64,000 nucleotides of DNA from assembly GCF_005491705.1 (NCBI RefSeq), contig NZ_CP028092.1, positions 3,596,001 through 3,660,000 of the forward strand, read 5' to 3'. A program made the translations under genes and the position numbers. Source of the stretch: Pontibacter sp. SGAir0037. GTDB taxonomy: Bacteria > Bacteroidota > Bacteroidia > Cytophagales > Hymenobacteraceae. The notes beneath the pieces are model-generated. The model was given only the letters and a program-made list of their open reading frames with translations, searched no databases and had not been told where the DNA came from. Below are positions 1 to 64,000 of this stretch, piece by piece (position 1 is the stretch's first letter; the number at the start of each line of letters is the position of its first letter).

Positions 1-853
1 TATCGTTGTTTAATTTAAGAGGTGTAGATCCTTTATGTATATGAGACAATTGCTTATGATTCTGCTCATATAGAAACACGCCTCCACCTGCGCCAGGCAA
101 ATACACCCACAAATCATCATCGCTATCTATAGTTAAGGCATACGTTTGTAGTTGCTGATTATAGTTTGTATAGATTTTGTCGTTTCGTTCCAGCACTTTC
201 AGTGTTTCACGATCCAGCTTTTCTAAAATACCATTGCTATGGATTATCCACACCTCTCCTTTAGACGTAATGCCTAAAGCAGAAACATAATTTGTGCTGA
301 TAGAACTTTTTCCGGAGAAGGTATTTTTAATATTGATAGACCTTTTTGTCTTGGCGTTATACTTGGTAATTCCCTGTCCGGTACTAATAAACCAATAGTT
401 GTCATCCTTATCCTTTACAATATCTTCTATATTAGCATCAGGCAAAGCATAACGCTTTATGTAAGCATTGTTATGGCGGCTAAAACTTTCTGTTTTTGGG
501 TTATATACGCTAAACCCTTCGGAGGTTAATACCCATATCTCTCCCTCCGGCCCTTCGAACAGTTTTATAATATTGTTGCTAATAACAGAAGAAGAATCGT
601 TGGAATCGTACCGGAATACCTTAAACTTATACCCATCGTACCTGTTCAGGCCAGATGCAGTGCCTACCCATAAAAAGCCCCTACTGTCTTTCAGGAAACA
701 TTTTACCTGATTATTAGAAAGTCCTGCATTTATATCGAGGTGGGAAAAACGGTACTGCTGTGGCAATGCTGCCACAGTATGTGCTACCGTGGCAAACGTA
801 CAGAATACCGCCAGTAAACACTTTATCCAGGTAAAGGTTATTTTTTCGCTCAT
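1..853 (-). CDS. Two-component regulator beta-propeller sensor, N-terminal part (runs off the left edge)
   Basis: Reading the minus strand from an ATG at 853 gives an open frame to the window edge. It begins with a hydrophobic signal peptide (about residues 8-30), then propeller blades typical of two-component regulator propeller proteins, including SNNQVKCFLKDSRGFLWVGT and GLNRYDG, followed by further WV/W-rich blades. In Bacteroidota such periplasmic propellers usually precede a membrane helix and a histidine kinase or a DNA-binding output, so this is probably a membrane sensor; the output module lies outside the window. An in-frame ATG at 865 would add four residues (MLSF) and is equally possible. 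Divergent from the YdeI-like gene. Confidence 0.85.
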   Translation of the reverse strand, partial: MSEKITFTWIKCLLAVFCTFATVAHTVAALPQQYRFSHLDINAGLSNNQVKCFLKDSRGFLWVGTASGLNRYDGYKFKVFRYDSNDSSSVISNNIIKLFEGPEGEIWVLTSEGFSVYNPKTESFSRHNNAYIKRYALPDANIEDIVKDKDDNYWFISTGQGITKYNAKTKRSINIKNTFSGKSSISTNYVSALGITSKGEVWIIHSNGILEKLDRETLKVLERNDKIYTNYNQQLQTYALTIDSDDDLWVYLPGAGGGVFLYEQNHKQLSHIHKGSTPLKLNND

Positions 854-1107
854 GAAGCTTAGCATTATTGTTTGCCGAAGAACCACCGTAGCTGCCTTCA
901 CTACTACTTGCCTATAACCAAGCAGATTCAGCAAATAATTCATTAATTAACAGGCAATATAAACATAATTAAGCAAATTTAATTTAAGAGAAAACTGGGA
1001 GTGGGTATACTGCACCATACCCTATGCTGCTGATTATATACAGAACGGATGGCTTATTGCCGATAACTATATATATTTATGTCAAGCATTTATTTAAACT
1101 GAATTTT

Positions 1108-1632
1108 ATGCCTGCTCCCGAAGCCCCCATTGTGTTTGAAACCTCCATAAACAGGTTGGAATACCTGGTTGGCATGCATTACCTGGAGGTACCACAGCCT
1201 GTTGTGCAGCAATTAGGAGGAAAACTAAAGGTAAGGCTGCTCTGCACCGTAAATAATCAGCTTACCTTTCAGTGCGGCTTAATGGCTTTGGGTAATGGCA
1301 GCGCCTACATCAGCCTGAATACAAAAAGGCTAAAGCAACTAAAGCTGAAAGCAGGCGACAAGGCAGTAGTGGCATTAGCTAAAGATGAAAGCAAGTATGG
1401 CATGGAAATACCAGAAGAACTGGCAGAGCTACTTCAGCAGGATGATGAAGGCAACAAGCGATTCAACCTGTTAACTCCAGGTAAGCAAAGGTATATAATA
1501 CATTATGTTGCTTCTGTAAAAAGCAGCCAATTACGCATAGACAGAGCTATACTCTTAATAAAGAACCTCAAAAAGCTGCCCGTAGGTAATGAGTCGTTCA
1601 GGGCTATGCTCGGCCTTCCGGAAAGAGTTTAA
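1108..1632 (+). CDS. YdeI/OmpD-associated family protein with DUF1905-like N-terminus
   Basis: A 174-residue protein. The first part (EAPIVFETSINRLEYLVGMH and the following beta strands, ending near LKAGDKAVVAL) resembles DUF1905. The C-terminal half (FNLLTPGKQRYIIHYVASVK, then repeated Lys/Leu) matches the YdeI/OmpD-associated family, with the usual pattern of growth on a TPGKQR motif. Function is not established. The open frame extends 28 codons upstream to 1024, but that part is Ile/Tyr-rich and unlike the family, so the ATG at 1108 is preferred. It converges on the DNA glycosylase with only four bases between the stop codons. Confidence 0.8.
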   Translation: MPAPEAPIVFETSINRLEYLVGMHYLEVPQPVVQQLGGKLKVRLLCTVNNQLTFQCGLMALGNGSAYISLNTKRLKQLKLKAGDKAVVALAKDESKYGMEIPEELAELLQQDDEGNKRFNLLTPGKQRYIIHYVASVKSSQLRIDRAILLIKNLKKLPVGNESFRAMLGLPERV

Positions 1633-1636
1633 GCTC

Positions 1637-2236
1637 CTATTTCTTTCTACTTACCCACGGATTCCCTTTTAGCCAGAACCGCCAGGGCAGTAAGGCATCT
1701 TCTCCGGCATAGTCTATTCCAATTCTCGGACCTTCAGCAATGTTCTCTTCAGGTATAATTACTTTCTTATCTTCCAGCCAGATAGTCTCACCTGTCAGGT
1801 CTGCTCCGTAAAGCCTTTTATCTATACCCAGTGCAATACTCATCACTCCTGGCCCTGCAGTAAGATTAGGTTTTACGGCGGGCATTTTCCGCCGCAGCAG
1901 CATTTCCGCTACCCCGGTTTCGGGCGCAATGGCTCTAACCAGCACTGCATCGGCCTTTCCTTCTATGTTGGTTATAATGTTAAACAAATGGTAAATGCCA
2001 TACACCAGGTATACATAAGCAACTCCTCCTTCATGGTACATAATTTCGGTGCGCTGCGTCCTCTTGTTCAGGTGTGCATGGCAGGCTCTGTCTCCTTCAC
2101 CTGCATAAGCCTCTGTTTCTACAACCATGCCACCGGTTATAGTGCCGTTTATATCTGTAAACAAGTACTTTCCTAATAGCTCACGCGCCACCTGCACCAC
2201 ATTTGCTCGGGTATAAAATGCTTTATTTAGCTTCAA
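1637..2236 (-). CDS. 3-methyladenine DNA glycosylase (AAG/MPG family)
   Basis: A 199-residue enzyme, the normal length for bacterial Aag-type glycosylases that remove alkylated purines in base excision repair. Visible family motifs are ARELLGKYL near the start, GGMVVETEAYAGEGDRACHA (the Glu acts as the general base in the family), VYLVYGIYHLFNI and LTAGPGVMSIALGI. The only in-frame start consistent with the family N-terminus (KLNKAFYTRANVVQVA) is a TTG at 2236. Stand-alone gene, convergent with the YdeI-like gene and divergent from the btuB riboswitch. Confidence 0.93.
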   Translation of the reverse strand: MKLNKAFYTRANVVQVARELLGKYLFTDINGTITGGMVVETEAYAGEGDRACHAHLNKRTQRTEIMYHEGGVAYVYLVYGIYHLFNIITNIEGKADAVLVRAIAPETGVAEMLLRRKMPAVKPNLTAGPGVMSIALGIDKRLYGADLTGETIWLEDKKVIIPEENIAEGPRIGIDYAGEDALLPWRFWLKGNPWVSRKK

Positions 2237-2314
2237 GGTTATTACGTTTTGGTAGTGTCCACTCTTCGATACGGCTGCTTCAGCTTCAGCGTTAGAAAAC
2301 CCTTCGCAATGCAG

Positions 2315-2342
2315 TTATTTCCCATTTCTTATTTCTGATTCA
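2315..2342 (+). repeat. Heptamer array upstream of the btuB promoter
   Basis: Three consecutive 7-base units TTATTTC, CCATTTC, TTATTTC followed by TGATTCA. It lies between the glycosylase start and the btuB leader. Its unit resembles other period-7 arrays in this window (9786-9799, 31023-31043, 14568-14595, 19429-19456). Confidence 0.4.
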
Positions 2343-2360
2343 TTTATTTAAATAAAACGC

Positions 2361-2368
2361 TATCTTTG
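2361..2368 (+). promoter_or_regulatory. Bacteroidota -7 promoter element for the btuB leader
   Basis: TATCTTTG fits the TAnnTTTG -7 consensus. Transcription would begin near 2375, at the very start of the cobalamin riboswitch. No clear -33 TTTG is seen at the expected spacing. Confidence 0.55.
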
Positions 2369-2371
2369 CGG

Positions 2372-2562
2372 CCAGATTGGTGGCCTTTACATCTTGTTGT
2401 AAAAGCCTTAAAAGGGAAATAGGTGCAATACCTATGCTGTTCCCGCAACTGTAATCTTCTTTAAAAGGGTTAGCCCAACACCACAGCCACTGTTTTGCTT
2501 TAGCAGAATGGGAAGGCGGGCTAACTGAAGAAAGCCAGGAGACCTGCCAGTCAGACTATATT
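2372..2562 (+). promoter_or_regulatory. Cobalamin riboswitch
   Basis: Hallmarks of the B12 riboswitch are present in order: AAAAGGGAA (2411-2419), a GGTGCAATACC hairpin, TTCCCGCAACTGTAAT (about 2440-2455), and the B12 box GCCAGGAGACCTGCC at 2534-2548. It precedes btuB on the same strand. In Bacteroidota such elements repress BtuB and accessory transport genes when adenosylcobalamin is abundant. About 107 bases separate the B12 box region from the btuB start, room for an expression platform. Confidence 0.93.
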
Positions 2563-2669
2563 TTGTCGTATGCTTTCGGGTAAAAAGCTACACAGTTCCC
2601 GCTCTTCCAGCGTTTGCTGTTATGCCTGTCTGCCCATTTGCATGCTTCGGGGTTTAAGCAAGCTATACG

Positions 2670-4586
2670 TTGGTAAAATCGTTTTTTCTGTTCTGTCTGC
2701 TGCTGGCTACTTATGCCGGTGTGCCTCTTGTTGCCCGGGCGCAGCAACAGCAGGATACTCTGTATCAGCACCTGCAGGGAGTAGAGATATTTGGCAAGCC
2801 TGCTGAAGTATTTGCTGCCGGAAGCCGCATTGCCACATTAGATAGCACCTATCTCAGAACGTATATTTCAAGCAGCCTGGCGGAGGCTTTGCAGGCACGT
2901 ACGCCTGTTTATGTACGTACGTACGGGGCGAGCGGCATTTCCAGCGTCTCCTTCAGAGGTACCGGTGCCTCTCACACAGCCGTACTCTGGAATGGTTTAA
3001 ACATAGCCTTACCCTCACTTGGCCAGAGTGATTTTGCTACTCTGCCTTTAAGTGGTGTGGGCGAAGTAGCCGTACAGCATGGCGCATCAGGCTCAACGTA
3101 CGGTAACGGAGCTATTGGCGGGGCTGTTCTGCTTAGTTCTCCTGCTTACACAGGCAAAGGCTTTGGCGGTGAGTTGCAGCAGGAAGTTGGCAGCTTTGGC
3201 AGATACTATACCAATGCTGCCGTAAACTACAAAAACCAGAAGCTCTCCGTTGGAGCAAGTGCCTTCTGGCACTTGGCCCAGAACAGGTTTACGTACAGAG
3301 ATTATGCACGCTTCGGCGCTCCTGAAAGAACCCAGGAAAACGCAGAAGTGCAGCAGCAAGGCTTTACGCAGGACCTTACCTGGCACCTCTCCCCGAAAAG
3401 CTATCTGGCATTCCGTAGCTGGTACACCTCCACCGATAGAGAAGTACAGCCTTCACTGGGAGCCGCTTATCAAAATGCAAACCAACTCGACAAAAACCTG
3501 CGCCTCATGGCGGAGTACAACCTGAGCAGTCGCTGGGGCGAGACAAATATAAAAACAGCCTACTTCTCAGATTACCTTCAGTATACGGATGTTGAAACTC
3601 ATTCCGAAACAGCTATAAAAACTTATCAGCTACAGGCAGAGCAAACCTATACCTATGGCCGGCAATGGAGCCTGCGGGGAGGCATTAACCTGCAACACTT
3701 CAGAGGAGATGTAGATGGATATGGTGGAGCTGTGGAAGAAAACAGGAGTTCTGCTTTTATACTTTTCCGCTTTGACCCTTCGCAGCAACTTAACCTCAGC
3801 CTGAACCTGCGCCAAACGTTTATCAAAGGTTATAACCCGGCTCCTACGCCAACCATAGGCGCTAACTGGAACTTCTTCTCTCAAAGCAACCATAGCTTAT
3901 ACCTGAAAGGAAATATAGCAGGTAGCTACCGTGTACCAACCCTTAATGACAGGTTCTGGAGGCCAGGAGGCAACCCTGAGCTAAAGCCGGAACAAGGTTG
4001 GAACTATGAAGGCGGTCTGCGGCATGTATACTCTTCAGGGGATTTCTTAATAGAGTCTGAAGCCACTGTGTACTACATGCTGGTGGATAACTGGATTCAG
4101 TGGATGCCAACGCGTGGCTATTGGTCGCCGGTGAACCTGCAGAAGGTCCGCTCACAGGGGGTGGAACTAAGCTCACGAGCGAGTAAAAAAATAGGAGGGG
4201 TAGCGCTGGGAGCTACAGCAGGTTATACCTATGCCTCTTCAGAACAAGTGGCTTCTTATGAGGGGCCAGAGGAGCTAAACCTTCAATTGGCTTACGTACC
4301 GCTGCACAAAGCTACTCTCTCTACCGACGCCTCTTTCCGCTCCTGGACTTTCCTGGGCTACCTGATGTATAACGGGTTACGCTATACCAATAATAACAAT
4401 ACGAGCAGTTTGCCTCACTTTGCACTGTTGAATCTATCGCTTGGTAAGCAGTTTAAACTGGGGCAAAACAAGCTTTTGGCTACTGCTCGTGTCGATAATG
4501 CCACCAATACCGATTATAAAACCATGCAGAACCTGCCTATGCCAGGACGCAGCTATACTTTTAGCTTACGCTTTACAATTCCTTAA
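2670..4586 (+). CDS. btuB: TonB-dependent vitamin B12 receptor BtuB
   Basis: A 638-residue outer-membrane receptor: signal peptide (residues 2-24, ending ARAQQQ), plug domain with SFRGTGASHTAVLWNGLNIA and GAIGGAVLL, then a beta barrel with NGLNI- and PELKPEQGWNYEGG-type segments and a C-terminal strand ending in Phe (SYTFSLRFTIP). It imports cobalamin across the outer membrane using TonB energy. Assignment rests on the upstream cobalamin riboswitch and on the following BtuG-like gene; by sequence alone only 'TonB receptor, BtuB-like' is certain. The start is a TTG at 2670: an in-frame TAA at 2655-2657 blocks any upstream ATG, and TTG gives an intact signal peptide. First gene of a two-gene operon. 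Confidence 0.9.
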   Translation: MVKSFFLFCLLLATYAGVPLVARAQQQQDTLYQHLQGVEIFGKPAEVFAAGSRIATLDSTYLRTYISSSLAEALQARTPVYVRTYGASGISSVSFRGTGASHTAVLWNGLNIALPSLGQSDFATLPLSGVGEVAVQHGASGSTYGNGAIGGAVLLSSPAYTGKGFGGELQQEVGSFGRYYTNAAVNYKNQKLSVGASAFWHLAQNRFTYRDYARFGAPERTQENAEVQQQGFTQDLTWHLSPKSYLAFRSWYTSTDREVQPSLGAAYQNANQLDKNLRLMAEYNLSSRWGETNIKTAYFSDYLQYTDVETHSETAIKTYQLQAEQTYTYGRQWSLRGGINLQHFRGDVDGYGGAVEENRSSAFILFRFDPSQQLNLSLNLRQTFIKGYNPAPTPTIGANWNFFSQSNHSLYLKGNIAGSYRVPTLNDRFWRPGGNPELKPEQGWNYEGGLRHVYSSGDFLIESEATVYYMLVDNWIQWMPTRGYWSPVNLQKVRSQGVELSSRASKKIGGVALGATAGYTYASSEQVASYEGPEELNLQLAYVPLHKATLSTDASFRSWTFLGYLMYNGLRYTNNNNTSSLPHFALLNLSLGKQFKLGQNKLLATARVDNATNTDYKTMQNLPMPGRSYTFSLRFTIP

Positions 4587-4608
4587 CTATAATACACAAA
4601 TTAAATAA

Positions 4609-5703
4609 ATGAAAAAGTTTACGACAGTGCGCCGCTTCTTCTTAGGAGCAGCGTTAGCATGCGGCTCGTTTGCCTTCACCAGCTGCGATAAAGATAACGA
4701 CAGCCCTTCAGGAGAGTATGCAGAGAACGCTGTTCTGGTGTCTAATGAAGGAAACTTCAGAGCTTCCAACGCCTCAGTTAGCTACATCAACCGTAGCTCA
4801 GGAAAAGCAGAGAACAACATCTTCACAAAAGCGAACCCTGGTCTTGTTTTAGGTGATGTACTACAAAGTGTTGCCACACACGGCGACAGAGCTTTTCTAG
4901 TGATGAACAACAGCCAGAAGGTAAGCGTTGTAAACGCAAATACTTTTGTGGCCGAGGGCGAAATCACCGGACTTGAGATGCCGCGCTACTTTGTTGCTCT
5001 AAACGATAACAAGGGCTATGTAACAGAGTACGTTACCTTCAGCGGCAATGGCCGTGTGGCTGTGGTAGACTTAAACACCTATGCTGTTACCAAAACCATA
5101 GAAGTTGGTGTTAACCCAGAAAGATTGGTATTGGCAGGCAGCAAGCTTTATGTCATCAACGGCGGTGGCAACACTGTTTCGGTTATCAACACAGCTACCG
5201 ATGCTTTGGAAACCAATATCACCGTTACGGCAAGACCTAATAGCTTGGTAGTAGACCGCAACAATACCCTTTGGGTAATCAGTAATGGCGTGAAAGTTTA
5301 CAACAGTGATTATACAGGTTATTTAGAGGAAGGAAGCACACCTGCCGCACTGACCAAAATCAACCTGAGCACTAACACGGTAACCAGCACCCTTCCTTTC
5401 AGCAGCAATGTAGCCACAGCACATAACTTAACTACAAACGGCGCAAAGGATAAATTATACTATGTGTATAACAACAAAGTATACCAACAGGATGTAAACG
5501 CTACGGCGCTTGCGACCACACCGCTCATCAACCGTAAAACAGATTTTAATGCCTTGGGCGTAGATCCAGCCAATAGCTTTATCTATCAAGGCAAATCAAC
5601 AGGTTACACAACAGATGGCTGGGTAGTGCGTTTTAACCCATCAGGTGCAGTTGTAGACTCTGTTCGCGTAGGTATAGCCCCTAACGGGTTTGTATTCAGA
5701 TAA
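4609..5703 (+). CDS. BtuG-like surface lipoprotein (YncE/DUF5074-type beta-propeller)
   Basis: A 364-residue lipoprotein: basic N-terminus, hydrophobic segment, lipobox FTSC with Cys about residue 26, followed by acidic residues (DKDNDSP) like a Bacteroidota surface-export signal. The rest is repeated propeller blades of the YncE type (VVDLNTYAVTKTIEVG, VSVINTATDALETNI, LTKINLSTNTVTSTL). It follows btuB by 22 bases and shares its riboswitch. In Bacteroides the propeller lipoprotein BtuG caps BtuB and captures B12; equivalence is inferred from architecture and position, not from binding residues. A strong terminator follows. Confidence 0.85.
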   Translation: MKKFTTVRRFFLGAALACGSFAFTSCDKDNDSPSGEYAENAVLVSNEGNFRASNASVSYINRSSGKAENNIFTKANPGLVLGDVLQSVATHGDRAFLVMNNSQKVSVVNANTFVAEGEITGLEMPRYFVALNDNKGYVTEYVTFSGNGRVAVVDLNTYAVTKTIEVGVNPERLVLAGSKLYVINGGGNTVSVINTATDALETNITVTARPNSLVVDRNNTLWVISNGVKVYNSDYTGYLEEGSTPAALTKINLSTNTVTSTLPFSSNVATAHNLTTNGAKDKLYYVYNNKVYQQDVNATALATTPLINRKTDFNALGVDPANSFIYQGKSTGYTTDGWVVRFNPSGAVVDSVRVGIAPNGFVFR

Positions 5704-5720
5704 TAGTTAGCTCAAACTAG

Positions 5721-5769
5721 AACGGCTGTGCCTGCTTTTGATAATCAAAAGCAGGCACAGCCGTTTTTA
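5721..5769. terminator. Bidirectional terminator after btuB operon
   Basis: A 19-bp perfect stem (5721-5739 with 5747-5765), extendable in the loop, followed by a T run; A-rich on the other side, so it can also serve the converging small lipoprotein gene. Confidence 0.9.
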
Positions 5770-5782
5770 AACAGTATAGCCA

Positions 5783-6067
5783 CTATTGTCCGCGCTTCTC
5801 GCGCTGCTCGTCCTGGTTATATGGTCCGTCATTAAAGGTAGTGGAGTCTCTGCCTTCATAGTATTTTTCCAGATTCGTCGTATCCTTGTCTTCGGTACCG
5901 GCAGAATATTCTCTGTTAGCACCATGCTCCTGCGGATGTTGGATATCGCTCCTCTCTGTATTTGTTTCACCCGGATCTGTTCCTGTATTACAAGAGCTTA
6001 GCCCTAGCAAAGCCATTCCTGCAATCAGGAAGGCCGACCTTGTATTTTTTATCATAGTTCTTATCAT
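5783..6067 (-). CDS. Small hypothetical lipoprotein
   Basis: 94 residues: positively charged start (MIRTMIKNTR), hydrophobic stretch and lipobox LSSC at about residue 26, followed by a hydrophilic, Glu/Asp/Thr-rich tail with no recognisable domain, probably disordered. Predicted to be a membrane-anchored periplasmic or surface lipoprotein. An ATG at 6055 would shorten it by four residues. Not recognised as a named family; its role is unknown. It converges with the btuB-btuG operon on a shared terminator. Confidence 0.65.
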   Translation of the reverse strand: MIRTMIKNTRSAFLIAGMALLGLSSCNTGTDPGETNTERSDIQHPQEHGANREYSAGTEDKDTTNLEKYYEGRDSTTFNDGPYNQDEQREKRGQ

Positions 6068-6203
6068 AGCTCAAAAATTAGTTTCTGCAAAGCCTTTTAA
6101 AGGCCTTATATGTCCTAATGTACGCAAGTCTATAAGCTGAGTTAATTTCATCCATCCTGCTCCGGTCTCACGTAAAACCTATCACACCAAATGGCAAGAA
6201 AAG

Positions 6204-6386
6204 ATGAAAGAGAATACAGAGAACAATACTATAAAAGAGACAACAAAGGATATGTCTTCGGACGTGGAAAAGGTACAGCACCATACTGAACCTGCTTCAC
6301 CACCAGCAAACAAATCTGGTGAATCAGAAAATGGTGGCGATAGCCAGGCAAAAGAGGAAGAAGAAGCAGAAAAAGGACATTCATAG
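6204..6386 (+). CDS. Short acidic, disordered hypothetical protein (doubtful)
   Basis: A 60-codon frame encoding a Glu/Lys/Ser/Thr-rich, hydrophilic peptide without Cys, Trp or hydrophobic core (KENTENNTIKET at the start, AKEEEEAEKGHS at the end). Such composition occurs in stress-associated small proteins of soil Bacteroidota, but also by chance in A-rich DNA. A second frame starts at 6191 (32 codons, MARKDEREYREQYY) and overlaps it, and an 81-codon frame runs antisense. The 52-base gap to the DUF2798 gene leaves room for co-transcription. Protein evidence would be needed. Confidence 0.4.
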   Translation: MKENTENNTIKETTKDMSSDVEKVQHHTEPASPPANKSGESENGGDSQAKEEEEAEKGHS

Positions 6387-6437
6387 TATACGCTGTAACA
6401 ATAGTTGGCGTACATTTGCGGGAACATTTAATTCCAT

Positions 6438-6662
6438 ATGAGGAAGTTACCGATAAACCCTAAATTAAAACGCACCTTAATTGTTCTGGCAGTGCTAAGC
6501 CTGCTGTTAGCTTCTGCCCTCGAACTTTATACATTTGGCCTTAGCTCCGACTTTTTGCTACGCTGGTTTCGCTCCTTCTTTGCCATTTTCTTATTAATGA
6601 GCACGACAGTGCTTGGCATTATTCCTGCGGTAAACTATAGTGTAAATAAAATTGTGCGGTAG
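6438..6662 (+). CDS. DUF2798 family small membrane protein
   Basis: 74 residues with two predicted membrane helices (about 13-33 and 42-65), a basic N-terminus (MRKLPINPKLKR) and a central FLLRWFRSFFAIF segment, matching the size and layout of DUF2798 proteins. Function unknown. ATG at 6438. Followed immediately by a long perfect inverted repeat. Confidence 0.8.
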   Translation: MRKLPINPKLKRTLIVLAVLSLLLASALELYTFGLSSDFLLRWFRSFFAIFLLMSTTVLGIIPAVNYSVNKIVR

Positions 6663-6669
6663 TAAAGCC

Positions 6670-6730
6670 CTGATTCTACTATAACAGGAGGGCCTGTAGC
6701 AAAACGCTTTTCCTGTTATAGTAGAATCAG
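6670..6730. terminator. Perfect 20-bp inverted repeat with 21-base loop, probable terminator
   Basis: Arms 6670-6689 and 6711-6730 are exact reverse complements; the loop is 21 bases. There is no long T run on either side, so it is either a weak or factor-dependent terminator between convergent genes or an inverted repeat of another kind. Confidence 0.5.
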
Positions 6731-6810
6731 ATAAGGTTACTTTTCTCCCATATACATTCTGAAATCTAAAACTGCTGCTATTTCTTTGTCGCTCTGAGGA
6801 AGCTCCAATT

Positions 6811-7260
6811 TCAACAAACAGTTCGCTTGCTTTTTATCAGCTGCATAAGCTCCTGTACTGCTAGCTCATCTCTCATTTGCACAGTTACCTCCTTACCTGT
6901 ATCTTCCAGCGCTTCCAGGTTAATTTTATTAAATACTCCTAAAGTTTTAAATACGCTTGTGCCTGTAGATGCAAATTTCAAGTCGCCTGATATCAGCGCT
7001 TCGGTTGCTCCTTCAAAGTCATCTACCAGAAAGGCAATTTTGTCAATCTGAACTCCAGCTTCCAGTTCTTCATCGGTAAAGAAAACCTCATGCACTGATT
7101 GCGTCTCCCCAAGAGCAACAGCCTCCTTGCCCCTGTAGCTATTATTGGCTGCGTGCAATGTAAATACTTTCGGAGAATATGCTGTTTCCGTGTATAAAGA
7201 ATACATGGTCGCTGCCATCATCAACATCACCATTAAAGAAATATGTACATTGTTCAGCAT
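6811..7260 (-). CDS. Hypothetical membrane-anchored or secreted protein
   Basis: 149 residues with an N-terminal hydrophobic segment (VHISLMVMLMMAATMYSLY, residues 5-23) that could be a signal peptide or anchor, followed by a soluble mixed alpha/beta part with acidic patches (FFTDEELEAGVQIDKIAFLVDDFEGATEAL). I do not recognise the family. Upstream of its start lies an AT-rich tract (7261-7420) that probably holds its promoter. The convergent inverted repeat at 6670-6730 may end its transcript. Confidence 0.6.
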   Translation of the reverse strand: MLNNVHISLMVMLMMAATMYSLYTETAYSPKVFTLHAANNSYRGKEAVALGETQSVHEVFFTDEELEAGVQIDKIAFLVDDFEGATEALISGDLKFASTGTSVFKTLGVFNKINLEALEDTGKEVTVQMRDELAVQELMQLIKSKRTVC

Positions 7261-7524
7261 AGGCTCTGGCTATAGAATTACTTTCATAATATGAAATCAC
7301 TATACTTATATAAAAATAATTATGTTTTAAATAATATAATAAAATCAACAAAACATATAATTAATAATATATTTAAATTTCTCTACTTACAGTATCTGCT
7401 CATAATTGCCTTATTAAAAGCTTTTCAATGAACCTCCGGCCATGTTGCAGCTGTTATTAGGTAAGCATTAGAAAAGCCAGCAGAAAGAAGTAATTTTGCC
7501 CTGCTTATTTAAGAGATTCATATT

Positions 7525-9729
7525 TTGGAGAAACCCGTTATACTGCTCATTACGCCGCCGCTCACGCAGCTGAACACACCATATCCTGCCACAGCTTATT
7601 TAAAAGGCTTTTTAGGTATGCAGGGCTACCAGGTAGATCAGGCCGATTTTGGTATTGAGCTGGTCTTGAAAATGTTTTCGCGCAAAGGCCTTAAACGCAT
7701 TTTTGAGCAAATTGAAACGGGCAATTATAACCTGACGGATAATAGTCTGCGCATGCTCCGCCTGAAGCGGGAATACCTTAATACCATTGAGCCTGTTATC
7801 CGTTTTCTTCAGAATAAAGATAATACACTGGCACAACAGATCAGCTATAGCCGCTATTTGCCGGAAGCTTCCCGTTTCGACCAGGTTGAAGATATCGACT
7901 GGGCTTTTGGCAGTATGGGCATTACCGACAGGGCACGTTATCTGGCCACTCTTTATTTAGAAGATTTAGGCGATCTTATCAAAGAAACTGTTTGCCCATA
8001 CTTTGCTTTTAGCCGCTACGCAGAAAGTTTAGCTATGTCTGCCACTACCTTCGATTCTATGGAGTCTGCACTGCAACAGGCGCCAAACCTGGTAGATCAG
8101 ATGCTGCTGGAACTACTGGAAGAACGCCTGCAACAGGTGCAACCGGATGTAGTGGGTTTCTCTATTCCTTTCCCGGGGAATTTATACGGCGGGCTAAGAT
8201 TAGCTCAATACATCAAACAGCACTACCCGCATACAAAAACGATGATGGGTGGCGGTTATCCTAATACCGAGCTGCGTAGCCTGCACGAGCCCCGCCTGTT
8301 CCAGTACATCGATTTTGTAACACTGGACGATGGCGAAGGTCCGTGGCTGAAACTCCTGGAGTACCTCCAGGGCAAACGCCAGGTAGATTTTCTGCAGCGC
8401 ACTTTCCTGTTGCAGAACCATAAAGTAGATTATATTAATGGCTGCCTCGATAAAGATGTTCCTCATACCGAAGTAGGCACACCAGACTATGATGGGCTGC
8501 CGCTCCAGAATTACCTGTCTGTTATTGATGTTATCAACCCGATGCACCGCCTCTGGAGCGATGGCCGCTGGAATAAACTAACCGTTGCACATGGTTGCTA
8601 CTGGAAACGCTGTTCTTTCTGCGATATCACATTAGACTATATCAACCGTTACGATGTTGCTCCTGCCACTTTGCTGGTAGACCGGATAGAACAGTTGATT
8701 GCACAGACCGGGCAGACCGGATTTCATTTTGTAGACGAAGCAGCACCGCCCGCACCTCTTCGCGACATGGCCATAGAGCTTATCAGGAGAGGCGTAAAAA
8801 TATCGTGGTGGGGGAACATCCGCTTTGAAAAAACCTTTACTCCAGATTTATGCCGTTTACTGGCAGCGTCGGGCTGTATTGCGGTTTCGGGAGGCTTAGA
8901 AGTTGCCTCAGACCGACTCCTGCACCTGATGGAAAAAGGAGTAAGCATAGAACAGGTTGCCAGAGTAACCGATGCTTTTACACAGGCGGGCATCATGGTT
9001 CATGCCTACCTCATGTATGGTTTTCCAACACAAACAGCCCAGGAAACAATAGATTCGCTGGAAGTGGTGCGCCAGCTTTTTGTTAATAATGTAATTCAAT
9101 CCGGCTACTGGCACCGCTTTAGCATGACGGCTCACAGTCCTGTAGGAAAGAATCCGGGAAAATATGGGGTGGTAAAGGTGGGCCCGGAAGAAGGCCCCTT
9201 TGCCAACAACGACCTATGGCACGAGGACCCTACAGGAACAGACCATGAAATGTTTGGCCCTGGATTGGCTAAAGCCATTTATAACTATATGCACGGCGTG
9301 GCCCTGGAAGAGCCTCTTTCTTTCTGGTTTGATTTTAAAGTGCCTCGCACCACACACAAACGGAATTTAATTGCCAGAGCCGTGCAGCAGGCAGTTAAGC
9401 CAGACTCTGAACGCAGAGCTGCGCGCGTGTTTTGGTTGGGAAATCTGCCTGAGGTCGATTTTACCATGTATGCCAAAAAAGGGCAGACACTGGAGCGTTG
9501 TGAGCTTACTTTTTATGAGATAGCAGAAGATTTTCAGATAAAAACAACAGCCGCTATTGGGCAGTGGCTGTTTGATCTGCTTCGCAAACTGCTGGCAGAG
9601 GAAAGTCAGGCTGTAACACTCCAGCAGTTAGAAGAAAGCTTCCCGGCAGAGGCAAACCTTACGTTTGCAGAGTTTCTTCATTCTCCTACCTGGTTTACAT
9701 TAAGAGAAAAAGGCCTGCTGCTTCTTTAG
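7525..9729 (+). CDS. B12-binding-domain radical SAM protein
   Basis: 734 residues. Residues about 1-290 contain a B12-binding-like Rossmann region (VILLITPPLTQLNTPYPATA; VVGFSIPFPGNLYGGL; MMGGGYPNTELR; FVTLDDGEGP). The radical SAM domain follows, with cluster cysteines at about 358, 363 and 366 in HGCYWKRCSFCD. The spacing is CX4CX2C, not the usual CX3CX2C. SAM-binding features follow (FHFVDEAAPP, SGGLEVASDRLL, AYLMYGFPTQTAQETIDSLE). Members of this class often methylate or rearrange unactivated carbons; the substrate here is unknown. The start is TTG at 7525 (MEKPVILLITPP). Stands alone; link to the B12 uptake operon 2 kb upstream is functional inference. Confidence 0.88.
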   Translation: MEKPVILLITPPLTQLNTPYPATAYLKGFLGMQGYQVDQADFGIELVLKMFSRKGLKRIFEQIETGNYNLTDNSLRMLRLKREYLNTIEPVIRFLQNKDNTLAQQISYSRYLPEASRFDQVEDIDWAFGSMGITDRARYLATLYLEDLGDLIKETVCPYFAFSRYAESLAMSATTFDSMESALQQAPNLVDQMLLELLEERLQQVQPDVVGFSIPFPGNLYGGLRLAQYIKQHYPHTKTMMGGGYPNTELRSLHEPRLFQYIDFVTLDDGEGPWLKLLEYLQGKRQVDFLQRTFLLQNHKVDYINGCLDKDVPHTEVGTPDYDGLPLQNYLSVIDVINPMHRLWSDGRWNKLTVAHGCYWKRCSFCDITLDYINRYDVAPATLLVDRIEQLIAQTGQTGFHFVDEAAPPAPLRDMAIELIRRGVKISWWGNIRFEKTFTPDLCRLLAASGCIAVSGGLEVASDRLLHLMEKGVSIEQVARVTDAFTQAGIMVHAYLMYGFPTQTAQETIDSLEVVRQLFVNNVIQSGYWHRFSMTAHSPVGKNPGKYGVVKVGPEEGPFANNDLWHEDPTGTDHEMFGPGLAKAIYNYMHGVALEEPLSFWFDFKVPRTTHKRNLIARAVQQAVKPDSERRAARVFWLGNLPEVDFTMYAKKGQTLERCELTFYEIAEDFQIKTTAAIGQWLFDLLRKLLAEESQAVTLQQLEESFPAEANLTFAEFLHSPTWFTLREKGLLLL

Positions 9730-9798
9730 CGTTTAAAAAAGATTCCGGCCAGTGCTCTTCCGGCTTATTCATTAGAAACAAGTTATCATTTCTAATCC

Positions 9799-10470
9799 TT
9801 AATGTGGCGAAGCACTGGCCTTAGGAGGTAAATATTCAATTCCAAAGAGCTTCAGGTACTCCCGCAAAGGCCCCAGACCCATTGCTGCACGCCGTTTATC
9901 CACGCTTAACTCGTCTTCTATTTCGTAAAGCTCATGCTGATTTGTGCCCGCATTTAGTTTTACCTGGCTTCCGTATAGCTGCGGTTTACCCTCCAGCATC
10001 CGGAACCTGTCTTCCATCATGGCCAACGAGCTTTTAGGAGCATCGCCATTGGCAGCGGCACCTCTTAACAGCGGAAGGTATTTGGCTATAGTTGCTTTAT
10101 CAGAATTCTGTAAAACAAGAAAAACAGCCATACTTCCCTCCAGCCCGACTTCTTTTCTACCCGGCCACCCATACTTGTCTAAAATTTCTACCACCTGTCT
10201 TCTGTTTTCCTCGTGCTGCACTCTTACCAGCGATGAACACTTCTTCCATTCTCCTGAACTTTCTCCATAAGTAACTTTTACAGAATCCATCATTTTTTTG
10301 CAGTGCAGATCAGACAGGTATATTTTTTCTAACCTGCTCTTAAGTAATGCTTCTTCTGAATTACCAGAATTAATTGTATTGGAGCTATAGCTTATAATGA
10401 CAGGAGCAGCATTCTGCGCAAAAGCAGACGTATTGACGCACAGGATTAGTAGAAGCAGTATATTTTTCAT
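9799..10470 (-). CDS. DUF6624 family secreted protein
   Basis: 223 residues with a clean signal peptide (MKNILLLLILCVNTSAFAQ). The conserved core runs HEENRRQVVEILDKYGWPGR, a hydrophobic LVLQNSDKATIAKYLPLL helix, LAMMEDRFRMLEGKPQLYGS and a C-terminal DKRRAAMGLGPLREY, which match the DUF6624 family of exported Bacteroidota proteins. Function unknown. Converges with the radical SAM gene with 69 bases between them. Confidence 0.85.
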   Translation of the reverse strand: MKNILLLLILCVNTSAFAQNAAPVIISYSSNTINSGNSEEALLKSRLEKIYLSDLHCKKMMDSVKVTYGESSGEWKKCSSLVRVQHEENRRQVVEILDKYGWPGRKEVGLEGSMAVFLVLQNSDKATIAKYLPLLRGAAANGDAPKSSLAMMEDRFRMLEGKPQLYGSQVKLNAGTNQHELYEIEDELSVDKRRAAMGLGPLREYLKLFGIEYLPPKASASPH

Positions 10471-10690
10471 TCGTTTTTCTAAAGGCTAAATGCAGACCCT
10501 ATACTTATAATAAGTTAAATATGTTTGACATAAACCTCATCTGTAAATAAAGGAGCAAGTATAAACCAAATACACTTATTACAATTAAATATAAGTTAAT
10601 TCATATACAAATATATTAAAAATAAGGTTATAACTTTTACAACAATAAAAATTATTTTTTTAATTTTACATAGTTCAAAATGGCTTTACT

Positions 10691-11413
10691 ATGTTAATGA
10701 AGCACCTCTACCCTTATTTGTTCCTCTGCTTAACTGCTTTATTATTTTCATGTGAGGATGAGAGTGAAACAACTTTTCTAGACCAAGATGAGCAGAAAAG
10801 CGGGATTTTGCCCTTCTTGAGCGAATGCACACCTGATGACAAGGCCTCTCCTTATTTTGTTTCAGGCGATTTTGATGGCGTGCCTATTCATTTGGCTACC
10901 ACTCATGGAAACCTGTATCCTTCACACGACACTACTTTTAATGCACAGTACTACGATACAAGCATTGGGCTGGATAACGTTTACCTGATCAGGAGAAACA
11001 ATGAGAACAGTATACAGATTGCTTTTTACTTTATTAACACCCGCATGCCTGCCAAGGCGCTGCCTTATGTGCTCCCCCACACCAACCTGGACTACTGCGA
11101 AAACGTGCAGATAGAGTTGCTCGATCTAAAGAAAGTGGGCACCGCTCCCCAAGGCAGTCTGCAGGATAACTTTTCTTATTGGGGGTACTCCGGCAATAAC
11201 AGCATACAGGTAACTGTAACCGATTTTACAGATAATACTGTAACAGGCACTTTCGAAGGATACTTAAAAAGCAATACCGGTACTACCATTCGGGTAAAGA
11301 ATGGCCGGTTCAGGATAAAAACAGTGGTTGTAAACAGAAATAGTACTACTACAAGTACAGCTTATCAACAACTTTACAATACTTTTCAAAAGCTGCAACC
11401 GGCAATACTTTAA
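10691..11413 (+). CDS. Hypothetical lipoprotein
   Basis: 240 residues with a lipobox LLFSC (Cys about residue 21) followed by EDESETT, so a lipid-anchored protein. The body is beta-rich with FVSGDFDGVPIHLATT, YWGYSGNNSIQVTVTDFTDN and TGTFEGYLKSNTG segments, reminiscent of Bacteroidota lipoproteins that carry a beta-sandwich, but I do not assign a family. Start at ATG 10691; ATG 10697 is a near-equal option. The 220 bases upstream are very AT-rich. Confidence 0.75.
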   Translation: MLMKHLYPYLFLCLTALLFSCEDESETTFLDQDEQKSGILPFLSECTPDDKASPYFVSGDFDGVPIHLATTHGNLYPSHDTTFNAQYYDTSIGLDNVYLIRRNNENSIQIAFYFINTRMPAKALPYVLPHTNLDYCENVQIELLDLKKVGTAPQGSLQDNFSYWGYSGNNSIQVTVTDFTDNTVTGTFEGYLKSNTGTTIRVKNGRFRIKTVVVNRNSTTTSTAYQQLYNTFQKLQPAIL

Positions 11414-11429
11414 TTTTTTTATAAGTTAT

Positions 11430-11963
11430 TTATAGCTCCCGCTGCATATACAGGTCCCGCTGCACATCTTCACCCAGCACAAAATCCAGTTCGCCGGCTT
11501 CTGTAAAGTTATACTTTCGGTAAAAGCGTTTTGCCCGTTCATTATGCTCCCACACCGTCAGCCAGATAACATCATGCCCTTGCTGTTTGCCTTTTTCTAA
11601 ACAATACTGCATCAGCTTATCTCCTAAACCACAGCCAGTCCATTGTGCCAGCGTATATAACCGGCTTATCTGGATGGGGTTTTCTGCTCTGATCTCGGCA
11701 GGGGCAGGTCCGGCAGTTAGCTTTACATAAGCAATAGCCTCACCTTCATTTTCTACTATAAGAAAATCAGTAGCCGGGTCAGCCAGCTCAACCTCCTGTA
11801 ATTCCAGGCTATACATAGTAGGCCGGAAAGCTTCCATATCTGCCGGATTATTAGCTGCGGCAAAGGCTTCGTAAAAAGTCTGCCAGCCTAAATCTGCGAG
11901 CAGTTGTGCATCGGCCGGCGTTGCTTTCCGAAAAGCAAAAGAGGGTGTGGTATCTGGCGACAT
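11430..11963 (-). CDS. GNAT family N-acetyltransferase
   Basis: 177 residues from the ATG at 11963. The acetyl-CoA fold is visible: FRKATPADAQLLADLG at the start, IAYVKLTAGP, IQISRLYTLAQWTGCGLGDKL (the QxxGxG/A-like pyrophosphate loop is GCGLGD), DVIWLTVWEHNERAKRFYRKYNF (motif B with FYxKxGF-like end). Likely transfers acetyl to a small molecule or protein amine; substrate unknown. An in-frame TTG at 11981 would add six residues. Confidence 0.88.
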   Translation of the reverse strand: MSPDTTPSFAFRKATPADAQLLADLGWQTFYEAFAAANNPADMEAFRPTMYSLELQEVELADPATDFLIVENEGEAIAYVKLTAGPAPAEIRAENPIQISRLYTLAQWTGCGLGDKLMQYCLEKGKQQGHDVIWLTVWEHNERAKRFYRKYNFTEAGELDFVLGEDVQRDLYMQREL

Positions 11964-12018
11964 AGTAAAACTCTCAAACAACCTGTAAAAGGTATAGGAG
12001 AAGAGGAACAGGAATATG

Positions 12019-12180
12019 TTATTTATCTTTCTTTTTGGTTCGCTTATTATTCAGCCTGTCTTTCTTAAACTTATAAGTATTATAAGACTTACTGACATCT
12101 TTCTTAAACAGGTAAAGGCAGTAAAGAAATAGGGGGACAACAATGATAGCAAGCGTAATGTATAGTATTTGTTTTGTCAT
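12019..12180 (-). CDS. 53-residue single-helix membrane protein
   Basis: A short frame from ATG 12180 to TAA 12019. It encodes an N-terminal membrane helix (LYITLAIIVVPLFLYCLYLF, residues 6-25) followed by a strongly basic cytoplasmic tail (KKD, YKFKKDRLNNKRTKKKDK). The one-helix-plus-basic-tail layout and intact frame suggest a real gene of unknown function. It lies between the acetyltransferase and uvrB on the same strand; a terminator separates it from uvrB. Confidence 0.6.
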   Translation of the reverse strand: MTKQILYITLAIIVVPLFLYCLYLFKKDVSKSYNTYKFKKDRLNNKRTKKKDK

Positions 12181-12317
12181 AGCCTGGCTTGGTGGAATTA
12201 AGTAGCAAACAGAGGTATGTGCTCTGGGTAAATTTCAGCACTACACACTAATTTTATGAAATGTATGGATTATTCATCCTGCAGTCAATACTTGGCTTTG
12301 GGTAAATCACAATAAAA

Positions 12318-12368
12318 AAACAACCTGTTGCTTTTCCTGCAACAATAGCAGAAGCAACAGGTTGTTTT
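12318..12368 (-). terminator. Terminator after uvrB
   Basis: A stem formed by AAACAACCTGTTGCTT and AAGCAACAGGTTGTTTT encloses a 15-20-base loop; on the minus strand the T run (complement of the A run at 12312-12320) follows the stem, just downstream of uvrB. Confidence 0.8.
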
Positions 12369-12385
12369 ACTTTATGTTAAAAAGT

Positions 12386-14413
12386 TTAATCTCTTTTCGA
12401 CTTCAGCAACTTTCTTAGCTCTGCGAGTTCATCTCTGTACTTGGCTGCCTGCAGGAAGTCGAGTTCTTTGGCAGCAGCTTCCATCAGCTTTTCCGTTTTC
12501 TTGATCAGTTTCTCCAGCTCATCCCGCTTCATAGTCTGTATGATCGGTTCAGCAGCAATCGAAACTTCCTCCGGTCCGGCATATATTTTCACCTCACGCT
12601 TCTTCGCATCGGCCACTGAGGTCTGCTCAAATATCTCGTCTTTTGTTTTAAGTACCGTTCTAGGGGTTATGCCATGCTCCACATTATAAGCCATCTGGGT
12701 AGCCCGCCTACGGTTTGTCTCGTCTATTGCACGTTGCATAGAACCTGTCATGCGATCGGCATACATAATTACCTTACCCTTTTCGTTACGGGCAGCACGT
12801 CCCATTGTCTGTATGAGAGAGCGCTGGTCGCGCAGGAAGCCTTCTTTATCGGCATCAAGTATAGCAACCAAGCTTACCTCCGGCAAATCGAGTCCTTCGC
12901 GCAGCAGGTTTACCCCTATCAGCACGTCTATCTCGCCCAGCCGCAGTTCACGCAGAATCTCTACCCGATCCAATGTTTTAACCTCGGAGTGCAGATATTT
13001 AGCTTTCACGCTAAGCTTGTCCAGGTATTTGGCCAGTTCTTCGGCCATCCGTTTGGTAAGCGTGGTTACCAGCACACGAGCACCTTCTTTTACACGGTTA
13101 TCAATCTCATCCAGCAGGTCGTCTACCTGGTTGGCACTTGGTCGTACTTCAATCTCTGGATCCAGCAGGCCTGTCGGACGGATAATCTGCTCTACCACTA
13201 CCCCTTCCGATTTCTGCATCTCATAATCGCCCGGTGTGGCGCTTACAAACACCACCTGGTGCATCAGGCTTTCGAACTCATTAAAAGTAAGCGGGCGGTT
13301 ATCCATAGCAGCTGGCAAGCGGAAACCATATTCTACCAGCGCCACTTTACGCGAGCGGTCGCCTCCCCACATAGCACGCACCTGCGGCAGCGTTACGTGG
13401 CTCTCATCAATCACCATCAGAAAATCATCCGGAAAATAATCGAGTAAACAGAACGGGCGAGCCCCCGGTGAACGACGGTCGAAGTAGCGGGAGTAGTTCT
13501 CAATACCAGAGCAATACCCTAATTCACGGATCATCTCCAGATCAAACTCTGTACGTTCTTTTATTCGCTTCGCTTCTACAGGCCGGTCTTCTTTTAAGAA
13601 ATACTCGTGCTGCGCTACCATGTCGTACTGTATCTCATGTATAGCCTGGTTCAGGGTGTCTTTTCCTGTTACGAACAGGTTGGCCGGGTATAAAGTAATT
13701 GCCTTTTCTTCGGATAACTTTTTGCCAGACACAGGATCTATACGATGTATGGCCTCCAGTTCATCGCCAAAGAAATACAGCCTGTAAGCAAAGTCGGCAT
13801 ATGCAGGATAAATATCCACGGTGTCGCCTTTCACTCGAAACGTTCCACGTGTGAACTCTACTTCGGTACGGCTGTAAAGTATCTGCACAAAAGTATAAAG
13901 CAGGTTGTTGCGGCTGTAGCGCTGCCCTGGCGCCAGGTGCAGCACATTTTTGCCAAACTCTTCCGGGTTACCTATACCATAGATACACGATACAGAAGCC
14001 ACCACTACCACATCTCTACGCCCGGATAATAAAGCCGATGTAGTATGCAGCCGCAGCTTCTCTATTTCCTCGTTTATGGCAAGATCTTTTTCGATGAAAA
14101 CGTCGGTGGCAGAGATATAGGCTTCTGGCTGGTAATAGTCGTAGTAAGAGATAAAATACTCTACCGCATTATTCGGAAAGAATTGTTTAAACTCTCCGTA
14201 TAGCTGGGCTGCAAGCGTTTTGTTATGGCAAAGCACCAGCGTAGGCTTTCCAACGTTTTTAATTACGTTGGCCATTGTAAATGTTTTACCTGTACCGGTA
14301 GCACCTAAAAGCACCTGCGCATGTTCTCCCCGCTGTACCCCATCGGTGAGTTGTGCAATGGCTTTTGGCTGGTCGCCGGTTGGTTGAAATTCTGATGTCA
14401 GTTGAAATTCCAT
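12386..14413 (-). CDS. uvrB: Excinuclease ABC subunit UvrB
   Basis: 675 residues, the usual UvrB length. Walker A GATGTGKT lies at residues 37-44. The damage-probing beta-hairpin motif YYDYYQPEAY follows, then the DEAD-like VIDESHVTLPQ, helicase motifs (VFVSATPGDYE, HSEVKTLDRVEILRELR, GVNLLREGLDLPEVSLVAILDAD, QTMGRAARN) and a C-terminal UVR domain (ELEKLIKKTEKLMEAAAKELDF) that contacts UvrC. It loads on damaged DNA with UvrA and recruits UvrC in nucleotide excision repair. Complete, no truncation. Its own terminator lies downstream. Confidence 0.99.
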   Translation of the reverse strand: MEFQLTSEFQPTGDQPKAIAQLTDGVQRGEHAQVLLGATGTGKTFTMANVIKNVGKPTLVLCHNKTLAAQLYGEFKQFFPNNAVEYFISYYDYYQPEAYISATDVFIEKDLAINEEIEKLRLHTTSALLSGRRDVVVVASVSCIYGIGNPEEFGKNVLHLAPGQRYSRNNLLYTFVQILYSRTEVEFTRGTFRVKGDTVDIYPAYADFAYRLYFFGDELEAIHRIDPVSGKKLSEEKAITLYPANLFVTGKDTLNQAIHEIQYDMVAQHEYFLKEDRPVEAKRIKERTEFDLEMIRELGYCSGIENYSRYFDRRSPGARPFCLLDYFPDDFLMVIDESHVTLPQVRAMWGGDRSRKVALVEYGFRLPAAMDNRPLTFNEFESLMHQVVFVSATPGDYEMQKSEGVVVEQIIRPTGLLDPEIEVRPSANQVDDLLDEIDNRVKEGARVLVTTLTKRMAEELAKYLDKLSVKAKYLHSEVKTLDRVEILRELRLGEIDVLIGVNLLREGLDLPEVSLVAILDADKEGFLRDQRSLIQTMGRAARNEKGKVIMYADRMTGSMQRAIDETNRRRATQMAYNVEHGITPRTVLKTKDEIFEQTSVADAKKREVKIYAGPEEVSIAAEPIIQTMKRDELEKLIKKTEKLMEAAAKELDFLQAAKYRDELAELRKLLKSKRD

Positions 14414-14567
14414 TCTTCGAAATTACAGAAAGATATGATAAACTATAACATTGAATGGCAGCAGTAAGTTTAGCTTTGGTAAAGATTGTTTGATTGCACT
14501 AAAAAGCCCGGTATTTTGATTCTCTCCGGTTTTGCGTATGTTTATTTAATTAAGCTATATCGCAGGC

Positions 14568-14595
14568 TTAATTTTTAATTTACAATTTCTAATTC
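14568..14595 (+). repeat. Heptamer array before a start codon
   Basis: Four 7-base units TTAATTT, TTAATTT, ACAATTT, CTAATTC end ten bases before the ATG of the next gene. A nearly identical array sits at 19429-19456, also just before a start codon. Confidence 0.5.
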
Positions 14596-14605
14596 TTATA
14601 GCCTG

Positions 14606-14902
14606 ATGGAGAACTGGAACGAAGAAAGATACAAAGAACTGAACACCTACTTTCGCATTAAAATAGAGCACATGCTCCGCACCGACCCACAGCTACAGGA
14701 GTGGCAGCAGGAAGGCAGAAAGATTGATTTGAAAGAGATGATGGCGCAGTTTCCGAAGGAGGACCAGGAGCGGTGGCAGGAGTTCTTGGAGCTGGACCAG
14801 CTCAAAATGCAGGTCGATATCTGGAACCACCTGAACGGCAAAGGAATACCTTACCAGCCTGGCTTCGGATTTAGCAACCACGAAGGAGATACGTCGTGGT
14901 GA
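14606..14902 (+). CDS. Hypothetical acidic helical protein
   Basis: 98 residues, rich in Glu, Gln, Lys and Trp, without membrane segments or Cys: ENWNEERYKELNTYFRIKIE, LQEWQQEGRKIDLKEMMAQF and ERWQEFLELDQLKMQVDIWN suggest consecutive amphipathic helices. I do not recognise a family. It is a plausible real gene (good start, its own strong terminator) and probably cytosolic. Confidence 0.7.
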   Translation: MENWNEERYKELNTYFRIKIEHMLRTDPQLQEWQQEGRKIDLKEMMAQFPKEDQERWQEFLELDQLKMQVDIWNHLNGKGIPYQPGFGFSNHEGDTSW

Positions 14903-14941
14903 AAAACTAAACCCGGCACAATTAAAAGCCATGCGGATTTG

Positions 14942-14992
14942 CCATAAAACAGAAGCGGCTGCCTAGGTTAGGCAGCCGCTTCTGTTTTATGG
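14942..14992. terminator. Bidirectional terminator between convergent genes
   Basis: A perfect 24-bp stem (14942-14965 with 14969-14992) with a three-base loop and TTTTAT/ATAAAA flanks serves both the small helical protein gene and aspS. Confidence 0.9.
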
Positions 14993-15003
14993 TTTCCGAA
15001 GAT

Positions 15004-16764
15004 TTACTTTGCAGCAACTTCATTCAGCTTTATATGCAGCTCTTTGAGTTGCGCATCAGCAATCGGAGAAGGCGCATCTATCATTACATCGCGCCCGGAA
15101 TTGTTTTTCGGGAAAGCAATAAAGTCGCGGATAGAGTCGGCACCACCGAACAAAGAACAAAGCCTGTCAAAACCAAAGGCGATACCACCATGCGGAGGCG
15201 CTCCGTACTCAAAGGCATTCATCAGGAAGCCAAACTGTGCCACTGCCTCTTCTTTGGTAAAGCCAAGCAGACTGAACATTTGCTCCTGCACCCCACGGTC
15301 ATAGATACGGATAGAACCGCCACCTACTTCTACCCCGTTGATTACCATATCATACGCATTGGCACGAATCTCACCCGGAGCCGTTTCGATCATGTGCAGA
15401 TCTTCAGGCTTAGGCGACGTGAACGGGTGGTGCATCGCGTGGTAGCGCTCCATTTCCTCATCCCACTCCAGCAGCGGAAAGTCTACGACCCAAAGCGGTG
15501 AAAATACGTTTTTATCGCGCAGACCCAGCCTCTCTCCCATCTCCAGGCGAAGCTCGTTCAGGGCCTTGCGTGTTTTGTCTTTACCTCCGGCTAATACCAA
15601 CAGTAAATCTCCTGGTTCTGCCTCAAAAGCAGCTCCCCAGGCTTGCAGGTCTTCCGGTGAGTAAAATTTATCTACGGATGATTTAATGCTGCCATCGTCC
15701 TGCACACGCGCATACACCAACCCTGTGGCACCTATCTGCGGACGTTTCACAAAATCGGTCAGTTCGTCGAGTTGCTTGCGGGTATAACCGGCACTACCTT
15801 TGGCATTGATGCCCACTACCAGTTCGGCATCATCAAATACTTTAAAGCCTTTGTTTTTAACTATATCGTTCAGCTCTACAAACTGCATCCCAAAACGGGT
15901 ATCCGGCTTATCGGAGCCATAGAGCCGCATAGCATCGGCATAGGTCATGCGAGGCAATGTGTCTATGGTAACACCTTTTACCTGCTGGAACAGGTGGCGG
16001 ATAAAGCCTTCAAATGTATTTAAAATATCTTCCTGCGTAATAAAAGACATCTCGCAGTCGATCTGGGTAAACTCCGGCTGGCGGTCAGCACGCAGGTCTT
16101 CGTCGCGGAAGCATTTTACAATCTGGAAATAGCGGTCGAAGCCCGATACCATTAACAGCTGCTTAAATGTTTGCGGCGACTGCGGCAGCGCATAGAATTC
16201 GCCTTCGTTCATACGGCTAGGCACCACAAAATCGCGGGCGCCTTCTGGCGTAGATTTAATAAGCACAGGCGTTTCTACCTCTATAAAGTTCAGGCTATCG
16301 AGGTAATTTCGGGTTTCGCGCATCATGCGGTGGCGAAGCTCCAGGTTTTTACGCACAGGCGTGCGGCGCAAATCCAGGTAACGGTACTTCATGCGCAGGT
16401 CATCGCCTCCGTCGGTCTCATCCTCAATGAGGAATGGCGGCAGTTTGGCAGGGTTCAGCACCTCCAGTTTTGTTACCCGCAGCTCAATAGCACCTGTTGG
16501 GATCTTATCGTTTTTAGAGTACCGCTCTACTACTTTTCCCTCGGCTTTTATCACATACTCACGGCCTAGGTTACGAGCTTGCTCTAACAGTTCAGGAGCC
16601 GTATTACCCTCTTCAAAAGAAAGCTGTGTAATGCCATAGCGGTCGCGCAGGTCTATCCAGAGCATGCCGCCTTTATCGCGCAGGCGCTGTACCCATCCTG
16701 TTAGTACAACCTCTTCGCCTGCATTATCAATTCTTAATTCGCCACAAGTATGTGTTCGGAGCAT
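15004..16764 (-). CDS. aspS: Aspartate--tRNA ligase
   Basis: 586 residues, typical bacterial AspRS. N-terminal OB-fold anticodon-binding domain ([20 protein letters not shown]), class II catalytic core with motif 2 [20 protein letters not shown], bacterial GAD insertion domain in the middle (about residues 300-410), and motif 3 [15 protein letters not shown]. Charges tRNA-Asp (and possibly tRNA-Asn in organisms using the transamidation route, which cannot be judged here). A promoter -7 element lies 25-32 bases upstream of the start. Confidence 0.99.
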
Positions 16765-16788
16765 AGTATTAAAAGTAGTTTACTGTTG

Positions 16789-16796
16789 CAAAAGTA
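16789..16796 (-). promoter_or_regulatory. -7 promoter element of aspS
   Basis: On the minus strand TACTTTTG matches TAnnTTTG and predicts a transcript start near 16782, giving a leader of about 18 bases. The -33 element is unclear. Confidence 0.5.
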
Positions 16797-16927
16797 ATAA
16801 TAGTTTCGGTAGCATGTACCTAAAAACAACACGTAGATGATCTGTTTTACATCATACTAAACTAAATAACCAACAAGACGTGTTTCTATAGTGCACTTCT
16901 TGCTTTTGCAGGTGCGTGAAACAACCT

Positions 16928-17839
16928 ATGAAAACGCAACTATACATGCTATTACCTTTTATCAGCTTACTGCTAGCTGTCACCATTTATACCTCGCCCC
17001 TTACTTCCAGACCGAAAGTAACACCGCCTGTACCTGCTAAAATAGAAGTTCCTTTTGAATTGAAAGGCGGACTGGTGTTTGTAAAAGTGAAGGTAAACGG
17101 AAAGCCTGCCAACTTTATACTGGACTCGGGTGCTCCTATCCTGGTGCTGCACCCCCGGCTGGCAGCCAAAGCTATTGACACGCTGGAGGGAAAAGGTATT
17201 TCAGGAGCTCTGCAACTCCAACGGGTAGAGGTGCCGGACTTTGAATTCGGAACCCTGCACCAGCAGCAGGTAGAGGCGATTACCCTGGATCTGTCTCACC
17301 TCGAAAAGATAACCAACCGCCCTATAGACGGCCTGATCGGCTACAGCACCTTAAAGGATTACGAGGTACTGCTCGACTACAAAAACAAGCTGCTGACGCT
17401 TTTTAAGCCTGATGCCACAGATTTTCATAAAGCCGTAAAACCGAAAGCTGAAATGGACTTTACCCTACAGGCACACATACCTGTAGTAGCAGCAAAAATC
17501 GGCACACAGACCTTATACTTTGGGTTAGACACAGGCGCGGAGGCTAACCTGATCGATCTCAGGAGCCAAAACAAGCTAAGCCCTAAAGACTATCGTAAAA
17601 GCAAAACAGGCCGTGTATCGGGTGCAAACCAGGGACAGGTATCGGTACAGGAAGCCTACGTTAACTCCACCTTCGTTAACGGGCATAACTACAGCAACAT
17701 GCATTACGTGTTCTCCGATATCTCGCACATGAACCAGGGTTACGGCCTCAGCATCGATGGGCTTTTAGGCTATCCCTTCTTCAGTGCCAGAAAGATTTCG
17801 ATGAATTACCAGCAAAGTAAAATTTACTTCTGGGAGTAA
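16928..17839 (+). CDS. Two-lobed retropepsin-like aspartic protease, membrane anchored
   Basis: 303 residues. An N-terminal hydrophobic segment (LYMLLPFISLLLAVTIY) exports or anchors it. Two homologous lobes follow: lobe 1 has catalytic-type FILDSGAP (Asp about 66) and later IDGLIGYSTL; lobe 2 has FGLDTGAE (Asp about 201) and IDGLLGYPFF. The matching DxG...IDGLxGY pattern shows internal duplication in one chain, pepsin-like in plan. Probably a periplasmic protease; substrate unknown. ATG at 16928 is preferred over an in-frame GTG at 16916. Convergent with gtrA-like gene, nine bases apart. Confidence 0.85.
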   Translation: MKTQLYMLLPFISLLLAVTIYTSPLTSRPKVTPPVPAKIEVPFELKGGLVFVKVKVNGKPANFILDSGAPILVLHPRLAAKAIDTLEGKGISGALQLQRVEVPDFEFGTLHQQQVEAITLDLSHLEKITNRPIDGLIGYSTLKDYEVLLDYKNKLLTLFKPDATDFHKAVKPKAEMDFTLQAHIPVVAAKIGTQTLYFGLDTGAEANLIDLRSQNKLSPKDYRKSKTGRVSGANQGQVSVQEAYVNSTFVNGHNYSNMHYVFSDISHMNQGYGLSIDGLLGYPFFSARKISMNYQQSKIYFWE

Positions 17840-17847
17840 GGGTGGTT

Positions 17848-18240
17848 CTAATTAAACGTATAGAGGTAGTTTATCAGGAAGTTCCAAAGGAACACAATCA
17901 CAATAGCGAAGAATTTTGAAAGGTAAAAGTTAAATCTGACACGCTCCGTGAGCAGATATACAATCAGGTTGTTAAAAAACAGGCCGATAACCGCCACCAG
18001 CATAAACTTCGAAAACTGCCAGCCAATTTCCGGGTCCAGGCTGTTAAAGGTCCAGATGCGGTTGAGGGTATAGTTGTTGACACTGGCAAGTATAAAGCCC
18101 ATACTGTTGGCAACATACTTGTTCCACTTCAGCTTCTCCTTTACCAGAAACGTTACGCCGAAATCAATCACAAGCCCCGAAAAACCTACCAAGCCAAACT
18201 TCAGGAACTTTAAAACCAAGGCTTGTATGTTTTCCGGCAT
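17848..18240 (-). CDS. GtrA family membrane protein
   Basis: 130 residues with four hydrophobic helices: LKFGLVGFSGLVIDFGVTFL, a second around NSMGFILASVNNYTLNRIWTF (the conserved NY.LNR.WTF motif of the family), a third FMLVAVIGLFFNNLIVYLL and a fourth at IVIVFLWNFLINYLYTF. GtrA-type proteins are thought to assist flipping of lipid-linked sugars or cell-wall polysaccharide precursors. No glycosyltransferase is adjacent here, so the partner is unknown. Confidence 0.93.
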   Translation of the reverse strand: MPENIQALVLKFLKFGLVGFSGLVIDFGVTFLVKEKLKWNKYVANSMGFILASVNNYTLNRIWTFNSLDPEIGWQFSKFMLVAVIGLFFNNLIVYLLTERVRFNFYLSKFFAIVIVFLWNFLINYLYTFN

Positions 18241-18495
18241 CAGGTATAGTAGCTGTTAGTGGCTGCAAATTTAGTTTAAAATACTAAAAATGAAACGCCA
18301 CACCTGTTATAGAACAGTTTAATAGTTTCAGATTTAAGCTTCACCGGGAACTATACTCCTCTGGCTCCATCTGCTTATATTCTGCTCTGCAAGATTTGTC
18401 GATAAATGTGAGGGGTTGGTATAGTATATTTTGAATATGAGTAAGATATACCTTACTTAAATTACTTTATACATCTTACCTAACCGATCTCACTT

Positions 18496-19413
18496 ATGGA
18501 TTTAGTCATTCAGAACCTATCTAAAACCTACTCAAACGGCACCAAGGCTCTAAAAGACATTACCCTGACTATCCCAAAAGGGATGTTTGGCTTACTTGGT
18601 CCTAACGGAGCCGGAAAATCATCCCTGATGCGAACCATTGCCACACTTCAGGAAGCAGACACAGGCAGCATTATGCTCGGCAACCTGGATGTGATGCGCA
18701 ACAAAGAAGAAATGCGCAAGGTTTTGGGCTATCTGCCGCAGGAGTTCGGAGTATACCCTAAAGTTTCGGCAGAAGAAATGCTCGACCACTTTGCAGTTCT
18801 GAAAGGCATCAGCAATTCTAAAGAGCGTAAGGAAATTGTAAAGGCGCTGTTGCAGCAGACGAACCTCTACGAAGTGCGCAAGAAAAACCTGGGCGGCTAC
18901 TCCGGCGGTATGAAACAACGCTTTGGTATTGCGCAGGCCTTGCTGGGAAACCCGCAGATTATTATTGTGGATGAGCCAACAGCCGGCCTGGATCCGGCAG
19001 AGCGTAACCGTTTCCACAACCTGCTCAGCGAGATTGGTGAAAACATCATCGTTATCCTGTCTACCCACATCGTGGAAGACGTAACCGACCTTTGCCGCAA
19101 CTTTGCCATCATTAACAAGGGGGAGGTACTTTTAACCGGTGATCCGCTGCAGGTGATCAACGAATTGAATGGCCGTATCTGGCGCAAGTTTATCCATAAG
19201 TCAGAACTGGTTGAGCATCAGCTACACCACCAGGTAATCTCTTCGCGCCTGTTTGCCGGTAAAACCATTATCCACGTGGTCAGCGATGTACAGCCAGGCC
19301 CTGAGTTTGAACCAGTAGCAGCCGACCTGGAAGATGTATACTTCAGTAAAATTCAAGAAGCAGCACTGCGTGACCAGGCAGAGAGTCATAAGCAAGAACT
19401 GGTTGCCAATTAG
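18496..19413 (+). CDS. ABC transporter ATP-binding protein
   Basis: 305 residues. Walker A GPNGAGKS at residues 35-42, Q-loop YLPQEFG, signature YSGGMKQ at 135-141, Walker B IIVDEP near 156-161, D-loop GLDP and H-loop STHIVED. The C-terminal ~80 residues are a family extension. Close to the CcmA/NatA-type subfamily that serves ABC-2 permeases. It precedes the permease/M1 fusion gene by 52 bases and is its probable motor; together they form one transporter of unknown cargo. Confidence 0.95.
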   Translation: MDLVIQNLSKTYSNGTKALKDITLTIPKGMFGLLGPNGAGKSSLMRTIATLQEADTGSIMLGNLDVMRNKEEMRKVLGYLPQEFGVYPKVSAEEMLDHFAVLKGISNSKERKEIVKALLQQTNLYEVRKKNLGGYSGGMKQRFGIAQALLGNPQIIIVDEPTAGLDPAERNRFHNLLSEIGENIIVILSTHIVEDVTDLCRNFAIINKGEVLLTGDPLQVINELNGRIWRKFIHKSELVEHQLHHQVISSRLFAGKTIIHVVSDVQPGPEFEPVAADLEDVYFSKIQEAALRDQAESHKQELVAN

Positions 19414-19428
19414 AAACAGCCCCCATTC

Positions 19429-19456
19429 CTAATTTTTAATTCTTAATTTCTAATTG
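19429..19456 (+). repeat. Heptamer array between ABC ATPase and permease genes
   Basis: Four perfect-period units CTAATTT, TTAATTC, TTAATTT, CTAATTG. It ends nine bases before the permease ATG and follows the ATPase stop by 15 bases, so it lies inside the operon. Confidence 0.55.
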
Positions 19457-19465
19457 AATTAACCC

Positions 19466-22400
19466 ATGTTCTCAGAGATATTTCTTTTTGAATTAAAGTA
19501 CAGGATGAAGCGCCCTGCTACTTACATATACTTTATGCTGCTCTTCCTGATGGCTTTCCTGGCCATGATAGCATTGGGTGGCGCTTTTGGAGGAGGTGTA
19601 ATAATAGGCGATGCCAGCGGAGGAAAAGTATTTGCCAACTCTCCATACCAGATCAACTGGATCATTACCTTGCTCAGCTGGTTTGGCGTACTGATTACCT
19701 GTTCTATGATGGGTACACCTATTTTCAGGGACTTTGAGCATAAAACCCACTCGCTGTACTATACCTCGCTTATTACAAAAGCGGGCTATATCTTTGGCCG
19801 TTTTACAGGCTCCTTTCTGGTTACTCTCTTTGTGTTTTTAGGTGTAGCGGCCGGCGCTATGTTTGCCTCCATCATGCCCTGGATGGAGCCTGAGAAGCTG
19901 GGTCCGTTTAACCTAATGTGGTATATCCAGCCTTACCTGACCATTGTTATCCCGAACCTGCTGCTGACTGGCGCCATCTTCTTTACCTTTGCCACCCTTA
20001 CCCGTAGTGCCCTCTCTATTTATGTAGGCGGCGTGCTGTTCCTGGTGCTGTATGGCGTTTCCAGTGCTTTAACCGGTGATCTGGATAATGAAATGTGGGC
20101 TAACATTTTAGATCCCATGGGTGCTTCAGCCGTCTATTTTACCCAGCGCTACTGGACAACGGCAGAACGCAATACCCTGATGCTGCCTTTCAGTGACTAT
20201 ATTCTCCTGAACCGGGCCCTTTGGGTGGGAATAGGGCTGGCGCTACTGGCTTTCTGCTATTTCCGCTTCAGTTTCTCCTTTGCCAACCAGGGCGTTAAAC
20301 TGTTTCGCCGAAAATCCAGTGCCGAAGCTGTAGGTGCTTTTGTTCCTACTGACCGCCTGCAACTGCCGAAAGTAAACCAGTACTTCTCTTTTAACCTGAG
20401 CCTGAGCCAGTACTTTAAGCTCTCGAAGCTGGAATTTAAGGGTGTGGTGAAAAGTGTTTATTTTATTGCCATCACCCTGGCAGGCGTTATGTTCCTGTTC
20501 GTGACAGGCTCCCAGATCGGCAAGATGTACGACACTAATTTCTTTCCTGTAACATCGCAGGTAGTGCAGGTACTCAATGGCACGTTTGCCCTCTTTTTCC
20601 TGATCATTATTACTTTTTATGCAGGTGAATTGGTGTGGCGCGAGCGGGACAACCGCATCAACCAGATTTATGACGCCCTTCCTATTCCGAACTGGGTGCC
20701 TTTTGCGTCTAAACTTACGGCCCTAGTGCTGGTTCAGGTGGTGCTGTTAGCCGTGATCATGTTCTGCGGCATTATCATACAAACCTTTAAAGGTTATTAC
20801 AATTATGAACTCGATGTATATGTAAAAGGCTTGTTTGGCATTAAGCTGGTAGATTACATCGGCCTTTGCGCATTGGCTATGCTGGTGCAGGTGCTGGTAA
20901 ACAACAAATACCTGGGCCACTTTGTAATGGTGGTGTACTACCTGCTCAACATCTTTAAAGGGCAGCTGGGCTGGGAGCACAACCTGTATTCTTTTAACTC
21001 AACACCAGGCATCACTTACTCTGCCATGAATGGCTATGGGCATTTTGTGTGGCCATTTACTGTTTTTAAAGTTTATTGGGCTGCCTTTGCTTTGTTACTT
21101 GCCATTGTAGCCAATTTATTATGGGTGCGGGGTTCAGAATCGATGCTGAAGTGGCGGTTTAAGCTGGCCAGCCTGCAACTTACCAGGTCTACTCTGTTTG
21201 TTACGGGAGCCGCACTGGCTGTATTTATGGTTACAGGTGGCTTTATCTTCTACAACACCAACATCCTGAATACTTACCGTACTTCCGACGAGCAGGAAGA
21301 ACGCCAGGCAGATTTTGAGAAGAAGTACAAGAAGTATGACGGCATTGCGCAGCCTCGTATTACAGATGTAAACCTGAATGTAGCTATTTTCCCGGATGAG
21401 CGTGCTTTTTCTTTTAAAGGGTACTTCTGGATCAAGAACAAGCACAGCCAACCGATTGACTCCCTGCACCTGATGCTGGCCGATGAAGCCAATGTGCGTA
21501 AACTGGAGTTTAGCCAGAAGGCCGAACTCGTACTCAACGACAAAGACAATCAGTACTACATTTACAAACTGGCGCAGCCCATGCAGCCCGGAGATTCTAT
21601 GCGCCTCGACATGGACCTGAACTTCGAGACCAAAGGGTTCCGAAACAGTGGCTCTAATACCAGTATTGTATATAATGGCACCTTTATCAACAGCCAGTAC
21701 CTGCCTAAAATCGGTTACCAGTCAGCCTTTGAACTATCGGAAGATAATGTGCGCAAAGAACACGGTCTGTCTCCGAAAGAGCGCATGGCCGATGTAAACG
21801 ACTCACTAGCCCGCCGCAATACCTATATCAGCAGTGAAGCCGACTGGATTAATTTTGAAGCCGTAGTAAGCACTAAGAAAGGGCAAACGGCTATAGCTCC
21901 CGGTTACCTGCAGCGCGATTGGATAGAAGGCGACCGCCATTATTTTCACTATAAAATGGATGCTCCAATCCTGAACTTCTATTCTTTTCTTTCTGCGGAT
22001 TACCAGGTAAAGAAGGCTAAATGGACAGGTAAAGACGGTAAAGAAGTAGCCATCGAAATATATTACCACAAAGGCCACGAGTATAACCTCGACCGTATGA
22101 TCAATGGGGTGAAGAAGTCTCTGGATTACTTCACTGCCAACTTCAGCCCTTACCAGCACAGGCAGGTGCGCATCCTGGAGTTCCCGGGTTATCAATCGTT
22201 CGCGCAGTCTTTCCCGAATACCATTCCTTACTCGGAGTCGATTGGCTTTATTGCTAATGTAGACGAAAAGAATCCCGAGGATATTGATTATCCATTCTAT
22301 ATAACCGCGCACGAAGTAGCACACCAGTGGTGGGCACACCAGGTAATCGGCGGAGATGTGCAGGGTTCGGTACTTATGTCGGAAACCATGAGCCAGTATA

Positions 22401-23098
22401 GCGCCCTGATGGTGATGAAGCAACAATATGGCGAGGAGAAAATGAACAAATTCCTGCGCTACGAGCTAAACACCTACCTGCTTGGCCGCACCTCCGAAAC
22501 AAAAAAAGAGATGCCGCTTTACAAGGTAGAGAACCAGGGCTACATCCACTACCGCAAAGGCAGCCTGGTAATGTATGCTCTGGCTGATTATATCGGGGAG
22601 GATAAGCTAAATAATGCGCTGCAACAATACATCCGCAAGGTAGCTTTCCAGGAAGCGCCCTATACCAATTCTGTTGAGTTTATGCAGTACATCCGCCAGG
22701 CTACCCCTGACTCGCTGCAGTACCTGGTAACCGATATGTTTGAGAACATTACCTTGTATGAGAATAAAACCACAGATGCCAAGTATACCAAGCTCGACAA
22801 CGGGAAGTACAAAGTAACGCTAACCGTTGATGCGAAAAAGTTTTATGCCGACAGCCTTGGCACCGAAACAGCAGCACCTTTGCATGACTGGGTAGATGTA
22901 GGCGTTATAGCCCGCAAGAAGATAGGCGGCCATTGGCAGGACAAGCCGCTTTACCTGAAAAAGCATAAAGTAAAATCAGGCGAAAACAAGTTTGAATTTA
23001 TTGTAGATGAGCAGCCAGCCAAAGCAGGTATAGACCCACAAAACAAACTTATTGACCGCAACCCGGAAGATAATACAAAAACATTGTCGGCAAGCTAA
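19466..23098 (+). CDS. ABC transporter permease fused to M1-family metallopeptidase domain
   Basis: 1210 residues. The first ~590 residues hold about 12 membrane helices in two ABC-2-like halves (first half ends near residue 280, second begins around YFKLSKLEFKGVVKSVYFIAI). The C-terminal ~600 residues form a periplasmic M1-type domain with zinc motif HEVAH in ITAHEVAHQWWAHQVIG and a downstream Glu in VLMSETMSQY, 20 residues after HEVAH. The canonical GxMEN substrate motif is not seen; the equivalent stretch reads IPYSESIGF. Such fusions are known in Bacteroidota, with unknown cargo. Second gene of the operon with the ATPase. Confidence 0.93.
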   Translation: MFSEIFLFELKYRMKRPATYIYFMLLFLMAFLAMIALGGAFGGGVIIGDASGGKVFANSPYQINWIITLLSWFGVLITCSMMGTPIFRDFEHKTHSLYYTSLITKAGYIFGRFTGSFLVTLFVFLGVAAGAMFASIMPWMEPEKLGPFNLMWYIQPYLTIVIPNLLLTGAIFFTFATLTRSALSIYVGGVLFLVLYGVSSALTGDLDNEMWANILDPMGASAVYFTQRYWTTAERNTLMLPFSDYILLNRALWVGIGLALLAFCYFRFSFSFANQGVKLFRRKSSAEAVGAFVPTDRLQLPKVNQYFSFNLSLSQYFKLSKLEFKGVVKSVYFIAITLAGVMFLFVTGSQIGKMYDTNFFPVTSQVVQVLNGTFALFFLIIITFYAGELVWRERDNRINQIYDALPIPNWVPFASKLTALVLVQVVLLAVIMFCGIIIQTFKGYYNYELDVYVKGLFGIKLVDYIGLCALAMLVQVLVNNKYLGHFVMVVYYLLNIFKGQLGWEHNLYSFNSTPGITYSAMNGYGHFVWPFTVFKVYWAAFALLLAIVANLLWVRGSESMLKWRFKLASLQLTRSTLFVTGAALAVFMVTGGFIFYNTNILNTYRTSDEQEERQADFEKKYKKYDGIAQPRITDVNLNVAIFPDERAFSFKGYFWIKNKHSQPIDSLHLMLADEANVRKLEFSQKAELVLNDKDNQYYIYKLAQPMQPGDSMRLDMDLNFETKGFRNSGSNTSIVYNGTFINSQYLPKIGYQSAFELSEDNVRKEHGLSPKERMADVNDSLARRNTYISSEADWINFEAVVSTKKGQTAIAPGYLQRDWIEGDRHYFHYKMDAPILNFYSFLSADYQVKKAKWTGKDGKEVAIEIYYHKGHEYNLDRMINGVKKSLDYFTANFSPYQHRQVRILEFPGYQSFAQSFPNTIPYSESIGFIANVDEKNPEDIDYPFYITAHEVAHQWWAHQVIGGDVQGSVLMSETMSQYSALMVMKQQYGEEKMNKFLRYELNTYLLGRTSETKKEMPLYKVENQGYIHYRKGSLVMYALADYIGEDKLNNALQQYIRKVAFQEAPYTNSVEFMQYIRQATPDSLQYLVTDMFENITLYENKTTDAKYTKLDNGKYKVTLTVDAKKFYADSLGTETAAPLHDWVDVGVIARKKIGGHWQDKPLYLKKHKVKSGENKFEFIVDEQPAKAGIDPQNKLIDRNPEDNTKTLSAS

Positions 23099-23183
23099 TG
23101 CCCCGATAATACCAGGCATTCTTTTTTAAGGTGAGATGTAAGTTAGATGCCTGGTCCGCAACATAACCTACCAAATAAGAAAC

Positions 23184-23218
23184 AAAGAAGCCGCCTCTGC
23201 TAGAGGCGGCTTCTTTAT
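23184..23218 (+). terminator. Terminator after the ABC permease/peptidase operon
   Basis: Perfect 15-bp stem AAAGAAGCCGCCTCT / AGAGGCGGCTTCTTT with a two-to-four-base loop and an AT-rich tail; it lies between convergent genes. Confidence 0.85.
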
Positions 23219-23241
23219 TATAACTCTGTTAACTGTATCTG

Positions 23242-23685
23242 CTATTTAAAGAAACCTCCCAGTTTATCGGCTATACCTTTGGGCAGTTTATCGGCTAAGC
23301 CACCGCCTAACATGCCCATGATATCAGTTTGTCCCATTCCATCAGACTGCACCTTACCGGTTACCTTGTTCATCAGGAACGTCATGACAAAGGGGCCAAT
23401 CTGATTTGCCACCTGGCTCGGAATACCTAGCTTTGAAGTAAGATCGCTGATATATTTATTTGTCATACCGTTTACAGCCGAAGATTCAGCCGGTGCTTTC
23501 TTCCCTTTCAGCAAATCCATAATGCCTCCGAAATCGCCTCCTGTTGCCTCCTTCTTTAATCCGTGGCTCAGGTTATCCTTTGCCATATCTACAGAACGGT
23601 TTGCCTGATCAGGATTAATATTAAACTTTTGCTGCAGTTCACCTGAAAGCTGCCCTTTTACCCCATTTATAATATTATCTAACAT
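23242..23685 (-). CDS. DUF937-like hypothetical protein
   Basis: 147 residues, Gly- and Lys-rich, without a signal peptide: MLDNIINGVKGQLSGEL at the start, repeated amphipathic helices, FGGIMDLLKGKK, then QVANQIGPFVMTFLMNKVTG and a Gly-rich tail MGMLGGGLADKLPKGIADKL. The pattern resembles DUF937/YidB-like proteins; the assignment is tentative. Function unknown. Confidence 0.7.
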   Translation of the reverse strand: MLDNIINGVKGQLSGELQQKFNINPDQANRSVDMAKDNLSHGLKKEATGGDFGGIMDLLKGKKAPAESSAVNGMTNKYISDLTSKLGIPSQVANQIGPFVMTFLMNKVTGKVQSDGMGQTDIMGMLGGGLADKLPKGIADKLGGFFK

Positions 23686-23892
23686 ATTTCTAAACTATTA
23701 ATAAGAATGATGCTGTTATACCTATAACCCCATTGGGCTATACTTTATTAACGAGATTCTCTGAAAGAAGATATTCCGGAACAAAACGCTTTAGGCAACA
23801 GACGCTGAGGCTTTTGGCAAAATAATTGCAGAAGCGACTTTTAGTAGATTAAAGTATAGTTAAGAATTAATATTTTTGCACTCCTGAAATAT

Positions 23893-24444
23893 ATGAACAT
23901 GCGATATTTAGCCTTTCTGGTTATTATACTAATAGCTGGCGCTGCCTTTGCCAACACCAAGCTTAAGAGAATAAACATTACCAAAGAAATCAGTGTCATG
24001 CTGCCCAGCGATTTTACGCCTATGCCCGACGATGGCATTGCACGACGGTACCCTGCTACAACCCGGCCTTTGGCTGTATACTCCAGTCCGAATGGGCAAA
24101 TCGATTTCAGCGTTACCCAGAAACCGTCCCGCTTCCGCCCGGAGGACCTGGGCATGCTACGAGAATTCTACAAGGCCTCTATCATGGAGCGTTTCACCAA
24201 AGTAGATTTCATTCGCCAGGAGATCACACAGGTAAAAGGCAATGAGTTTATAATATTTGAGTTTGTCTCTTCTGTTGCTGATGAACGCGGAAACACTAAC
24301 CTGGCTCCTGTACAGAAGTATAGCATCGTACAGTATACTATAAAAGGAGATCAGCTATATATCTTTACCATGCACGTTCCTTTCATGCTGAAAAGCGACT
24401 GGCAGGAAACTACCCGAGACATCATGAATTCGGTTAAGATGTAA
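23893..24444 (+). CDS. Hypothetical secreted protein
   Basis: 183 residues. Signal peptide MNMRYLAFLVIILIAGAAFA with cleavage likely after AFA. The mature part is beta-rich: ITKEISVMLPSDFTPMPDDG, ARRYPATTRPLAVYSSPNGQ, DFSVTQKPSRF, and a C-terminal TMHVPFMLKSDWQETTRDIM. The layout (conserved strands with a terminal helix) recalls DcrB/PsbP-type folds, but I cannot assign a family. ATG at 23893, or 23899. Followed by a good terminator. Confidence 0.75.
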   Translation: MNMRYLAFLVIILIAGAAFANTKLKRINITKEISVMLPSDFTPMPDDGIARRYPATTRPLAVYSSPNGQIDFSVTQKPSRFRPEDLGMLREFYKASIMERFTKVDFIRQEITQVKGNEFIIFEFVSSVADERGNTNLAPVQKYSIVQYTIKGDQLYIFTMHVPFMLKSDWQETTRDIMNSVKM

Positions 24445-24477
24445 GTCTCCTGTTAGTTCTTGAAGCTACACTTTCTC

Positions 24478-24513
24478 AAGCCTCTCCTTTTCCGGAGGGG
24501 CTTTTTTTTATAA
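24478..24513 (+). terminator. Rho-independent terminator
   Basis: GCCTCTCC / GGAGGGGC-type stem around a TTTTCC loop followed by eight T residues, after the secreted hypothetical protein gene. Confidence 0.85.
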
Positions 24514-24592
24514 TTTCGGGTAAACTGAAGCAGTGCTGCTATAAAAGATCTTTACCAGAACTACAGTAAACCAGAAAATAAACTTAAGGACC

Positions 24593-25045
24593 GTGGACGA
24601 CTTTTTATCACTTTACAACGACGATTACTTTATGGAGGAGGCATACCGGCAGGCGCAGTATGCTTTTGAGGAGGGAGAGATTCCGATAGGGGCCGTTATA
24701 GTATGCAAAAACCGAATTATTGCAAAGGCTTATAACCAGACCGAAAAGCTGAACGATGTAACTGCTCATGCCGAAATGCTGGCCTTTACAGCTGCTTCCG
24801 AATACCTCGGCAACAAGTACCTCCACGACTGCACCCTATTTGTGACGGTGGAGCCTTGTGTGATGTGCGCAGGAGCCAGTTATTGGGCACAGCTGAAGAG
24901 AGTGGTGTTCGGAGCACCGGAACCCAAGCGCGGCTACAGGCGGATAGGAAATTTGCTACACCCTAAAACCGAAATGGTTAGCGGCGTGAAAGCCCAGGAG
25001 TGCGCGGAACTTATGGCATCGTTCTTTGCTAATAAAAGAAATTAA
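24593..25045 (+). CDS. tadA: Nucleoside deaminase, probable tRNA adenosine(34) deaminase TadA
   Basis: 150 residues of the CDA/TadA fold. Zinc and catalytic motif AHAEMLAF (His and Glu) and EPCVMCAGA (two Cys) are intact, with EEGEIPIGAVIV at the start and a C-terminal tail of the TadA type (ECAELMASFF). TadA converts A34 to inosine in tRNA-Arg(ACG); guanine deaminase is the alternative. The start is GTG at 24593, giving the family-like YNDDYFMEEAYRQAQYAFEEG; an ATG at 24632 would cut the N-terminal helix. Its last bases overlap the sod promoter. Confidence 0.9.
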   Translation: MDDFLSLYNDDYFMEEAYRQAQYAFEEGEIPIGAVIVCKNRIIAKAYNQTEKLNDVTAHAEMLAFTAASEYLGNKYLHDCTLFVTVEPCVMCAGASYWAQLKRVVFGAPEPKRGYRRIGNLLHPKTEMVSGVKAQECAELMASFFANKRN

Positions 25046-25054
25046 CTAACTTTG
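25025..25054 (+). promoter_or_regulatory. Promoter of superoxide dismutase gene
   Basis: TTTG at 25025-25028, 18-base spacer, then TAACTTTG at 25047-25054: both elements of the Bacteroidota consensus. The -33 box lies inside the end of tadA. The ~60-base leader contains the inverted pair GTACAT (25064-25069) and ATGTAC (25084-25089). Confidence 0.7.
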
Positions 25055-25120
25055 AACGAAGACGTACATTATTAAATAATTGTATGTACAAGTATTTTTA
25101 ACATATAAATCTATAAAACT

Positions 25121-25729
25121 ATGGCTTTCGAACTTCCGAAACTACCTTACGCTTACGACGCTCTGGAGCCGCACATCGATGCGCGCACCATGGAAATCCA
25201 CCATACAAAACACCACCAGGCTTACACTACCAACCTGAACAATGCCATCCAGGGCACTGACTTAGAAGGTAAGTCTATTGAAGAAATTTTAACCAGCATT
25301 CCGGCTGATAACAAAGCAGTTCGCAACAACGGTGGTGGTTACTACAACCATAACCTGTTCTGGACTATCCTTTCGCCAAACGGTGGTGGTCAGCCATCTG
25401 GCGAACTAGCAGAGGCTATCAATTCCGCTTTTGGTTCTTTCGACCAGTTTAAAGAAAAATTTAATGCAGCCGCTGCTACCCGTTTTGGTTCTGGCTGGGC
25501 ATGGCTGTGTGTAAAAGACGGTAAACTGGAAGTATGCTCTACTCCAAACCAAGATGTAACAATTATGCCTTTTTCAGAAGGTTGCAGTGGTACACCAATT
25601 CTTGGCCTGGACGTTTGGGAGCACGCTTACTACCTGAACTACCAGAACCGTCGCCCTGACTACATCAGCGCATTCTGGAATGTTGTAAACTGGGAAGAAG
25701 TAACGCGTCGTTACAACGAAGCGAAATAA
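25121..25729 (+). CDS. Superoxide dismutase (Fe/Mn family)
   Basis: 202 residues, standard SOD length. Metal ligands and family motifs are intact: [39 protein letters not shown], and [19 protein letters not shown] near the C-terminus. Removes superoxide in the cytosol. Metal choice (Fe or Mn) cannot be settled by eye. Own promoter and own terminator, so monocistronic. Confidence 0.98.
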
Positions 25730-25769
25730 TTAGTTCTCATATACTAATTAGATCTGTTCCATTATAACA

Positions 25770-25806
25770 AAAAGCACCCTGCTAAAACTGGCAGGGTGCT
25801 TTTTTG
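25770..25806 (+). terminator. Terminator of superoxide dismutase gene
   Basis: Stem AAAGCACCCTGC / GCAGGGTGCTTT with an eight-base loop and a run of six T. Confidence 0.93.
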
Positions 25807-25902
25807 ATTCAGCGGCTATAATTAGCTCCCGTTTCAGAGCAACCAAACTATGGTCTAAACCTTTAGCTGAACACACGACATTTACTACACAACAAAAGGC
25901 TC

Positions 25903-28134
25903 CTAACGGGTTGCAGTTACCGCTTCTCTTGCTTTGTAAGCTGCCACACCAGCATCTAGGAAGTTTACAAAGTTGGCTACATGAAGGTCGTACGCAATCG
26001 GGTTTACCAGTACATTCTCGTTCTCATCCATCAGCACATAATATGGCTGCGCATTTACGTTAAATTTGGTGATCTGGTAGTCGGCGTATTTTTTCCCAAG
26101 CGTTGTCTTTTCCTTTCCGTCGTAGCTGCTGGTATACCATTCACTTTGGGCCAGCTCTGTTTTATCATCCACATACAAGGCCACCACGACAAAGTTTTCC
26201 TGTAAGCGCTGCAGCACCTGCGGATCAGACCAGACACGAGCTTCCATTTCGCGGCAGTTTACACAACCGTGTCCGGTAAAGTCGATAAAGATGGGCTTTC
26301 CCTGTTCTGCAGCACAACGCTTTGCCTGCTCCAGGTCAAAATAGCCTTGCAGGCCGTGCGGCAGCTCCAGGAAATCGGCGTACTTTGGCTGCTCACAAAG
26401 CTGATCAGTTACAGGTGTGCCTGCTCCTCCTCCATTCTGCCGAACAATGGCATTCAGGTCGAAGTCGTGTGTGCTTTGCGGTGGCAGGTAACCTGCCAGT
26501 GCCTTGAGCGGTGCGCCAAACAAGCCTGGAATCAGGTAAACAACAAAAGCAAAGGTAGCAATGGCCAGAAACAAGCGAGACACGCTCAGGTAAGGAAGAT
26601 CAGAATCGTGAGAGAACTTCAGCTTGCCCAGCAGGTAAAAACCCATCAGCGTAAAAATCACAATCCAGAGAGCCAGGTAAACATCACGATCTAAAATTCC
26701 CCAATGGTACACCTGGTCGGCCACGCTTAAAAACTTAAGTGCAAGTGCTAACTCTATAAAGCCCAGCACTACCTTTACGGAATTTAACCAGCCACCCGAC
26801 TTGGGCAAGGTACTTAACCAGGAAGGGAAAATTGCAAATACAGTAAAGGGTAAGGCAAAGGCTAAAGAGAAGCCAAACATGCCTACTACAGGTCGTAAGG
26901 TTTCCCCTCCTGCCGATGCTACCAATATACTACCTACTATTGGCCCGGTGCAGGAGAAAGAAACCAGCACCAGCGTAAATGCCATAAAAAACAAACCTAA
27001 AAAACCTCCGCGGTCTGCCTGTGCATCCACTTTTGTCAGGAAAGAGCTCGGGAGTGTGATTTCGAACAACCCGAAGAACGACATGGCAAAAATAATGAAT
27101 ACAGAGAAAAAGATAAGGTTAGGCAGCCAGTGTGTACTAATAAAGTTCGCTCCGTCGGCACCAAAAAGTTTTGCCACGACCGTACCCACTAATGTATAAA
27201 TGGCAATAATGGAAATGCCATAAAGAAAGGCTTTAAAAATTCCCTGTGCTCTGTTAGCACTGCCCCCTGTAAAGAAGCTCACCGTCATGGGAATCATCGG
27301 GAAGACACATGGCGTTAACAGTGCTCCCAAGCCAAAGATAAAAGCGACCAAAAAAAAACCGAAAAGGCTTTCAGAACTATTGTCTGTACCTGTTACTGGC
27401 AAAACAGGTGCTTCTGAAGCTGCACCGGCACCATTTCCGGAAGAAGCCGCTAATGTTGTGGTGTCTTGCGTAGCTGCTTCAGTAGTTGCCAAATCATTGT
27501 CTGCTACCGCAGCGGCCTCGTCGGCAGGCACTGATTCTGTACCAATACCTGGCGTTTGTGCCCCGGATGGTTCTTGTGTTTTTTGCGGAGCCGCCTCCGG
27601 TTTTTGCTCAGGTTGAGCAGGCGTTGCAACCGGAGCAGCTGCTGCTACCTGTATCTGGCTGTTATCAAAAGTAAAGCTGTCGTCAAACGGAATACATTTT
27701 CCGTCTACATCAGTACATACCTGGTATTCGTAAGTTCCTTTTACCAGCAGGTTTGGCTGGAGCACCTTAATTTTCTGCCGAAACTGCGCTGTACCTACAA
27801 AATAAGTATATTCACCGTCCCATAGCTCATCGTATTTTTTCTTTGGATTTACAGGCTTTACCTTACCCACCAGCTCGTAAGACGGGTGTTTGGTAAATTT
27901 AAATTCTGTTACCATCGGCCCCAGATCAGGATCAAAATCGGTGGAGTACAAATACCAGTTTTTATCGATGCGCACATTAAAGATCAACTCTACTTCTTCG
28001 CCTACTTTAACCTGTTTATCAGAAACTGCATAGCTCCAGACTGCTGGCTTCAGAATCTGAGCCTGTGTGAACAGCGATATAGCCATCAGTAAAAAAGTAA
28101 ATACAAACGGCTTTAAAAGGAATGTTCTATTCAT
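25903..28134 (-). CDS. dsbD: Thiol:disulfide interchange protein DsbD
   Basis: 743 residues from the ATG at 28134, which begins directly with a signal peptide (MNRTFLLKPFVFTFLLMAIS). Domains in order: N-terminal immunoglobulin-like DsbD alpha domain (~27-150), an Ala/Pro/Gln-rich linker (~165-230), an eight-helix CcdA-like membrane domain with cysteines in LTPCVFPMIP and VSFSCTGPIVG, and a C-terminal thioredoxin domain with CVNC in GHGCVNCREME. It passes electrons from cytosolic thioredoxin to the periplasm. An upstream ATG at 28164 adds a non-signal-like leader and is rejected. Confidence 0.95.
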   Translation of the reverse strand: MNRTFLLKPFVFTFLLMAISLFTQAQILKPAVWSYAVSDKQVKVGEEVELIFNVRIDKNWYLYSTDFDPDLGPMVTEFKFTKHPSYELVGKVKPVNPKKKYDELWDGEYTYFVGTAQFRQKIKVLQPNLLVKGTYEYQVCTDVDGKCIPFDDSFTFDNSQIQVAAAAPVATPAQPEQKPEAAPQKTQEPSGAQTPGIGTESVPADEAAAVADNDLATTEAATQDTTTLAASSGNGAGAASEAPVLPVTGTDNSSESLFGFFLVAFIFGLGALLTPCVFPMIPMTVSFFTGGSANRAQGIFKAFLYGISIIAIYTLVGTVVAKLFGADGANFISTHWLPNLIFFSVFIIFAMSFFGLFEITLPSSFLTKVDAQADRGGFLGLFFMAFTLVLVSFSCTGPIVGSILVASAGGETLRPVVGMFGFSLAFALPFTVFAIFPSWLSTLPKSGGWLNSVKVVLGFIELALALKFLSVADQVYHWGILDRDVYLALWIVIFTLMGFYLLGKLKFSHDSDLPYLSVSRLFLAIATFAFVVYLIPGLFGAPLKALAGYLPPQSTHDFDLNAIVRQNGGGAGTPVTDQLCEQPKYADFLELPHGLQGYFDLEQAKRCAAEQGKPIFIDFTGHGCVNCREMEARVWSDPQVLQRLQENFVVVALYVDDKTELAQSEWYTSSYDGKEKTTLGKKYADYQITKFNVNAQPYYVLMDENENVLVNPIAYDLHVANFVNFLDAGVAAYKAREAVTATR

Positions 28135-28688
28135 GTTGGTTGATTCGTATATAAAATTCTGCACCTGTTGTTAATCAACATAAGACAGTGAAATTACCTT
28201 TAGAAGGAAGTACAAAAATAAAGAAATTAAACTGAAAGAATACAGTAACGTGTTGCCTGCTTTCCATATCAGACAAACACCTCCTGCAGCAAGCCTAAAA
28301 TAAGCAAAGCCTCTATAAACACATATTTCCTGGTTCGCCTCCAGGTACAAAGCTTTGCCCACTGTTACCTGGCACCTTGTTTCCCACATTATAACAGCTA
28401 GCAAGTATAAATGGTGTTTCAGCATAAAGAAATAAATGAAGCACCTGGTTTACATCCAAATAACAAAGGCTAAGCAACACCAGATAAAAAGCTGATTAAC
28501 AGTTATTTAAGCAAATAATAAATTTAATATCCCTAATTACTTAGTGTATTAGCATTAAAATTATGCTACTCTACATATTAAATTTATTCATTCGCTAATT
28601 AACATACTACGCACCTGTAAATCAGGAATTTAATTCGGGCTGTAAATGTATTGCAAAAACTCAGAAGCAATGAAGGTACAACTACTGT
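28135..28688. other. AT-rich intergenic stretch between divergent genes
   Basis: 554 bases with no convincing gene. An 84-codon minus-strand frame at 28171-28425 has no recognisable domain and a poor start. The right half (28490-28690) is very AT-rich and probably holds the promoter of the 105-residue gene. No clear TAnnTTTG found for either direction. Confidence 0.6.
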
Positions 28689-29006
28689 ATGAATCTAAAT
28701 TTACAAAACAACCAGTATCAAACTGCAACCCTTGTAACAGAATGTGGTAGAGAGTTCGAGAATACATTTAAAGCGATTAAGCTGATTCGGGACGAGCACC
28801 ATAACTTTCACATCATTTACAGAACATATGCCAACGAGTATATCTATACATTCTGTAATCCTTTACAGGACACCTATCCTAATGCACATACCTTTAAACT
28901 GATATCAGAAGCAGAGGCTAAAAAAATATTCCTGAGCAGATTATCGGCAGAAAATGTAAGAGAACTGTTTGACTCTGCTGAAAAGGAAAGTAATAGCAGC
29001 TACTAA
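28689..29006 (+). CDS. Hypothetical protein
   Basis: 105 residues, soluble, no signal peptide: ATLVTECGREFENTFKAIKL, then FHIIYRTYANEYIYTF and KLISEAEAKKIFLSRLSAEN, an alternation of strands and helices with aromatic residues. I do not recognise a family. The start is ATG 28689. The next gene follows after 159 bases on the same strand. Confidence 0.7.
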   Translation: MNLNLQNNQYQTATLVTECGREFENTFKAIKLIRDEHHNFHIIYRTYANEYIYTFCNPLQDTYPNAHTFKLISEAEAKKIFLSRLSAENVRELFDSAEKESNSSY

Positions 29007-29165
29007 GGCTGGTAATAAATTAAATATTCTATATCCTTTTGTCTTTTCAGCTACGGTATACGTACTTTGTAGCAAACTAAACGGGCTGTCGCATCTGCAT
29101 TTGCAGCCATTGTGCTTTTATATGTATATTTATCTATAAACGTATTTTGCACAGCCCCACTTGCT

Positions 29166-30485
29166 ATGATTCTAAATATTATTGTGACCATAGTCCTGGT
29201 TCTCCTGAACGGCTTTTTCGTGGCCGCTGAGTTTGCCATTGTAAAAGTACGATCGTCACAGATAGAACTCCGGGCCCAGGCCGGCCATTCGATGGCTAAA
29301 CTTGCCCAGCACATGCTGGGCCATCTGGATGCATACTTATCTGCCACACAACTAGGTATCACGCTGGCATCGCTTGGTTTGGGCTGGATCGGTGAAAGTG
29401 TGGTTGCACAGATCATCATCAACATCATGCATGCTTTCGGCTTTCAGGGAAGCGACGCACTTGCTCACCAGATTGCGTTACCATTTTCTTTTGCCCTGAT
29501 TACAGTGCTGCACATTGTATTCGGAGAACTGGCACCTAAATCTATCGCGATACAACGATCCGAGTCTACGACATTGGCAGTAGCCCTTCCGCTTCGCTTC
29601 TTCTATGTATTATTTATTCCTTTTATATGGTTGCTGAACGGCCTGGCAAACTTGGTGCTCAGAGGAATGGGTATACGCCCTATGCATGGTGTTGAGGTAC
29701 ACACGGCCGAAGAACTCCGCCTGCTTTTTGAACAAAGTGCTGAGAGCGGCCAGATTATAGAGTCGCAGCAGGAGCTGATTGAGAACGTATTTCAGTTTAA
29801 CGAACGCATGGTAAAGCAGATACTGGTGCCGCGCACCCGTATGGTAGCCATAGACGTGAACATTAAAGAAGAAGACCTGATGCAGGTAATCCATACAGAA
29901 GGTTACTCGCGCCTGCCTGTGTATGACGGTACCGTAGACAACATTGTTGGGGTGCTTTATGTCAAAGACCTGCTTAGCTTGATGCGCTTAGGTGAACCAA
30001 TTATTATCTCCAAGCTCATGCGCCAGGCTTACTTTGTTCCTGAAACGAAAAAGATCAACCGGCTGCTACAGCAATTCCAGCGCCGCCACATGCATATTGC
30101 CATTGTAACCGATGAGTTTGGCGGTGTATCCGGTATTGTAACAATTGAGGATATTATTGAGGAACTGGTGGGTGAGATCCAGGATGAGTATGATGAAGAG
30201 GTGCCGATTGTAGAACTGGTGAATGATTTTGAGTATAAAGTAAACGGAGCCGCTGCTATCTCAGACGCAAACGATTACCTACCCTACCCGCTGCCGGAAG
30301 GCGAAGATTACGAAACCGTAGGCGGACTTATTACCATGATTTACGGACAAATACCGGAAAACCTGAACGAGATTGCCAGCTTTAATGAATACGATGTGCG
30401 GGTAACCGAAAAAACAGACCGCCGTGTAGAATGGGTGTTATTTAAAGTAAAAGAGGAATACCAGGAAGAGGTTACCGAAAGGTAA
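29166..30485 (+). CDS. HlyC/CorC-family membrane protein (CNNM plus CBS domains)
   Basis: 439 residues from ATG 29166. Three to four membrane helices make the CNNM domain (MILNIIVTIVLVLLNGFFVA, FSFALITVLHIVFGELAPKS), followed by a CBS pair (VPRTRMVAIDVNIKEEDLMQ, EGYSRLPVYDGTVDNIVGVL, IVTDEFGGVSGIVTIEDIIE) and the C-terminal CorC/HlyC transporter-associated domain ending near VEWVLFKVKE. Family members are implicated in Mg/Co efflux; the old 'hemolysin' label is not supported. The frame also extends to ATG 29112, but those 18 residues are not family-like. Converges on the carbonic anhydrase gene with four bases between stops. Confidence 0.95.
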   Translation: MILNIIVTIVLVLLNGFFVAAEFAIVKVRSSQIELRAQAGHSMAKLAQHMLGHLDAYLSATQLGITLASLGLGWIGESVVAQIIINIMHAFGFQGSDALAHQIALPFSFALITVLHIVFGELAPKSIAIQRSESTTLAVALPLRFFYVLFIPFIWLLNGLANLVLRGMGIRPMHGVEVHTAEELRLLFEQSAESGQIIESQQELIENVFQFNERMVKQILVPRTRMVAIDVNIKEEDLMQVIHTEGYSRLPVYDGTVDNIVGVLYVKDLLSLMRLGEPIIISKLMRQAYFVPETKKINRLLQQFQRRHMHIAIVTDEFGGVSGIVTIEDIIEELVGEIQDEYDEEVPIVELVNDFEYKVNGAAAISDANDYLPYPLPEGEDYETVGGLITMIYGQIPENLNEIASFNEYDVRVTEKTDRRVEWVLFKVKEEYQEEVTER

Positions 30486-30489
30486 TTTC

Positions 30490-31008
30490 CTACTGCGAGT
30501 CTGTAAACCAGCTGCCATACATCACATAATTACCGGCTACTTTATCCAGACCATCTATTTGCTCCTGGCTAAGCTGCTTTACTTTTTTGGCGGGTATACC
30601 TGCATATATCCAGCCCGATTCGCAAACAGTATTTTCCAACACAATAGCTCCGGCTGCCACAATGGTGTTCTTTTGCACCAGGGCATTATCCATAACAATA
30701 GAGCCCATGCCCACCAACACATTGTCTTCTATTGTACAACCATGCACAATGGCATTATGGCCAACAGATACATTGTTACCAATAGTAGTAGCAGCCTTCT
30801 GGTAAGTACAATGGATAACGGCACCATCCTGAATATTAGATCTGTTGCCAATTCGGATGCTGTTTACATCACCCCGGATAACAGCATTAAACCAGACCGA
30901 ACAATCATCTCCTAAAACAACATCTCCAACAATTGTAGCATTTTCGGCAACAAAGCAATTGTTACCGAACTCCGGGCTTATACCTTTTACAGGAAGAATA
31001 ACAGGCAT
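30490..31008 (-). CDS. Gamma carbonic anhydrase family protein
   Basis: 172 residues of left-handed beta-helix hexapeptide repeats (VGDVVLGDDCSVWFNAVIRG, IRIGNRSNIQDGAVIHCTYQ, TIGNNVSVGHNAIVHGCTIE). The three expected zinc His are visible: IHC, GHN and VHG. Members are carbonic anhydrases or carnitine-operon-type acyl transferases; hydration of CO2 is the best guess but not proven. Lies downstream of the radical SAM gene on the same strand (39-base gap). Confidence 0.93.
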   Translation of the reverse strand: MPVILPVKGISPEFGNNCFVAENATIVGDVVLGDDCSVWFNAVIRGDVNSIRIGNRSNIQDGAVIHCTYQKAATTIGNNVSVGHNAIVHGCTIEDNVLVGMGSIVMDNALVQKNTIVAAGAIVLENTVCESGWIYAGIPAKKVKQLSQEQIDGLDKVAGNYVMYGSWFTDSQ

Positions 31009-31047
31009 TTGTACTTTTATTTATAAATGATGATTAGAAATGATGCG

Positions 31048-32031
31048 CTAAAAAGGCAGTAAACGCTTCCAGGTTCCTTTGTAAAGATTATACTTTAACG
31101 TACTTGGCAGCGCTTCCCAGAAATACTTGTTTACTTCAACGGCAAAGCTTGGTTGCATGTAGCAGTTAATGGTACAGCCTTCGCAACCTGGCAGTCTGCC
31201 TTCCAGTGCTTTTAAGGCCTCTACCTCTTTAGAAGTATACAGCTCAAACAAATTACCGTTTATCGGGAAGCTTTTCTCGCCCAGGTGATAACACGGAACC
31301 ACCAGTTCATTTTCCGGGGATATCACAAGTGTAGTGCTTGCCGCTTTACACACAGGTTTATCTATATGGTTGCCGCCATCGCGGCGCAACTGCACAAAGC
31401 CATCATTCAGGTATACCTGCCTGCGCTTGCCAAAAGCCGTCAGAAAATCCAACTCTTGCTCTGTTAGTCGCTCACCGGCATCAATATCATTATACTCAAA
31501 AGCAGGGTTCAGGATCAGCAGCAGCTTGTTTGGCAGGATAATCTTCTCGTAAACCTCTTCCAGTTCGTTCAGGTTATGTTTAAAAACGGTAAAAAGAATA
31601 TCCGGTCGTTCTCCTAAACTTTTTGCTACTTCGATAGATTGCATTACAAAGTCGTAGCAAGCCACACCTCTGCCTGTATCATGCGTCTCTTTATGAACAG
31701 AATCCAAGGAAAAATGCAGCATATCCACTTTTCCTTTAAGCCGTTGTGCCAGCTTGGGGTAAAGCATGCCATTTGTTGTAAGGGTAGTAATAAAACCCAT
31801 ATCGTGTGCCATGCCCAGCATCTCATCAATCTGCCGATGCAACAAGGGCTCACCACCTGTAAAATCGATTACCTGTACGCCCAGCCGCTTCATATCCAGC
31901 AGGTTTTGCCGCACATCTTCTAGTGTAATGTAAGGCGAGGGCTTTTCCCAAATATCGCAGAATGAGCACTTTGCATTACAGCGGTAGGTAACATAGTAGT
32001 TGCAAAGTACAGGCTTCTTGGTTAAACGCAT
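31048..32031 (-). CDS. Radical SAM protein with SPASM-like C-terminus
   Basis: 327 residues. Canonical cluster motif CNAKCSFC (Cys 18, 22, 25), SAM-binding TGGEPLLH, TLTTNGML, and HFSLDSVHKETHD. The C-terminal part holds several Cys (PVCKAAS, VVPCYHLG, GCEGCTINCYMQPSF) that likely bind an auxiliary cluster as in SPASM/Twitch proteins. The substrate is unknown; no precursor peptide or modification partner is visible nearby. Close to gamma carbonic anhydrase and probably co-transcribed with it. Confidence 0.9.
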   Translation of the reverse strand: MRLTKKPVLCNYYVTYRCNAKCSFCDIWEKPSPYITLEDVRQNLLDMKRLGVQVIDFTGGEPLLHRQIDEMLGMAHDMGFITTLTTNGMLYPKLAQRLKGKVDMLHFSLDSVHKETHDTGRGVACYDFVMQSIEVAKSLGERPDILFTVFKHNLNELEEVYEKIILPNKLLLILNPAFEYNDIDAGERLTEQELDFLTAFGKRRQVYLNDGFVQLRRDGGNHIDKPVCKAASTTLVISPENELVVPCYHLGEKSFPINGNLFELYTSKEVEALKALEGRLPGCEGCTINCYMQPSFAVEVNKYFWEALPSTLKYNLYKGTWKRLLPF

Positions 32032-32252
32032 AGCTCTTTCAGGTTTCCAGCATCTAAATTATAAATAATGTCTGAGGAATACAGGCAAAATATGTTTTAA
32101 ACGCAGGCTGTACAATTATGGGCAACTTAAACTGACTGTTATCTGCCAAACATGCTTTTTCGGAGGCTCACCCTTATAGCTAGTTTAGCAGAAAATTTTA
32201 TTCTGAGATGCAGTAATTTACCTATACTTGCCACTGAACTTTAACAAAGACT

Positions 32253-32645
32253 ATGGAAAACAACAGATTAAACATCTCTTCGGGTGCCGTATGGGAAGAC
32301 CTTATCGGCTATAGCCGGGCTGTAAAAGCAGGGCCATTTATAGAAGTAGCAGGCACCACAGCAACCGAAGGGGACATTGTTATTGGAAAGGGTGATGCTT
32401 ACGAACAGACAAAGTATATTCTGAAAAAAATAGAAAAAGCCTTGCAGGAGGCTGGTGCCACCCTACAACAGGTAATCAGAACCCGTATCTACGTAACCGA
32501 TATCAGCCAGTGGGAAGCTGTTGGTCGTGCACATGGCGAGTTCTTTCACGCTATTAAACCAGCTTCCACATTAATAGAGGTTAAGGCACTCATTCATCCG
32601 GAGCAGTTAGTAGAGATAGAAGCAAGTGCCATTGTATGGCCTTAG
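32253..32645 (+). CDS. RidA/YjgF-family protein lacking the catalytic Arg
   Basis: 130 residues of the trimeric YjgF/RidA fold: VAGTTATEGDIVIGKGDAYE, TKYILKKIEKALQEAGATLQ, VIRTRIYVTDISQWEAVGRA, and IEVKALIHPEQLVEIEASAI. In true RidA enamine/imine deaminases the block before IEVxxL reads PxRS with an essential Arg; here it reads KPASTLIEV, with Ser in the Arg place. So the deaminase activity is doubtful and it belongs to a Rid subfamily of unknown role. Monocistronic by position. Confidence 0.92.
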   Translation: MENNRLNISSGAVWEDLIGYSRAVKAGPFIEVAGTTATEGDIVIGKGDAYEQTKYILKKIEKALQEAGATLQQVIRTRIYVTDISQWEAVGRAHGEFFHAIKPASTLIEVKALIHPEQLVEIEASAIVWP

Positions 32646-32936
32646 CCGCGGCACCACAGCTAGTTACATACATGAGCTTATTGCACCCGATACACCACCT
32701 TATATAAATATTAAGATAAGTATATATTTAACGGTGGTTTGATTATTTTTAAATTCCTTTTAGTTAATTTTCGGCAACTAATCCCATTTTAGGTTACCAG
32801 GCATCGGGTTTCTGAAGCAACCTGATGCACAGGTGAAACCCTATATTTTTATTGTGGCGTATGAAAATATAACCTGGTACGTTATCAGACTTAAAAACTT
32901 AGCAAAATAAAACTGTTGAATTAAATTTATCCATTT

Positions 32937-33542
32937 ATGAAATCTTTTCTTTTAACAATCCTGGCTGTCATTACACTACATATGTCAGCTCAAGCACAGT
33001 TCTCACTTGGTATCAAGGGAGGTGTAAGTTCTTCTAAAGTTTCCATTGATGGAACTGACAACACGTCTCAATACAGGGATCCACAAAACATTACCGGTTA
33101 CCACGGTGGCCTCTTCGCCCGGATTCAGGTAGCCAGCATCTTTATTCAGCCCGAAGCACTGTTTGCGTCTTCAGGAGGTAAAATTACCTTTATGGATCAG
33201 ACAACTGCCACTCCTACCAACTCAGAAGAAGAGTTTAAATTTTCCAGATTAGATGTTCCGGTTACAGTTGGTGTTAACTTACTGAATTTCTTTAGAGTGC
33301 AGGCTGGCCCGGTTGCCTCTATCATGCTGAATGAGTATGAAGGCACCGACAGAAGCCTTGAAAGCTACAAAAGCAAAACTGATTTTGGTTTACAGGCTGG
33401 TGTAGGTATAGATATTTCGAGCCTGACACTCGACCTGCGCTACGAGCGCATTAAGCGCAACTTCACCTCCTCTTTAAGTACTGATCCTTCTGTGTTAAAC
33501 GAACAGTTTATCCTGAGCTTAGGCTATAAGTTTATAAAGTAA
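32937..33542 (+). CDS. Outer-membrane beta-barrel protein (PorT-like/OmpW-type fold)
   Basis: 201 residues with a signal peptide (MKSFLLTILAVITLHMSAQA) and a barrel of alternating strands: FSLGIKGGVSSSKVSI, GYHGGLFARIQVASIFIQPE, LDVPVTVGVNLLNFFRVQAG, and a C-terminal strand LSLGYKFIK typical of outer-membrane insertion. Matches the porin-family/outer-membrane beta-barrel group (PF13568) common in Bacteroidota. Substrate unknown. Strong terminator follows. Confidence 0.9.
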   Translation: MKSFLLTILAVITLHMSAQAQFSLGIKGGVSSSKVSIDGTDNTSQYRDPQNITGYHGGLFARIQVASIFIQPEALFASSGGKITFMDQTTATPTNSEEEFKFSRLDVPVTVGVNLLNFFRVQAGPVASIMLNEYEGTDRSLESYKSKTDFGLQAGVGIDISSLTLDLRYERIKRNFTSSLSTDPSVLNEQFILSLGYKFIK

Positions 33543-33555
33543 TTTTAGCTAGCTA

Positions 33556-33606
33556 AAAAGGAAGAGGCGCTTTGCAAGACACATATGCAAAGCGCCTCTT
33601 CCTTTT
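33556..33606. terminator. Terminator between convergent barrel and AbgT genes
   Basis: 21-bp perfect stem (33556-33576 with 33586-33606) enclosing a nine-base loop, A-rich before and T-rich after. Confidence 0.92.
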
Positions 33607-33678
33607 ATGTCAGGTTAAATAGTATCAGAACTTCCTCGATCTAATTCGCAATACGCTCCATTCATAATCAGCTCCGCA

Positions 33679-35205
33679 CTAAGGCATGTACATTTGAGCT
33701 CCCGGGCCTATAGGCAACTCCAGCAATATCCAGATGATCAGCAGAATGGTCCAGCCAATAAAGAAGGCCACTGTGTATGGCAGCATGGTAGAAATAACCG
33801 TTCCGATACCTGCTTTTTTATCGTACCGTTGTATAAAGGCCACAATCAGTGCGAAATAAGACATCATAGGGGAAATAATGTTGGTCACGCTATCGCCTAT
33901 ACGGTAAGCTACCTGCGTAAACTCTGGTGTATACCCCAGCAGCATGAACATAGGGATAAAAACAGGCGCCATAATTGCCCATTTGGCCGAGGCACTACCC
34001 ATTACCAGGTTAATGACAGCTGCCACCAGTATAAACATGATCATAAGCGGGATATCGCTCAACCCCATTGTTTTAAGCACATCTGCACCATTAATGGCTA
34101 ATATCAGCCCCAGGTTTGTCCAGTTGAAATAAGCCACAAATTGCGCCGCAAAGAATACCAGCACAATATAAGAACCCAAGGTTTCCATTGATTTGGACAT
34201 ACCCCGCATCACATCACTGTCGTTTTTAATAGTTTTAGCTCCTATGCCGTATGCGATACCCGCAATGGCTGCAATCAGGAAAATGAAGGCAACTATACCC
34301 GACATAAAAGGCGAATGCAATATTTCCCCTGTTTCAGGATCGCGGAGATAGCCATTCTCAGGAATTAAACCACCCAACACAAAGGCCACCATAAGCAGCA
34401 GGGCAATGGTAGCGTAAAGCAATCCACGCTTTTCCTGCGCATTTAATCTATCAATACTTTGTGGCTTTTCATCGCCCTCATACTCTCCTAAGCGGGGCAG
34501 CACCACCTTTTCTGTTACCCAGGTACCTAAGGCTGCAATAATAAAGGTAGAGGCAAACATAAAGTAATAGTTGGCAGCAGGGTTTACGGTATACTCCGGG
34601 TCGATAATTCTGGCAGCTTCTGTAGATAAACCTGCTAAAAGCGGATCTACTGTACCAAGCAGCAAATTGGCACTATAGCCACCCGACACACCGGCAAAGG
34701 CAGCTGCCAGGCCACCCAGTGGATGACGACCCGCAGCCAGGAAGATAACGGCAGCCAAAGGCACCAGCAGCACATAGCCTACCTCACTGGCAGTATTGGA
34801 GATTACACCTGCAAACACAATTACAAAGGTGAGAAGGCGCTTCGGAGACGACAGCACCACCAGGCGCAGCACCGCACCAATCAGCCCTGTGCCCTCGGCT
34901 ATACCTATACCTAATAAAGATACCAGCACTGTACCCAGCGGAGCAAAGGCTGTGAAATTAGTAACCATCCGGGTCAGGATCATGTGCAGACCCTCTGTTG
35001 ATAAAAGGTTAACAGGTGTTACAACCTCTCCTGTACCCGGGTGTGTAACAGCCATATCGAACTGACTGGCTACCCAGGATAAAATAATAACAAGTAAGGC
35101 AAAACCAGCAAACAAAGTAGCCGGGTGTGGCAGGGCATTTCCGATTCGCTCAACTACCGATAAAAACTTGTCGATAGCAGATCTTTTCTTTTGTATTTGG
35201 CTCAT
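33679..35205 (-). CDS. AbgT family transporter
   Basis: 508 residues from ATG 35205 ([20 protein letters not shown]). About ten or more membrane helices, with family segments [76 protein letters not shown] and [18 protein letters not shown]. coli AbgT imports p-aminobenzoyl-glutamate; related MtrF/YdaH homologues export antimetabolites such as sulfonamides, so the substrate here is open. An upstream ATG at 35253 lengthens it by 16 non-family residues and is rejected. Followed by an LD-carboxypeptidase in the opposite orientation. Confidence 0.95.
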
Positions 35206-35362
35206 AAAAATTAATTCGATAACAGCGGAAACCTGAGCAGCACTTAAGCTCAATTGTAGCTCCCTGCTATATTTAAGGTTCCGAATTTGTCTAAAAAAAA
35301 GCAGGCTAGCAAATTGTCGTTCAAAAAGGCTTAACTTCGCTTGCTACTATTCCAGATATCTT

Positions 35363-36256
35363 ATGCTAAAACCACTCCGGCAGGGAGACAAAATTGCCAT
35401 TATTTCAACAGCCCGAAAGATAGCACTTCCAGAACTAGAAGCTGCCGTTCAGACGTTTGAACAGTGGGGTTTAGAGGTGGTGCTGGGGAAAACCATTGGA
35501 GCCAGCTACAACCAATTTGCCGGAGACGATGCGCTGCGGCTAGAAGACCTGCAGCAAATGCTGGACAATCCCGCTATCAAAGGTATTGTTTGTGCAAGAG
35601 GCGGCTATGGCACCAGCCGCATTATAGATCAAGTCGACTTCAGCTCTTTTGTAAGCAATCCGAAGTGGATTGTAGGCTTCAGCGATGTAACCACCTTACA
35701 TAGCCATGTGCATAATTTAGGCATAGAATCCATTCATGCCATTATGCCAGTCCTTTTTTCCAGAGAGGGGTCTGAGGCGGCAAAAGAGAGTTTGCGCCAG
35801 CTGCTCTTCGGTGAGGCAATTGCTTATACCGCGCCACCTCATGCTTTTAACCGCACAGGTAAGGCAAAGGGCAAAATAGTAGGAGGCAACTTATCCATGC
35901 TTCATACACTTGCAGCCACACGCTCCGACATAAGTACCCAGGGAAAGATATTATTCATAGAAGACCTGGATGAGTACCTTTACCACATCGACAGGATGCT
36001 GGTACACCTGGACAGAGCAGGTAAACTAGCCGGATTAGCCGGTCTGATAGTCGGCCACATGAGCGACATGCGCGATAATGCTATTCCTTTTGGCAAAGAT
36101 GCTTATGAAATTATTGCCGAACATGCCGGCAAATATCATTTCCCGGTGTGCTTTAACTTTCCGGTAGGCCACGAGCCTCATAATATGGCCTTGGTTTGCG
36201 GCAGAGAAGCTATACTGCACGTACAGGAAGGTGAGGTAAGGCTACAGTATACCTGA
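35363..36256 (+). CDS. LD-carboxypeptidase (peptidase family S66)
   Basis: 297 residues. The S66 triad positions are visible: Ser 107 in GFSDVTTLH, Glu 200 in FIEDLDEYLYHIDRML and His 270 in VGHEPHNMALVCG. Also CARGGYGTSRIID and the N-terminal ALPELEAAVQTFEQWGLEVV. It trims D-Ala from peptidoglycan tetrapeptides in recycling, or acts as MccF-like self-immunity peptidase; the first is the default reading. Convergent with the endonuclease gene three bases away. Confidence 0.95.
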   Translation: MLKPLRQGDKIAIISTARKIALPELEAAVQTFEQWGLEVVLGKTIGASYNQFAGDDALRLEDLQQMLDNPAIKGIVCARGGYGTSRIIDQVDFSSFVSNPKWIVGFSDVTTLHSHVHNLGIESIHAIMPVLFSREGSEAAKESLRQLLFGEAIAYTAPPHAFNRTGKAKGKIVGGNLSMLHTLAATRSDISTQGKILFIEDLDEYLYHIDRMLVHLDRAGKLAGLAGLIVGHMSDMRDNAIPFGKDAYEIIAEHAGKYHFPVCFNFPVGHEPHNMALVCGREAILHVQEGEVRLQYT

Positions 36257-36259
36257 TTT

Positions 36260-36970
36260 TCAGGCTGCTTTGTCTATCCCTTTCTGCCTGACTGCCTCAT
36301 AGTAATTACAAATGCTGTTCAGCACACATTGCTCACATTTCGGAGTGTACCAGGTGCAGATCCGTTGCCCATGCCAGAATAAATGCTTGTGAAAGTTAAA
36401 CAACTCTACGGCATCATGGGGCAGCATGTCCAACAGAATTTTATGTGCTTTATCTGCGGTAACCTTTGCTCCTATGAGCCCTACCCGCTGGCTCACCCGG
36501 AAAACATGCGTATCTACAGGCAAAACCGGCTTTCTGAAGTTAAAGAGCAGCACAAGTGTTGCCGTTTTCAAGCCTACACCAGGCAGGCGTGTAAGCCAAA
36601 CCATCGCCTCTTCCACCGGAAGCTCCTCCAGGAAATCAATATTAATCTCGCCCCGTTCTTCTTTTATTATTTTAAGTGTTTGCTGTATCTGCGGGGCTTT
36701 CTGACCAGGATAACGTGTTGTAGAGATAGCATCTGCCAGCTCCTCTACAGAAGCCGCCATAACACCTTCCCAATCGCCGAAACGCTCCAACATGGTATAG
36801 TATGCCTTTTCTTCGTCAGCATGGTTTGTACGGTGCGAAAGCATGGTTGAAATAAGCTCATGCAAAGGTGTGCGTCGGCTCTTTTGAAGGCTTAATCTTT
36901 TATATGCATTATTCAGCAACGCATGTGTCTCTTCTGTTTTCTCGCTGGCAGATAATCCCTGGGTATTCAT
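36260..36970 (-). CDS. Endonuclease III-like DNA glycosylase/AP lyase
   Basis: 236 residues. The helix-hairpin-helix with catalytic Lys lies in RLPGVGLKTATLVLLF (Lys 135) and the catalytic Asp in LPVDTHVFRV (Asp 153). A 4Fe-4S cluster motif C-X6-C-X2-C-X5-C is intact at Cys 205, 212, 215 and 221. So it should excise oxidised pyrimidines in base excision repair. It is a diverged family copy, with THRTNHADEEKAY where EndoIII has QATD, so it may be a second Nth-like enzyme; another nth gene may exist outside the window. Confidence 0.93.
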   Translation of the reverse strand: MNTQGLSASEKTEETHALLNNAYKRLSLQKSRRTPLHELISTMLSHRTNHADEEKAYYTMLERFGDWEGVMAASVEELADAISTTRYPGQKAPQIQQTLKIIKEERGEINIDFLEELPVEEAMVWLTRLPGVGLKTATLVLLFNFRKPVLPVDTHVFRVSQRVGLIGAKVTADKAHKILLDMLPHDAVELFNFHKHLFWHGQRICTWYTPKCEQCVLNSICNYYEAVRQKGIDKAA

Positions 36971-37253
36971 AGTAAACCATATTATACCTGTTTCTTTACG
37001 AGTACAGATTTATTGCGTTAATGAACCTGATAAAATACGCCTATACAGCAGCAAGCATACATTGTGTATTCGGTTAGTATATAAGAGGAGCAGCAGCAGC
37101 AAATTTTCGGCTAAAACAAAACCATTCCCCCGAACTAACGCTATTGTAGTAGGAGCCATGTAAAATTATAAAAACAGGACAGGCAGCTTCTGCAATGGTT
37201 TATAATCGCTTTGGCAAGCTATACATACATTTTACCGGATTAAAAGTAGAACT

Positions 37254-37946
37254 ATGCAAATTAAGTTTTTGGGTACAGGGGGTGCCTTTGATGCAGAATA
37301 CCGAAACTCTGCTGCACTTTTAGAGTTCAGAGGGAAAAATATTTTGATTGATTGTGGCTTTTCTGTTTTTGCCACACTCATAGAAAAAAGCCTTATCCAC
37401 AGAGTAGACTATATTTTGCTCACACATTTGCATAACGACCACTGCGGAAGCCTGGCAAACCTGCTGCTCTATAAAAACATCATCGAAAAAAGTGAAAAGC
37501 CCGTTATCATATATCCTTCTGAACAGTTCAAGATGCAAATCCGGCAATTCTTGGATATACAGGTGAAGGATACAGATAAATATGTAGAGTTTCTTCCGTT
37601 AGAGCAGGTAGAAGGTATTAATTGCATCGATACCTTTGGCTTACACTCAGAAGGTTTTCAGTCTTACGCCTATATTTTCGAAGAAGAGGATTCCCGCATC
37701 GCCTACTCCGGCGACTTAGGTAAACCGGAGGCTTTATTTGAAAAGCTGGATAAGCTCCCGCCTATGTATACCTGCGTTTTTCATGATATTACCTTTAATC
37801 CGGAAAATACAGGCCATACGTATTACAAGAAGCTGTTCCCTTACCTGATTAACTGCGAAATGTTTGGCTACCACTGCGACCCCTCCTTAAATCCACTTGA
37901 TAATCCTATCAGGCTGGTGTTTTACCAGAAAGAGTTGCTGGCTTAG
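37254..37946 (+). CDS. Metallo-beta-lactamase-fold hydrolase (RNase Z-like)
   Basis: 230 residues. MBL metal motif THLHNDHCGSL, N-terminal QIKFLGTGGAFDAEY, RGKNILIDCGFSVF, and the downstream IAYSGDLG Asp and HDITFNPENTGH His motifs. The LGTGGAF start and lone MBL domain recall RNase Z / ribonuclease-like hydrolases; the tRNA 3'-end processing assignment is not certain. Nuclease or small-molecule esterase are both possible. Flanked by intergenic spaces of 283 and 99 bases. Confidence 0.88.
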   Translation: MQIKFLGTGGAFDAEYRNSAALLEFRGKNILIDCGFSVFATLIEKSLIHRVDYILLTHLHNDHCGSLANLLLYKNIIEKSEKPVIIYPSEQFKMQIRQFLDIQVKDTDKYVEFLPLEQVEGINCIDTFGLHSEGFQSYAYIFEEEDSRIAYSGDLGKPEALFEKLDKLPPMYTCVFHDITFNPENTGHTYYKKLFPYLINCEMFGYHCDPSLNPLDNPIRLVFYQKELLA

Positions 37947-38045
37947 CGCGGCAGCAAAAGTTCAGATTCAAATGCATCTTATAACCTTAAACATGTGTAA
38001 TAGTTTAAGGTTTATGCTTATGATAAACTTTGCTTACGATGCTTT

Positions 38046-38699
38046 ATGACACTTACAGTGCAAACAGAATCAAACAGTAAAACGCCTTTTCTTCATAAAC
38101 CCTTACACCTTGTATATGCAGCTGTTTTTGCTAGCTTCTGGGTGTATACCGGCCTTACCACGCCAGACATGACCAACTGGTTACTGGAAAATACACTAAC
38201 ACTTTCTATGGTTATTTTTCTGGTGGCCTTTTATAATATCTTTCGCTTCTCCGATACCAGCTATACTTTATTGTTCCTTTTCCTGCTTCTCCATGTTTAT
38301 GGCAGCCAGTATCAGTATGCCGAGAATCCTTTTGGCAACTGGCTGCAGGAAAGCTATGATTTTTCACGAAACCACTACGACCGCCTGGTGCACTTTGGCT
38401 TTGGTTTGCTGCTGGCTTACCCCTTGCACGAGCTGCTGGCATTTGAATTTAAAGTCAGGAAGTTTCTGAGCTACCTGATGCCAATAGAAATTATACTATC
38501 GCTTAGCGCACTGTATGAAATAGTTGAATGGGTAGTGGCTGATTTGGTATTCCAGAATGCCGAACAGGGAATGACTTATTTAGGCGCACAAGGGGATGTT
38601 TGGGATGCGCAGAAAGACATGGCTCTTGCTTTGATGGGCGCCACAATTACCATGGCAGTTGCTTTAGCACTACGCAGGCACAGGAAACACAACAGATAA
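38046..38699 (+). CDS. DUF2238 (YjdF-like) membrane protein
   Basis: 217 residues with about six membrane helices: LVYAAVFASFWVYTG, NTLTLSMVIFLVAFYNIF, TLLFLFLLLHVYGSQYQYAE, VHFGFGLLLAYPLHELL, LMPIEIILSLSALYEIVEWV, LALMGATITMAVALAL. The motifs HVYGSQYQYAE, YDRLVHFGFG, YEIVEWV and YLGAQGDVWDAQKDM are the DUF2238 signature. Function unknown. Good terminator downstream. Confidence 0.93.
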   Translation: MTLTVQTESNSKTPFLHKPLHLVYAAVFASFWVYTGLTTPDMTNWLLENTLTLSMVIFLVAFYNIFRFSDTSYTLLFLFLLLHVYGSQYQYAENPFGNWLQESYDFSRNHYDRLVHFGFGLLLAYPLHELLAFEFKVRKFLSYLMPIEIILSLSALYEIVEWVVADLVFQNAEQGMTYLGAQGDVWDAQKDMALALMGATITMAVALALRRHRKHNR

Positions 38700-38725
38700 T
38701 ATCAAAGTTATTCTCACAGCTCAAT

Positions 38726-38763
38726 AAAAAATCCAGCTGCACTATTTGTACAGCTGGATTTGA
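38726..38763. terminator. Terminator between DUF2238 and OmpA-family genes
   Basis: Stem AAATCCAGCTG / CAGCTGGATTT with an 11-base loop, A run before and T-rich after; usable in both directions. Confidence 0.8.
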
Positions 38764-38790
38764 TTTATTAAAGAGTGTATAACTCAGATC

Positions 38791-39480
38791 TTATTTCAGT
38801 TCGCCACGCTCTGCAGCTTCTTTCATTTTCTCATTTGCAAAGATGGCAACCTCTACACGGCGGTTTTGCTGGCGACCTTCTGCTGTGCTGTTATCAGCCA
38901 CAGGCTGGTCGAACGCATATCCTTTAGTTTGCATACGGCTACGGGCAACACCTTGAGCAGCAGCATAACTAGCCACAGATTCAGCTCGTTGCTCTGACAA
39001 ACGCTGGTTCAGGTCACGGCCACCTGTGTTATCAGTATGTCCTTCAATCAGGATATTAGTGTCAGGGTATTTCTTTAATGTTTCAGCCAGCTTTCTGATT
39101 TCAGCCTGTGCATTTGGCTGAAGCTGAGAAGAGTTTGTCTGGAAAAGGATACCAGAGTCGAAGGTAACTTTAATACCCTCGCCTACGCGCTCTACTTCAG
39201 CACTCTCCAGATCACGCTCAAGCTCCTCTGCCTGCTTGTCCATGTGGCGCCCGATAATAGCACCAGCACTACCACCCACTGCGGCACCGATTATGGCACC
39301 AGCGGCTGTGTTACCTACTCTGTTACCAATCACACCACCTATCACACCACCGGCACCGGCACCAATAGCGCCACCTCTGGTTGTTTTGTTCGAATTACGA
39401 ATTGCGTTACAAGATGAGAAAAGCATGCCTATAGTGGCAAGCATCACAAAATACATTTTCAGGTTTTTCATATTCTTCAT
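38791..39480 (-). CDS. OmpA-family lipoprotein with glycine-zipper domain (copy 1)
   Basis: 229 residues: signal peptide with lipobox LFSSC (Cys ~24), a Gly-zipper membrane-associated stretch (GAGAGGVIGGVIGNRVGNT, GAIIGAAVGGSAGAIIGRHM), a coiled spacer, then an OmpA C-terminal peptidoglycan-binding domain (FDSGILFQTNSSQLQPNA, ILIEGHTDNTGGRDLNQRLS, NRRVEVAIFAN). Likely an outer-membrane lipoprotein tied to peptidoglycan. A close paralogue lies upstream on the same strand at 39783-40514; both end in AAERGELK. Confidence 0.95.
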   Translation of the reverse strand: MKNMKNLKMYFVMLATIGMLFSSCNAIRNSNKTTRGGAIGAGAGGVIGGVIGNRVGNTAAGAIIGAAVGGSAGAIIGRHMDKQAEELERDLESAEVERVGEGIKVTFDSGILFQTNSSQLQPNAQAEIRKLAETLKKYPDTNILIEGHTDNTGGRDLNQRLSEQRAESVASYAAAQGVARSRMQTKGYAFDQPVADNSTAEGRQQNRRVEVAIFANEKMKEAAERGELK

Positions 39481-39724
39481 AGTTAATTTAATTATCGATG
39501 AGCTTCAGATTATGTGAGTAATACTACTTAGCTTAAAATTAGTTTTCACACATATCAATTAATTTTTTATTCGCTCGGCGTTTGGCAATATTGCCTTAAA
39601 AGTATAGGATAAACATTATATTAGTAATACATCATACTTTAACGGACACGCCTCTGAGCGGGTTTTTAAACCATTTTTTATTCTTATCCATTCTTTAATA
39701 AGTATAATGAGCTGTACAATAAAA
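39481..39724. other. Upstream region of OmpA copy 1
   Basis: About 240 AT-rich bases between the two OmpA-family genes, upstream of copy 1, bounded at the far end by the terminator of copy 2. It probably carries the copy 1 promoter. I see no gene or clear -33/-7 pair. Confidence 0.5.
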
Positions 39725-39756
39725 AAGCCCGCCAGATAACTGGCAGGCTCTCTTTT
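39725..39756 (-). terminator. Terminator of OmpA-family copy 2
   Basis: Imperfect stem AGCCCGCCAG (39726-39735) / CTGGCAGGCT (39740-39749) with one mismatch; on the minus strand the A run at 39719-39725 becomes a T run. Confidence 0.75.
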
Positions 39757-39782
39757 CATACAATAATATACGCTGATTTAAA

Positions 39783-40514
39783 TTATTTCAGCTCACCACG
39801 TTCAGCGGCTTGTTTCAGTTGCTCATTAGCTACAATGATAATTTCTACCCGACGGTTTTTCTGACGACCTTCGGCAGTTGTGTTATCTGCAATTGGCTGG
39901 TCGTAGCTATAACCTTTAGACTGCAAGCGGCTTGACTCCACACCTAAGCTACGGGCAAAAGCTGCCACAGACTCTGCACGGCGCTCTGAAAGGCGTTGGT
40001 TCAGATCGTAGCTACCAGTATTATCGGTATGTCCTTCTATGATTACGTTCGTACCCTGATACTCTTTTAAGGTACGTGCTAACTTCTCAATGTCTTTTTT
40101 TGCATTTGCGCTCAGATCGGCAGAGTTAACAGCGAACAGAATACCTGAATCGAAATTAACGCGGATGCCCTCACCAACACGCTCTACTGTAGCATTCTCC
40201 ATGCTCTTTTCAAGCTCCTCGGCCTGTTTATCCATTCTGCGCCCGATAACAGCACCCGTTGCACCACCTACAGCGGCACCAATAATAGCGCCAGCAGCTG
40301 TGTTACCCATTCTGTTACCAATAATACCGCCTAATACAGCACCGCCACCTGCACCAATCACACCACCTTTAGTAGTTTTGTTCATGCCGGAACCGCCATT
40401 GCCGGCAGTTGATGTGTCAGTACCGTTTCCGGCAGCCGGGCGTAAAGACTGGCAAGAAGTTGCTAACATAACTACTGCCAATAAAAGGGTGAAAGAAAGT
40501 CTAACGAGTTTCAT
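39783..40514 (-). CDS. OmpA-family lipoprotein with glycine-zipper domain (copy 2)
   Basis: 243 residues: signal peptide and lipobox LATSC (Cys ~21), a Thr/Ser/Gly spacer (NGTDTSTAGNGGSGMNKTTK) absent from copy 1, a Gly-zipper (GGIIGNRMGNT, GAIIGAAVGGATGAVIGRRM), and an OmpA peptidoglycan-binding domain (FDSGILFAVNSADLSANA, VIIEGHTDNTGSYDLNQRLS, NRRVEIIIVAN). About three quarters identical to copy 1 by eye through the whole C-terminal domain. Each copy has its own terminator, so they are separately transcribed. Confidence 0.95.
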   Translation of the reverse strand: MKLVRLSFTLLLAVVMLATSCQSLRPAAGNGTDTSTAGNGGSGMNKTTKGGVIGAGGGAVLGGIIGNRMGNTAAGAIIGAAVGGATGAVIGRRMDKQAEELEKSMENATVERVGEGIRVNFDSGILFAVNSADLSANAKKDIEKLARTLKEYQGTNVIIEGHTDNTGSYDLNQRLSERRAESVAAFARSLGVESSRLQSKGYSYDQPIADNTTAEGRQKNRRVEIIIVANEQLKQAAERGELK

Positions 40515-40760
40515 AAAGTTGATTTTAGTTTTCCAGTTTTATTATAGTAGCAAACTGTTTTGTTTGCCTTTCTATTGTGTCCTATTACAATACTGATGCC
40601 AAATTTAGTAAACAGTTGTGCTCAGTATGCTCAAAGCTCGCCTTTCAGGCAGCAAAACATCTTATTCTGTTGATTCTGAAGAGTATTTTTTTGTAGTTGG
40701 TGAAGCTGGTAAGTAAAAGCTATACTTTAGATTGATAGAGTGGCTGCAGAATACGCTAAA
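40515..40760. other. Intergenic region between OmpA copy 2 and accD
   Basis: About 245 bases carrying the upstream region of OmpA copy 2. I see no gene. Confidence 0.5.
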
Positions 40761-40798
40761 GCAAAAAGGGCCTGCTGAAAACAACAGGCCCCTTTTGC
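40761..40798 (-). terminator. Terminator of accD
   Basis: Stem GCAAAAAGGGCCTG (40761-40774) / CAGGCCCCTTTTGC (40785-40798), loop 10 bases; on the minus strand the pyrimidine-rich side of the stem is T-rich. Confidence 0.85.
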
Positions 40799-40814
40799 TT
40801 TAATTAAGCTTTAT

Positions 40815-41720
40815 TTAAGAAGCTTTTGCCGTCTTCTCTTCATTTGCTTCAACAGAACGAGGGGCTTCTTTTGCTTCAGGCATAATCATCAGCAAAAGAT
40901 CACTCAGTTTTTGCTTCAGCTCTTTACGATCAACTATAAAGTCGAGGAAACCGTGCTCCAGTACAAATTCTGCACTCTGAAATCCTTTAGGAAGGTCTTT
41001 ACCTATAGTTTCTTTGATAACTCTGGGGCCTGCAAAACCGATAAGGGCACCAGGCTCTGCAATGTTAAAATCACCCAGCATAGCATAAGAAGCCGTTACA
41101 CCTCCTGTCGTCGGATCGGTCAGCAGGGAGATATAAGGCAGTTTCTCTTCTGCAAGCAAGGCAAGCTTGGCAGAGGTTTTAGCCATTTGCATCAGCGAGA
41201 AACCAGCTTCCATCATGCGTGCTCCCCCTGATTTGGAAATCATCATGAAAGGCTTTCTGTTCTGGCGGGCATGGTCTATGGCACGGGCAATTTTCTCACC
41301 TACCACAGATCCCATCGATCCGCCTATGTAGGCAAAATCCATACAGGCGATAACAAGATCCTGCCCGTTAATCTTTCCGTAAGCTGTGCGCACAGCGTCT
41401 TTTAAACCTGTTGCTTTTTGTGTTGCAACAACACGTTGCGGATAGGGCTTGGAATCCACAAACTCCAGTGGGTCAGAAGATGTCATGTTCTCATCCAGCT
41501 CTACAAACTGGTTATCGTCGAACAGAATGCTGAAATACTCTGCAGAACCAATACGGTCGTGGTGGTTGCATTGTACGCAAGTTGCTAAGTTCTTGCGGTG
41601 CTCTGCCATGCTGGTAACAGCTTTACAATTAGGGCACTTGTACCACAAACCATCGGGTGTTTCTTTCTTCTCTTCTGTCGGTGTGTGTATCCCTTTTTCT
41701 ACTCTTTTAAACCAAGGCAT
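40815..41720 (-). CDS. accD: Acetyl-CoA carboxylase carboxyltransferase subunit beta
   Basis: 301 residues from ATG 41720 (ATG 41723 adds one Met). N-terminal zinc ribbon with two CX2C pairs (KCPNC and TCVQC, 15 residues between pairs), then the carboxyltransferase core ([73 protein letters not shown]). It joins AccA to carboxylate acetyl-CoA at the start of fatty-acid synthesis. The C-terminus is an extra Glu/Ala-rich tail. Own terminator; next gene upstream is fructose-bisphosphate aldolase 297 bases away. Confidence 0.98.
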
Positions 41721-42017
41721 CATAAGTTATAAGATATAGTGCTTTTGCACTTTTTAGATATATGCTGTTCAATAAAACCTGGCGCCGAAGCAAATTAAAT
41801 CAATTGCAGTATCCGGCCTTTACTAATAGCCTTTCTTTAAAGCAAAGCCCTGATCTGTAAATCACTGGCAATCAACAATTATTTGTAGCAACAGTTTAAA
41901 ACCTGCTGTTTTTCTGTTTCAGCATCTCCTGCAAAGGAAATAAATTTCCGGCTTCTACAGAGGCTACCTGCAAAGCGGGCTGTAAAATTATTTAATTTTA
42001 ACGAGTTTAACTATAGC

Positions 42018-43076
42018 TTATGCCAATGTTATTTCTTTTGACAGATAAACATCCTGCACCATGTTCAGAAGTTCTATTCCTGCTTTAAAATCCCGCTGAA
42101 ATGCCCGTCGGCCTAATATCAGCCCCATACCACCGGCACGTTTATTTATAACAGCGGTGCGCACTGCCTCCTCCAGGTCTGTTTCACCCTGTGATGCTCC
42201 ACCGGAATTGATAAGGCCGGCACGCCCCATATAGCAGTTCGCCACCTGGTAACGGCATAAATCTATAGGATGATCTGTGCTAAGCGCTGTATACATTCTC
42301 TCGTCTGATTTGGAAAAGTTGATTGCGGTAAATCCACCATTGCTCTCAGGTAGCTTTTGCTTGATGATGTCTGCCTGTATGGTAACGCCAATATGATTGG
42401 CCTGCCCTGTTATATCTGCAGCTGTATGATAATCTTTCCCATCCTTTTTAAAGGCACTATTGCGGGTGTAGCACCACAGAATGGTAGCAAGCCCCAGCTC
42501 ATGCGCTCTTTCAAAAGCTGCCGATACTTCCATTATCTGCCGGGTAGATTCTTCAGATCCAAAATAAATAGTGGCTCCCACGGCCGTCGCACCTAAATTC
42601 CAGGCATCATCTACCGAGCCAAACATAATCTGATCATACTTGGTCGGATATGTCAGAAGCTCATTGTGGTTGATCTTTACAATAAATGAAATTTTATGCG
42701 CATATTTTCTGGACAGCATTGCCAAACCACCAAAAGTAGTGGCAACGGCATTACAACCACCTTCTATGGCCAGTTTCAGAATGTTTTCGGGATCGAAGTA
42801 GATAGGATTAGAGGCAAACGATGCACCGGCTGTATGCTCTATGCCTTGGTCTACAGGCAGAATAGAAATGTAGCCTGTGCCACCTAACCTGCCATGGCTG
42901 TATAACTGCTGCAGGTTTCGCAATACCTGCGGATTACGGTTGGAATTAACAAAGATCCGGTCTACAAAATCAGGCCCTGGTATATGCAGTACATCTTTGG
43001 AAAAGGTTTTACTTTCATGCTGCAACAGGCTGTCCGCATCAGATCCTAACAGCGAAATAATTTTGTCGTAAGCCAT
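42018..43076 (-). CDS. Class I fructose-bisphosphate aldolase (FbaB/DhnA type)
   Basis: 352 residues from ATG 43076 ([18 protein letters not shown]). Class I, Schiff-base type: no metal motif, with [38 protein letters not shown]-like [28 protein letters not shown] (with the likely Schiff-base Lys region) and [18 protein letters not shown]. Cleaves or forms fructose-1,6-bisphosphate in glycolysis/gluconeogenesis. The frame continues upstream to 43148, but those 24 residues are unlike the family. Confidence 0.95.
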
Positions 43077-43302
43077 AAGAGAAGTTATTTGTGGTGGTTT
43101 AACTTTTATCCTTTCTGAACATAATGAGATTGTGAAGGTTACAGGCAATCAGCAACTTCTGAATACTCTCTTACTGTTAAAAGGTTGTTCTTTATCAGCA
43201 GCTTGTGCTGTTCAGATCTGTCAGGCGCCGCTTCCTGTGGATTTAGTATCTAAATCCGGAATACTCCGTTAATTTCTATAGTATCAACTTAAACTTAAAC
43301 GG

Positions 43303-43950
43303 ATGACAAGCATACCTATAAATAAACTTACGCTAAGCTTCATTGTTATGCTGATTGGCATAATGAGTTGCTCCCCATCGACACAATTAACAGGCTCCTG
43401 GAAAAGCCCGGAAGCTACTCAGAAACACTACGGGAAAGTAATTGTGGCTGCCCTTACAGATAATGTGCGGGCAAGGCAAACTGTTGAGAATGACTTACAG
43501 GCACAGCTGGCGGAACGAGGTATATCCGCCACAAAGAGTATCGACATTTTCCCGCCTGCTCTGATGCGTGATAGCGGCTCAAATGCTGATGGCCTGCTTC
43601 AGAAAATACAGGGAGATGGCTACGATGCTATTTTAACCGCCGCACTAGTAGATGAAGAAACTGAAACGCGCTATGTTCCGGGCAACCAGGGGTATGCCCC
43701 TATGCGATTTGGCTGGTATGGCAGCTTCAGGGGCTATTACGCTAACTGGGCTCCAACCTTCTATGATCCGGGCTACTATAGAGAAGACAAAGTGTACTTT
43801 CTGGAATCTAACCTGTACGATGCCGAAAACGACAGGCTTTTATGGTCGGCCCAATCCAGATCGTACAACCCCGGCAACCTGGAGCGTTTTTCCAGAAAAT
43901 TTGCGGAATTAACTGTTACCACAATGCGGGAACAGGACTTGATAGACTAA
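43303..43950 (+). CDS. Hypothetical lipoprotein
   Basis: 215 residues with lipobox IMSCS (Cys ~23). Body: GKVIVAALTDNVRARQTVEN, ISATKSIDIFPPALMRDSGS, YDAILTAALVDEETETRYVP, and a Tyr/Trp/Gly-rich stretch MRFGWYGSFRGYYANWAP. The late segment VYFLESNLYDAENDRLLWSA resembles lipoproteins of DUF4136-like folds, but I do not assign a family. Its downstream hairpin separates it from the convergent hydrolase gene. Confidence 0.75.
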   Translation: MTSIPINKLTLSFIVMLIGIMSCSPSTQLTGSWKSPEATQKHYGKVIVAALTDNVRARQTVENDLQAQLAERGISATKSIDIFPPALMRDSGSNADGLLQKIQGDGYDAILTAALVDEETETRYVPGNQGYAPMRFGWYGSFRGYYANWAPTFYDPGYYREDKVYFLESNLYDAENDRLLWSAQSRSYNPGNLERFSRKFAELTVTTMREQDLID

Positions 43951-43970
43951 GGCCACAGTAAAATATAGAT

Positions 43971-44009
43971 GACAAGCGGCTGCCTTGCAAGGCGGCCGCT
44001 TGTCGTTTA
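43971..44009. terminator. Terminator between convergent lipoprotein and hydrolase genes
   Basis: 16-base arms, 43971-43986 and 43989-44004, nearly perfect (one G-G/C mismatch in the middle), followed by GTTTA on the plus strand. Confidence 0.75.
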
Positions 44010-44816
44010 AGGCATAGCCTGCTTTTGCTGGTGCAGCATATGAGCCACCTCCTGCAGCAGATGCGAGTGACCTGTTTTAAGTGTATACAGCTTACCATTT
44101 TTAAGAGACTTCATAAACACGCCTACTCTTTTAGCGGCTATTACCTGGTCGTATTCTCCCAGAAACATGGCAACCGGAATATTATACGTGTTTAAAAGGT
44201 ATACAATATGTCGTATATCAAAGCTGAGCTCTCTTAGCCCTACCCAGCTGCGGTACACGCGCAGTCTTTTAGGTGTGCTGTCCATCTGGTTTCTGGCGAA
44301 ACGCACCAACCCTTTCTGCACAAGCTTGTACTTCCGGAGCACTCTAAGTAGCTTAAAAAATGGTTCTGGCTGTACTACAGTGCGCTTGAACAGTTGCTGC
44401 ATCCAGCCTGGGTAGGTGGCAATATTGTACCAGAAGCTGGTTTGTATGCCGTCCGGCGCTATCAGAAAAGTCTCCTGCATCCGTTCCGGAAATTTTTCTA
44501 TCAGCGTAAGGGCAAATTTACCGCCCATGCTAAAGCCCATAACTGAAAACTTAGCTATATGCTCACTGGTTAAAAACTGCCTTATAATTTCCTCCAGCAC
44601 CTCTTTGGTTAGGGGAGTATGCACTTTGTGTAGCCGGCTGTTGCCATGGAAGAAAAGATCGAAGGCGTATATCGTATATTCTTCCCCTAATGCCTGCTCC
44701 ATGGGCCGATAGTACGTGCTGCTCTGCCCATACCCATGGAAGGCCAGCAGAATTTTGCTTCCCCGGCCTATCACCTGGTAGTATAGTTTACTTTTCTGAT
44801 GATGTACGTAGGGCAT
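44007..44816 (-). CDS. Alpha/beta hydrolase
   Basis: 269 residues of the alpha/beta-hydrolase fold. Nucleophile elbow GFSMGG in KFSVMGFSMGGKFALTLIEK; oxyanion-type ILLAFHGYGQSS at the start; a late VAMFLGEYDQVI with the Asp and GHSHLL with the His. Substrate cannot be told; esterase or thioesterase-like is a neutral description. Confidence 0.9.
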   Translation of the reverse strand: MPYVHHQKSKLYYQVIGRGSKILLAFHGYGQSSTYYRPMEQALGEEYTIYAFDLFFHGNSRLHKVHTPLTKEVLEEIIRQFLTSEHIAKFSVMGFSMGGKFALTLIEKFPERMQETFLIAPDGIQTSFWYNIATYPGWMQQLFKRTVVQPEPFFKLLRVLRKYKLVQKGLVRFARNQMDSTPKRLRVYRSWVGLRELSFDIRHIVYLLNTYNIPVAMFLGEYDQVIAAKRVGVFMKSLKNGKLYTLKTGHSHLLQEVAHMLHQQKQAMP

Positions 44817-44923
44817 TGAAGCGGTTTAACTATGTTTAATAATCAGCTCGGCTTTGAATTATTCGGCATACATACTATTAAGTTGCATTACTCTCCTTAT
44901 AGTCAAAAAGGAAGCTTTGGCTA

Positions 44924-45466
44924 CTAAAGTTTAGATACGCCGCCAGAAACAACAAACTTCATCACCTCGCTGCTTGGCAGATCAAGGTAAACTACATTTT
45001 TGGCTGGCACCAGGAAGAGTTCTCCAGAGAAATTATACGAGTGCGGGAAGTAAACTGCAACCTTATCTTCTAAATGAATGCTGGTTAGCTGATCCTGTGT
45101 CAGGAAGCCGAGTTTGTAGTTATCGGTCTCTTCGCTCATCTTTACCATCACAGGGCGGTTAAACTTTTGATTATCTCCTACAAAGGCATCAAACAGGTCT
45201 TTTATGCTGGAGTAGACAATGCCAATGAGCGGTACTTTATGAAACACCCTCTCGGTAAGCACCAGAAAAGGCTTTACCAGGAAAGAAGAGCTTAAGAACC
45301 CGACAATGGTAAGCATTATAACCATGAGCAGAATACCCAAGCCGGGCACGCCCAGGTCGAACATGGTATCCAGCCAATCTATAATGGCTACCACAATCCA
45401 AATTGTAATGGTAATAGGAGCTATAATAAGCAGACCATTGATAAAATAGCTGAATAAGCGCTTCAT
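44924..45466 (-). CDS. DUF502 family membrane protein
   Basis: 180 residues with two hydrophobic helices at the N-terminus (YFINGLLIIAPITITIWIVV and VPGLGILLMVIMLTIVGFL), a conserved PLIGIVYSSIKDLFDAF segment, and a soluble C-terminal part (YKLGFLTQDQLTSIHLEDKV, VAVYFPHSYNFSGELFLVP). These are the DUF502 features. Function unknown. Separated by a terminator from the ispH operon upstream. Confidence 0.93.
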   Translation of the reverse strand: MKRLFSYFINGLLIIAPITITIWIVVAIIDWLDTMFDLGVPGLGILLMVIMLTIVGFLSSSFLVKPFLVLTERVFHKVPLIGIVYSSIKDLFDAFVGDNQKFNRPVMVKMSEETDNYKLGFLTQDQLTSIHLEDKVAVYFPHSYNFSGELFLVPAKNVVYLDLPSSEVMKFVVSGGVSKL

Positions 45467-45476
45467 GTTGGAGGTT

Positions 45477-45505
45477 AAGAAAAAGGCCCTGCAATTGCAG
45501 GGCCT
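45477..45505 (-). terminator. Terminator after ispH
   Basis: Perfect palindromic stem AGGCCCTGCA / TGCAGGGCCT around AAT (45485-45505); on the minus strand it is followed by a T run. Confidence 0.9.
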
Positions 45506-45543
45506 AAATTAGTAAAATCATTTATATTATGTTAGCACATATA

Positions 45544-46434
45544 TCATGCCACAGCAGCATCTAAAGCATTAATTCTGGCAGCTACTTGCTGCATAAGCCA
45601 CATAGGCGTAGAAGTAGCACCGCATATACCCACTGAAGCGGCCTGCGCAAACCACTCTTCCTCCAGCTCTTCTTCATTTTCTACAAAAAAGCTGTTCGGG
45701 TTGTGTTGCTTGCAAACACTGAACAAAGCTTTGCCATTAGAGCTTTTCTTGCCGCTTACAAATATAATTACATCGTGCTCTACCGAAAACTTGGCCAGTT
45801 GAGGCTCCCTGTTCGATACCTGGCGGCAAATACTGTCATTAGCGTCAAATTCCGGCACCACCCCTCCCTGATTCGCCTCTTTCAAACGCTCTTCTATCAG
45901 CGATTTGATATGGTAAAATCCTTTGGTGCTCTTGGTGGTCTGGCTAAACAAGGTAACTGGCCGGGAGAAGTCTATCTTATCCAGATCTTCCTCTGTTGTA
46001 ACGATAATGGCCTCATCGCCTGTCTGCCCAACCAAACCAATAACCTCGGCATGCCCAACCTGGCCGTAAATCACGATTTGTCCGTTGTCTTTTTTATTAG
46101 AATCGTAGGCATGCTTTACACGGTTCTGCAGCTTCAGCACTACCGGACAAGAGGCATCTATCAGTTCAATATTATTCTCTAGAGCAGTTTTATAGGTTTC
46201 AGGCGGTTCTCCGTGTGCTCTGATTAGCACTTTGCAATCGCGCAGGTTTTTAAGTTGCTCACGATCTATGATCCGAAGGCCTTTCTCATAAAGCCGCTTT
46301 ACCTCCATGCTGTTGTGTACTATATCGCCCAGGCAGTAAAGCTCCTCACAGGTTTCCATTTCATCCTCTGCCATCTGAATAGCAAACTCAACGCCAAAAC
46401 AATAGCCTGAGTTTTTGTCTATGGTTACGTTCAT
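45544..46434 (-). CDS. ispH: 4-hydroxy-3-methylbut-2-enyl diphosphate reductase
   Basis: 296 residues. The three iron-sulfur cysteines are in place at 12 (SGYCFGVEFA), 96 (DASCPVVLK) and 203 (NDSICRQVSNRE). Other conserved spots: YCLGDIVHNSMEV, RAHGEPPETY, GQVGHAEVIG, VSGKKSSNGKALFSVC and GATSTPMWLM. Last step of the MEP pathway, giving IPP and DMAPP. Follows cmk by eight bases on the same strand, an operon. Confidence 0.98.
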   Translation of the reverse strand: MNVTIDKNSGYCFGVEFAIQMAEDEMETCEELYCLGDIVHNSMEVKRLYEKGLRIIDREQLKNLRDCKVLIRAHGEPPETYKTALENNIELIDASCPVVLKLQNRVKHAYDSNKKDNGQIVIYGQVGHAEVIGLVGQTGDEAIIVTTEEDLDKIDFSRPVTLFSQTTKSTKGFYHIKSLIEERLKEANQGGVVPEFDANDSICRQVSNREPQLAKFSVEHDVIIFVSGKKSSNGKALFSVCKQHNPNSFFVENEEELEEEWFAQAASVGICGATSTPMWLMQQVAARINALDAAVA

Positions 46435-46442
46435 ATTTTTCG

Positions 46443-47150
46443 TTAACCTCTTTCTTCAACAGATTGCTCTGTATTTATAATAGTGGATGCCACTGTATTT
46501 AAAACAAACTCCACCTGCTCATCAATGGTCATGTGAGATGTATCGAGCAGATGTGCATCTTCGGCCTGGCGCAGCGGGCTTTCCTCTCTGGTAGAGTCGA
46601 TCAGGTCGCGTTTTTGCAGGTTCTCCCTGATCTCATTTAAATTCACCAGTTGTTTTTTATCCAACAGCTCCTGCTGACGGCGCATGGCACGCGTTTCTAC
46701 ATCGGCACTCATAAAGATCTTTACTTCCGCATCCGGAAAAACAGCGGTGCCTATATCGCGCCCATCCATAACAACACCGCGCTTCTTGCCCATTTTCTGT
46801 TGCTGTGCCACCATAGCGCGGCGCACCTCCTTTACAACGCTCACCTCGCTTACCTGGTTCGAGATATACATCTTCCGGATTTCGTCCTCTACATTTAACC
46901 CGTTTAAGAACACTTCGTTTCTTTTTGATTTAGGGTTATAATGAAAGGTGATGTCGATATTATCGAGTGCATCCCGAACCTCTTTCGGATTGGTTAATGA
47001 AACATGTTGCTGAAGAAAATACAGGGTAACCGCTCTGTACATGGCTCCTGTGTCTATATATGCATATCCAAGTTCTGCAGCCACCAGCTTTGCAGTAGTA
47101 CTTTTACCGCATGAGGAGTAGCCGTCGATAGCGATCACGATCTTCTTCAT
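46443..47150 (-). CDS. cmk: (d)CMP kinase
   Basis: 235 residues. P-loop IDGYSSCGKSTTAK, YIDTGAMYRAVTLYFL, the CMP-binding insert (EVFLNGLNVEDEIRKMYISN, VSVVKEVRRAMVAQQQKMGK), GVVMDGRDIGTAVFPDAEVK and SADVETRAMRRQQEL. Phosphorylates CMP and dCMP in pyrimidine salvage. Sits between the small lipoprotein (17 bases upstream) and ispH (8 bases downstream), so co-transcription is likely. Confidence 0.98.
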   Translation of the reverse strand: MKKIVIAIDGYSSCGKSTTAKLVAAELGYAYIDTGAMYRAVTLYFLQQHVSLTNPKEVRDALDNIDITFHYNPKSKRNEVFLNGLNVEDEIRKMYISNQVSEVSVVKEVRRAMVAQQQKMGKKRGVVMDGRDIGTAVFPDAEVKIFMSADVETRAMRRQQELLDKKQLVNLNEIRENLQKRDLIDSTREESPLRQAEDAHLLDTSHMTIDEQVEFVLNTVASTIINTEQSVEERG

Positions 47151-47167
47151 AATAAGTAAATAGGAAA

Positions 47168-47323
47168 TTAATTAGAATCGCAAGGGCAAGGAGTTTTGCC
47201 GCGTTTGCTCTTCTTCATGTAAGCTGCCGTCTTTTTTTGCTGAGGTGTTTTAGCGGTACAACCGGCTAAAGAGCCAGCCGATAAAAAACTTGCCAATACC
47301 AAATATGAAATTATCTTTCTCAA
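47168..47323 (-). CDS. 51-residue lipoprotein, first gene of the cmk-ispH operon
   Basis: Frame from TTG 47323 to TAA 47168. The N-terminus is a compact signal peptide (RKIISYLVLASFLSAGSLAG) with a lipobox LAGC, then a Lys-rich, Cys-containing tail (PQQKKTAAYMKKSKRGKTPC and a final CPCDSN). No ATG is available in frame; a TATATTTG promoter element 18 bases upstream supports the TTG. Unknown function, but its signal peptide and its position 17 bases ahead of cmk argue it is real. Confidence 0.6.
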   Translation of the reverse strand: MRKIISYLVLASFLSAGSLAGCTAKTPQQKKTAAYMKKSKRGKTPCPCDSN

Positions 47324-47340
47324 AACGACTAAATTTGATG

Positions 47341-47348
47341 CAAATATA
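47341..47348 (-). promoter_or_regulatory. -7 promoter element for the lipoprotein-cmk-ispH operon
   Basis: Minus-strand TATATTTG matches TAnnTTTG exactly; the predicted start near 47334 leaves a leader of about 11 bases before the TTG at 47323. Confidence 0.55.
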
Positions 47349-47410
47349 AATTAATTTACGGGTAAGAGCTCCACATCCGGGCGATTTATCATAACAAACC
47401 ACCATAAAGT

Positions 47411-49042
47411 ATGCAGACAGACTTTGCCGTTAGTGGCCGCATCATCGATATCCACAACCAGGAAATCTTTGAAGGTACGGTTCAAGTTTCAAACGGAAGG
47501 ATAAAAAAAATAGTTCGTGAGGCTACCGATGCTACTCATTATATTTTACCGGGCTTTGTAGATGCCCACGTGCATGTAGAAAGCTCTATGCTGGTGCCAA
47601 GAGAATTTGCCAGGCTGGCTGTGGTACACGGTACGGTGGCTACCGTTTCCGACCCGCACGAAATCGGGAATGTGCTTGGCCTGAAAGGCGTTGAGTATAT
47701 GGTAGAGAACGGCAAAGAAGTGCCTTTTAAGTTTTACTTCGGCGCCCCTTCCTGTGTGCCGGCCACACCTTTCGAGACTGCAGGTGCTGAAATTACCGCA
47801 GCCGATATAGAGCAGCTTTTTAAGCGCGACGAAATAAAGTACCTGGCCGAGATGATGAACTGGCCCGGAGCACTCAACCGCGATCCTTCTGTAATGGAGA
47901 AAATAGAACTGGCCAGGCGGTATAACAAAGCTGTAGACGGGCATGCACCAGGTTTACGCGGCGAGCAGGCTGCCCAGTATGCCTCCGCTGGCATCACCAC
48001 CGACCACGAATGCTTTACAGCAGACGAGGCACTGGACAAGCTGGCAGCAGGCATGAAAATTTTGATACGCGAGGGAAGTGCCGCTAAAAACTTTGAAGCA
48101 CTCATCGGCTTACTTCCTTTGTACCCGAATGAAATGATGTTCTGTTCCGACGATAAACACCCCGATAACCTGGTGGAGGGGCATATTAATTTGCTGGTAA
48201 AGCGTGCCTTAAGCAAAGGCCATAACCTGTTCCAGGTGTTGCAGGCGGCATGCGTTAACCCTGTGCAGCACTACAAACTGGAAGTGGGCTTACTGCGTGA
48301 AAATGATGCTGCTGATTTTATCCTGGCTGATAATCTGGATAACTTTAATGTACAGGCTACTTACATTAACGGCGAGTTAGTAGCTGCAAATGGCGCTACC
48401 AGAATTGCATTCGGCCATAGCGAAGAAATTAACAACTTTCACACAGCGCCTAAACAGCCTGCACAGTTTCAGGTTTTAGCAGAAGAAGCAAACAGGATAA
48501 GGGTAATAGAAGCATTTGACGGGCAACTGATTACCAAAGAAGCCTGGGCAGCGCCAAAGGTAGAGAGCGGCAATATTGTGTCGGACACGTTGCAGGACGT
48601 ATTAAAGATAACGGTAGTTAACCGCTACCAGAACACAGCCCCTGCCGTTGCTTTTATAAAGAATACAGGGCTACAGCGTGGAGCTATTGCCTCCTCCGTA
48701 GGGCACGACTCCCATAATATTATTGCTGTTGGTGTAGATGATGAAAGTATCGCCAGGGCAGTAAACCTGATTATTGAAGCCAAAGGAGGTGTATCGGCTA
48801 TTGACGGAGAACAGGAACAACTGCTGCCCTTACCCGTAGCAGGCATTATGTCGGCTGCAGATGGCTATAAAGTTGCAGAAGCTTATTCTGCCATTGATAA
48901 AATGAGTAAGGAAATGGGCAGCAAACTGGTTTCGCCATTCATGACACTCTCATTCATGGCTCTTCTGGTGATTCCATCTCTCAAGCTAAGCGATAAAGGC
49001 TTGTTTAACGGTGATACGTTTGAGTTCGTACCAGTATATTAA
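47411..49042 (+). CDS. ade: Adenine deaminase
   Basis: 543 residues of the amidohydrolase family. Metal and substrate motifs: [61 protein letters not shown] and [15 protein letters not shown], then the C-terminal [20 protein letters not shown]. Converts adenine to hypoxanthine. The stop TAA (49040-49042) overlaps the first octamer of a repeat element, so the last residues may have been affected by its insertion, though the end ([10 protein letters not shown]) looks family-like. Confidence 0.97.
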
Positions 49043-49291
49043 TGTGCTAATTAGTTAATGTGTTAATTTGCTAATGTGGAAATCTAGAAATTTATGAACG
49101 AGAAGATAACGTTCAAGTGGTAGCTACTTCTTTAGACTTTAAGAAAACACTATACCTTTTTGAAGCCATTAGGAATGATAAAGAATATATAAAAAAGATG
49201 GTCCCAATTTTCTAATCATCAATATTTCAATTTTTACATCTTCCTATCTCCACATTAGCACATTAACTCATTAGCACATTAACTCATTAAT
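49038..49291 (+). repeat. Element bounded by inverted five-octamer arrays
   Basis: Left arm 49038-49079 and right arm 49250-49291 are 42 bases each and 35/42 complementary. Each arm is a single base plus five tandem octamers of the type YTAATKWG plus G. The interior (49080-49249) is 170 bases and carries an orphan open frame (49075-49215, no usable start). The left arm includes the ade stop codon; the right arm ends six bases before the TTG of the next gene. Confidence 0.75.
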
Positions 49292-49297
49292 AATCTT

Positions 49298-50143
49298 TTG
49301 GAAGGAATCCTGATATTTCTGGTAGGTATAATAGTAAGCGCTTTCGGTACGATCATCGGGTTTGGAGGGGGCGTATTTATGGTACCTATTCTGATTATCT
49401 TTTTCCGGTTTAACATTGAAACGGCCATTGGCACTACTATGTCGGCTATGGTACCGGGAGCTATAGTGGCATCTTTGTTTAATTTCCGCGACAAAAGCAT
49501 CGATTATCTAGTGGGTACGCTTATCCAGCTTCCGGCTGTGGCTGGGACCATAGTAGGTGCTTTCCTGGTTGCCTCCCTGCCGGTATCGGAACTACAATTA
49601 GCTTTTGCGCTCTTTGTGCTTGCAGTAGGCATCTATATGTTTTCTTCCAGAAGCCAGAAAGTAAGGGTGCGCCATACAGGCATTATGTACCGGATGCGGC
49701 GTGCTCCCACTTCCTTTATCAGGAAAAACAAAGCCAAGCAGATGGCTTACCGTCTTAATGCCGGGTTGGTAACTATTTTCGGATTTGGATCGGGCGTTAT
49801 GGCCGGGCTGTTTGGCATTGGAGGCGGGTTCATTCAAACTCCTATCATGATCAAGCTCTTCCGAATCCCTTACCAGATTGCCACTTCAACTTCTCTTTTT
49901 ATATTGGTTATTACCAGTTGTACGGGACTGTTGAGCCACTACCTGCTCGGCAATGTGCACTGGAATCGTAGCCTGCCTTTGATTGCTGGCTTTGCTTTAG
50001 GGGCACTGGCAGGTAACCTTTTTAAGAAGAACAGACCTCCCATTCAGAATATCGAAAAACTGATCGGGATAGGTTTGTTTCTGGCAGGTATAGGTGTTAT
50101 CCTGAACCTGATTATAAAAGCTAACTTCGGTTTCTCTTTCTGA
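49298..50143 (+). CDS. Sulfite exporter TauE/SafE family protein
   Basis: 281 residues with about eight membrane helices in two repeats, each starting with a GIGGGF-type signature: GTIIGFGGGVFMVPILIIFF and VMAGLFGIGGGFIQTPIMIK. A soluble basic loop (SQKVRVRHTGIMYRMRRAPT) separates the halves. The family exports organosulfur or sulfite anions; substrate here unknown. Starts with TTG at 49298 (MEGILIFLVGIIVSAFG), only six bases after the octamer element. Confidence 0.93.
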   Translation: MEGILIFLVGIIVSAFGTIIGFGGGVFMVPILIIFFRFNIETAIGTTMSAMVPGAIVASLFNFRDKSIDYLVGTLIQLPAVAGTIVGAFLVASLPVSELQLAFALFVLAVGIYMFSSRSQKVRVRHTGIMYRMRRAPTSFIRKNKAKQMAYRLNAGLVTIFGFGSGVMAGLFGIGGGFIQTPIMIKLFRIPYQIATSTSLFILVITSCTGLLSHYLLGNVHWNRSLPLIAGFALGALAGNLFKKNRPPIQNIEKLIGIGLFLAGIGVILNLIIKANFGFSF

Positions 50144-50179
50144 TTGCCGTTCAAGCGCACCAGGCATGCTGTATAAATG

Positions 50180-50224
50180 AAAGAGAGCAGGCGTAAAGCT
50201 TCTGCCTCACTACCTGCTCTCTTC
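50180..50224. terminator. Terminator between convergent TauE and response-regulator genes
   Basis: AAAGAGAGCAGG / CCTGCTCTCTT stem with a ~20-base loop that itself pairs weakly. Confidence 0.75.
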
Positions 50225-50245
50225 TGATAGCCTCCCTCTGTTCGA

Positions 50246-50683
50246 TTATGCTTCTTCTGGTTTATCTTTAAAGTATTTATCCAGCAGCGCACTTACTTTC
50301 TCAACCGTAAGCGGCTTTGTTATATACTCGGCTACATACTTTTTGGCACTCTCTGTATCCTGCGGGTGCGTAGAAGTGGTAAGCACTGTCATAATAATCC
50401 TGCTGCGGAATTCCTTGCCTAACCTTTCATACAAATCAAGCATTTCAAACCCGTCCATTACAGGCATATTGATATCCAGAAATATTAGTTCCGGCTGAAA
50501 ATATTCTTTACTGGTACGCTCGTAATTATTATTACTTACATTGTATAAGTAATCGAAAGCCTGCTTACCATTCACGAAAGTGCGTATATTATCTGTCACC
50601 TGCATCCTGTCGAGCAGGCGCTGGTTTAGAAAATTAGTAGTATCATCATCATCAATGAGTAATACACCCGTTAGTTTTTTCAT
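50246..50683 (-). CDS. Single-domain response regulator
   Basis: 145 residues, receiver domain only: acidic pair LLIDDDDTT, phosphoacceptor LIFLDINMPVMDGFEM (Asp 70), VLTTSTHPQDTESAKK, and conserved Lys in YITKPLTVEKV. No DNA-binding output, so it acts by protein contact or as a phosphate sink. Kinase partner not in the window. A 10-bp inverted repeat lies 52-83 bases upstream of the start. Confidence 0.95.
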   Translation of the reverse strand: MKKLTGVLLIDDDDTTNFLNQRLLDRMQVTDNIRTFVNGKQAFDYLYNVSNNNYERTSKEYFQPELIFLDINMPVMDGFEMLDLYERLGKEFRSRIIMTVLTTSTHPQDTESAKKYVAEYITKPLTVEKVSALLDKYFKDKPEEA

Positions 50684-51055
50684 TCTGATAATTTAGCTCA
50701 AATTCTTCCTGATGTTTACACGGAAAAAGACTGATGAAGTTTAACCTTAGTTTAATTTAAACTTCACATTGCAGTAACTTGAAAAACAGATTGCAAGATC
50801 CCTGCATATGATGTATTCCGTTGCTAAACGCACTGCTACTTTGTGTCGTGTATACCTTCACATGTACACCTATTTCTTAGCGGCTAATTGCAAAACTAGA
50901 TAATCTTAGGCAATAATGGTATACTTAATTTAAAACTGGTAGTCTGGCAGCTACACGAAAAGTGCAATAATCATCTTCAATATACAAGAAAAACCTTTTT
51001 TTAACTATAAGTGCAAATCTTAAGAAAATAAAAAAAGTAATTATTAATAAACAAA
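50684..51055. other. Intergenic region upstream of the response regulator
   Basis: About 370 AT-rich bases with no gene. The left part holds the interrupted palindrome at 50735-50766; the right part carries poly-A-rich sequence leading into the terminator of the PLP-enzyme gene. Confidence 0.6.
50735..50766. promoter_or_regulatory. Interrupted palindrome upstream of the response regulator
   Basis: TGAAGTTTAA (50735-50744), 12-base spacer, TTAAACTTCA (50757-50766): perfect 10-bp dyad, in the promoter region of the response-regulator gene. It looks like an operator for a dimeric regulator; the regulator is unknown. Confidence 0.45.
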
Positions 51056-51086
51056 AAAGAAGCCCAAACTGAGTTTAGGCTTCTTT
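51056..51086 (-). terminator. Terminator of the cystathionine beta-synthase-like gene
   Basis: AAAGAAGCCCAAACT (51056-51070) pairs with AGTTTAGGCTTCTTT (51072-51086) with one G:U-type mismatch; on the minus strand followed by a T-rich tract. Confidence 0.8.
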
Positions 51087-51108
51087 AAATACCAGGCTCG
51101 TTTTAAGC

Positions 51109-52092
51109 TTAGTCTATATATCCCTGCGATCGCATCCAGTCGTCGTTATAGATTTTGGCCAGATAACGGGTGCCATGGTCAGGTAACAGCACTACCAGCA
51201 CATCCTTCTCCGTAAGATGTTCTTTGGCGTATTCCAACGCTCCGTACACAGCTGTCCCGGCAGACCAGCCCACGAACAAACCTTCTTCTTTCGCCAGCCT
51301 CCTGGTCATTAAAGCGCCATCTTTATCAGTTACTTTAATGAACTGGTCTATCAGGTCGAAGTCTACGTTCTTCGGCAGGATATCTTCACCTATACCTTCT
51401 GTGGCATACGGATAAATTTCTTTCTCATCGAAAATGCCTGTTTCTTTATACTTCTTAAAGACAGAGCCATAGGTATCAATACCAACAGTAATCAGGCCTG
51501 GGTTCTGCTCCTTCAGGTATTTGGAAATACCCGATACCGTTCCGCCTGTTCCTACACCTGTCACAAAATGAGTTATCTGACCTGCTGTCTGCTCCCATAT
51601 CTCAGGACCGGTACTTTCGTAGTGGGCTGCCGTGTTTGACAAGTTGTCGTATTGGTTCGGGTAAAATGAATTAGGGATTTCTTCGTTCAGGCGTTTTGCC
51701 ACAGAATAGTAAGAATCAGGGTGTGTCGGCGCTACATTGGTAGGGCAAACCATGACCTCGGCCCCTACCGATTTCAGTATATTTATCTTCTCCTGGCTCT
51801 GCTTATCCGACATCGTAAAAATACACCTGTAGCCTTTGGCAATTGCTGCCAGGGCAAGCCCCATACCAGTATTACCGGATGTCCCTTCTATAATGGTGCC
51901 TCCCGGTTTAAGTATGCCCGCTTTCTCAGCATCTTCAATCATTCTGATAGCCATACGATCTTTAACCGAGTTTCCAGGGTTAAAGTATTCTACTTTAGCC
52001 AATACCGTAGCTTTAACGCCTTCTGTCACTTTGTTTAATTTAACTAAAGGCGTGTTACCGATTGCTTCGGTTATACTGTTAAGATACTTCAT
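51109..52092 (-). CDS. PLP-dependent cysteine synthase/cystathionine beta-synthase-like enzyme
   Basis: 327 residues from ATG 52092. PLP Lys in NPGNSVKDRMAI, GTSGNTGMGLALAAIAKGY, and the phosphate loop GVGTGGTVSG. The block SYYSVAKRLNEEIPNSFYPN...YDNLSN and the C-terminal TRYLAKIYNDDWMRSQGYID are more like cystathionine beta-synthase than CysK; no C-terminal CBS domains are present, so this is the catalytic core alone. It may make cysteine from O-acetylserine or cystathionine from serine and homocysteine. ATG 52119 adds a non-family leader. Confidence 0.93.
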   Translation of the reverse strand: MKYLNSITEAIGNTPLVKLNKVTEGVKATVLAKVEYFNPGNSVKDRMAIRMIEDAEKAGILKPGGTIIEGTSGNTGMGLALAAIAKGYRCIFTMSDKQSQEKINILKSVGAEVMVCPTNVAPTHPDSYYSVAKRLNEEIPNSFYPNQYDNLSNTAAHYESTGPEIWEQTAGQITHFVTGVGTGGTVSGISKYLKEQNPGLITVGIDTYGSVFKKYKETGIFDEKEIYPYATEGIGEDILPKNVDFDLIDQFIKVTDKDGALMTRRLAKEEGLFVGWSAGTAVYGALEYAKEHLTEKDVLVVLLPDHGTRYLAKIYNDDWMRSQGYID

Positions 52093-52261
52093 CTGAATGC
52101 TTGTTGTGGTCGCGTGCAAAGGTATAAAATTTAAATTGTTATTAATGACTGGCTACTCGCTTATCAGCTTTTACGCAAGAGCGGTGTAATTATCAATTTA
52201 AACAACCATTTATAATTGAGTGTAGTTCCTAATGAGAGGCTACATAAGATGCAAGTATTTT

Positions 52262-52292
52262 TTTGCATGCCCCACAAAAAAGCCTATTTTTG
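52262..52292 (+). promoter_or_regulatory. Promoter of sucD
   Basis: TTTG (52262-52265), 19-base spacer, TATTTTTG (52285-52292): a full Bacteroidota promoter. Predicted start near 52299, leader about 42 bases. Confidence 0.75.
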
Positions 52293-52340
52293 CACAACCT
52301 TATAGTTAGACCGTCTATACATCAACTAAATAAGATACAC

Positions 52341-53231
52341 ATGAGTGTTTTAGTAAATAAAGATTCTAAAGTGATCGTGCAGGGCTTCACTGGTACTGAA
52401 GGTTCTTTCCACGCACAGCAAATGATTGAGTACGGCACAAACGTAGTAGGTGGCGTAACTCCGGGTAAAGGAGGTTCTACTCACTTAGACCGTCCTGTTT
52501 TTAACACAGTTGCTGATGCTGTTAAAGAGACTGGCGCTGATGTAACTATCATCTTCGTTCCACCAGCTTTCGCTGCCGATGCCATTATGGAAGCTGCTGA
52601 TGCCGGCATAAAAGTGATAGTGGCTATTACAGAAGGTATTCCTGTAAAAGACATGGTACAGGCGAAGAACTACCTTAAAAATAAAGCTGTAACGCTGATT
52701 GGTCCTAACTGCCCGGGTGTCATTACGCCAGGTGAAGCGAAAGTTGGTATCATGCCAGGCTTCGTTTTCAAACCAGGCCGCATTGGCATCGTTTCTAAAT
52801 CTGGTACGCTTACTTATGAAGCTGCCGACCAAATTGTAAAAGCTGGCTTAGGCATTTCTACTGCAATAGGTATCGGTGGTGACCCGATTATCGGAACTCC
52901 TACTAAGAATGCAGTAGAACTGTTGATGGAAGACCCTGAAACAGATGCAATAGTAATGATCGGTGAGATTGGTGGTAACTACGAAGCAATGGCTTCTAAA
53001 TACATCCAGGAAACTGGCAACAAGAAACCAGTAGTAGGTTTTATAGCCGGACAAACTGCTCCTGCTGGTCGTCGTATGGGCCATGCTGGTGCTATTGTGG
53101 GTGGTGCTGACGATACAGCTGCTGCTAAAATGAAAATCATGCGTGAGTGTGGCATTAACGTAGTAGAGTCTCCGGCTGAAATCGGCGACGCGATGGTAAA
53201 GGCTTTACAGGAAGCTGGTATTTCTGCGTAA
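52341..53231 (+). CDS. sucD: Succinate--CoA ligase subunit alpha
   Basis: 296 residues from ATG 52341 ([20 protein letters not shown]). N-terminal CoA-binding Rossmann domain ([20 protein letters not shown]), a [20 protein letters not shown] loop, and the C-terminal ligase domain with phospho-His motif [20 protein letters not shown]. Makes succinyl-CoA with SucC in the TCA cycle; sucC is not in the window. Own promoter and terminator. Confidence 0.99.
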
Positions 53232-53251
53232 GCAGGGCTCACATTTATAAT

Positions 53252-53297
53252 AAACAGCGGCGGGCTACCTGGATCAGGTAGCCCGCCGCTGTTTTAT
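53252..53297 (+). terminator. Terminator of sucD
   Basis: 20-bp perfect stem (53252-53271 with 53275-53294), three-base loop, then T-rich. Confidence 0.93.
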
Positions 53298-53361
53298 GGG
53301 CAGAAACTTGTTTACAGGAGACGCAACTCAAGATTTTCATCCTGTTATTTTCAGTTGCTTT

Positions 53362-54306
53362 CTATTTTATCTCCACAACCGCTTCTTTCTCCCGTTCCCT
53401 CACTTGCTTGGGCAGGGCAGCCACAATTTCTTTATGCAGTGCCTCGATCAGCTTCTTTTTAAGGAAGCTGCGGTGCACCACCAGGCTAACCTCCCGTAGT
53501 GGCTGCGGCTCTTCAAATATCCGCACCAACTGGCGCTTGTCTTCCGGCATATCCAGTACCGATAGCTCAGGCAGCAGCGTGTACCCATGTTGTGTTTCCA
53601 CAATCCTTTTAAGTGTTTCCAACGAACCGCTCTTATAGTCGAAATGCCCGCCAGAGGCAGCGATAGAATTAACGCCCCGGTTGCAGATATTGAGCACCTG
53701 GCTCCTGAAACAATGGCCTTCGTTCAGCACCCACATCTCATCCAGGCTCAAATCCTGGGGAGAGATTGTATTCCTGTTTGCCAGCGGATGCTCCGGGTGT
53801 ACATAAGCCACAAAACTTTCGTAGAACATCGGGAGCTCTTTAATACTTTTATCCTCCAAAGGTGTTACCAGCAGCCCTACATCCAGCAGTTCATGGTTCA
53901 GCTTTTCTACAATCTGGTTGGTAAGCATCTCCTGCACCACAACCCGCACCTGCGGGTACTTCTGAATGAAACCTGTTATAAAAAGAGGTATCAGGTAAGG
54001 GGCTAAGGTAGGAATAACGCCTATACGAAGTTCCCCTGCCAGATCCTGCTTCTGATTCTGCACAATCTCCTGTAGCTTTTTAGACTCTGCCACCACAATA
54101 CGAGCCTGGGCAATAACCTCTTTCCCAATTTCGGTAGGGCGCACAGGCACTCTGCTTCTGTCGAATAGTTGCACGCCAAGTTCTTCTTCTAATTTCTGAA
54201 GCTGCATGCTTAATGTTGGCTGCGTTACGAAGCAATGATCTGCCGCTGTGGCAAAATGTCGGTGCGTGTCCACTGCCAATAAGTACTCAAGCTGCACAAG
54301 TGTCAT
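53362..54306 (-). CDS. oxyR: Hydrogen peroxide-responsive LysR regulator OxyR
   Basis: 314 residues. N-terminal winged helix (LEYLLAVDTHRHFATAADHC, TQPTLSMQLQKLEEELGVQL) and LysR effector domain. The redox cysteines are at positions 199 and 208 in NEGHCFRSQVLNICNR, the same numbering and eight-residue spacing as in E. coli OxyR. Activates peroxide defence on disulfide formation. Divergent from dps; a matching binding site lies between the two genes. Confidence 0.97.
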   Translation of the reverse strand: MTLVQLEYLLAVDTHRHFATAADHCFVTQPTLSMQLQKLEEELGVQLFDRSRVPVRPTEIGKEVIAQARIVVAESKKLQEIVQNQKQDLAGELRIGVIPTLAPYLIPLFITGFIQKYPQVRVVVQEMLTNQIVEKLNHELLDVGLLVTPLEDKSIKELPMFYESFVAYVHPEHPLANRNTISPQDLSLDEMWVLNEGHCFRSQVLNICNRGVNSIAASGGHFDYKSGSLETLKRIVETQHGYTLLPELSVLDMPEDKRQLVRIFEEPQPLREVSLVVHRSFLKKKLIEALHKEIVAALPKQVREREKEAVVEIK

Positions 54307-54385
54307 ATAGCAATAATTAAGAATATATATTTTTTAATAAACTGAAAGCAACAAAATGATTGAATCCGCCTCATTCTTCAAAGTT

Positions 54386-54400
54386 ATAGATTATAACTAT
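54386..54400. promoter_or_regulatory. OxyR-type binding half-site (ATAGntnnnanCTAT)
   Basis: ATAGATTATAACTAT fits the classical OxyR tetranucleotide pair consensus exactly, within AGTTATA-GAT-TATAACT. A second half-site in helical register is weak (ATAA...CAAT at 54407-54421). It lies about 60-75 bases upstream of the predicted dps start and 80-95 from the oxyR start codon, fitting activation of dps. Confidence 0.65.
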
Positions 54401-54420
54401 AAAGTCATAAGCAAAATCAA

Positions 54421-54452
54421 TTTGAATGATACCCCTTTTAGCATGACATTTG
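54421..54452 (+). promoter_or_regulatory. Promoter of dps
   Basis: TTTG (54421-54424), 20-base spacer, GACATTTG (54445-54452) with one mismatch from TAnnTTTG. Predicted transcript start near 54459, 31 bases before the ATG. Confidence 0.6.
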
Positions 54453-54489
54453 TATATACAGATAACGACATCGAAACAAAAAAACAACT

Positions 54490-54963
54490 ATGGAAAAACT
54501 AACTAAGATTGGATTAGAGAAAGAGGATAGCCGGCAAGTGGCTGCAAAGTTAAATGAGCTTCTGGCCAATTATCATATATATTATCAGAACCTGCGTGGC
54601 TTTCATTGGAATATAAAAGGTATTTATTTCTTTCAGTTGCACGCCAAGTTCGAAGAGCTTTATAATAATGCATTAACTAAGATTGATGCCATTGCCGAAC
54701 GTATTCTGACAATTGGGCAGCAGCCGCTACATACTTTCTCTGACTATACACGTGTATCTAGTGTCAGAGAAACAGCAAATGTTAGCGATGGCAAAGAGGC
54801 AGTAGCTGCCACAGCCGAAGGTCTTCGCACATTGCTGGGGCTGGAGCGTGAGATATTAACACTGGCTTCTGAGACCGGCGACGAAGGTACGGTTGGCCTT
54901 ATCAGCGAAGATATCAACGAGAACGAAAAAACACTCTGGATGCTGAACGCATTTTTGAGCTAA
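54490..54963 (+). CDS. dps: Dps-family ferritin-like DNA protection protein
   Basis: 157 residues, the normal Dps length. Ferroxidase-centre segments: NYHIYYQNLRGFHWNIKGIY (His/Asp/Glu ligands), FQLHAKFEELYNNALTKIDA and IAERILTIGQQPLHTFSDY. Oxidises Fe(II) with H2O2 and coats or guards DNA. Controlled by OxyR if the upstream site is real. ATG 54490. Confidence 0.97.
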   Translation: MEKLTKIGLEKEDSRQVAAKLNELLANYHIYYQNLRGFHWNIKGIYFFQLHAKFEELYNNALTKIDAIAERILTIGQQPLHTFSDYTRVSSVRETANVSDGKEAVAATAEGLRTLLGLEREILTLASETGDEGTVGLISEDINENEKTLWMLNAFLS

Positions 54964-54969
54964 GATTTT

Positions 54970-55107
54970 TGAGACACAAGTATTAAGACACAGCAGATAA
55001 GACTTCCCCCTAATGCAGAAACTGCATCTAAAGGTCGGAACAGAAGCATGATATTATTCTATACTTTTGAAAGTCATATGTCTTACATCCTATGTCCTGT
55101 GTCTTTA
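54970..55107 (+). repeat. Degenerate inverted heptamer arrays after dps
   Basis: Left arm 54970-55003 read on the minus strand is GTCTTAT CTGCTGT GTCTTAA TACTTGT GTCTCA; right arm 55073-55107 is GTCATAT GTCTTAC ATCCTAT GTCCTGT GTCTTTA. Both are five 7-base units of the type GTCYTRT in opposite orientation, separated by 69 bases. Complementarity is about 60%, so decayed. It begins seven bases after the dps stop, like the octamer element that begins at the ade stop. Confidence 0.5.
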
Positions 55108-55205
55108 ATTAGAATTATTTATGAGACAGTAGAAAGAGAAATATCCGTTTATAAAGCTCAAACGTCTCACCCAAAATTGTCAAGACAACTTAATTATATA
55201 TAGGA

Positions 55206-55237
55206 AAGCGCCTGCAGTTTCTGCAGGCGTTTTTTTG
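55206..55237 (+). terminator. Terminator downstream of dps
   Basis: GCGCCTGCAG / CTGCAGGCG stem, TTT loop, then seven T on the plus strand; it ends where the proA stop begins. Confidence 0.85.
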
Positions 55238-55238
55238 T

Positions 55239-56489
55239 TTAAGCAGGCCTTACTTGTCCGTTGCCTTTTACCAACCATTTGTAGCTGGTTAGCTCTTCCA
55301 GCCCCATAGGGCCTCGGGCATGCAGCTTTTGGGTGCTAATCCCTATCTCTGCTCCCAATCCAAACTGAGCTCCATCGGTAAAGGCTGTGGAAGCGTTGGC
55401 ATACACAGCAGCTGCATCCACCTTATTCAGGAATATACTGATGTGCTCTTCGCTTTCTGACACGATGGCTTCGCTGTGTTTCGAGCTGTAAGTGGCAATG
55501 TGATTTATGGCTGCCTCCAGGTCACTTACAATTTTTACGGCCATTCTCATAGAAAGAAATTCAGTACCAAAATGCGCTTCGGTTGCCTGCTTTAAGAGCT
55601 CCTGCGGATACTTTCCTTCCAGTACTGCATAGGCAAATTCATCGGCATAGATTTCTACACCGGCTTCGGCCAGAGGGGCGGCCAACACAGGCAGGTCTTG
55701 TATTCTTTCCTGGTGTAATAGCAGGCAATCCAAGGCATTACACACACTTACGCGGCGTGTTTTCGCATTATGCACTATCGCTTTGGCTTTATCCAGGTCA
55801 GCGGTTTCATCTACGTACGTATGTACAATGCCTGCTCCTGTTTCAATAACAGGCACTTTTGCCTGCTGCCTTACATAGTTGATCAATTGCTGGCTTCCCC
55901 TAGGTATCAAAACATCTACATAACCAACAGCCTGTAGTAAAGCCTCTGTCGCAGTTCTGTCAGGTGGCAGCAAGGTGGCTACAGCGGTATTTATACCATG
56001 CCTGGCTAATACCTGGTGTATGACCGAAACAATGGCCTGGTTCGAAAAAGAAGCATCGCTGCCGCCTTTCAAAATGCAGGCGTTACCTGTTTTAAAACAA
56101 AGAGAGAAGACATCGAATGTCACGTTTGGCCTTGCCTCGTAAATAACACCAACTACCCCCATCGGCACCCGCACTTTTGATAGCTGTAATCCATTCGGCA
56201 TCTCCCTTTGCACCAGTACCTCCCTTAGGGGAGAAGCCAGCGCAGCTACATTTCGTATATCTCCTGCAATAGCCTTAATGCGTTGTTCTGTGAGCTTCAG
56301 TCGGTCGTACTTCGGATCATCGGGGCGCATGCGCTCCAGGTCTTTCCTGTTCTCTTCCAGCAGAGTAGGAATTTGCTCTTCTGCAGCCTCTGCCACATCC
56401 AACAAAATAGCAGAAACAGCTTCTTCACTTAAAGCAGTTAACTGTCTGCTGGCTTTCTGCGTTTGCTCAAAAATTGCTTGTAATGCCAT
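55239..56489 (-). CDS. proA: Glutamate-5-semialdehyde dehydrogenase (gamma-glutamyl phosphate reductase)
   Basis: 416 residues of the aldehyde dehydrogenase superfamily. Landmarks: [58 protein letters not shown], and the catalytic Cys in [16 protein letters not shown]. The C-terminus [20 protein letters not shown] is family-typical. Second step of proline synthesis, next to proB in the same direction. Confidence 0.98.
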
Positions 56490-56601
56490 GGTTGTTCTGC
56501 TTTCTTAACTACAGTAGCTTATCATATATAATCTATTGCTATTCGATTCACGCTGCTTTAGAGTGTTATTTCTGGTTTTTATTTTGGCACAGCACCAGGT
56601 A

Positions 56602-57690
56602 CTAGTGCAATTCAGGGTTCAGGAACAGGTAGTCGTAGTGCACTAACTCCTTCTGGTTCTTCTGCCCGATGCGCTCCGATGCTTTATCAGAGCTGTATTC
56701 TGCCATGCCAATACCTACTTGTTTTCCGGCATCATCTATTATTTTAATTAAATCGCCTTTCTGGAAAGTACCTGTCACCTTTAAAATACCTACAGGTAAC
56801 AGGCTTGTAGCTTTAGCTGAAGTCAGGGCAGCTCTGGCACCTTCGTTTATCTGCACTACACCGTTAGCATAGCTTTCGGAGTGGGCAATCCACTTTTTCT
56901 TGCCAGAAGCGTTCTTCTTCGGAATAAACCTGGTGTTGATTACCTCCTCCTGTAAAAGCTGTGGCAGAATGTTATCTGTTTTACCATTCGCGATATGTAC
57001 GGCTATACCTAATTGAGCCACCTTATGCGCCATGTGACATTTCGTAACCATGCCGCCTCTGCCGAACTGCGAACGTTGCGTGGTTATAAAAGATGAGAAA
57101 CCTGTGGTGGTATGGTCTATCTCCTGAATCACTTCTGAAGCCGCATCTTTTGGATCGCCGTTGTAAATGCCGTTAATATTCGAAAGTATAAGTAGGGCAT
57201 CGGCATTCAGCATAGAAGCAATTAGGCCTGCCAGTTCGTCGTTGTCGGTAAACATGAGTTCTGTAACTGAAATCACATCGTTTTCATTTACAACGGGTAT
57301 AATGTTGTTCTGCAGCAGGATATGGAAACAGTTTTTCATGTTGAGGTAGTGCATCCTGTCCCGGAAATCTTCTTTTGTAACCAGCACCTGCGCACATACC
57401 AGCTCATGCTGCCCAAACAATTCTGAATAGGTATTGATCAGCTTTACCTGTCCCACTGCTGCCAGCAGCTGCCGTGTGGCTACGGCATCAAACTTCTCCG
57501 ATACCTTTACCAGGCTTCTGCCCGAAGCCACTGCTCCCGACGACACCACAATCACCTCCCGCCCTTGTTTTTTCAGTGCTGCTATCTGGTCCACTAAGTG
57601 CTGTATGCGGCTGTAATCAGGCATGCCATCTGCCTGCGCCAATACATTTGAGCCGATCTTAATTACAATTCTTTTATAAGGTAGTGCCAT
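56602..57690 (-). CDS. proB: Glutamate 5-kinase with PUA domain
   Basis: 362 residues. Amino-acid kinase core: RIVIKIGSNVLAQ, VIVVSSGAVASGRSLV, NIIPVVNENDVISVTE, FGRGGMVTKCHMAHKVAQLG. A PUA domain follows (~residues 275-355, LPVGILKVTGTFQKGDLIKI). First step of proline synthesis from glutamate. Upstream of proA by 112 bases, probable operon proB-proA. Confidence 0.97.
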   Translation of the reverse strand: MALPYKRIVIKIGSNVLAQADGMPDYSRIQHLVDQIAALKKQGREVIVVSSGAVASGRSLVKVSEKFDAVATRQLLAAVGQVKLINTYSELFGQHELVCAQVLVTKEDFRDRMHYLNMKNCFHILLQNNIIPVVNENDVISVTELMFTDNDELAGLIASMLNADALLILSNINGIYNGDPKDAASEVIQEIDHTTTGFSSFITTQRSQFGRGGMVTKCHMAHKVAQLGIAVHIANGKTDNILPQLLQEEVINTRFIPKKNASGKKKWIAHSESYANGVVQINEGARAALTSAKATSLLPVGILKVTGTFQKGDLIKIIDDAGKQVGIGMAEYSSDKASERIGQKNQKELVHYDYLFLNPELH

Positions 57691-57784
57691 GGTATTTGCC
57701 GATGAGTTGCTAATCCAGCACCAGCTACTTCATCATTTCTTTAAATTTCAAGACCTAATGTTAAAAAGGTTATAGCAGAAAACA

Positions 57785-57816
57785 AAACGGCCTGCTATTT
57801 TCATAGCAGGCCGTTT
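57785..57816. terminator. Terminator between rny and proB
   Basis: AAACGGCCTGCTA (57785-57797) pairs with TAGCAGGCCGTTT (57804-57816), six-base loop. On the minus strand it lies after rny and carries a T run. Confidence 0.9.
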
Positions 57817-57839
57817 AACCTTAATTAATATCAACTTCC

Positions 57840-59405
57840 TTATTTGGCATAGCTGATGGCTCTCATCTCACGGATAACACAGATCTTGATCTGGCCAGGA
57901 TACTGCATCTCTTTTTCGATTTTCTGTGAGATATCAAATGATAGTTGGGCTGCTTTCTCATCGGTTACATTGTCGGCATCTACCATTACACGTAATTCGC
58001 GACCTGCTTGTATGGCGTAGCACTGGTTTACACCATCAAACGAAACAGCTGCTTCTTCTAAATCTTTCAGGCGCTTGATATACGACTCCATTATTTCGCG
58101 GCGTGCACCTGGTCTTGAACCAGAAATAGCATCACAGGCCTGAATGAGAGGAGAAATCATAGCGGTCATTTCCACTTCGTCGTGGTGAGCACCGATGGCA
58201 TTGCAAACATCCGGATGCTCTTTGTATTTTTTCGCCAGTTCCATACCAATAATGGCGTGTGGCAACTCAGGTTCTTCTGTAGTTACTTTTCCAATATCGT
58301 GTAACAGGCCGGCACGTTTAGCATGTTTTACATTCAGCCCAAGCTCTGCCGCCATGGTAGCACAAAGGTTCGCCACCTCGCGCGAGTGCTGCAGCAGGTT
58401 CTGACCGTAAGAAGAGCGGAAACGCATACGACCTACCATCTTGATCAGTTCCGGGTGTAGCCCGTGTATACCTAAATCTATGGCAGTGCGCTCTCCGATT
58501 TCCACAATTTCTTCGTCGATGTTTTTACGGGTTTTGGCCACCACTTCCTCAATACGGGCCGGGTGAATACGCCCATCGGCTACCAGGCGGTGCAACGATA
58601 AACGTGCTACCTCGCGGCGAACCGGATCAAAACCAGAGATAATGATAGCCTCTGGCGTATCGTCTACAATAATTTCAACACCGGTAGCCGCCTCTAAAGC
58701 ACGGATGTTACGGCCTTCACGACCAATAATCTTACCTTTGATGTCGTCGCTCTCTATGTTGAAAACGGAAACACAGTTTTCGATGGCATGCTCAGCAGCA
58801 GTACGCTGAATGGTTTCCACCACGATCTTTTTAGCTTCTTTGGTTGCGGTAAGTTTGGCCTGAGCTACAATGTCTTTTACATAAGAAGAGGCATGCGACT
58901 GAGCTTCGCTTTTCAGGGCTTCCACTAATTGCTCACGGGCTTCAGCAGCTGTTAAACCGGCAATGCGCTCTAACTGTGCCACCACTTCATTGTGCTGGTG
59001 CTCTACTTCTTCTTTGCGCTTTTTAAGGCCTTCCAATTGCTGGGTAAGCGTTTCTTTTTCTTTATCCAGTTCTGTTTCGCGGCGCTTGGTTTGCTCCATT
59101 TGCTTGGCAACATGCTGCTCACGCTGCTTTACCTTATTTTCATTCTGGATAATGATGTTTTTCTTCTTGTTTACCTCTTCCTCAAACTCTGATTTAAGGC
59201 GAAGATATTTTTCTTTTGCTTCGAGAATACGGTCTTTTTTAAGACTTTCAGCACTGAGTTCAGCTTCGCGTACAATAGATTTCGCTTTCAGACGTGCAGC
59301 TTCCTCCTGCTGCTTATAAAGCTTAAGCAGCATCACCCGTCCTATGTAAACGCCCACACCGAGCGCCACTATAGCGGTTAATAAAATGTAAAGAATATTG
59401 GGCAT
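57840..59405 (-). CDS. rny: Ribonuclease Y
   Basis: 521 residues. N-terminal membrane helix ([20 protein letters not shown]), a long Lys/Glu-rich coiled coil (~residues 30-190), a KH domain ([40 protein letters not shown]), then an HD domain with HD pair and metal ligands in [18 protein letters not shown] and [11 protein letters not shown]. Membrane-tethered endoribonuclease that begins mRNA decay. Downstream of zapA on the same strand; a possible structured RNA lies between. Confidence 0.98.
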
Positions 59406-59424
59406 AACTATAAGCTTTTATGGT

Positions 59425-59532
59425 TGATAAAAACTATAGCAGCACCTGCAGAGGACATTATTATGGCTGTAGGCCGAAATCGAGTTGTATAAGCCCAGTA
59501 GTAAACAGGAAAGCTGTTTGCTGCTCGAGCAG
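59425..59532 (-). ncRNA. Candidate structured RNA (6S-like) between zapA and rny
   Basis: A 127-base gap between zapA and rny. On the minus strand AGCAGCA (59525-59519) pairs with TGCTGCT (59444-59438), enclosing 74 bases with smaller hairpins (AAACAG/CTGTTT and GGCT/AGCC), and is followed by ATAGTTTTTATC, a T-rich tail. In many bacteria 6S RNA lies beside zapA. No sequence-level 6S signature was confirmed, and no TAnnTTTG promoter was found ahead of it. Confidence 0.3.
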
Positions 59533-59817
59533 TTACTTCGTTGATGATAAAAGGTCGTCGAGCACGTTAAGTTGCTGGTCTACCTGAGAGATATGCTGTT
59601 CTCTCTCCTCTTCCAGTTTAAGTTTCTCTACCATGGTTTCAAAGGCTACCATCGCTAAAAGATCCTGCTTATCCTGTATACCAAACTGGTCTTTAAAAAA
59701 GCGTAAGCGCTCATTTAAGACCTTACCAACTATACGAAGCCTTTCTTCTTCTTCTTCCTTCACACGCATCGGATACTCGCGTTCCGCGATGCGAATCTTA
59801 ATTGCTAATTCACCCAT
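59533..59817 (-). CDS. zapA: Cell division protein ZapA
   Basis: 94 residues. N-terminal globular part (AIKIRIAEREYPMRVKEEEE, LRIVGKVLNERLRFFKDQFG) and a C-terminal helix for coiled-coil tetramer formation (FETMVEKLKLEEEREQHISQ). Promotes FtsZ ring assembly at mid-cell. Follows the coiled-coil gene and pheT; the next gene is rny. Confidence 0.93.
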   Translation of the reverse strand: MGELAIKIRIAEREYPMRVKEEEEERLRIVGKVLNERLRFFKDQFGIQDKQDLLAMVAFETMVEKLKLEEEREQHISQVDQQLNVLDDLLSSTK

Positions 59818-59916
59818 CCGTTGCGTTTTTTATAGTTTAATGTTTACCTATCCGTTAGTTGCTGTAAGAGGAAGATCGGCCGGCTCTGGCTTATTTATCT
59901 CCTTCAGTTTCACCTT

Positions 59917-60213
59917 CTAATCCTGTAAGTAAGCAATACACTTATCGATTTCTCTGATGTATTCGTTTAACTTCAGCTTTAATTCTGTCGAATTTGCAGT
60001 GTTTCCTGCTATCGTGTCTACAATTTTAACAATATTCTCTTGATTTTGAAAATTTTTTATTTGTTGTTCTTTTTCTTCTACAAGAGATTCGAGGAACTTT
60101 ATCTCCTCCTGCGCCTGCTCCAGGCGCTGTTGCGCATCGGCATACCGGGCTAAAAGTTTTCTGACTCTCGCCTCGATCACCTGTAATTGCTGCACTTGCT
60201 TTTCCTTCGCCAT
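59917..60213 (-). CDS. Coiled-coil hypothetical protein between pheT and zapA
   Basis: 98 residues, almost all helical and heptad-like: VQQLQVIEARVRKLLARYAD, QQRLEQAQEEIKFLESLVEE, KEQQIKNFQNQENIVKIVDT, ending NEYIREIDKCIAYLQD. No membrane segment. The ATG is one base after the pheT stop region, so it is translationally tied to pheT. Position next to zapA suggests a cell-division role like ZapB, but this is inference. Confidence 0.8.
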   Translation of the reverse strand: MAKEKQVQQLQVIEARVRKLLARYADAQQRLEQAQEEIKFLESLVEEKEQQIKNFQNQENIVKIVDTIAGNTANSTELKLKLNEYIREIDKCIAYLQD

Positions 60214-60214
60214 A

Positions 60215-62626
60215 TTATTTGCGGATAAAGGCTCCCAGTTGTTTTTCGAACTGCTGCATCAGGCGGTTCATCGTGGCGTCAATCACCTTATCGGTTAAGG
60301 TCTGTTGTTTGTCGAGCAAGGTAAAACTAATTGCATAAGCTTTCTTACCGGCTTCAATCTTATCACCTTCGTATACATCGAACACGTTGATATCCTGCAA
60401 CAGCTTACGCTCGGTGCGGAAAGCAATTTGCTTTACCTGGTCAAACGATACGTTCTTATCCAGCACAAGCGACAGATCGCGGCGCACTTCCGGAAACTTC
60501 GGAAGCTCTTCAGCCACCAGGCTGCTCTTGTACTTCTTCAGTAGATAGTCCCAGTTCAGCTCTGCATACCACACCTGCTCTTTCACGTCCAGGGATCTGG
60601 CCATTTTTGCATCCAATAACCCCAACTGTGCTACAACGGTTCCGTTTTTCACATAGCTGATTCCCTGGCTAACATAGCTGTTTGGCTCCAGCGGTTGCGA
60701 TTCGTAGTCGGCGGCATTTAGTTTGTGCAGCACATTTTGCACTACACCAGCCAGGCTATGGAAGACTGCTTTAGCGCTTGGCTGTTGCCAGCTTTCGGCA
60801 GTCATGTTACCTGTTACAAACAGGCTCAGCTTTACACTCTCCTTATATTTACCCTCCTGCTGCTCGTATATTTTGCCCAGCTCATATACCTTTAAATCTT
60901 TCTGCCGGCGGTTGATGTTACGACGCAGTACCTCCAAGCCGGAGAATACCATTGATTTGCGCAGCACATCCAGGTCTTCTGAATTATAGTTTACTACCTG
61001 CACCAGCCCCTCTGTGTCGCCAGTAGCCTCAAAATACTTTGAGTTGGTAATAGAGTTGGTAATAATTTCATGGAACCCGTTTGCCGAAATATAATCCAAG
61101 ATGGTTTGGGTGATGTGCTCCGGGTCTGGTTTCGGGAAGTTAGCCAGGAATGTAGAAGCCATGTGCTCGCTTACCTCTATGTTGTTAAAGCCATAGATGC
61201 GTAATACTTCCTCTACCACATCTGCCTCACGGGTTACGTCCACTTTAAAAGGCGGCACAGACAAAGTAAGATGCGTTTCTGTTTCACCTGTTACCTCTAC
61301 TTCCAGGTCTGTCAGTATTTTCCTGATACGTTCAGCGCCAATTTCTTTCCCCATTAAGCGGTGAATGCGATCAATGCTTACCGTTATCTCCTGGTTCCGG
61401 AAAGGCACTGGATATACATCTACAATTTCTGAGCTAATCTCCCCACCAGCAATCTCCTGCACGAGCAGGGCAGCACGCTTCAGGGCATAAATAACCATAT
61501 TCGGATCGGTGCCACGTTCGAAGCGGAAAGAGGCATCGGTTTTAAGCCCATGCACCTGCCCTGTTTTACGCACCGTATCCGGTGAGAAATAAGCGCTTTC
61601 AATAAAAATAGAGGTAGTACTCTCTGATACTCCAGAAGCCTTACCACCAAACACACCGCCTATCGCCATGGGCTCTTCGGCATTACAGATCATCAGGTCA
61701 GTCGCCTTCAGTTTGCGCTCCACCCCATCCAGTGTTACAAAAGGAGTATTATCTTCTACTGTTTTAACAACAATCTTATTTCCTTTAATCTGTTCGGTAT
61801 CGAAGGCATGCAGAGGCTGCCCTAACTCGTGTAGCACATAATTGGTAATATCTACCAGATTGTTGATGGGCGACAAGCCGATGGCGCGCAGGCTTTTCTG
61901 CAGCCATTCCGGCGATGGCCCTACCTTTACACCCGACACGGTAACACCGGCATAACGCGGGCAAGCAGCTGTATTTTCTACCACTACCTCTATCGTTCTG
62001 GAAGTGTTATCAACCTTAAAGTTTTCTACAGATGGCAAAATAGCCTTCGCATCCAGCAGCGCCTGCAAATCGCGGGCAACACCGTAGTGTGAAGCAGCAT
62101 CTGCACGGTTAGGCGTAAGGCCAATTTCGAAAACAGCATCTGGGTTCAGACCGAAGTATTCAGCAGCAGGCGTGCCGTTCGGCAAGTCTGTATCCAGTAC
62201 TATAATACCTGCATGCGAGGTTCCGATGCCTATCTCATCTTCGGCACAAATCATACCTTCCGATACAGCACCTCTAATCTTCGACTTTTTTATTTTAAAA
62301 GGCTCGCCACCTGTAGGGTATAAGGTACTGTTTACCGTTGCTACCACTACCTTCTGGCCGGCAGCCACGTTAGGAGCCCCACATACTATATTGCTTGGTG
62401 TATCTGTACCAATATCTACGGTTGTTACGCTTAAGCGGTCTGCATCCGGATGGCGCTCACAGGTTAGCACCTCTCCGATCACAATCCCTTCCAGGCCACC
62501 ATCTACGGCCTCTATGGCATGAATACCTTCCACTTCCAGGCCAGCGCCTGTTAGCAGTGCCCCTACTTCTTCAGCAGGTTTATCTATGTTTATAAGTTGC
62601 TTAAGCCAGTCGTACGAAATCAGCAT
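60215..62626 (-). CDS. pheT: Phenylalanine--tRNA ligase subunit beta
   Basis: 803 residues, the usual bacterial size. In order: tRNA-binding OB domain (VIGEVLTCERHPDADRLSVT), B3/4 domain with GLTPNRADAASHYGVARDLQ, B5, the central YDFNNIEV-like IYGFNNIEVSEHMAS catalytic-like part, and the C-terminal ferredoxin-fold anticodon-binding domain (FPEVRRDLSLVLDKNVSFDQ). Forms the alpha2beta2 enzyme with PheS, which is not in the window. Followed by the coiled-coil gene. Confidence 0.98.
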   Translation of the reverse strand: MLISYDWLKQLINIDKPAEEVGALLTGAGLEVEGIHAIEAVDGGLEGIVIGEVLTCERHPDADRLSVTTVDIGTDTPSNIVCGAPNVAAGQKVVVATVNSTLYPTGGEPFKIKKSKIRGAVSEGMICAEDEIGIGTSHAGIIVLDTDLPNGTPAAEYFGLNPDAVFEIGLTPNRADAASHYGVARDLQALLDAKAILPSVENFKVDNTSRTIEVVVENTAACPRYAGVTVSGVKVGPSPEWLQKSLRAIGLSPINNLVDITNYVLHELGQPLHAFDTEQIKGNKIVVKTVEDNTPFVTLDGVERKLKATDLMICNAEEPMAIGGVFGGKASGVSESTTSIFIESAYFSPDTVRKTGQVHGLKTDASFRFERGTDPNMVIYALKRAALLVQEIAGGEISSEIVDVYPVPFRNQEITVSIDRIHRLMGKEIGAERIRKILTDLEVEVTGETETHLTLSVPPFKVDVTREADVVEEVLRIYGFNNIEVSEHMASTFLANFPKPDPEHITQTILDYISANGFHEIITNSITNSKYFEATGDTEGLVQVVNYNSEDLDVLRKSMVFSGLEVLRRNINRRQKDLKVYELGKIYEQQEGKYKESVKLSLFVTGNMTAESWQQPSAKAVFHSLAGVVQNVLHKLNAADYESQPLEPNSYVSQGISYVKNGTVVAQLGLLDAKMARSLDVKEQVWYAELNWDYLLKKYKSSLVAEELPKFPEVRRDLSLVLDKNVSFDQVKQIAFRTERKLLQDINVFDVYEGDKIEAGKKAYAISFTLLDKQQTLTDKVIDATMNRLMQQFEKQLGAFIRK

Positions 62627-62681
62627 ATCTTTTTCTGTTGATGATATAGCAGGGCAATTCGTTCTGTTAGTGCCCGAATCT

Positions 62682-62689
62682 CAAAATTA
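62682..62689 (-). promoter_or_regulatory. -7 promoter element of pheT
   Basis: Minus-strand TAATTTTG matches TAnnTTTG. The predicted ~50-base leader contains a GGGCA / TGCCC hairpin. The -33 element is unclear. Confidence 0.45.
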
Positions 62690-63016
62690 AGGATTTAATC
62701 TGTAATGGGATAAAATTTGACAAAGGACTGTTAGATTTCGTGACAAAGAACTATTTGACTTTTTGATATAGTAGTTAGCCAGAAAGCTTACTCAGAAACT
62801 GCTTTTTGTAAAATAAAATTTATAAATAATGAAGCAGAAATGGTCTCTGCTCTCAATTAAAATGTAGAAAAAAGGTATTCAGCTTCTGGCGCTTGACTTC
62901 TAAATTGAAGAAACATTAAAGCAGCTAATTTAACCTATCCTATTTCTTTTATCCTCTATTACACAATATTTTGTCACAGAGCCTTATATATAATAGTACC
63001 TTGTCAAAACGGAAAC
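62690..63016. other. AT-rich spacer upstream of pheT
   Basis: About 330 bases without a gene. It contains an imperfect direct repeat of 17 bases (62719-62735 and 62742-62758, three mismatches, 23-base period) and otherwise AT-rich unique sequence. Confidence 0.6.
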
Positions 63017-63634
63017 CTACTGCTTCTCATACACCTTCTCCCCAGCAGGAATTGCGACAGTTAAATGGTTGTCTCGGGGTGGAACAGGACATACATACTC
63101 ACCGTTGTAGGCGCAGAAAGGACTATAAGCACGGTTAAAATCGAGGGTGATAGTCTTAGGGTTTTCTTTAAAAGGCACATCCAAATAGCGGCCACCACCA
63201 TAGGTCTCAAAGCCGTTGGTTTTATCGGTGAAAGGTACAAAGAACGCTTCTTCCTCTGCTTTCACTTTCTTATATAGTGTTAACTTCTGCGCCTGCCCCT
63301 CTATCTGGAAAGATGCAACGGCATAGCGCAGGTAAGCTTCGGAACTACCATTGGTCATAGGCATGTGCAGCGTATCTTTCTGCGCGAACTCCTGCACTTC
63401 GGCTTTTATGCGGTAATCGAGGTTAGGCTCGTAATACACCAGATTCTTAAAAGCTTTTCGGTCTTCCTCCTCAAAAGGGCTATTCGCCCTGCTCCGGAAC
63501 GATAAATCTTTTTCTTCCCGCTCTTTCTGCAGCGGCAAGAGATAGTTATCGTCACTTAACAGCGACTCACTTATAAAATACACCAATACCAAGGCAATAC
63601 CAGCAAATATGATCAGCTTAAAAGGGCGCTTCAT
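63017..63634 (-). CDS. DUF1684 domain protein
   Basis: 205 residues from ATG 63634. N-terminal membrane anchor (MKRPFKLIIFAGIALVLVYF), then the DUF1684 core: FRSRANSPFEEEDRKAFKNL, SSEAYLRYAVASFQIEGQAQ, YGGGRYLDVPFKENPKTITL, and FNRAYSPFCAYNGEYVCPVPP, where the last block is the family signature. Function unknown. The frame also extends to 63682 but the added residues precede the anchor and are not family-like. Confidence 0.93.
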   Translation of the reverse strand: MKRPFKLIIFAGIALVLVYFISESLLSDDNYLLPLQKEREEKDLSFRSRANSPFEEEDRKAFKNLVYYEPNLDYRIKAEVQEFAQKDTLHMPMTNGSSEAYLRYAVASFQIEGQAQKLTLYKKVKAEEEAFFVPFTDKTNGFETYGGGRYLDVPFKENPKTITLDFNRAYSPFCAYNGEYVCPVPPRDNHLTVAIPAGEKVYEKQ

Positions 63635-63937
63635 GTACAATACACAATTTAGATTTAAGCAAAGTTCGGAATTTTTGAGCAAGGAAAGAGGGCTAAGTTT
63701 AAATCTATTAATCCTAAAAAGACAATAAATATGTTACGCCCTCTATTATATATACTGTACGCGGATTTAAATTTGAACTTTATATTGAAAAGCTGATTAC
63801 CCATGCAACCTGGTGCTTCTTGTTTAACAGCTAAACGAAGTTCAGGAACTGGTATTACGTATGTAACTGTATCAGCTCTTACACCTATTACTGAAAGTTT
63901 ATAAAAACAAAAGCATGCTTTAAAAAGTAGAACTACT
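63635..63937. other. Divergent intergenic region near the right edge
   Basis: About 300 AT-rich bases between the DUF1684 gene and the YwbE-like gene. A 112-codon minus-strand frame (63655-63993) overlaps the YwbE start and has no family resemblance. I see no gene. Confidence 0.5.
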
Positions 63938-64000
63938 ATGGACGGAAGAAAAAGAGCAAATATCAAACCTGGCCTGCACGTAAACATTGTCATGAAAGAA
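63938..64000 (+). CDS. YwbE family protein, first 21 codons (runs off the right edge)
   Basis: ATG at 63938 opens a frame to the window edge. MDGRKRANIKPGLHVNIVMK matches the start of YwbE-family proteins (about 65 residues, DUF2196) of unknown function, whose N-terminus reads MDGxxRxNIKPGxxVxIV. Only the start is visible; the stop lies outside. Confidence 0.8.
   Translation, partial: MDGRKRANIKPGLHVNIVMKE

Follow-up and report, generated by a model that had tools for sequence, protein, structure and literature searches.

Inverted tandem-octamer arrays at gene boundaries in Pontibacter and their association with PF05635 proteins

The intergenic element between ade and a TauE/SafE gene

The window analyzed in this study is a 64-kb stretch of the genome of Pontibacter sp. 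SGAir0037. In it, the ade gene (47411-49042, + strand; PF13382, adenine deaminase C-terminal domain) is followed by a gene of the TauE/SafE family (PF01925; 49298-50143, + strand) with a TTG start. The gap between the two holds two arrays of five octamers each, inverted with respect to one another. The left array, TTAATGTG CTAATTAG TTAATGTG TTAATTTG CTAATGTG, occupies 49039-49078 on the + strand, and the right array, TTAATGAG TTAATGTG CTAATGAG TTAATGTG CTAATGTG, occupies 49251-49290 on the - strand. An earlier, sequence-only reading of this DNA had described an inverted pair with five full octamers per arm, and this is borne out: the arms 49039-49080 and 49249-49290 match as an inverted repeat at 35 of 42 positions, and the match drops to 12 of 42 or fewer once the register is slid by 1-3 bases. 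Degenerate units continue both arms inwards, on the left as GAAAT... units (49079-49092, + strand) and on the right at 49229-49250 (- strand), with which the paired arms reach 54 nt; the extended arms 49039-49092 and 49229-49282 are 78% paired, and the RNA fold of the element has a predicted energy of -64.5 kcal/mol (z -5.6).

The element is fitted tightly between its neighbors. The ade stop codon TAA (49040-49042) forms bases 2-4 of the first TTAATGTG unit, and each arm contains stop codons in all six frames, both as proposed earlier; the right arm also abuts the TTG start at 49298, with a gap of seven bases rather than the six given before. Likewise, the enclosed interior (49081-49248, no strand assigned) measures 168 bases, not 170. 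A relic of a PF05635 gene, i.e., of the 23S-rRNA-intervening-sequence (S23) protein family of four-helix bundles, was sought in this interior and rejected (best blastx E 0.42), and a search of 48500-49800 gave no Rfam match. Scanning the 64-kb window for octamer arrays (threshold 17) returned nothing beyond the two arms. The pattern YTAATKWGYTAATKWG, with up to two mismatches, has 10 matches in the window, eight of them exact and within the element; 100 shuffled versions gave 3.26 matches on average and 8 at most.

Distribution and placement of arrays in genomes

The octamer type of the window element, with its TTAATGTG/CTAAT spelling, is called type D in the following. In the 5.38-Mb genome from which the window comes (G000), the two-unit pattern YTAATKWGYTAATKWG has 58 matches with at most one mismatch, as opposed to 3 for the backward pattern, so that octamers no commoner than base composition predicts, an outcome that would have spoken against the element, did not materialize. 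The 25 regions around these matches yielded 24 loci with 37 arms in all; most lie right up against a gene end, and 12 loci have arms in both orientations. Placement was scored in this genome and in three others that carry the gene discussed below (G009, G025, G027), which together provided 65 regions, arms at 64 of them, and 101 arms. Of the 98 arms for which an outward gene was found, 73 have no more than 15 nt between the outer edge of the array and the edge of the gene, and for inner edges the figure is 7 of 100; these counts are approximate, since gene edges were called from whichever open frame is longest, regardless of strand, and a few of the calls are wrong (by eye, the right arm of L182 and the left arm of L184). 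Gene 3' ends account for 60 of the 98 arms, with a median gap of 0. At 29 of these 60 ends the stop codon is within the array, and 25 of the 29 stops take up positions 2-4 of the first unit (TAA in 23, TAG in 2), with one in the second unit and two in the third, so that arrays begin at a set position relative to the stop codon rather than randomly in frame. Some housekeeping genes, such as ade and CoA-transferase subunit A, owe their 3' ends and stop codons to arrays. The all-frame stop property behind the suggestion of a stop block is real in the window, and the first-unit stop is in use at 25 of 60 gene 3' ends, but the property does not generalize: the heptamer GAATTAC found elsewhere is stop-free in both senses, and some other units are stop-free in one sense (both by eye).

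The modal number of units per arm is five (33 of 101 arms), and the medians are 4.4 for arrays of period 7 and 4.6 for those of period 8. Of the 64 loci in the D-array scan, 34 have arms of a single orientation, and divergent gene contexts make up 2 of 30 pairs. Neighboring units are imperfect copies of each other. Two arms of one element match on average at 24.58 of 32 positions versus 23.63 for permuted arms, a value reached in 2 of 5000 permutations (139, 2 and 1 of 5000 for comparisons over 24, 32 and 40 nt); the arms of one element resemble each other more than do arms of different elements, and the effect is significant but small. Among the 26 interiors of at least 40 nt, a match over most of the length exists only between two that bear a gene. 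The other blast matches are short and involve five interiors of G027 (L187, L188, L189, L190, L193), L201, and L215 of G025.

Some additional repeats were noticed at these loci. In G027, the interiors of L187, L188, L190 and L193 have up to about 85 bases in common, possibly a second small repeat. In G025, composite arrays (L202, L206, L216, L203, L210) run in phase from D octamers into GAAATTTG/GAGATTTG-type octamers or a GGTTAAATTG-like array, with the appearance of one unit type having overgrown another from the gene edge, and another intergenic repeat, containing CTCCGGAGG and ATTAGAATAATT, lies beside D arrays at L213, L214, L217 and L221.

The same junctions in relatives

No D array was found at the ade junction of 39 relatives examined (29 + 10). 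The junction is not one of random AT-rich sequence common to all relatives, the other outcome that would have counted against the element: by eye, a GAGTTTAG-like array begins at the ade stop in G034, G061, G012, G013 and G020. Downstream of atpD (the next gene is presumably atpC), an inverted array fills the short gap in 13 species, G009 and 12 relatives (by eye). Its units are of the TTAATGTG/CTAAT spelling in G009, GAGTTCT-like in four species, AGTTAAG-like in four, CAGTTAT-like in three and GTTCCGG-like in one, and both arms change spelling together between species. At a convergent junction, a terminator-like hairpin is conserved among relatives while the arrays around it differ in type, with D arrays in G009 and GAAATTTG-type arrays on both sides in G014 and G005; arrays were not seen there in G004 and G002 (by eye; 8 loci inspected). 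Unit spelling, then, turns over while the architecture stays.

A PF05635 gene among the D arrays

About 2.99 Mb from the window, at C1:656780-657234, the same arms as those of the window element enclose a PF05635 gene (C1:656856-657161), which also matches TIGR02436. The nearest relatives of this D protein, 71-78% identical, are found in exactly four other genomes of the 50 surveyed in the genus, and in all five carriers the gene lies between D arrays. Octamers were counted in 37 of the 50 genomes, and the five carriers are the top five (exact p 2.3e-6), with 74 in G025 (P. beigongshangensis), 58 in G027, 19 in G000, 18 in G018 and 12 in G009 (Pontibacter indicus LP100), compared with 0-6 in the other 32. 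On the ade tree (40 of 41 genomes, one being without a match), four changes of state are seen for the D gene, and in all four independent pairs the array abundance agrees; there are only five carriers and four changes, and four pairs are too few for a sign test to reach 0.05.

In the four carriers other than G027 the gene resides at the junction of the CoA-transferase genes, which we take to be scoA/scoB. In G027 this junction has a D array without a gene, and the D gene has a fabH-like gene on one side and an iron-dependent-repressor gene on the other: it has moved in this genome, or been replaced. The PF05635 DNA of G027 is shared with a record named Botryobacter ruber.

Period of the arrays across the PF05635 family

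Matches to PF05635 are present in 116 of 148 genomes sampled across Bacteroidota. When periods of 4-12 were allowed, flanks of PF05635 genes had period 8 at 88 loci, 7 at 50, 6 at one and none at 22, out of 161 loci (157 unique, four being duplicates of genus loci; 75 of the 80 loci of one sample were taken in, and five near contig ends were left out). Period 7 or 8 was thus seen at 138 of 161 loci versus 10 of 322 control windows, which were drawn from the end portions of these loci (three 8s, seven 7s). Period changes on the protein tree number 4 versus 33-47 in 50 shuffles, 5 versus 17-24 in 200 shuffles when the large named set is removed, and 6 versus 40-57 in 200 shuffles when cyanobacterial and other plasmid genes are added. 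Period, 7 or 8, is a property of the protein clade.

With spelling ignored, the left and right flanks of a PF05635 gene give a best inverted match with a median of 17.6, versus 9.5 for flanks of different loci, and this match exceeds the 99th percentile of 792 cross pairs at 35 of 66 loci, a fraction diluted by some wrongly chosen frames (e.g., L155, L171, L180, longer than 700 aa). A further comparison of PF05635 loci was made with the four G055 loci and L265 (the same gene as L113) dropped. Among plasmid PF05635 genes, 18 were taken of 44 matching records (15 cyanobacterial, and one each from Gemmatirosa, Azospirillum and Riemerella), and all 18 have flanks of period 7 (14) or 8 (4). Compared with their own shuffles, 18 of 18 flanks are above the 95% point and 12 of 18 above the 99% point; as for inverted matches, 9 of 18 are above the 99th percentile, and the Oscillatoria array pair is not inverted.

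Three other unit types trend the same way with their own genes (p 1.9e-4 for A, 6.1e-4 for B and 1.7e-3 for E); their carriers were recognized partly from the arrays adjoining the gene, which raises the counts by a few. Array-rich genomes that lack the matching gene exist for each, with counts of up to 135 for B (G215; 71 in G012), up to 73 for A (G031) and up to 27 for E (G025); the A, B and E units follow their genes less strictly, with many exceptions. Units are shared between different junctions in 21% of 226 pairs of proteins at least 55% identical and in 0.3% of 965 pairs below 45%, but when junctions are permuted as blocks the observed value is reached in 15 of 300, and we do not rely on this link. 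The corresponding comparison at the same junction is uninformative because neighboring coding sequence falls inside the compared windows. The association of PF05635 genes with arrays of period 7 or 8 is, in our view, secure.

Relation to described systems

REPIN/RAYT systems and BIMEs consist of short intergenic inverted repeats, with many gene-less copies whose abundance is tied to one protein gene among the repeats, and the D arrays are similar in all of these respects. RAYT, however, is a Y1/HUH single-strand transposase, whereas PF05635 is without a known catalytic site and no transposase domain was reported for the gene in the D arrays (PF05635/TIGR02436); also, the units are tandem 7- or 8-mers (8 nt in the window element) as opposed to palindromes of 20-40 nt.

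The 23S rRNA intervening sequences (IVS) share with the Pontibacter elements a PF05635 ORF within inverted, stem-forming ends and the replacement of a stretch between functional parts of an RNA or gene, and in Coxiella burnetii heptamers GACAGAT are found just upstream of the S23 ORF (PMC4990558). The window element has such inverted stem ends, but IVS are located in rRNA helices and excised by RNase III (PMC4990558), while the Pontibacter elements lie between protein genes, their arms are built of arrays, and gene-less copies are spread genome-wide. The family itself is described in the same account as having no known function (PMC4990558).

Short intergenic arrays of 7- or 8-nt units are known from separate reports on cyanobacteria, on Xanthomonas and on Beggiatoaceae, with no common cause given. 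Rehm et al. (2015) described heptamer arrays, GGGAATC in Xanthomonas and GGGGA(C/T)T in Nostoc; four units are preferred, 70 inverted pairs exist in Xcc, and, as in Pontibacter, arrays are near or overlap stop codons on the sense strand (PMC4692102). These arrays were explained by G-quadruplexes (PMC4692102), which AT-rich TTAATGTG cannot form, the units TTAATGTG/CTAATNNN being devoid of the G-tracts of which four are needed. The TAACTGA heptamers of Beggiatoaceae, cyanobacteria and some Bacteroidetes (MacGregor 2015, PMC4679880) are tandem 7-nt units just upstream of start codons that sometimes overlap ORF ends; unlike the Pontibacter arms they are described as direct arrays, almost never in inverted pairs. 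A search of Rehm et al. (PMC4692102) for names of the PF05635 protein gave nothing, and in MacGregor (PMC4679880) no PF05635-family partner is named, the terms 23S, S23 and intervening having no matches. Our search of the published literature found no paper that links a PF05635 protein with arrays; the association of D arrays with one PF05635 clade among the genomes counted suggests a partnership of protein and repeat that is undescribed. The earlier statement that no such family is described can stand for the system as a whole, but not for its parts, in view of the Coxiella IVS heptamers, Xanthomonas GGGAATC and the TAACTGA arrays.

Protein model and interpretation

The D protein is modeled as a four-helix bundle (pLDDT 94), with TM scores of 0.72-0.84 to 2rld and 0.76-0.81 to 2gsc, both of which are structures of five chains; Xcc0516 (2gsc) is reported to be a homopentamer in the shape of a torus (PMC4990558). 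PF05635 has been noted to resemble Avd of diversity-generating retroelements (PMC10053308). The D model would share with Avd the fold and the pentamer, with a TM of 0.68-0.69 to 4dwl, but the Foldseek E of 0.45-0.48 is not significant alone, and sequence matches to Avd models are limited to L092, below the model cut-offs.

The window element probably belongs, as a copy without the gene, to a family of inverted tandem 7/8-nt arrays that work together with PF05635 proteins. It has tandem inverted arms of this kind and no PF05635 gene between them, and the cognate PF05635 clade is found elsewhere in its own genome; the class is extraordinary, but within it the window element is unexceptional. In the mechanism that we propose, a pentameric, Avd-like ring of PF05635 would bind about five units of array DNA or RNA, one per protomer, as suggested by the five or nearly five units per arm. 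The protein, with a host or other enzyme, would copy or maintain arrays in trans at intergenic edges, and gene-less arrays might persist as satellites in the fashion of REPINs with RAYT. The spread of gene-less arrays in gene-bearing genomes, cf. REPIN/RAYT, suggests this action in trans, which is likely but unproven; causation between arrays and gene could also run the opposite way. Counting against the proposal are the small number of carriers and independent changes, the array-rich genomes that lack the matching gene, the weak link of spelling with protein identity, the loci with arms of one orientation, and the array pairs of G055 and Oscillatoria that are not inverted. More tentatively, PF05635 proteins may be pentameric readers, perhaps writers, of a tandem 7/8-nt code, each clade fixing the period and preferring its own spelling, and in trans spreading or rewriting inverted arrays at intergenic edges genome-wide; we would put this wider proposal at somewhat less than even.

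Three other explanations deserve attention, and we regard none of them as likely. Tandem repeats grown by slippage could drift in intergenic DNA, with PF05635 genes sitting among them and hairpin-templated repair keeping the arms alike. The fast turnover of spelling at one junction between species, the modest resemblance of arms and the imperfect copying of adjacent units are as such a process would have them, but one spelling at 24 loci of a genome around mostly unrelated interiors, periods confined to 7 or 8 (with one 6) that follow the protein tree, and an abundance of D units that tracks a gene clade are not, and we consider slippage improbable. We give still less credence to a classical MITE, in which arms and interior would move as one unit, served in trans by an IS transposase. 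Inverted termini, multiple intergenic copies and a patchy occurrence among relatives are all MITE-like; nevertheless, a MITE with a shared interior is rejected, as only the two gene-bearing interiors among the 26 are alike over most of their length, arms stand alone at 34 of 64 loci, the convergent-junction hairpin is common to relatives while the flanking arrays differ in type, and no target duplication was found among genomes that offered no close empty site.

The remaining explanation is a host regulatory device, i.e., stop-abutting hairpins that stall ribosomes or block 3' exonucleases in the manner of E. coli REPs and are kept by selection, with PF05635 as an RNA-binding regulator. The placement at gene 3' ends, the strong fold and the paucity of divergent contexts agree with it, and REPs within 15 nt of a stop codon are reported to down-regulate translation (PMC12306157). 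On the other hand, the element is missing from the ade junction in 39 of 39 relatives examined, which makes the window copy dispensable, the two arms at convergent pairs would fall on different transcripts, and one-sided arrays are common; a device of this kind is about as doubtful as slippage. Of the three possibilities raised by the sequence-only reading, a regulatory structure is compatible with the data, in that the arms pair and partners co-vary, and a non-autonomous mobile repeat comes closest to the evidence, given the 24 loci in the genome, the absence from the ade junction of 39 relatives and the octamer abundance that tracks one PF05635 clade, though not as a MITE-like copied cassette, since interiors are mostly unrelated and arrays bracket native DNA.

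The link between PF05635 and the arrays gives each of them a partner and would explain the 7- or 8-nt units. If the proposal is correct, cyanobacterial STRRs (grouped here with TAACTGA-type arrays), the Xanthomonas GGGAATC arrays, the heptamers of 23S IVS and the octamers of Bacteroidota would form a single undescribed class of transposase-free systems, selfish or domesticated, each made up of a protein and its repeats.

Additional observations on PF05635 loci

In G055, which does not belong to the genus, a PF05635 gene (L112) has TTAATGTG octamers on its flanks although its protein is only 18% identical to the D protein, which speaks against a strict match of unit and clade; its TTAATGTG/TTAAGGTG arrays, of 5 and 21 units, are both in one orientation. 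Another PF05635 gene of the Pontibacter sp. SGAir0037 genome (L061, C1:3660273-3660461) lies just beyond the right end of the window and has flanks of period 8. Some PF05635 genes have internal stop codons, so that the gene decays and the arrays remain. On three cyanobacterial plasmids (L413, L414, L417) the PF05635 gene is wedged between CRISPR genes, cas6/cas4 in two records and cas10/cmr3 in one, and the gaps beside it are filled with heptamer or octamer arrays.
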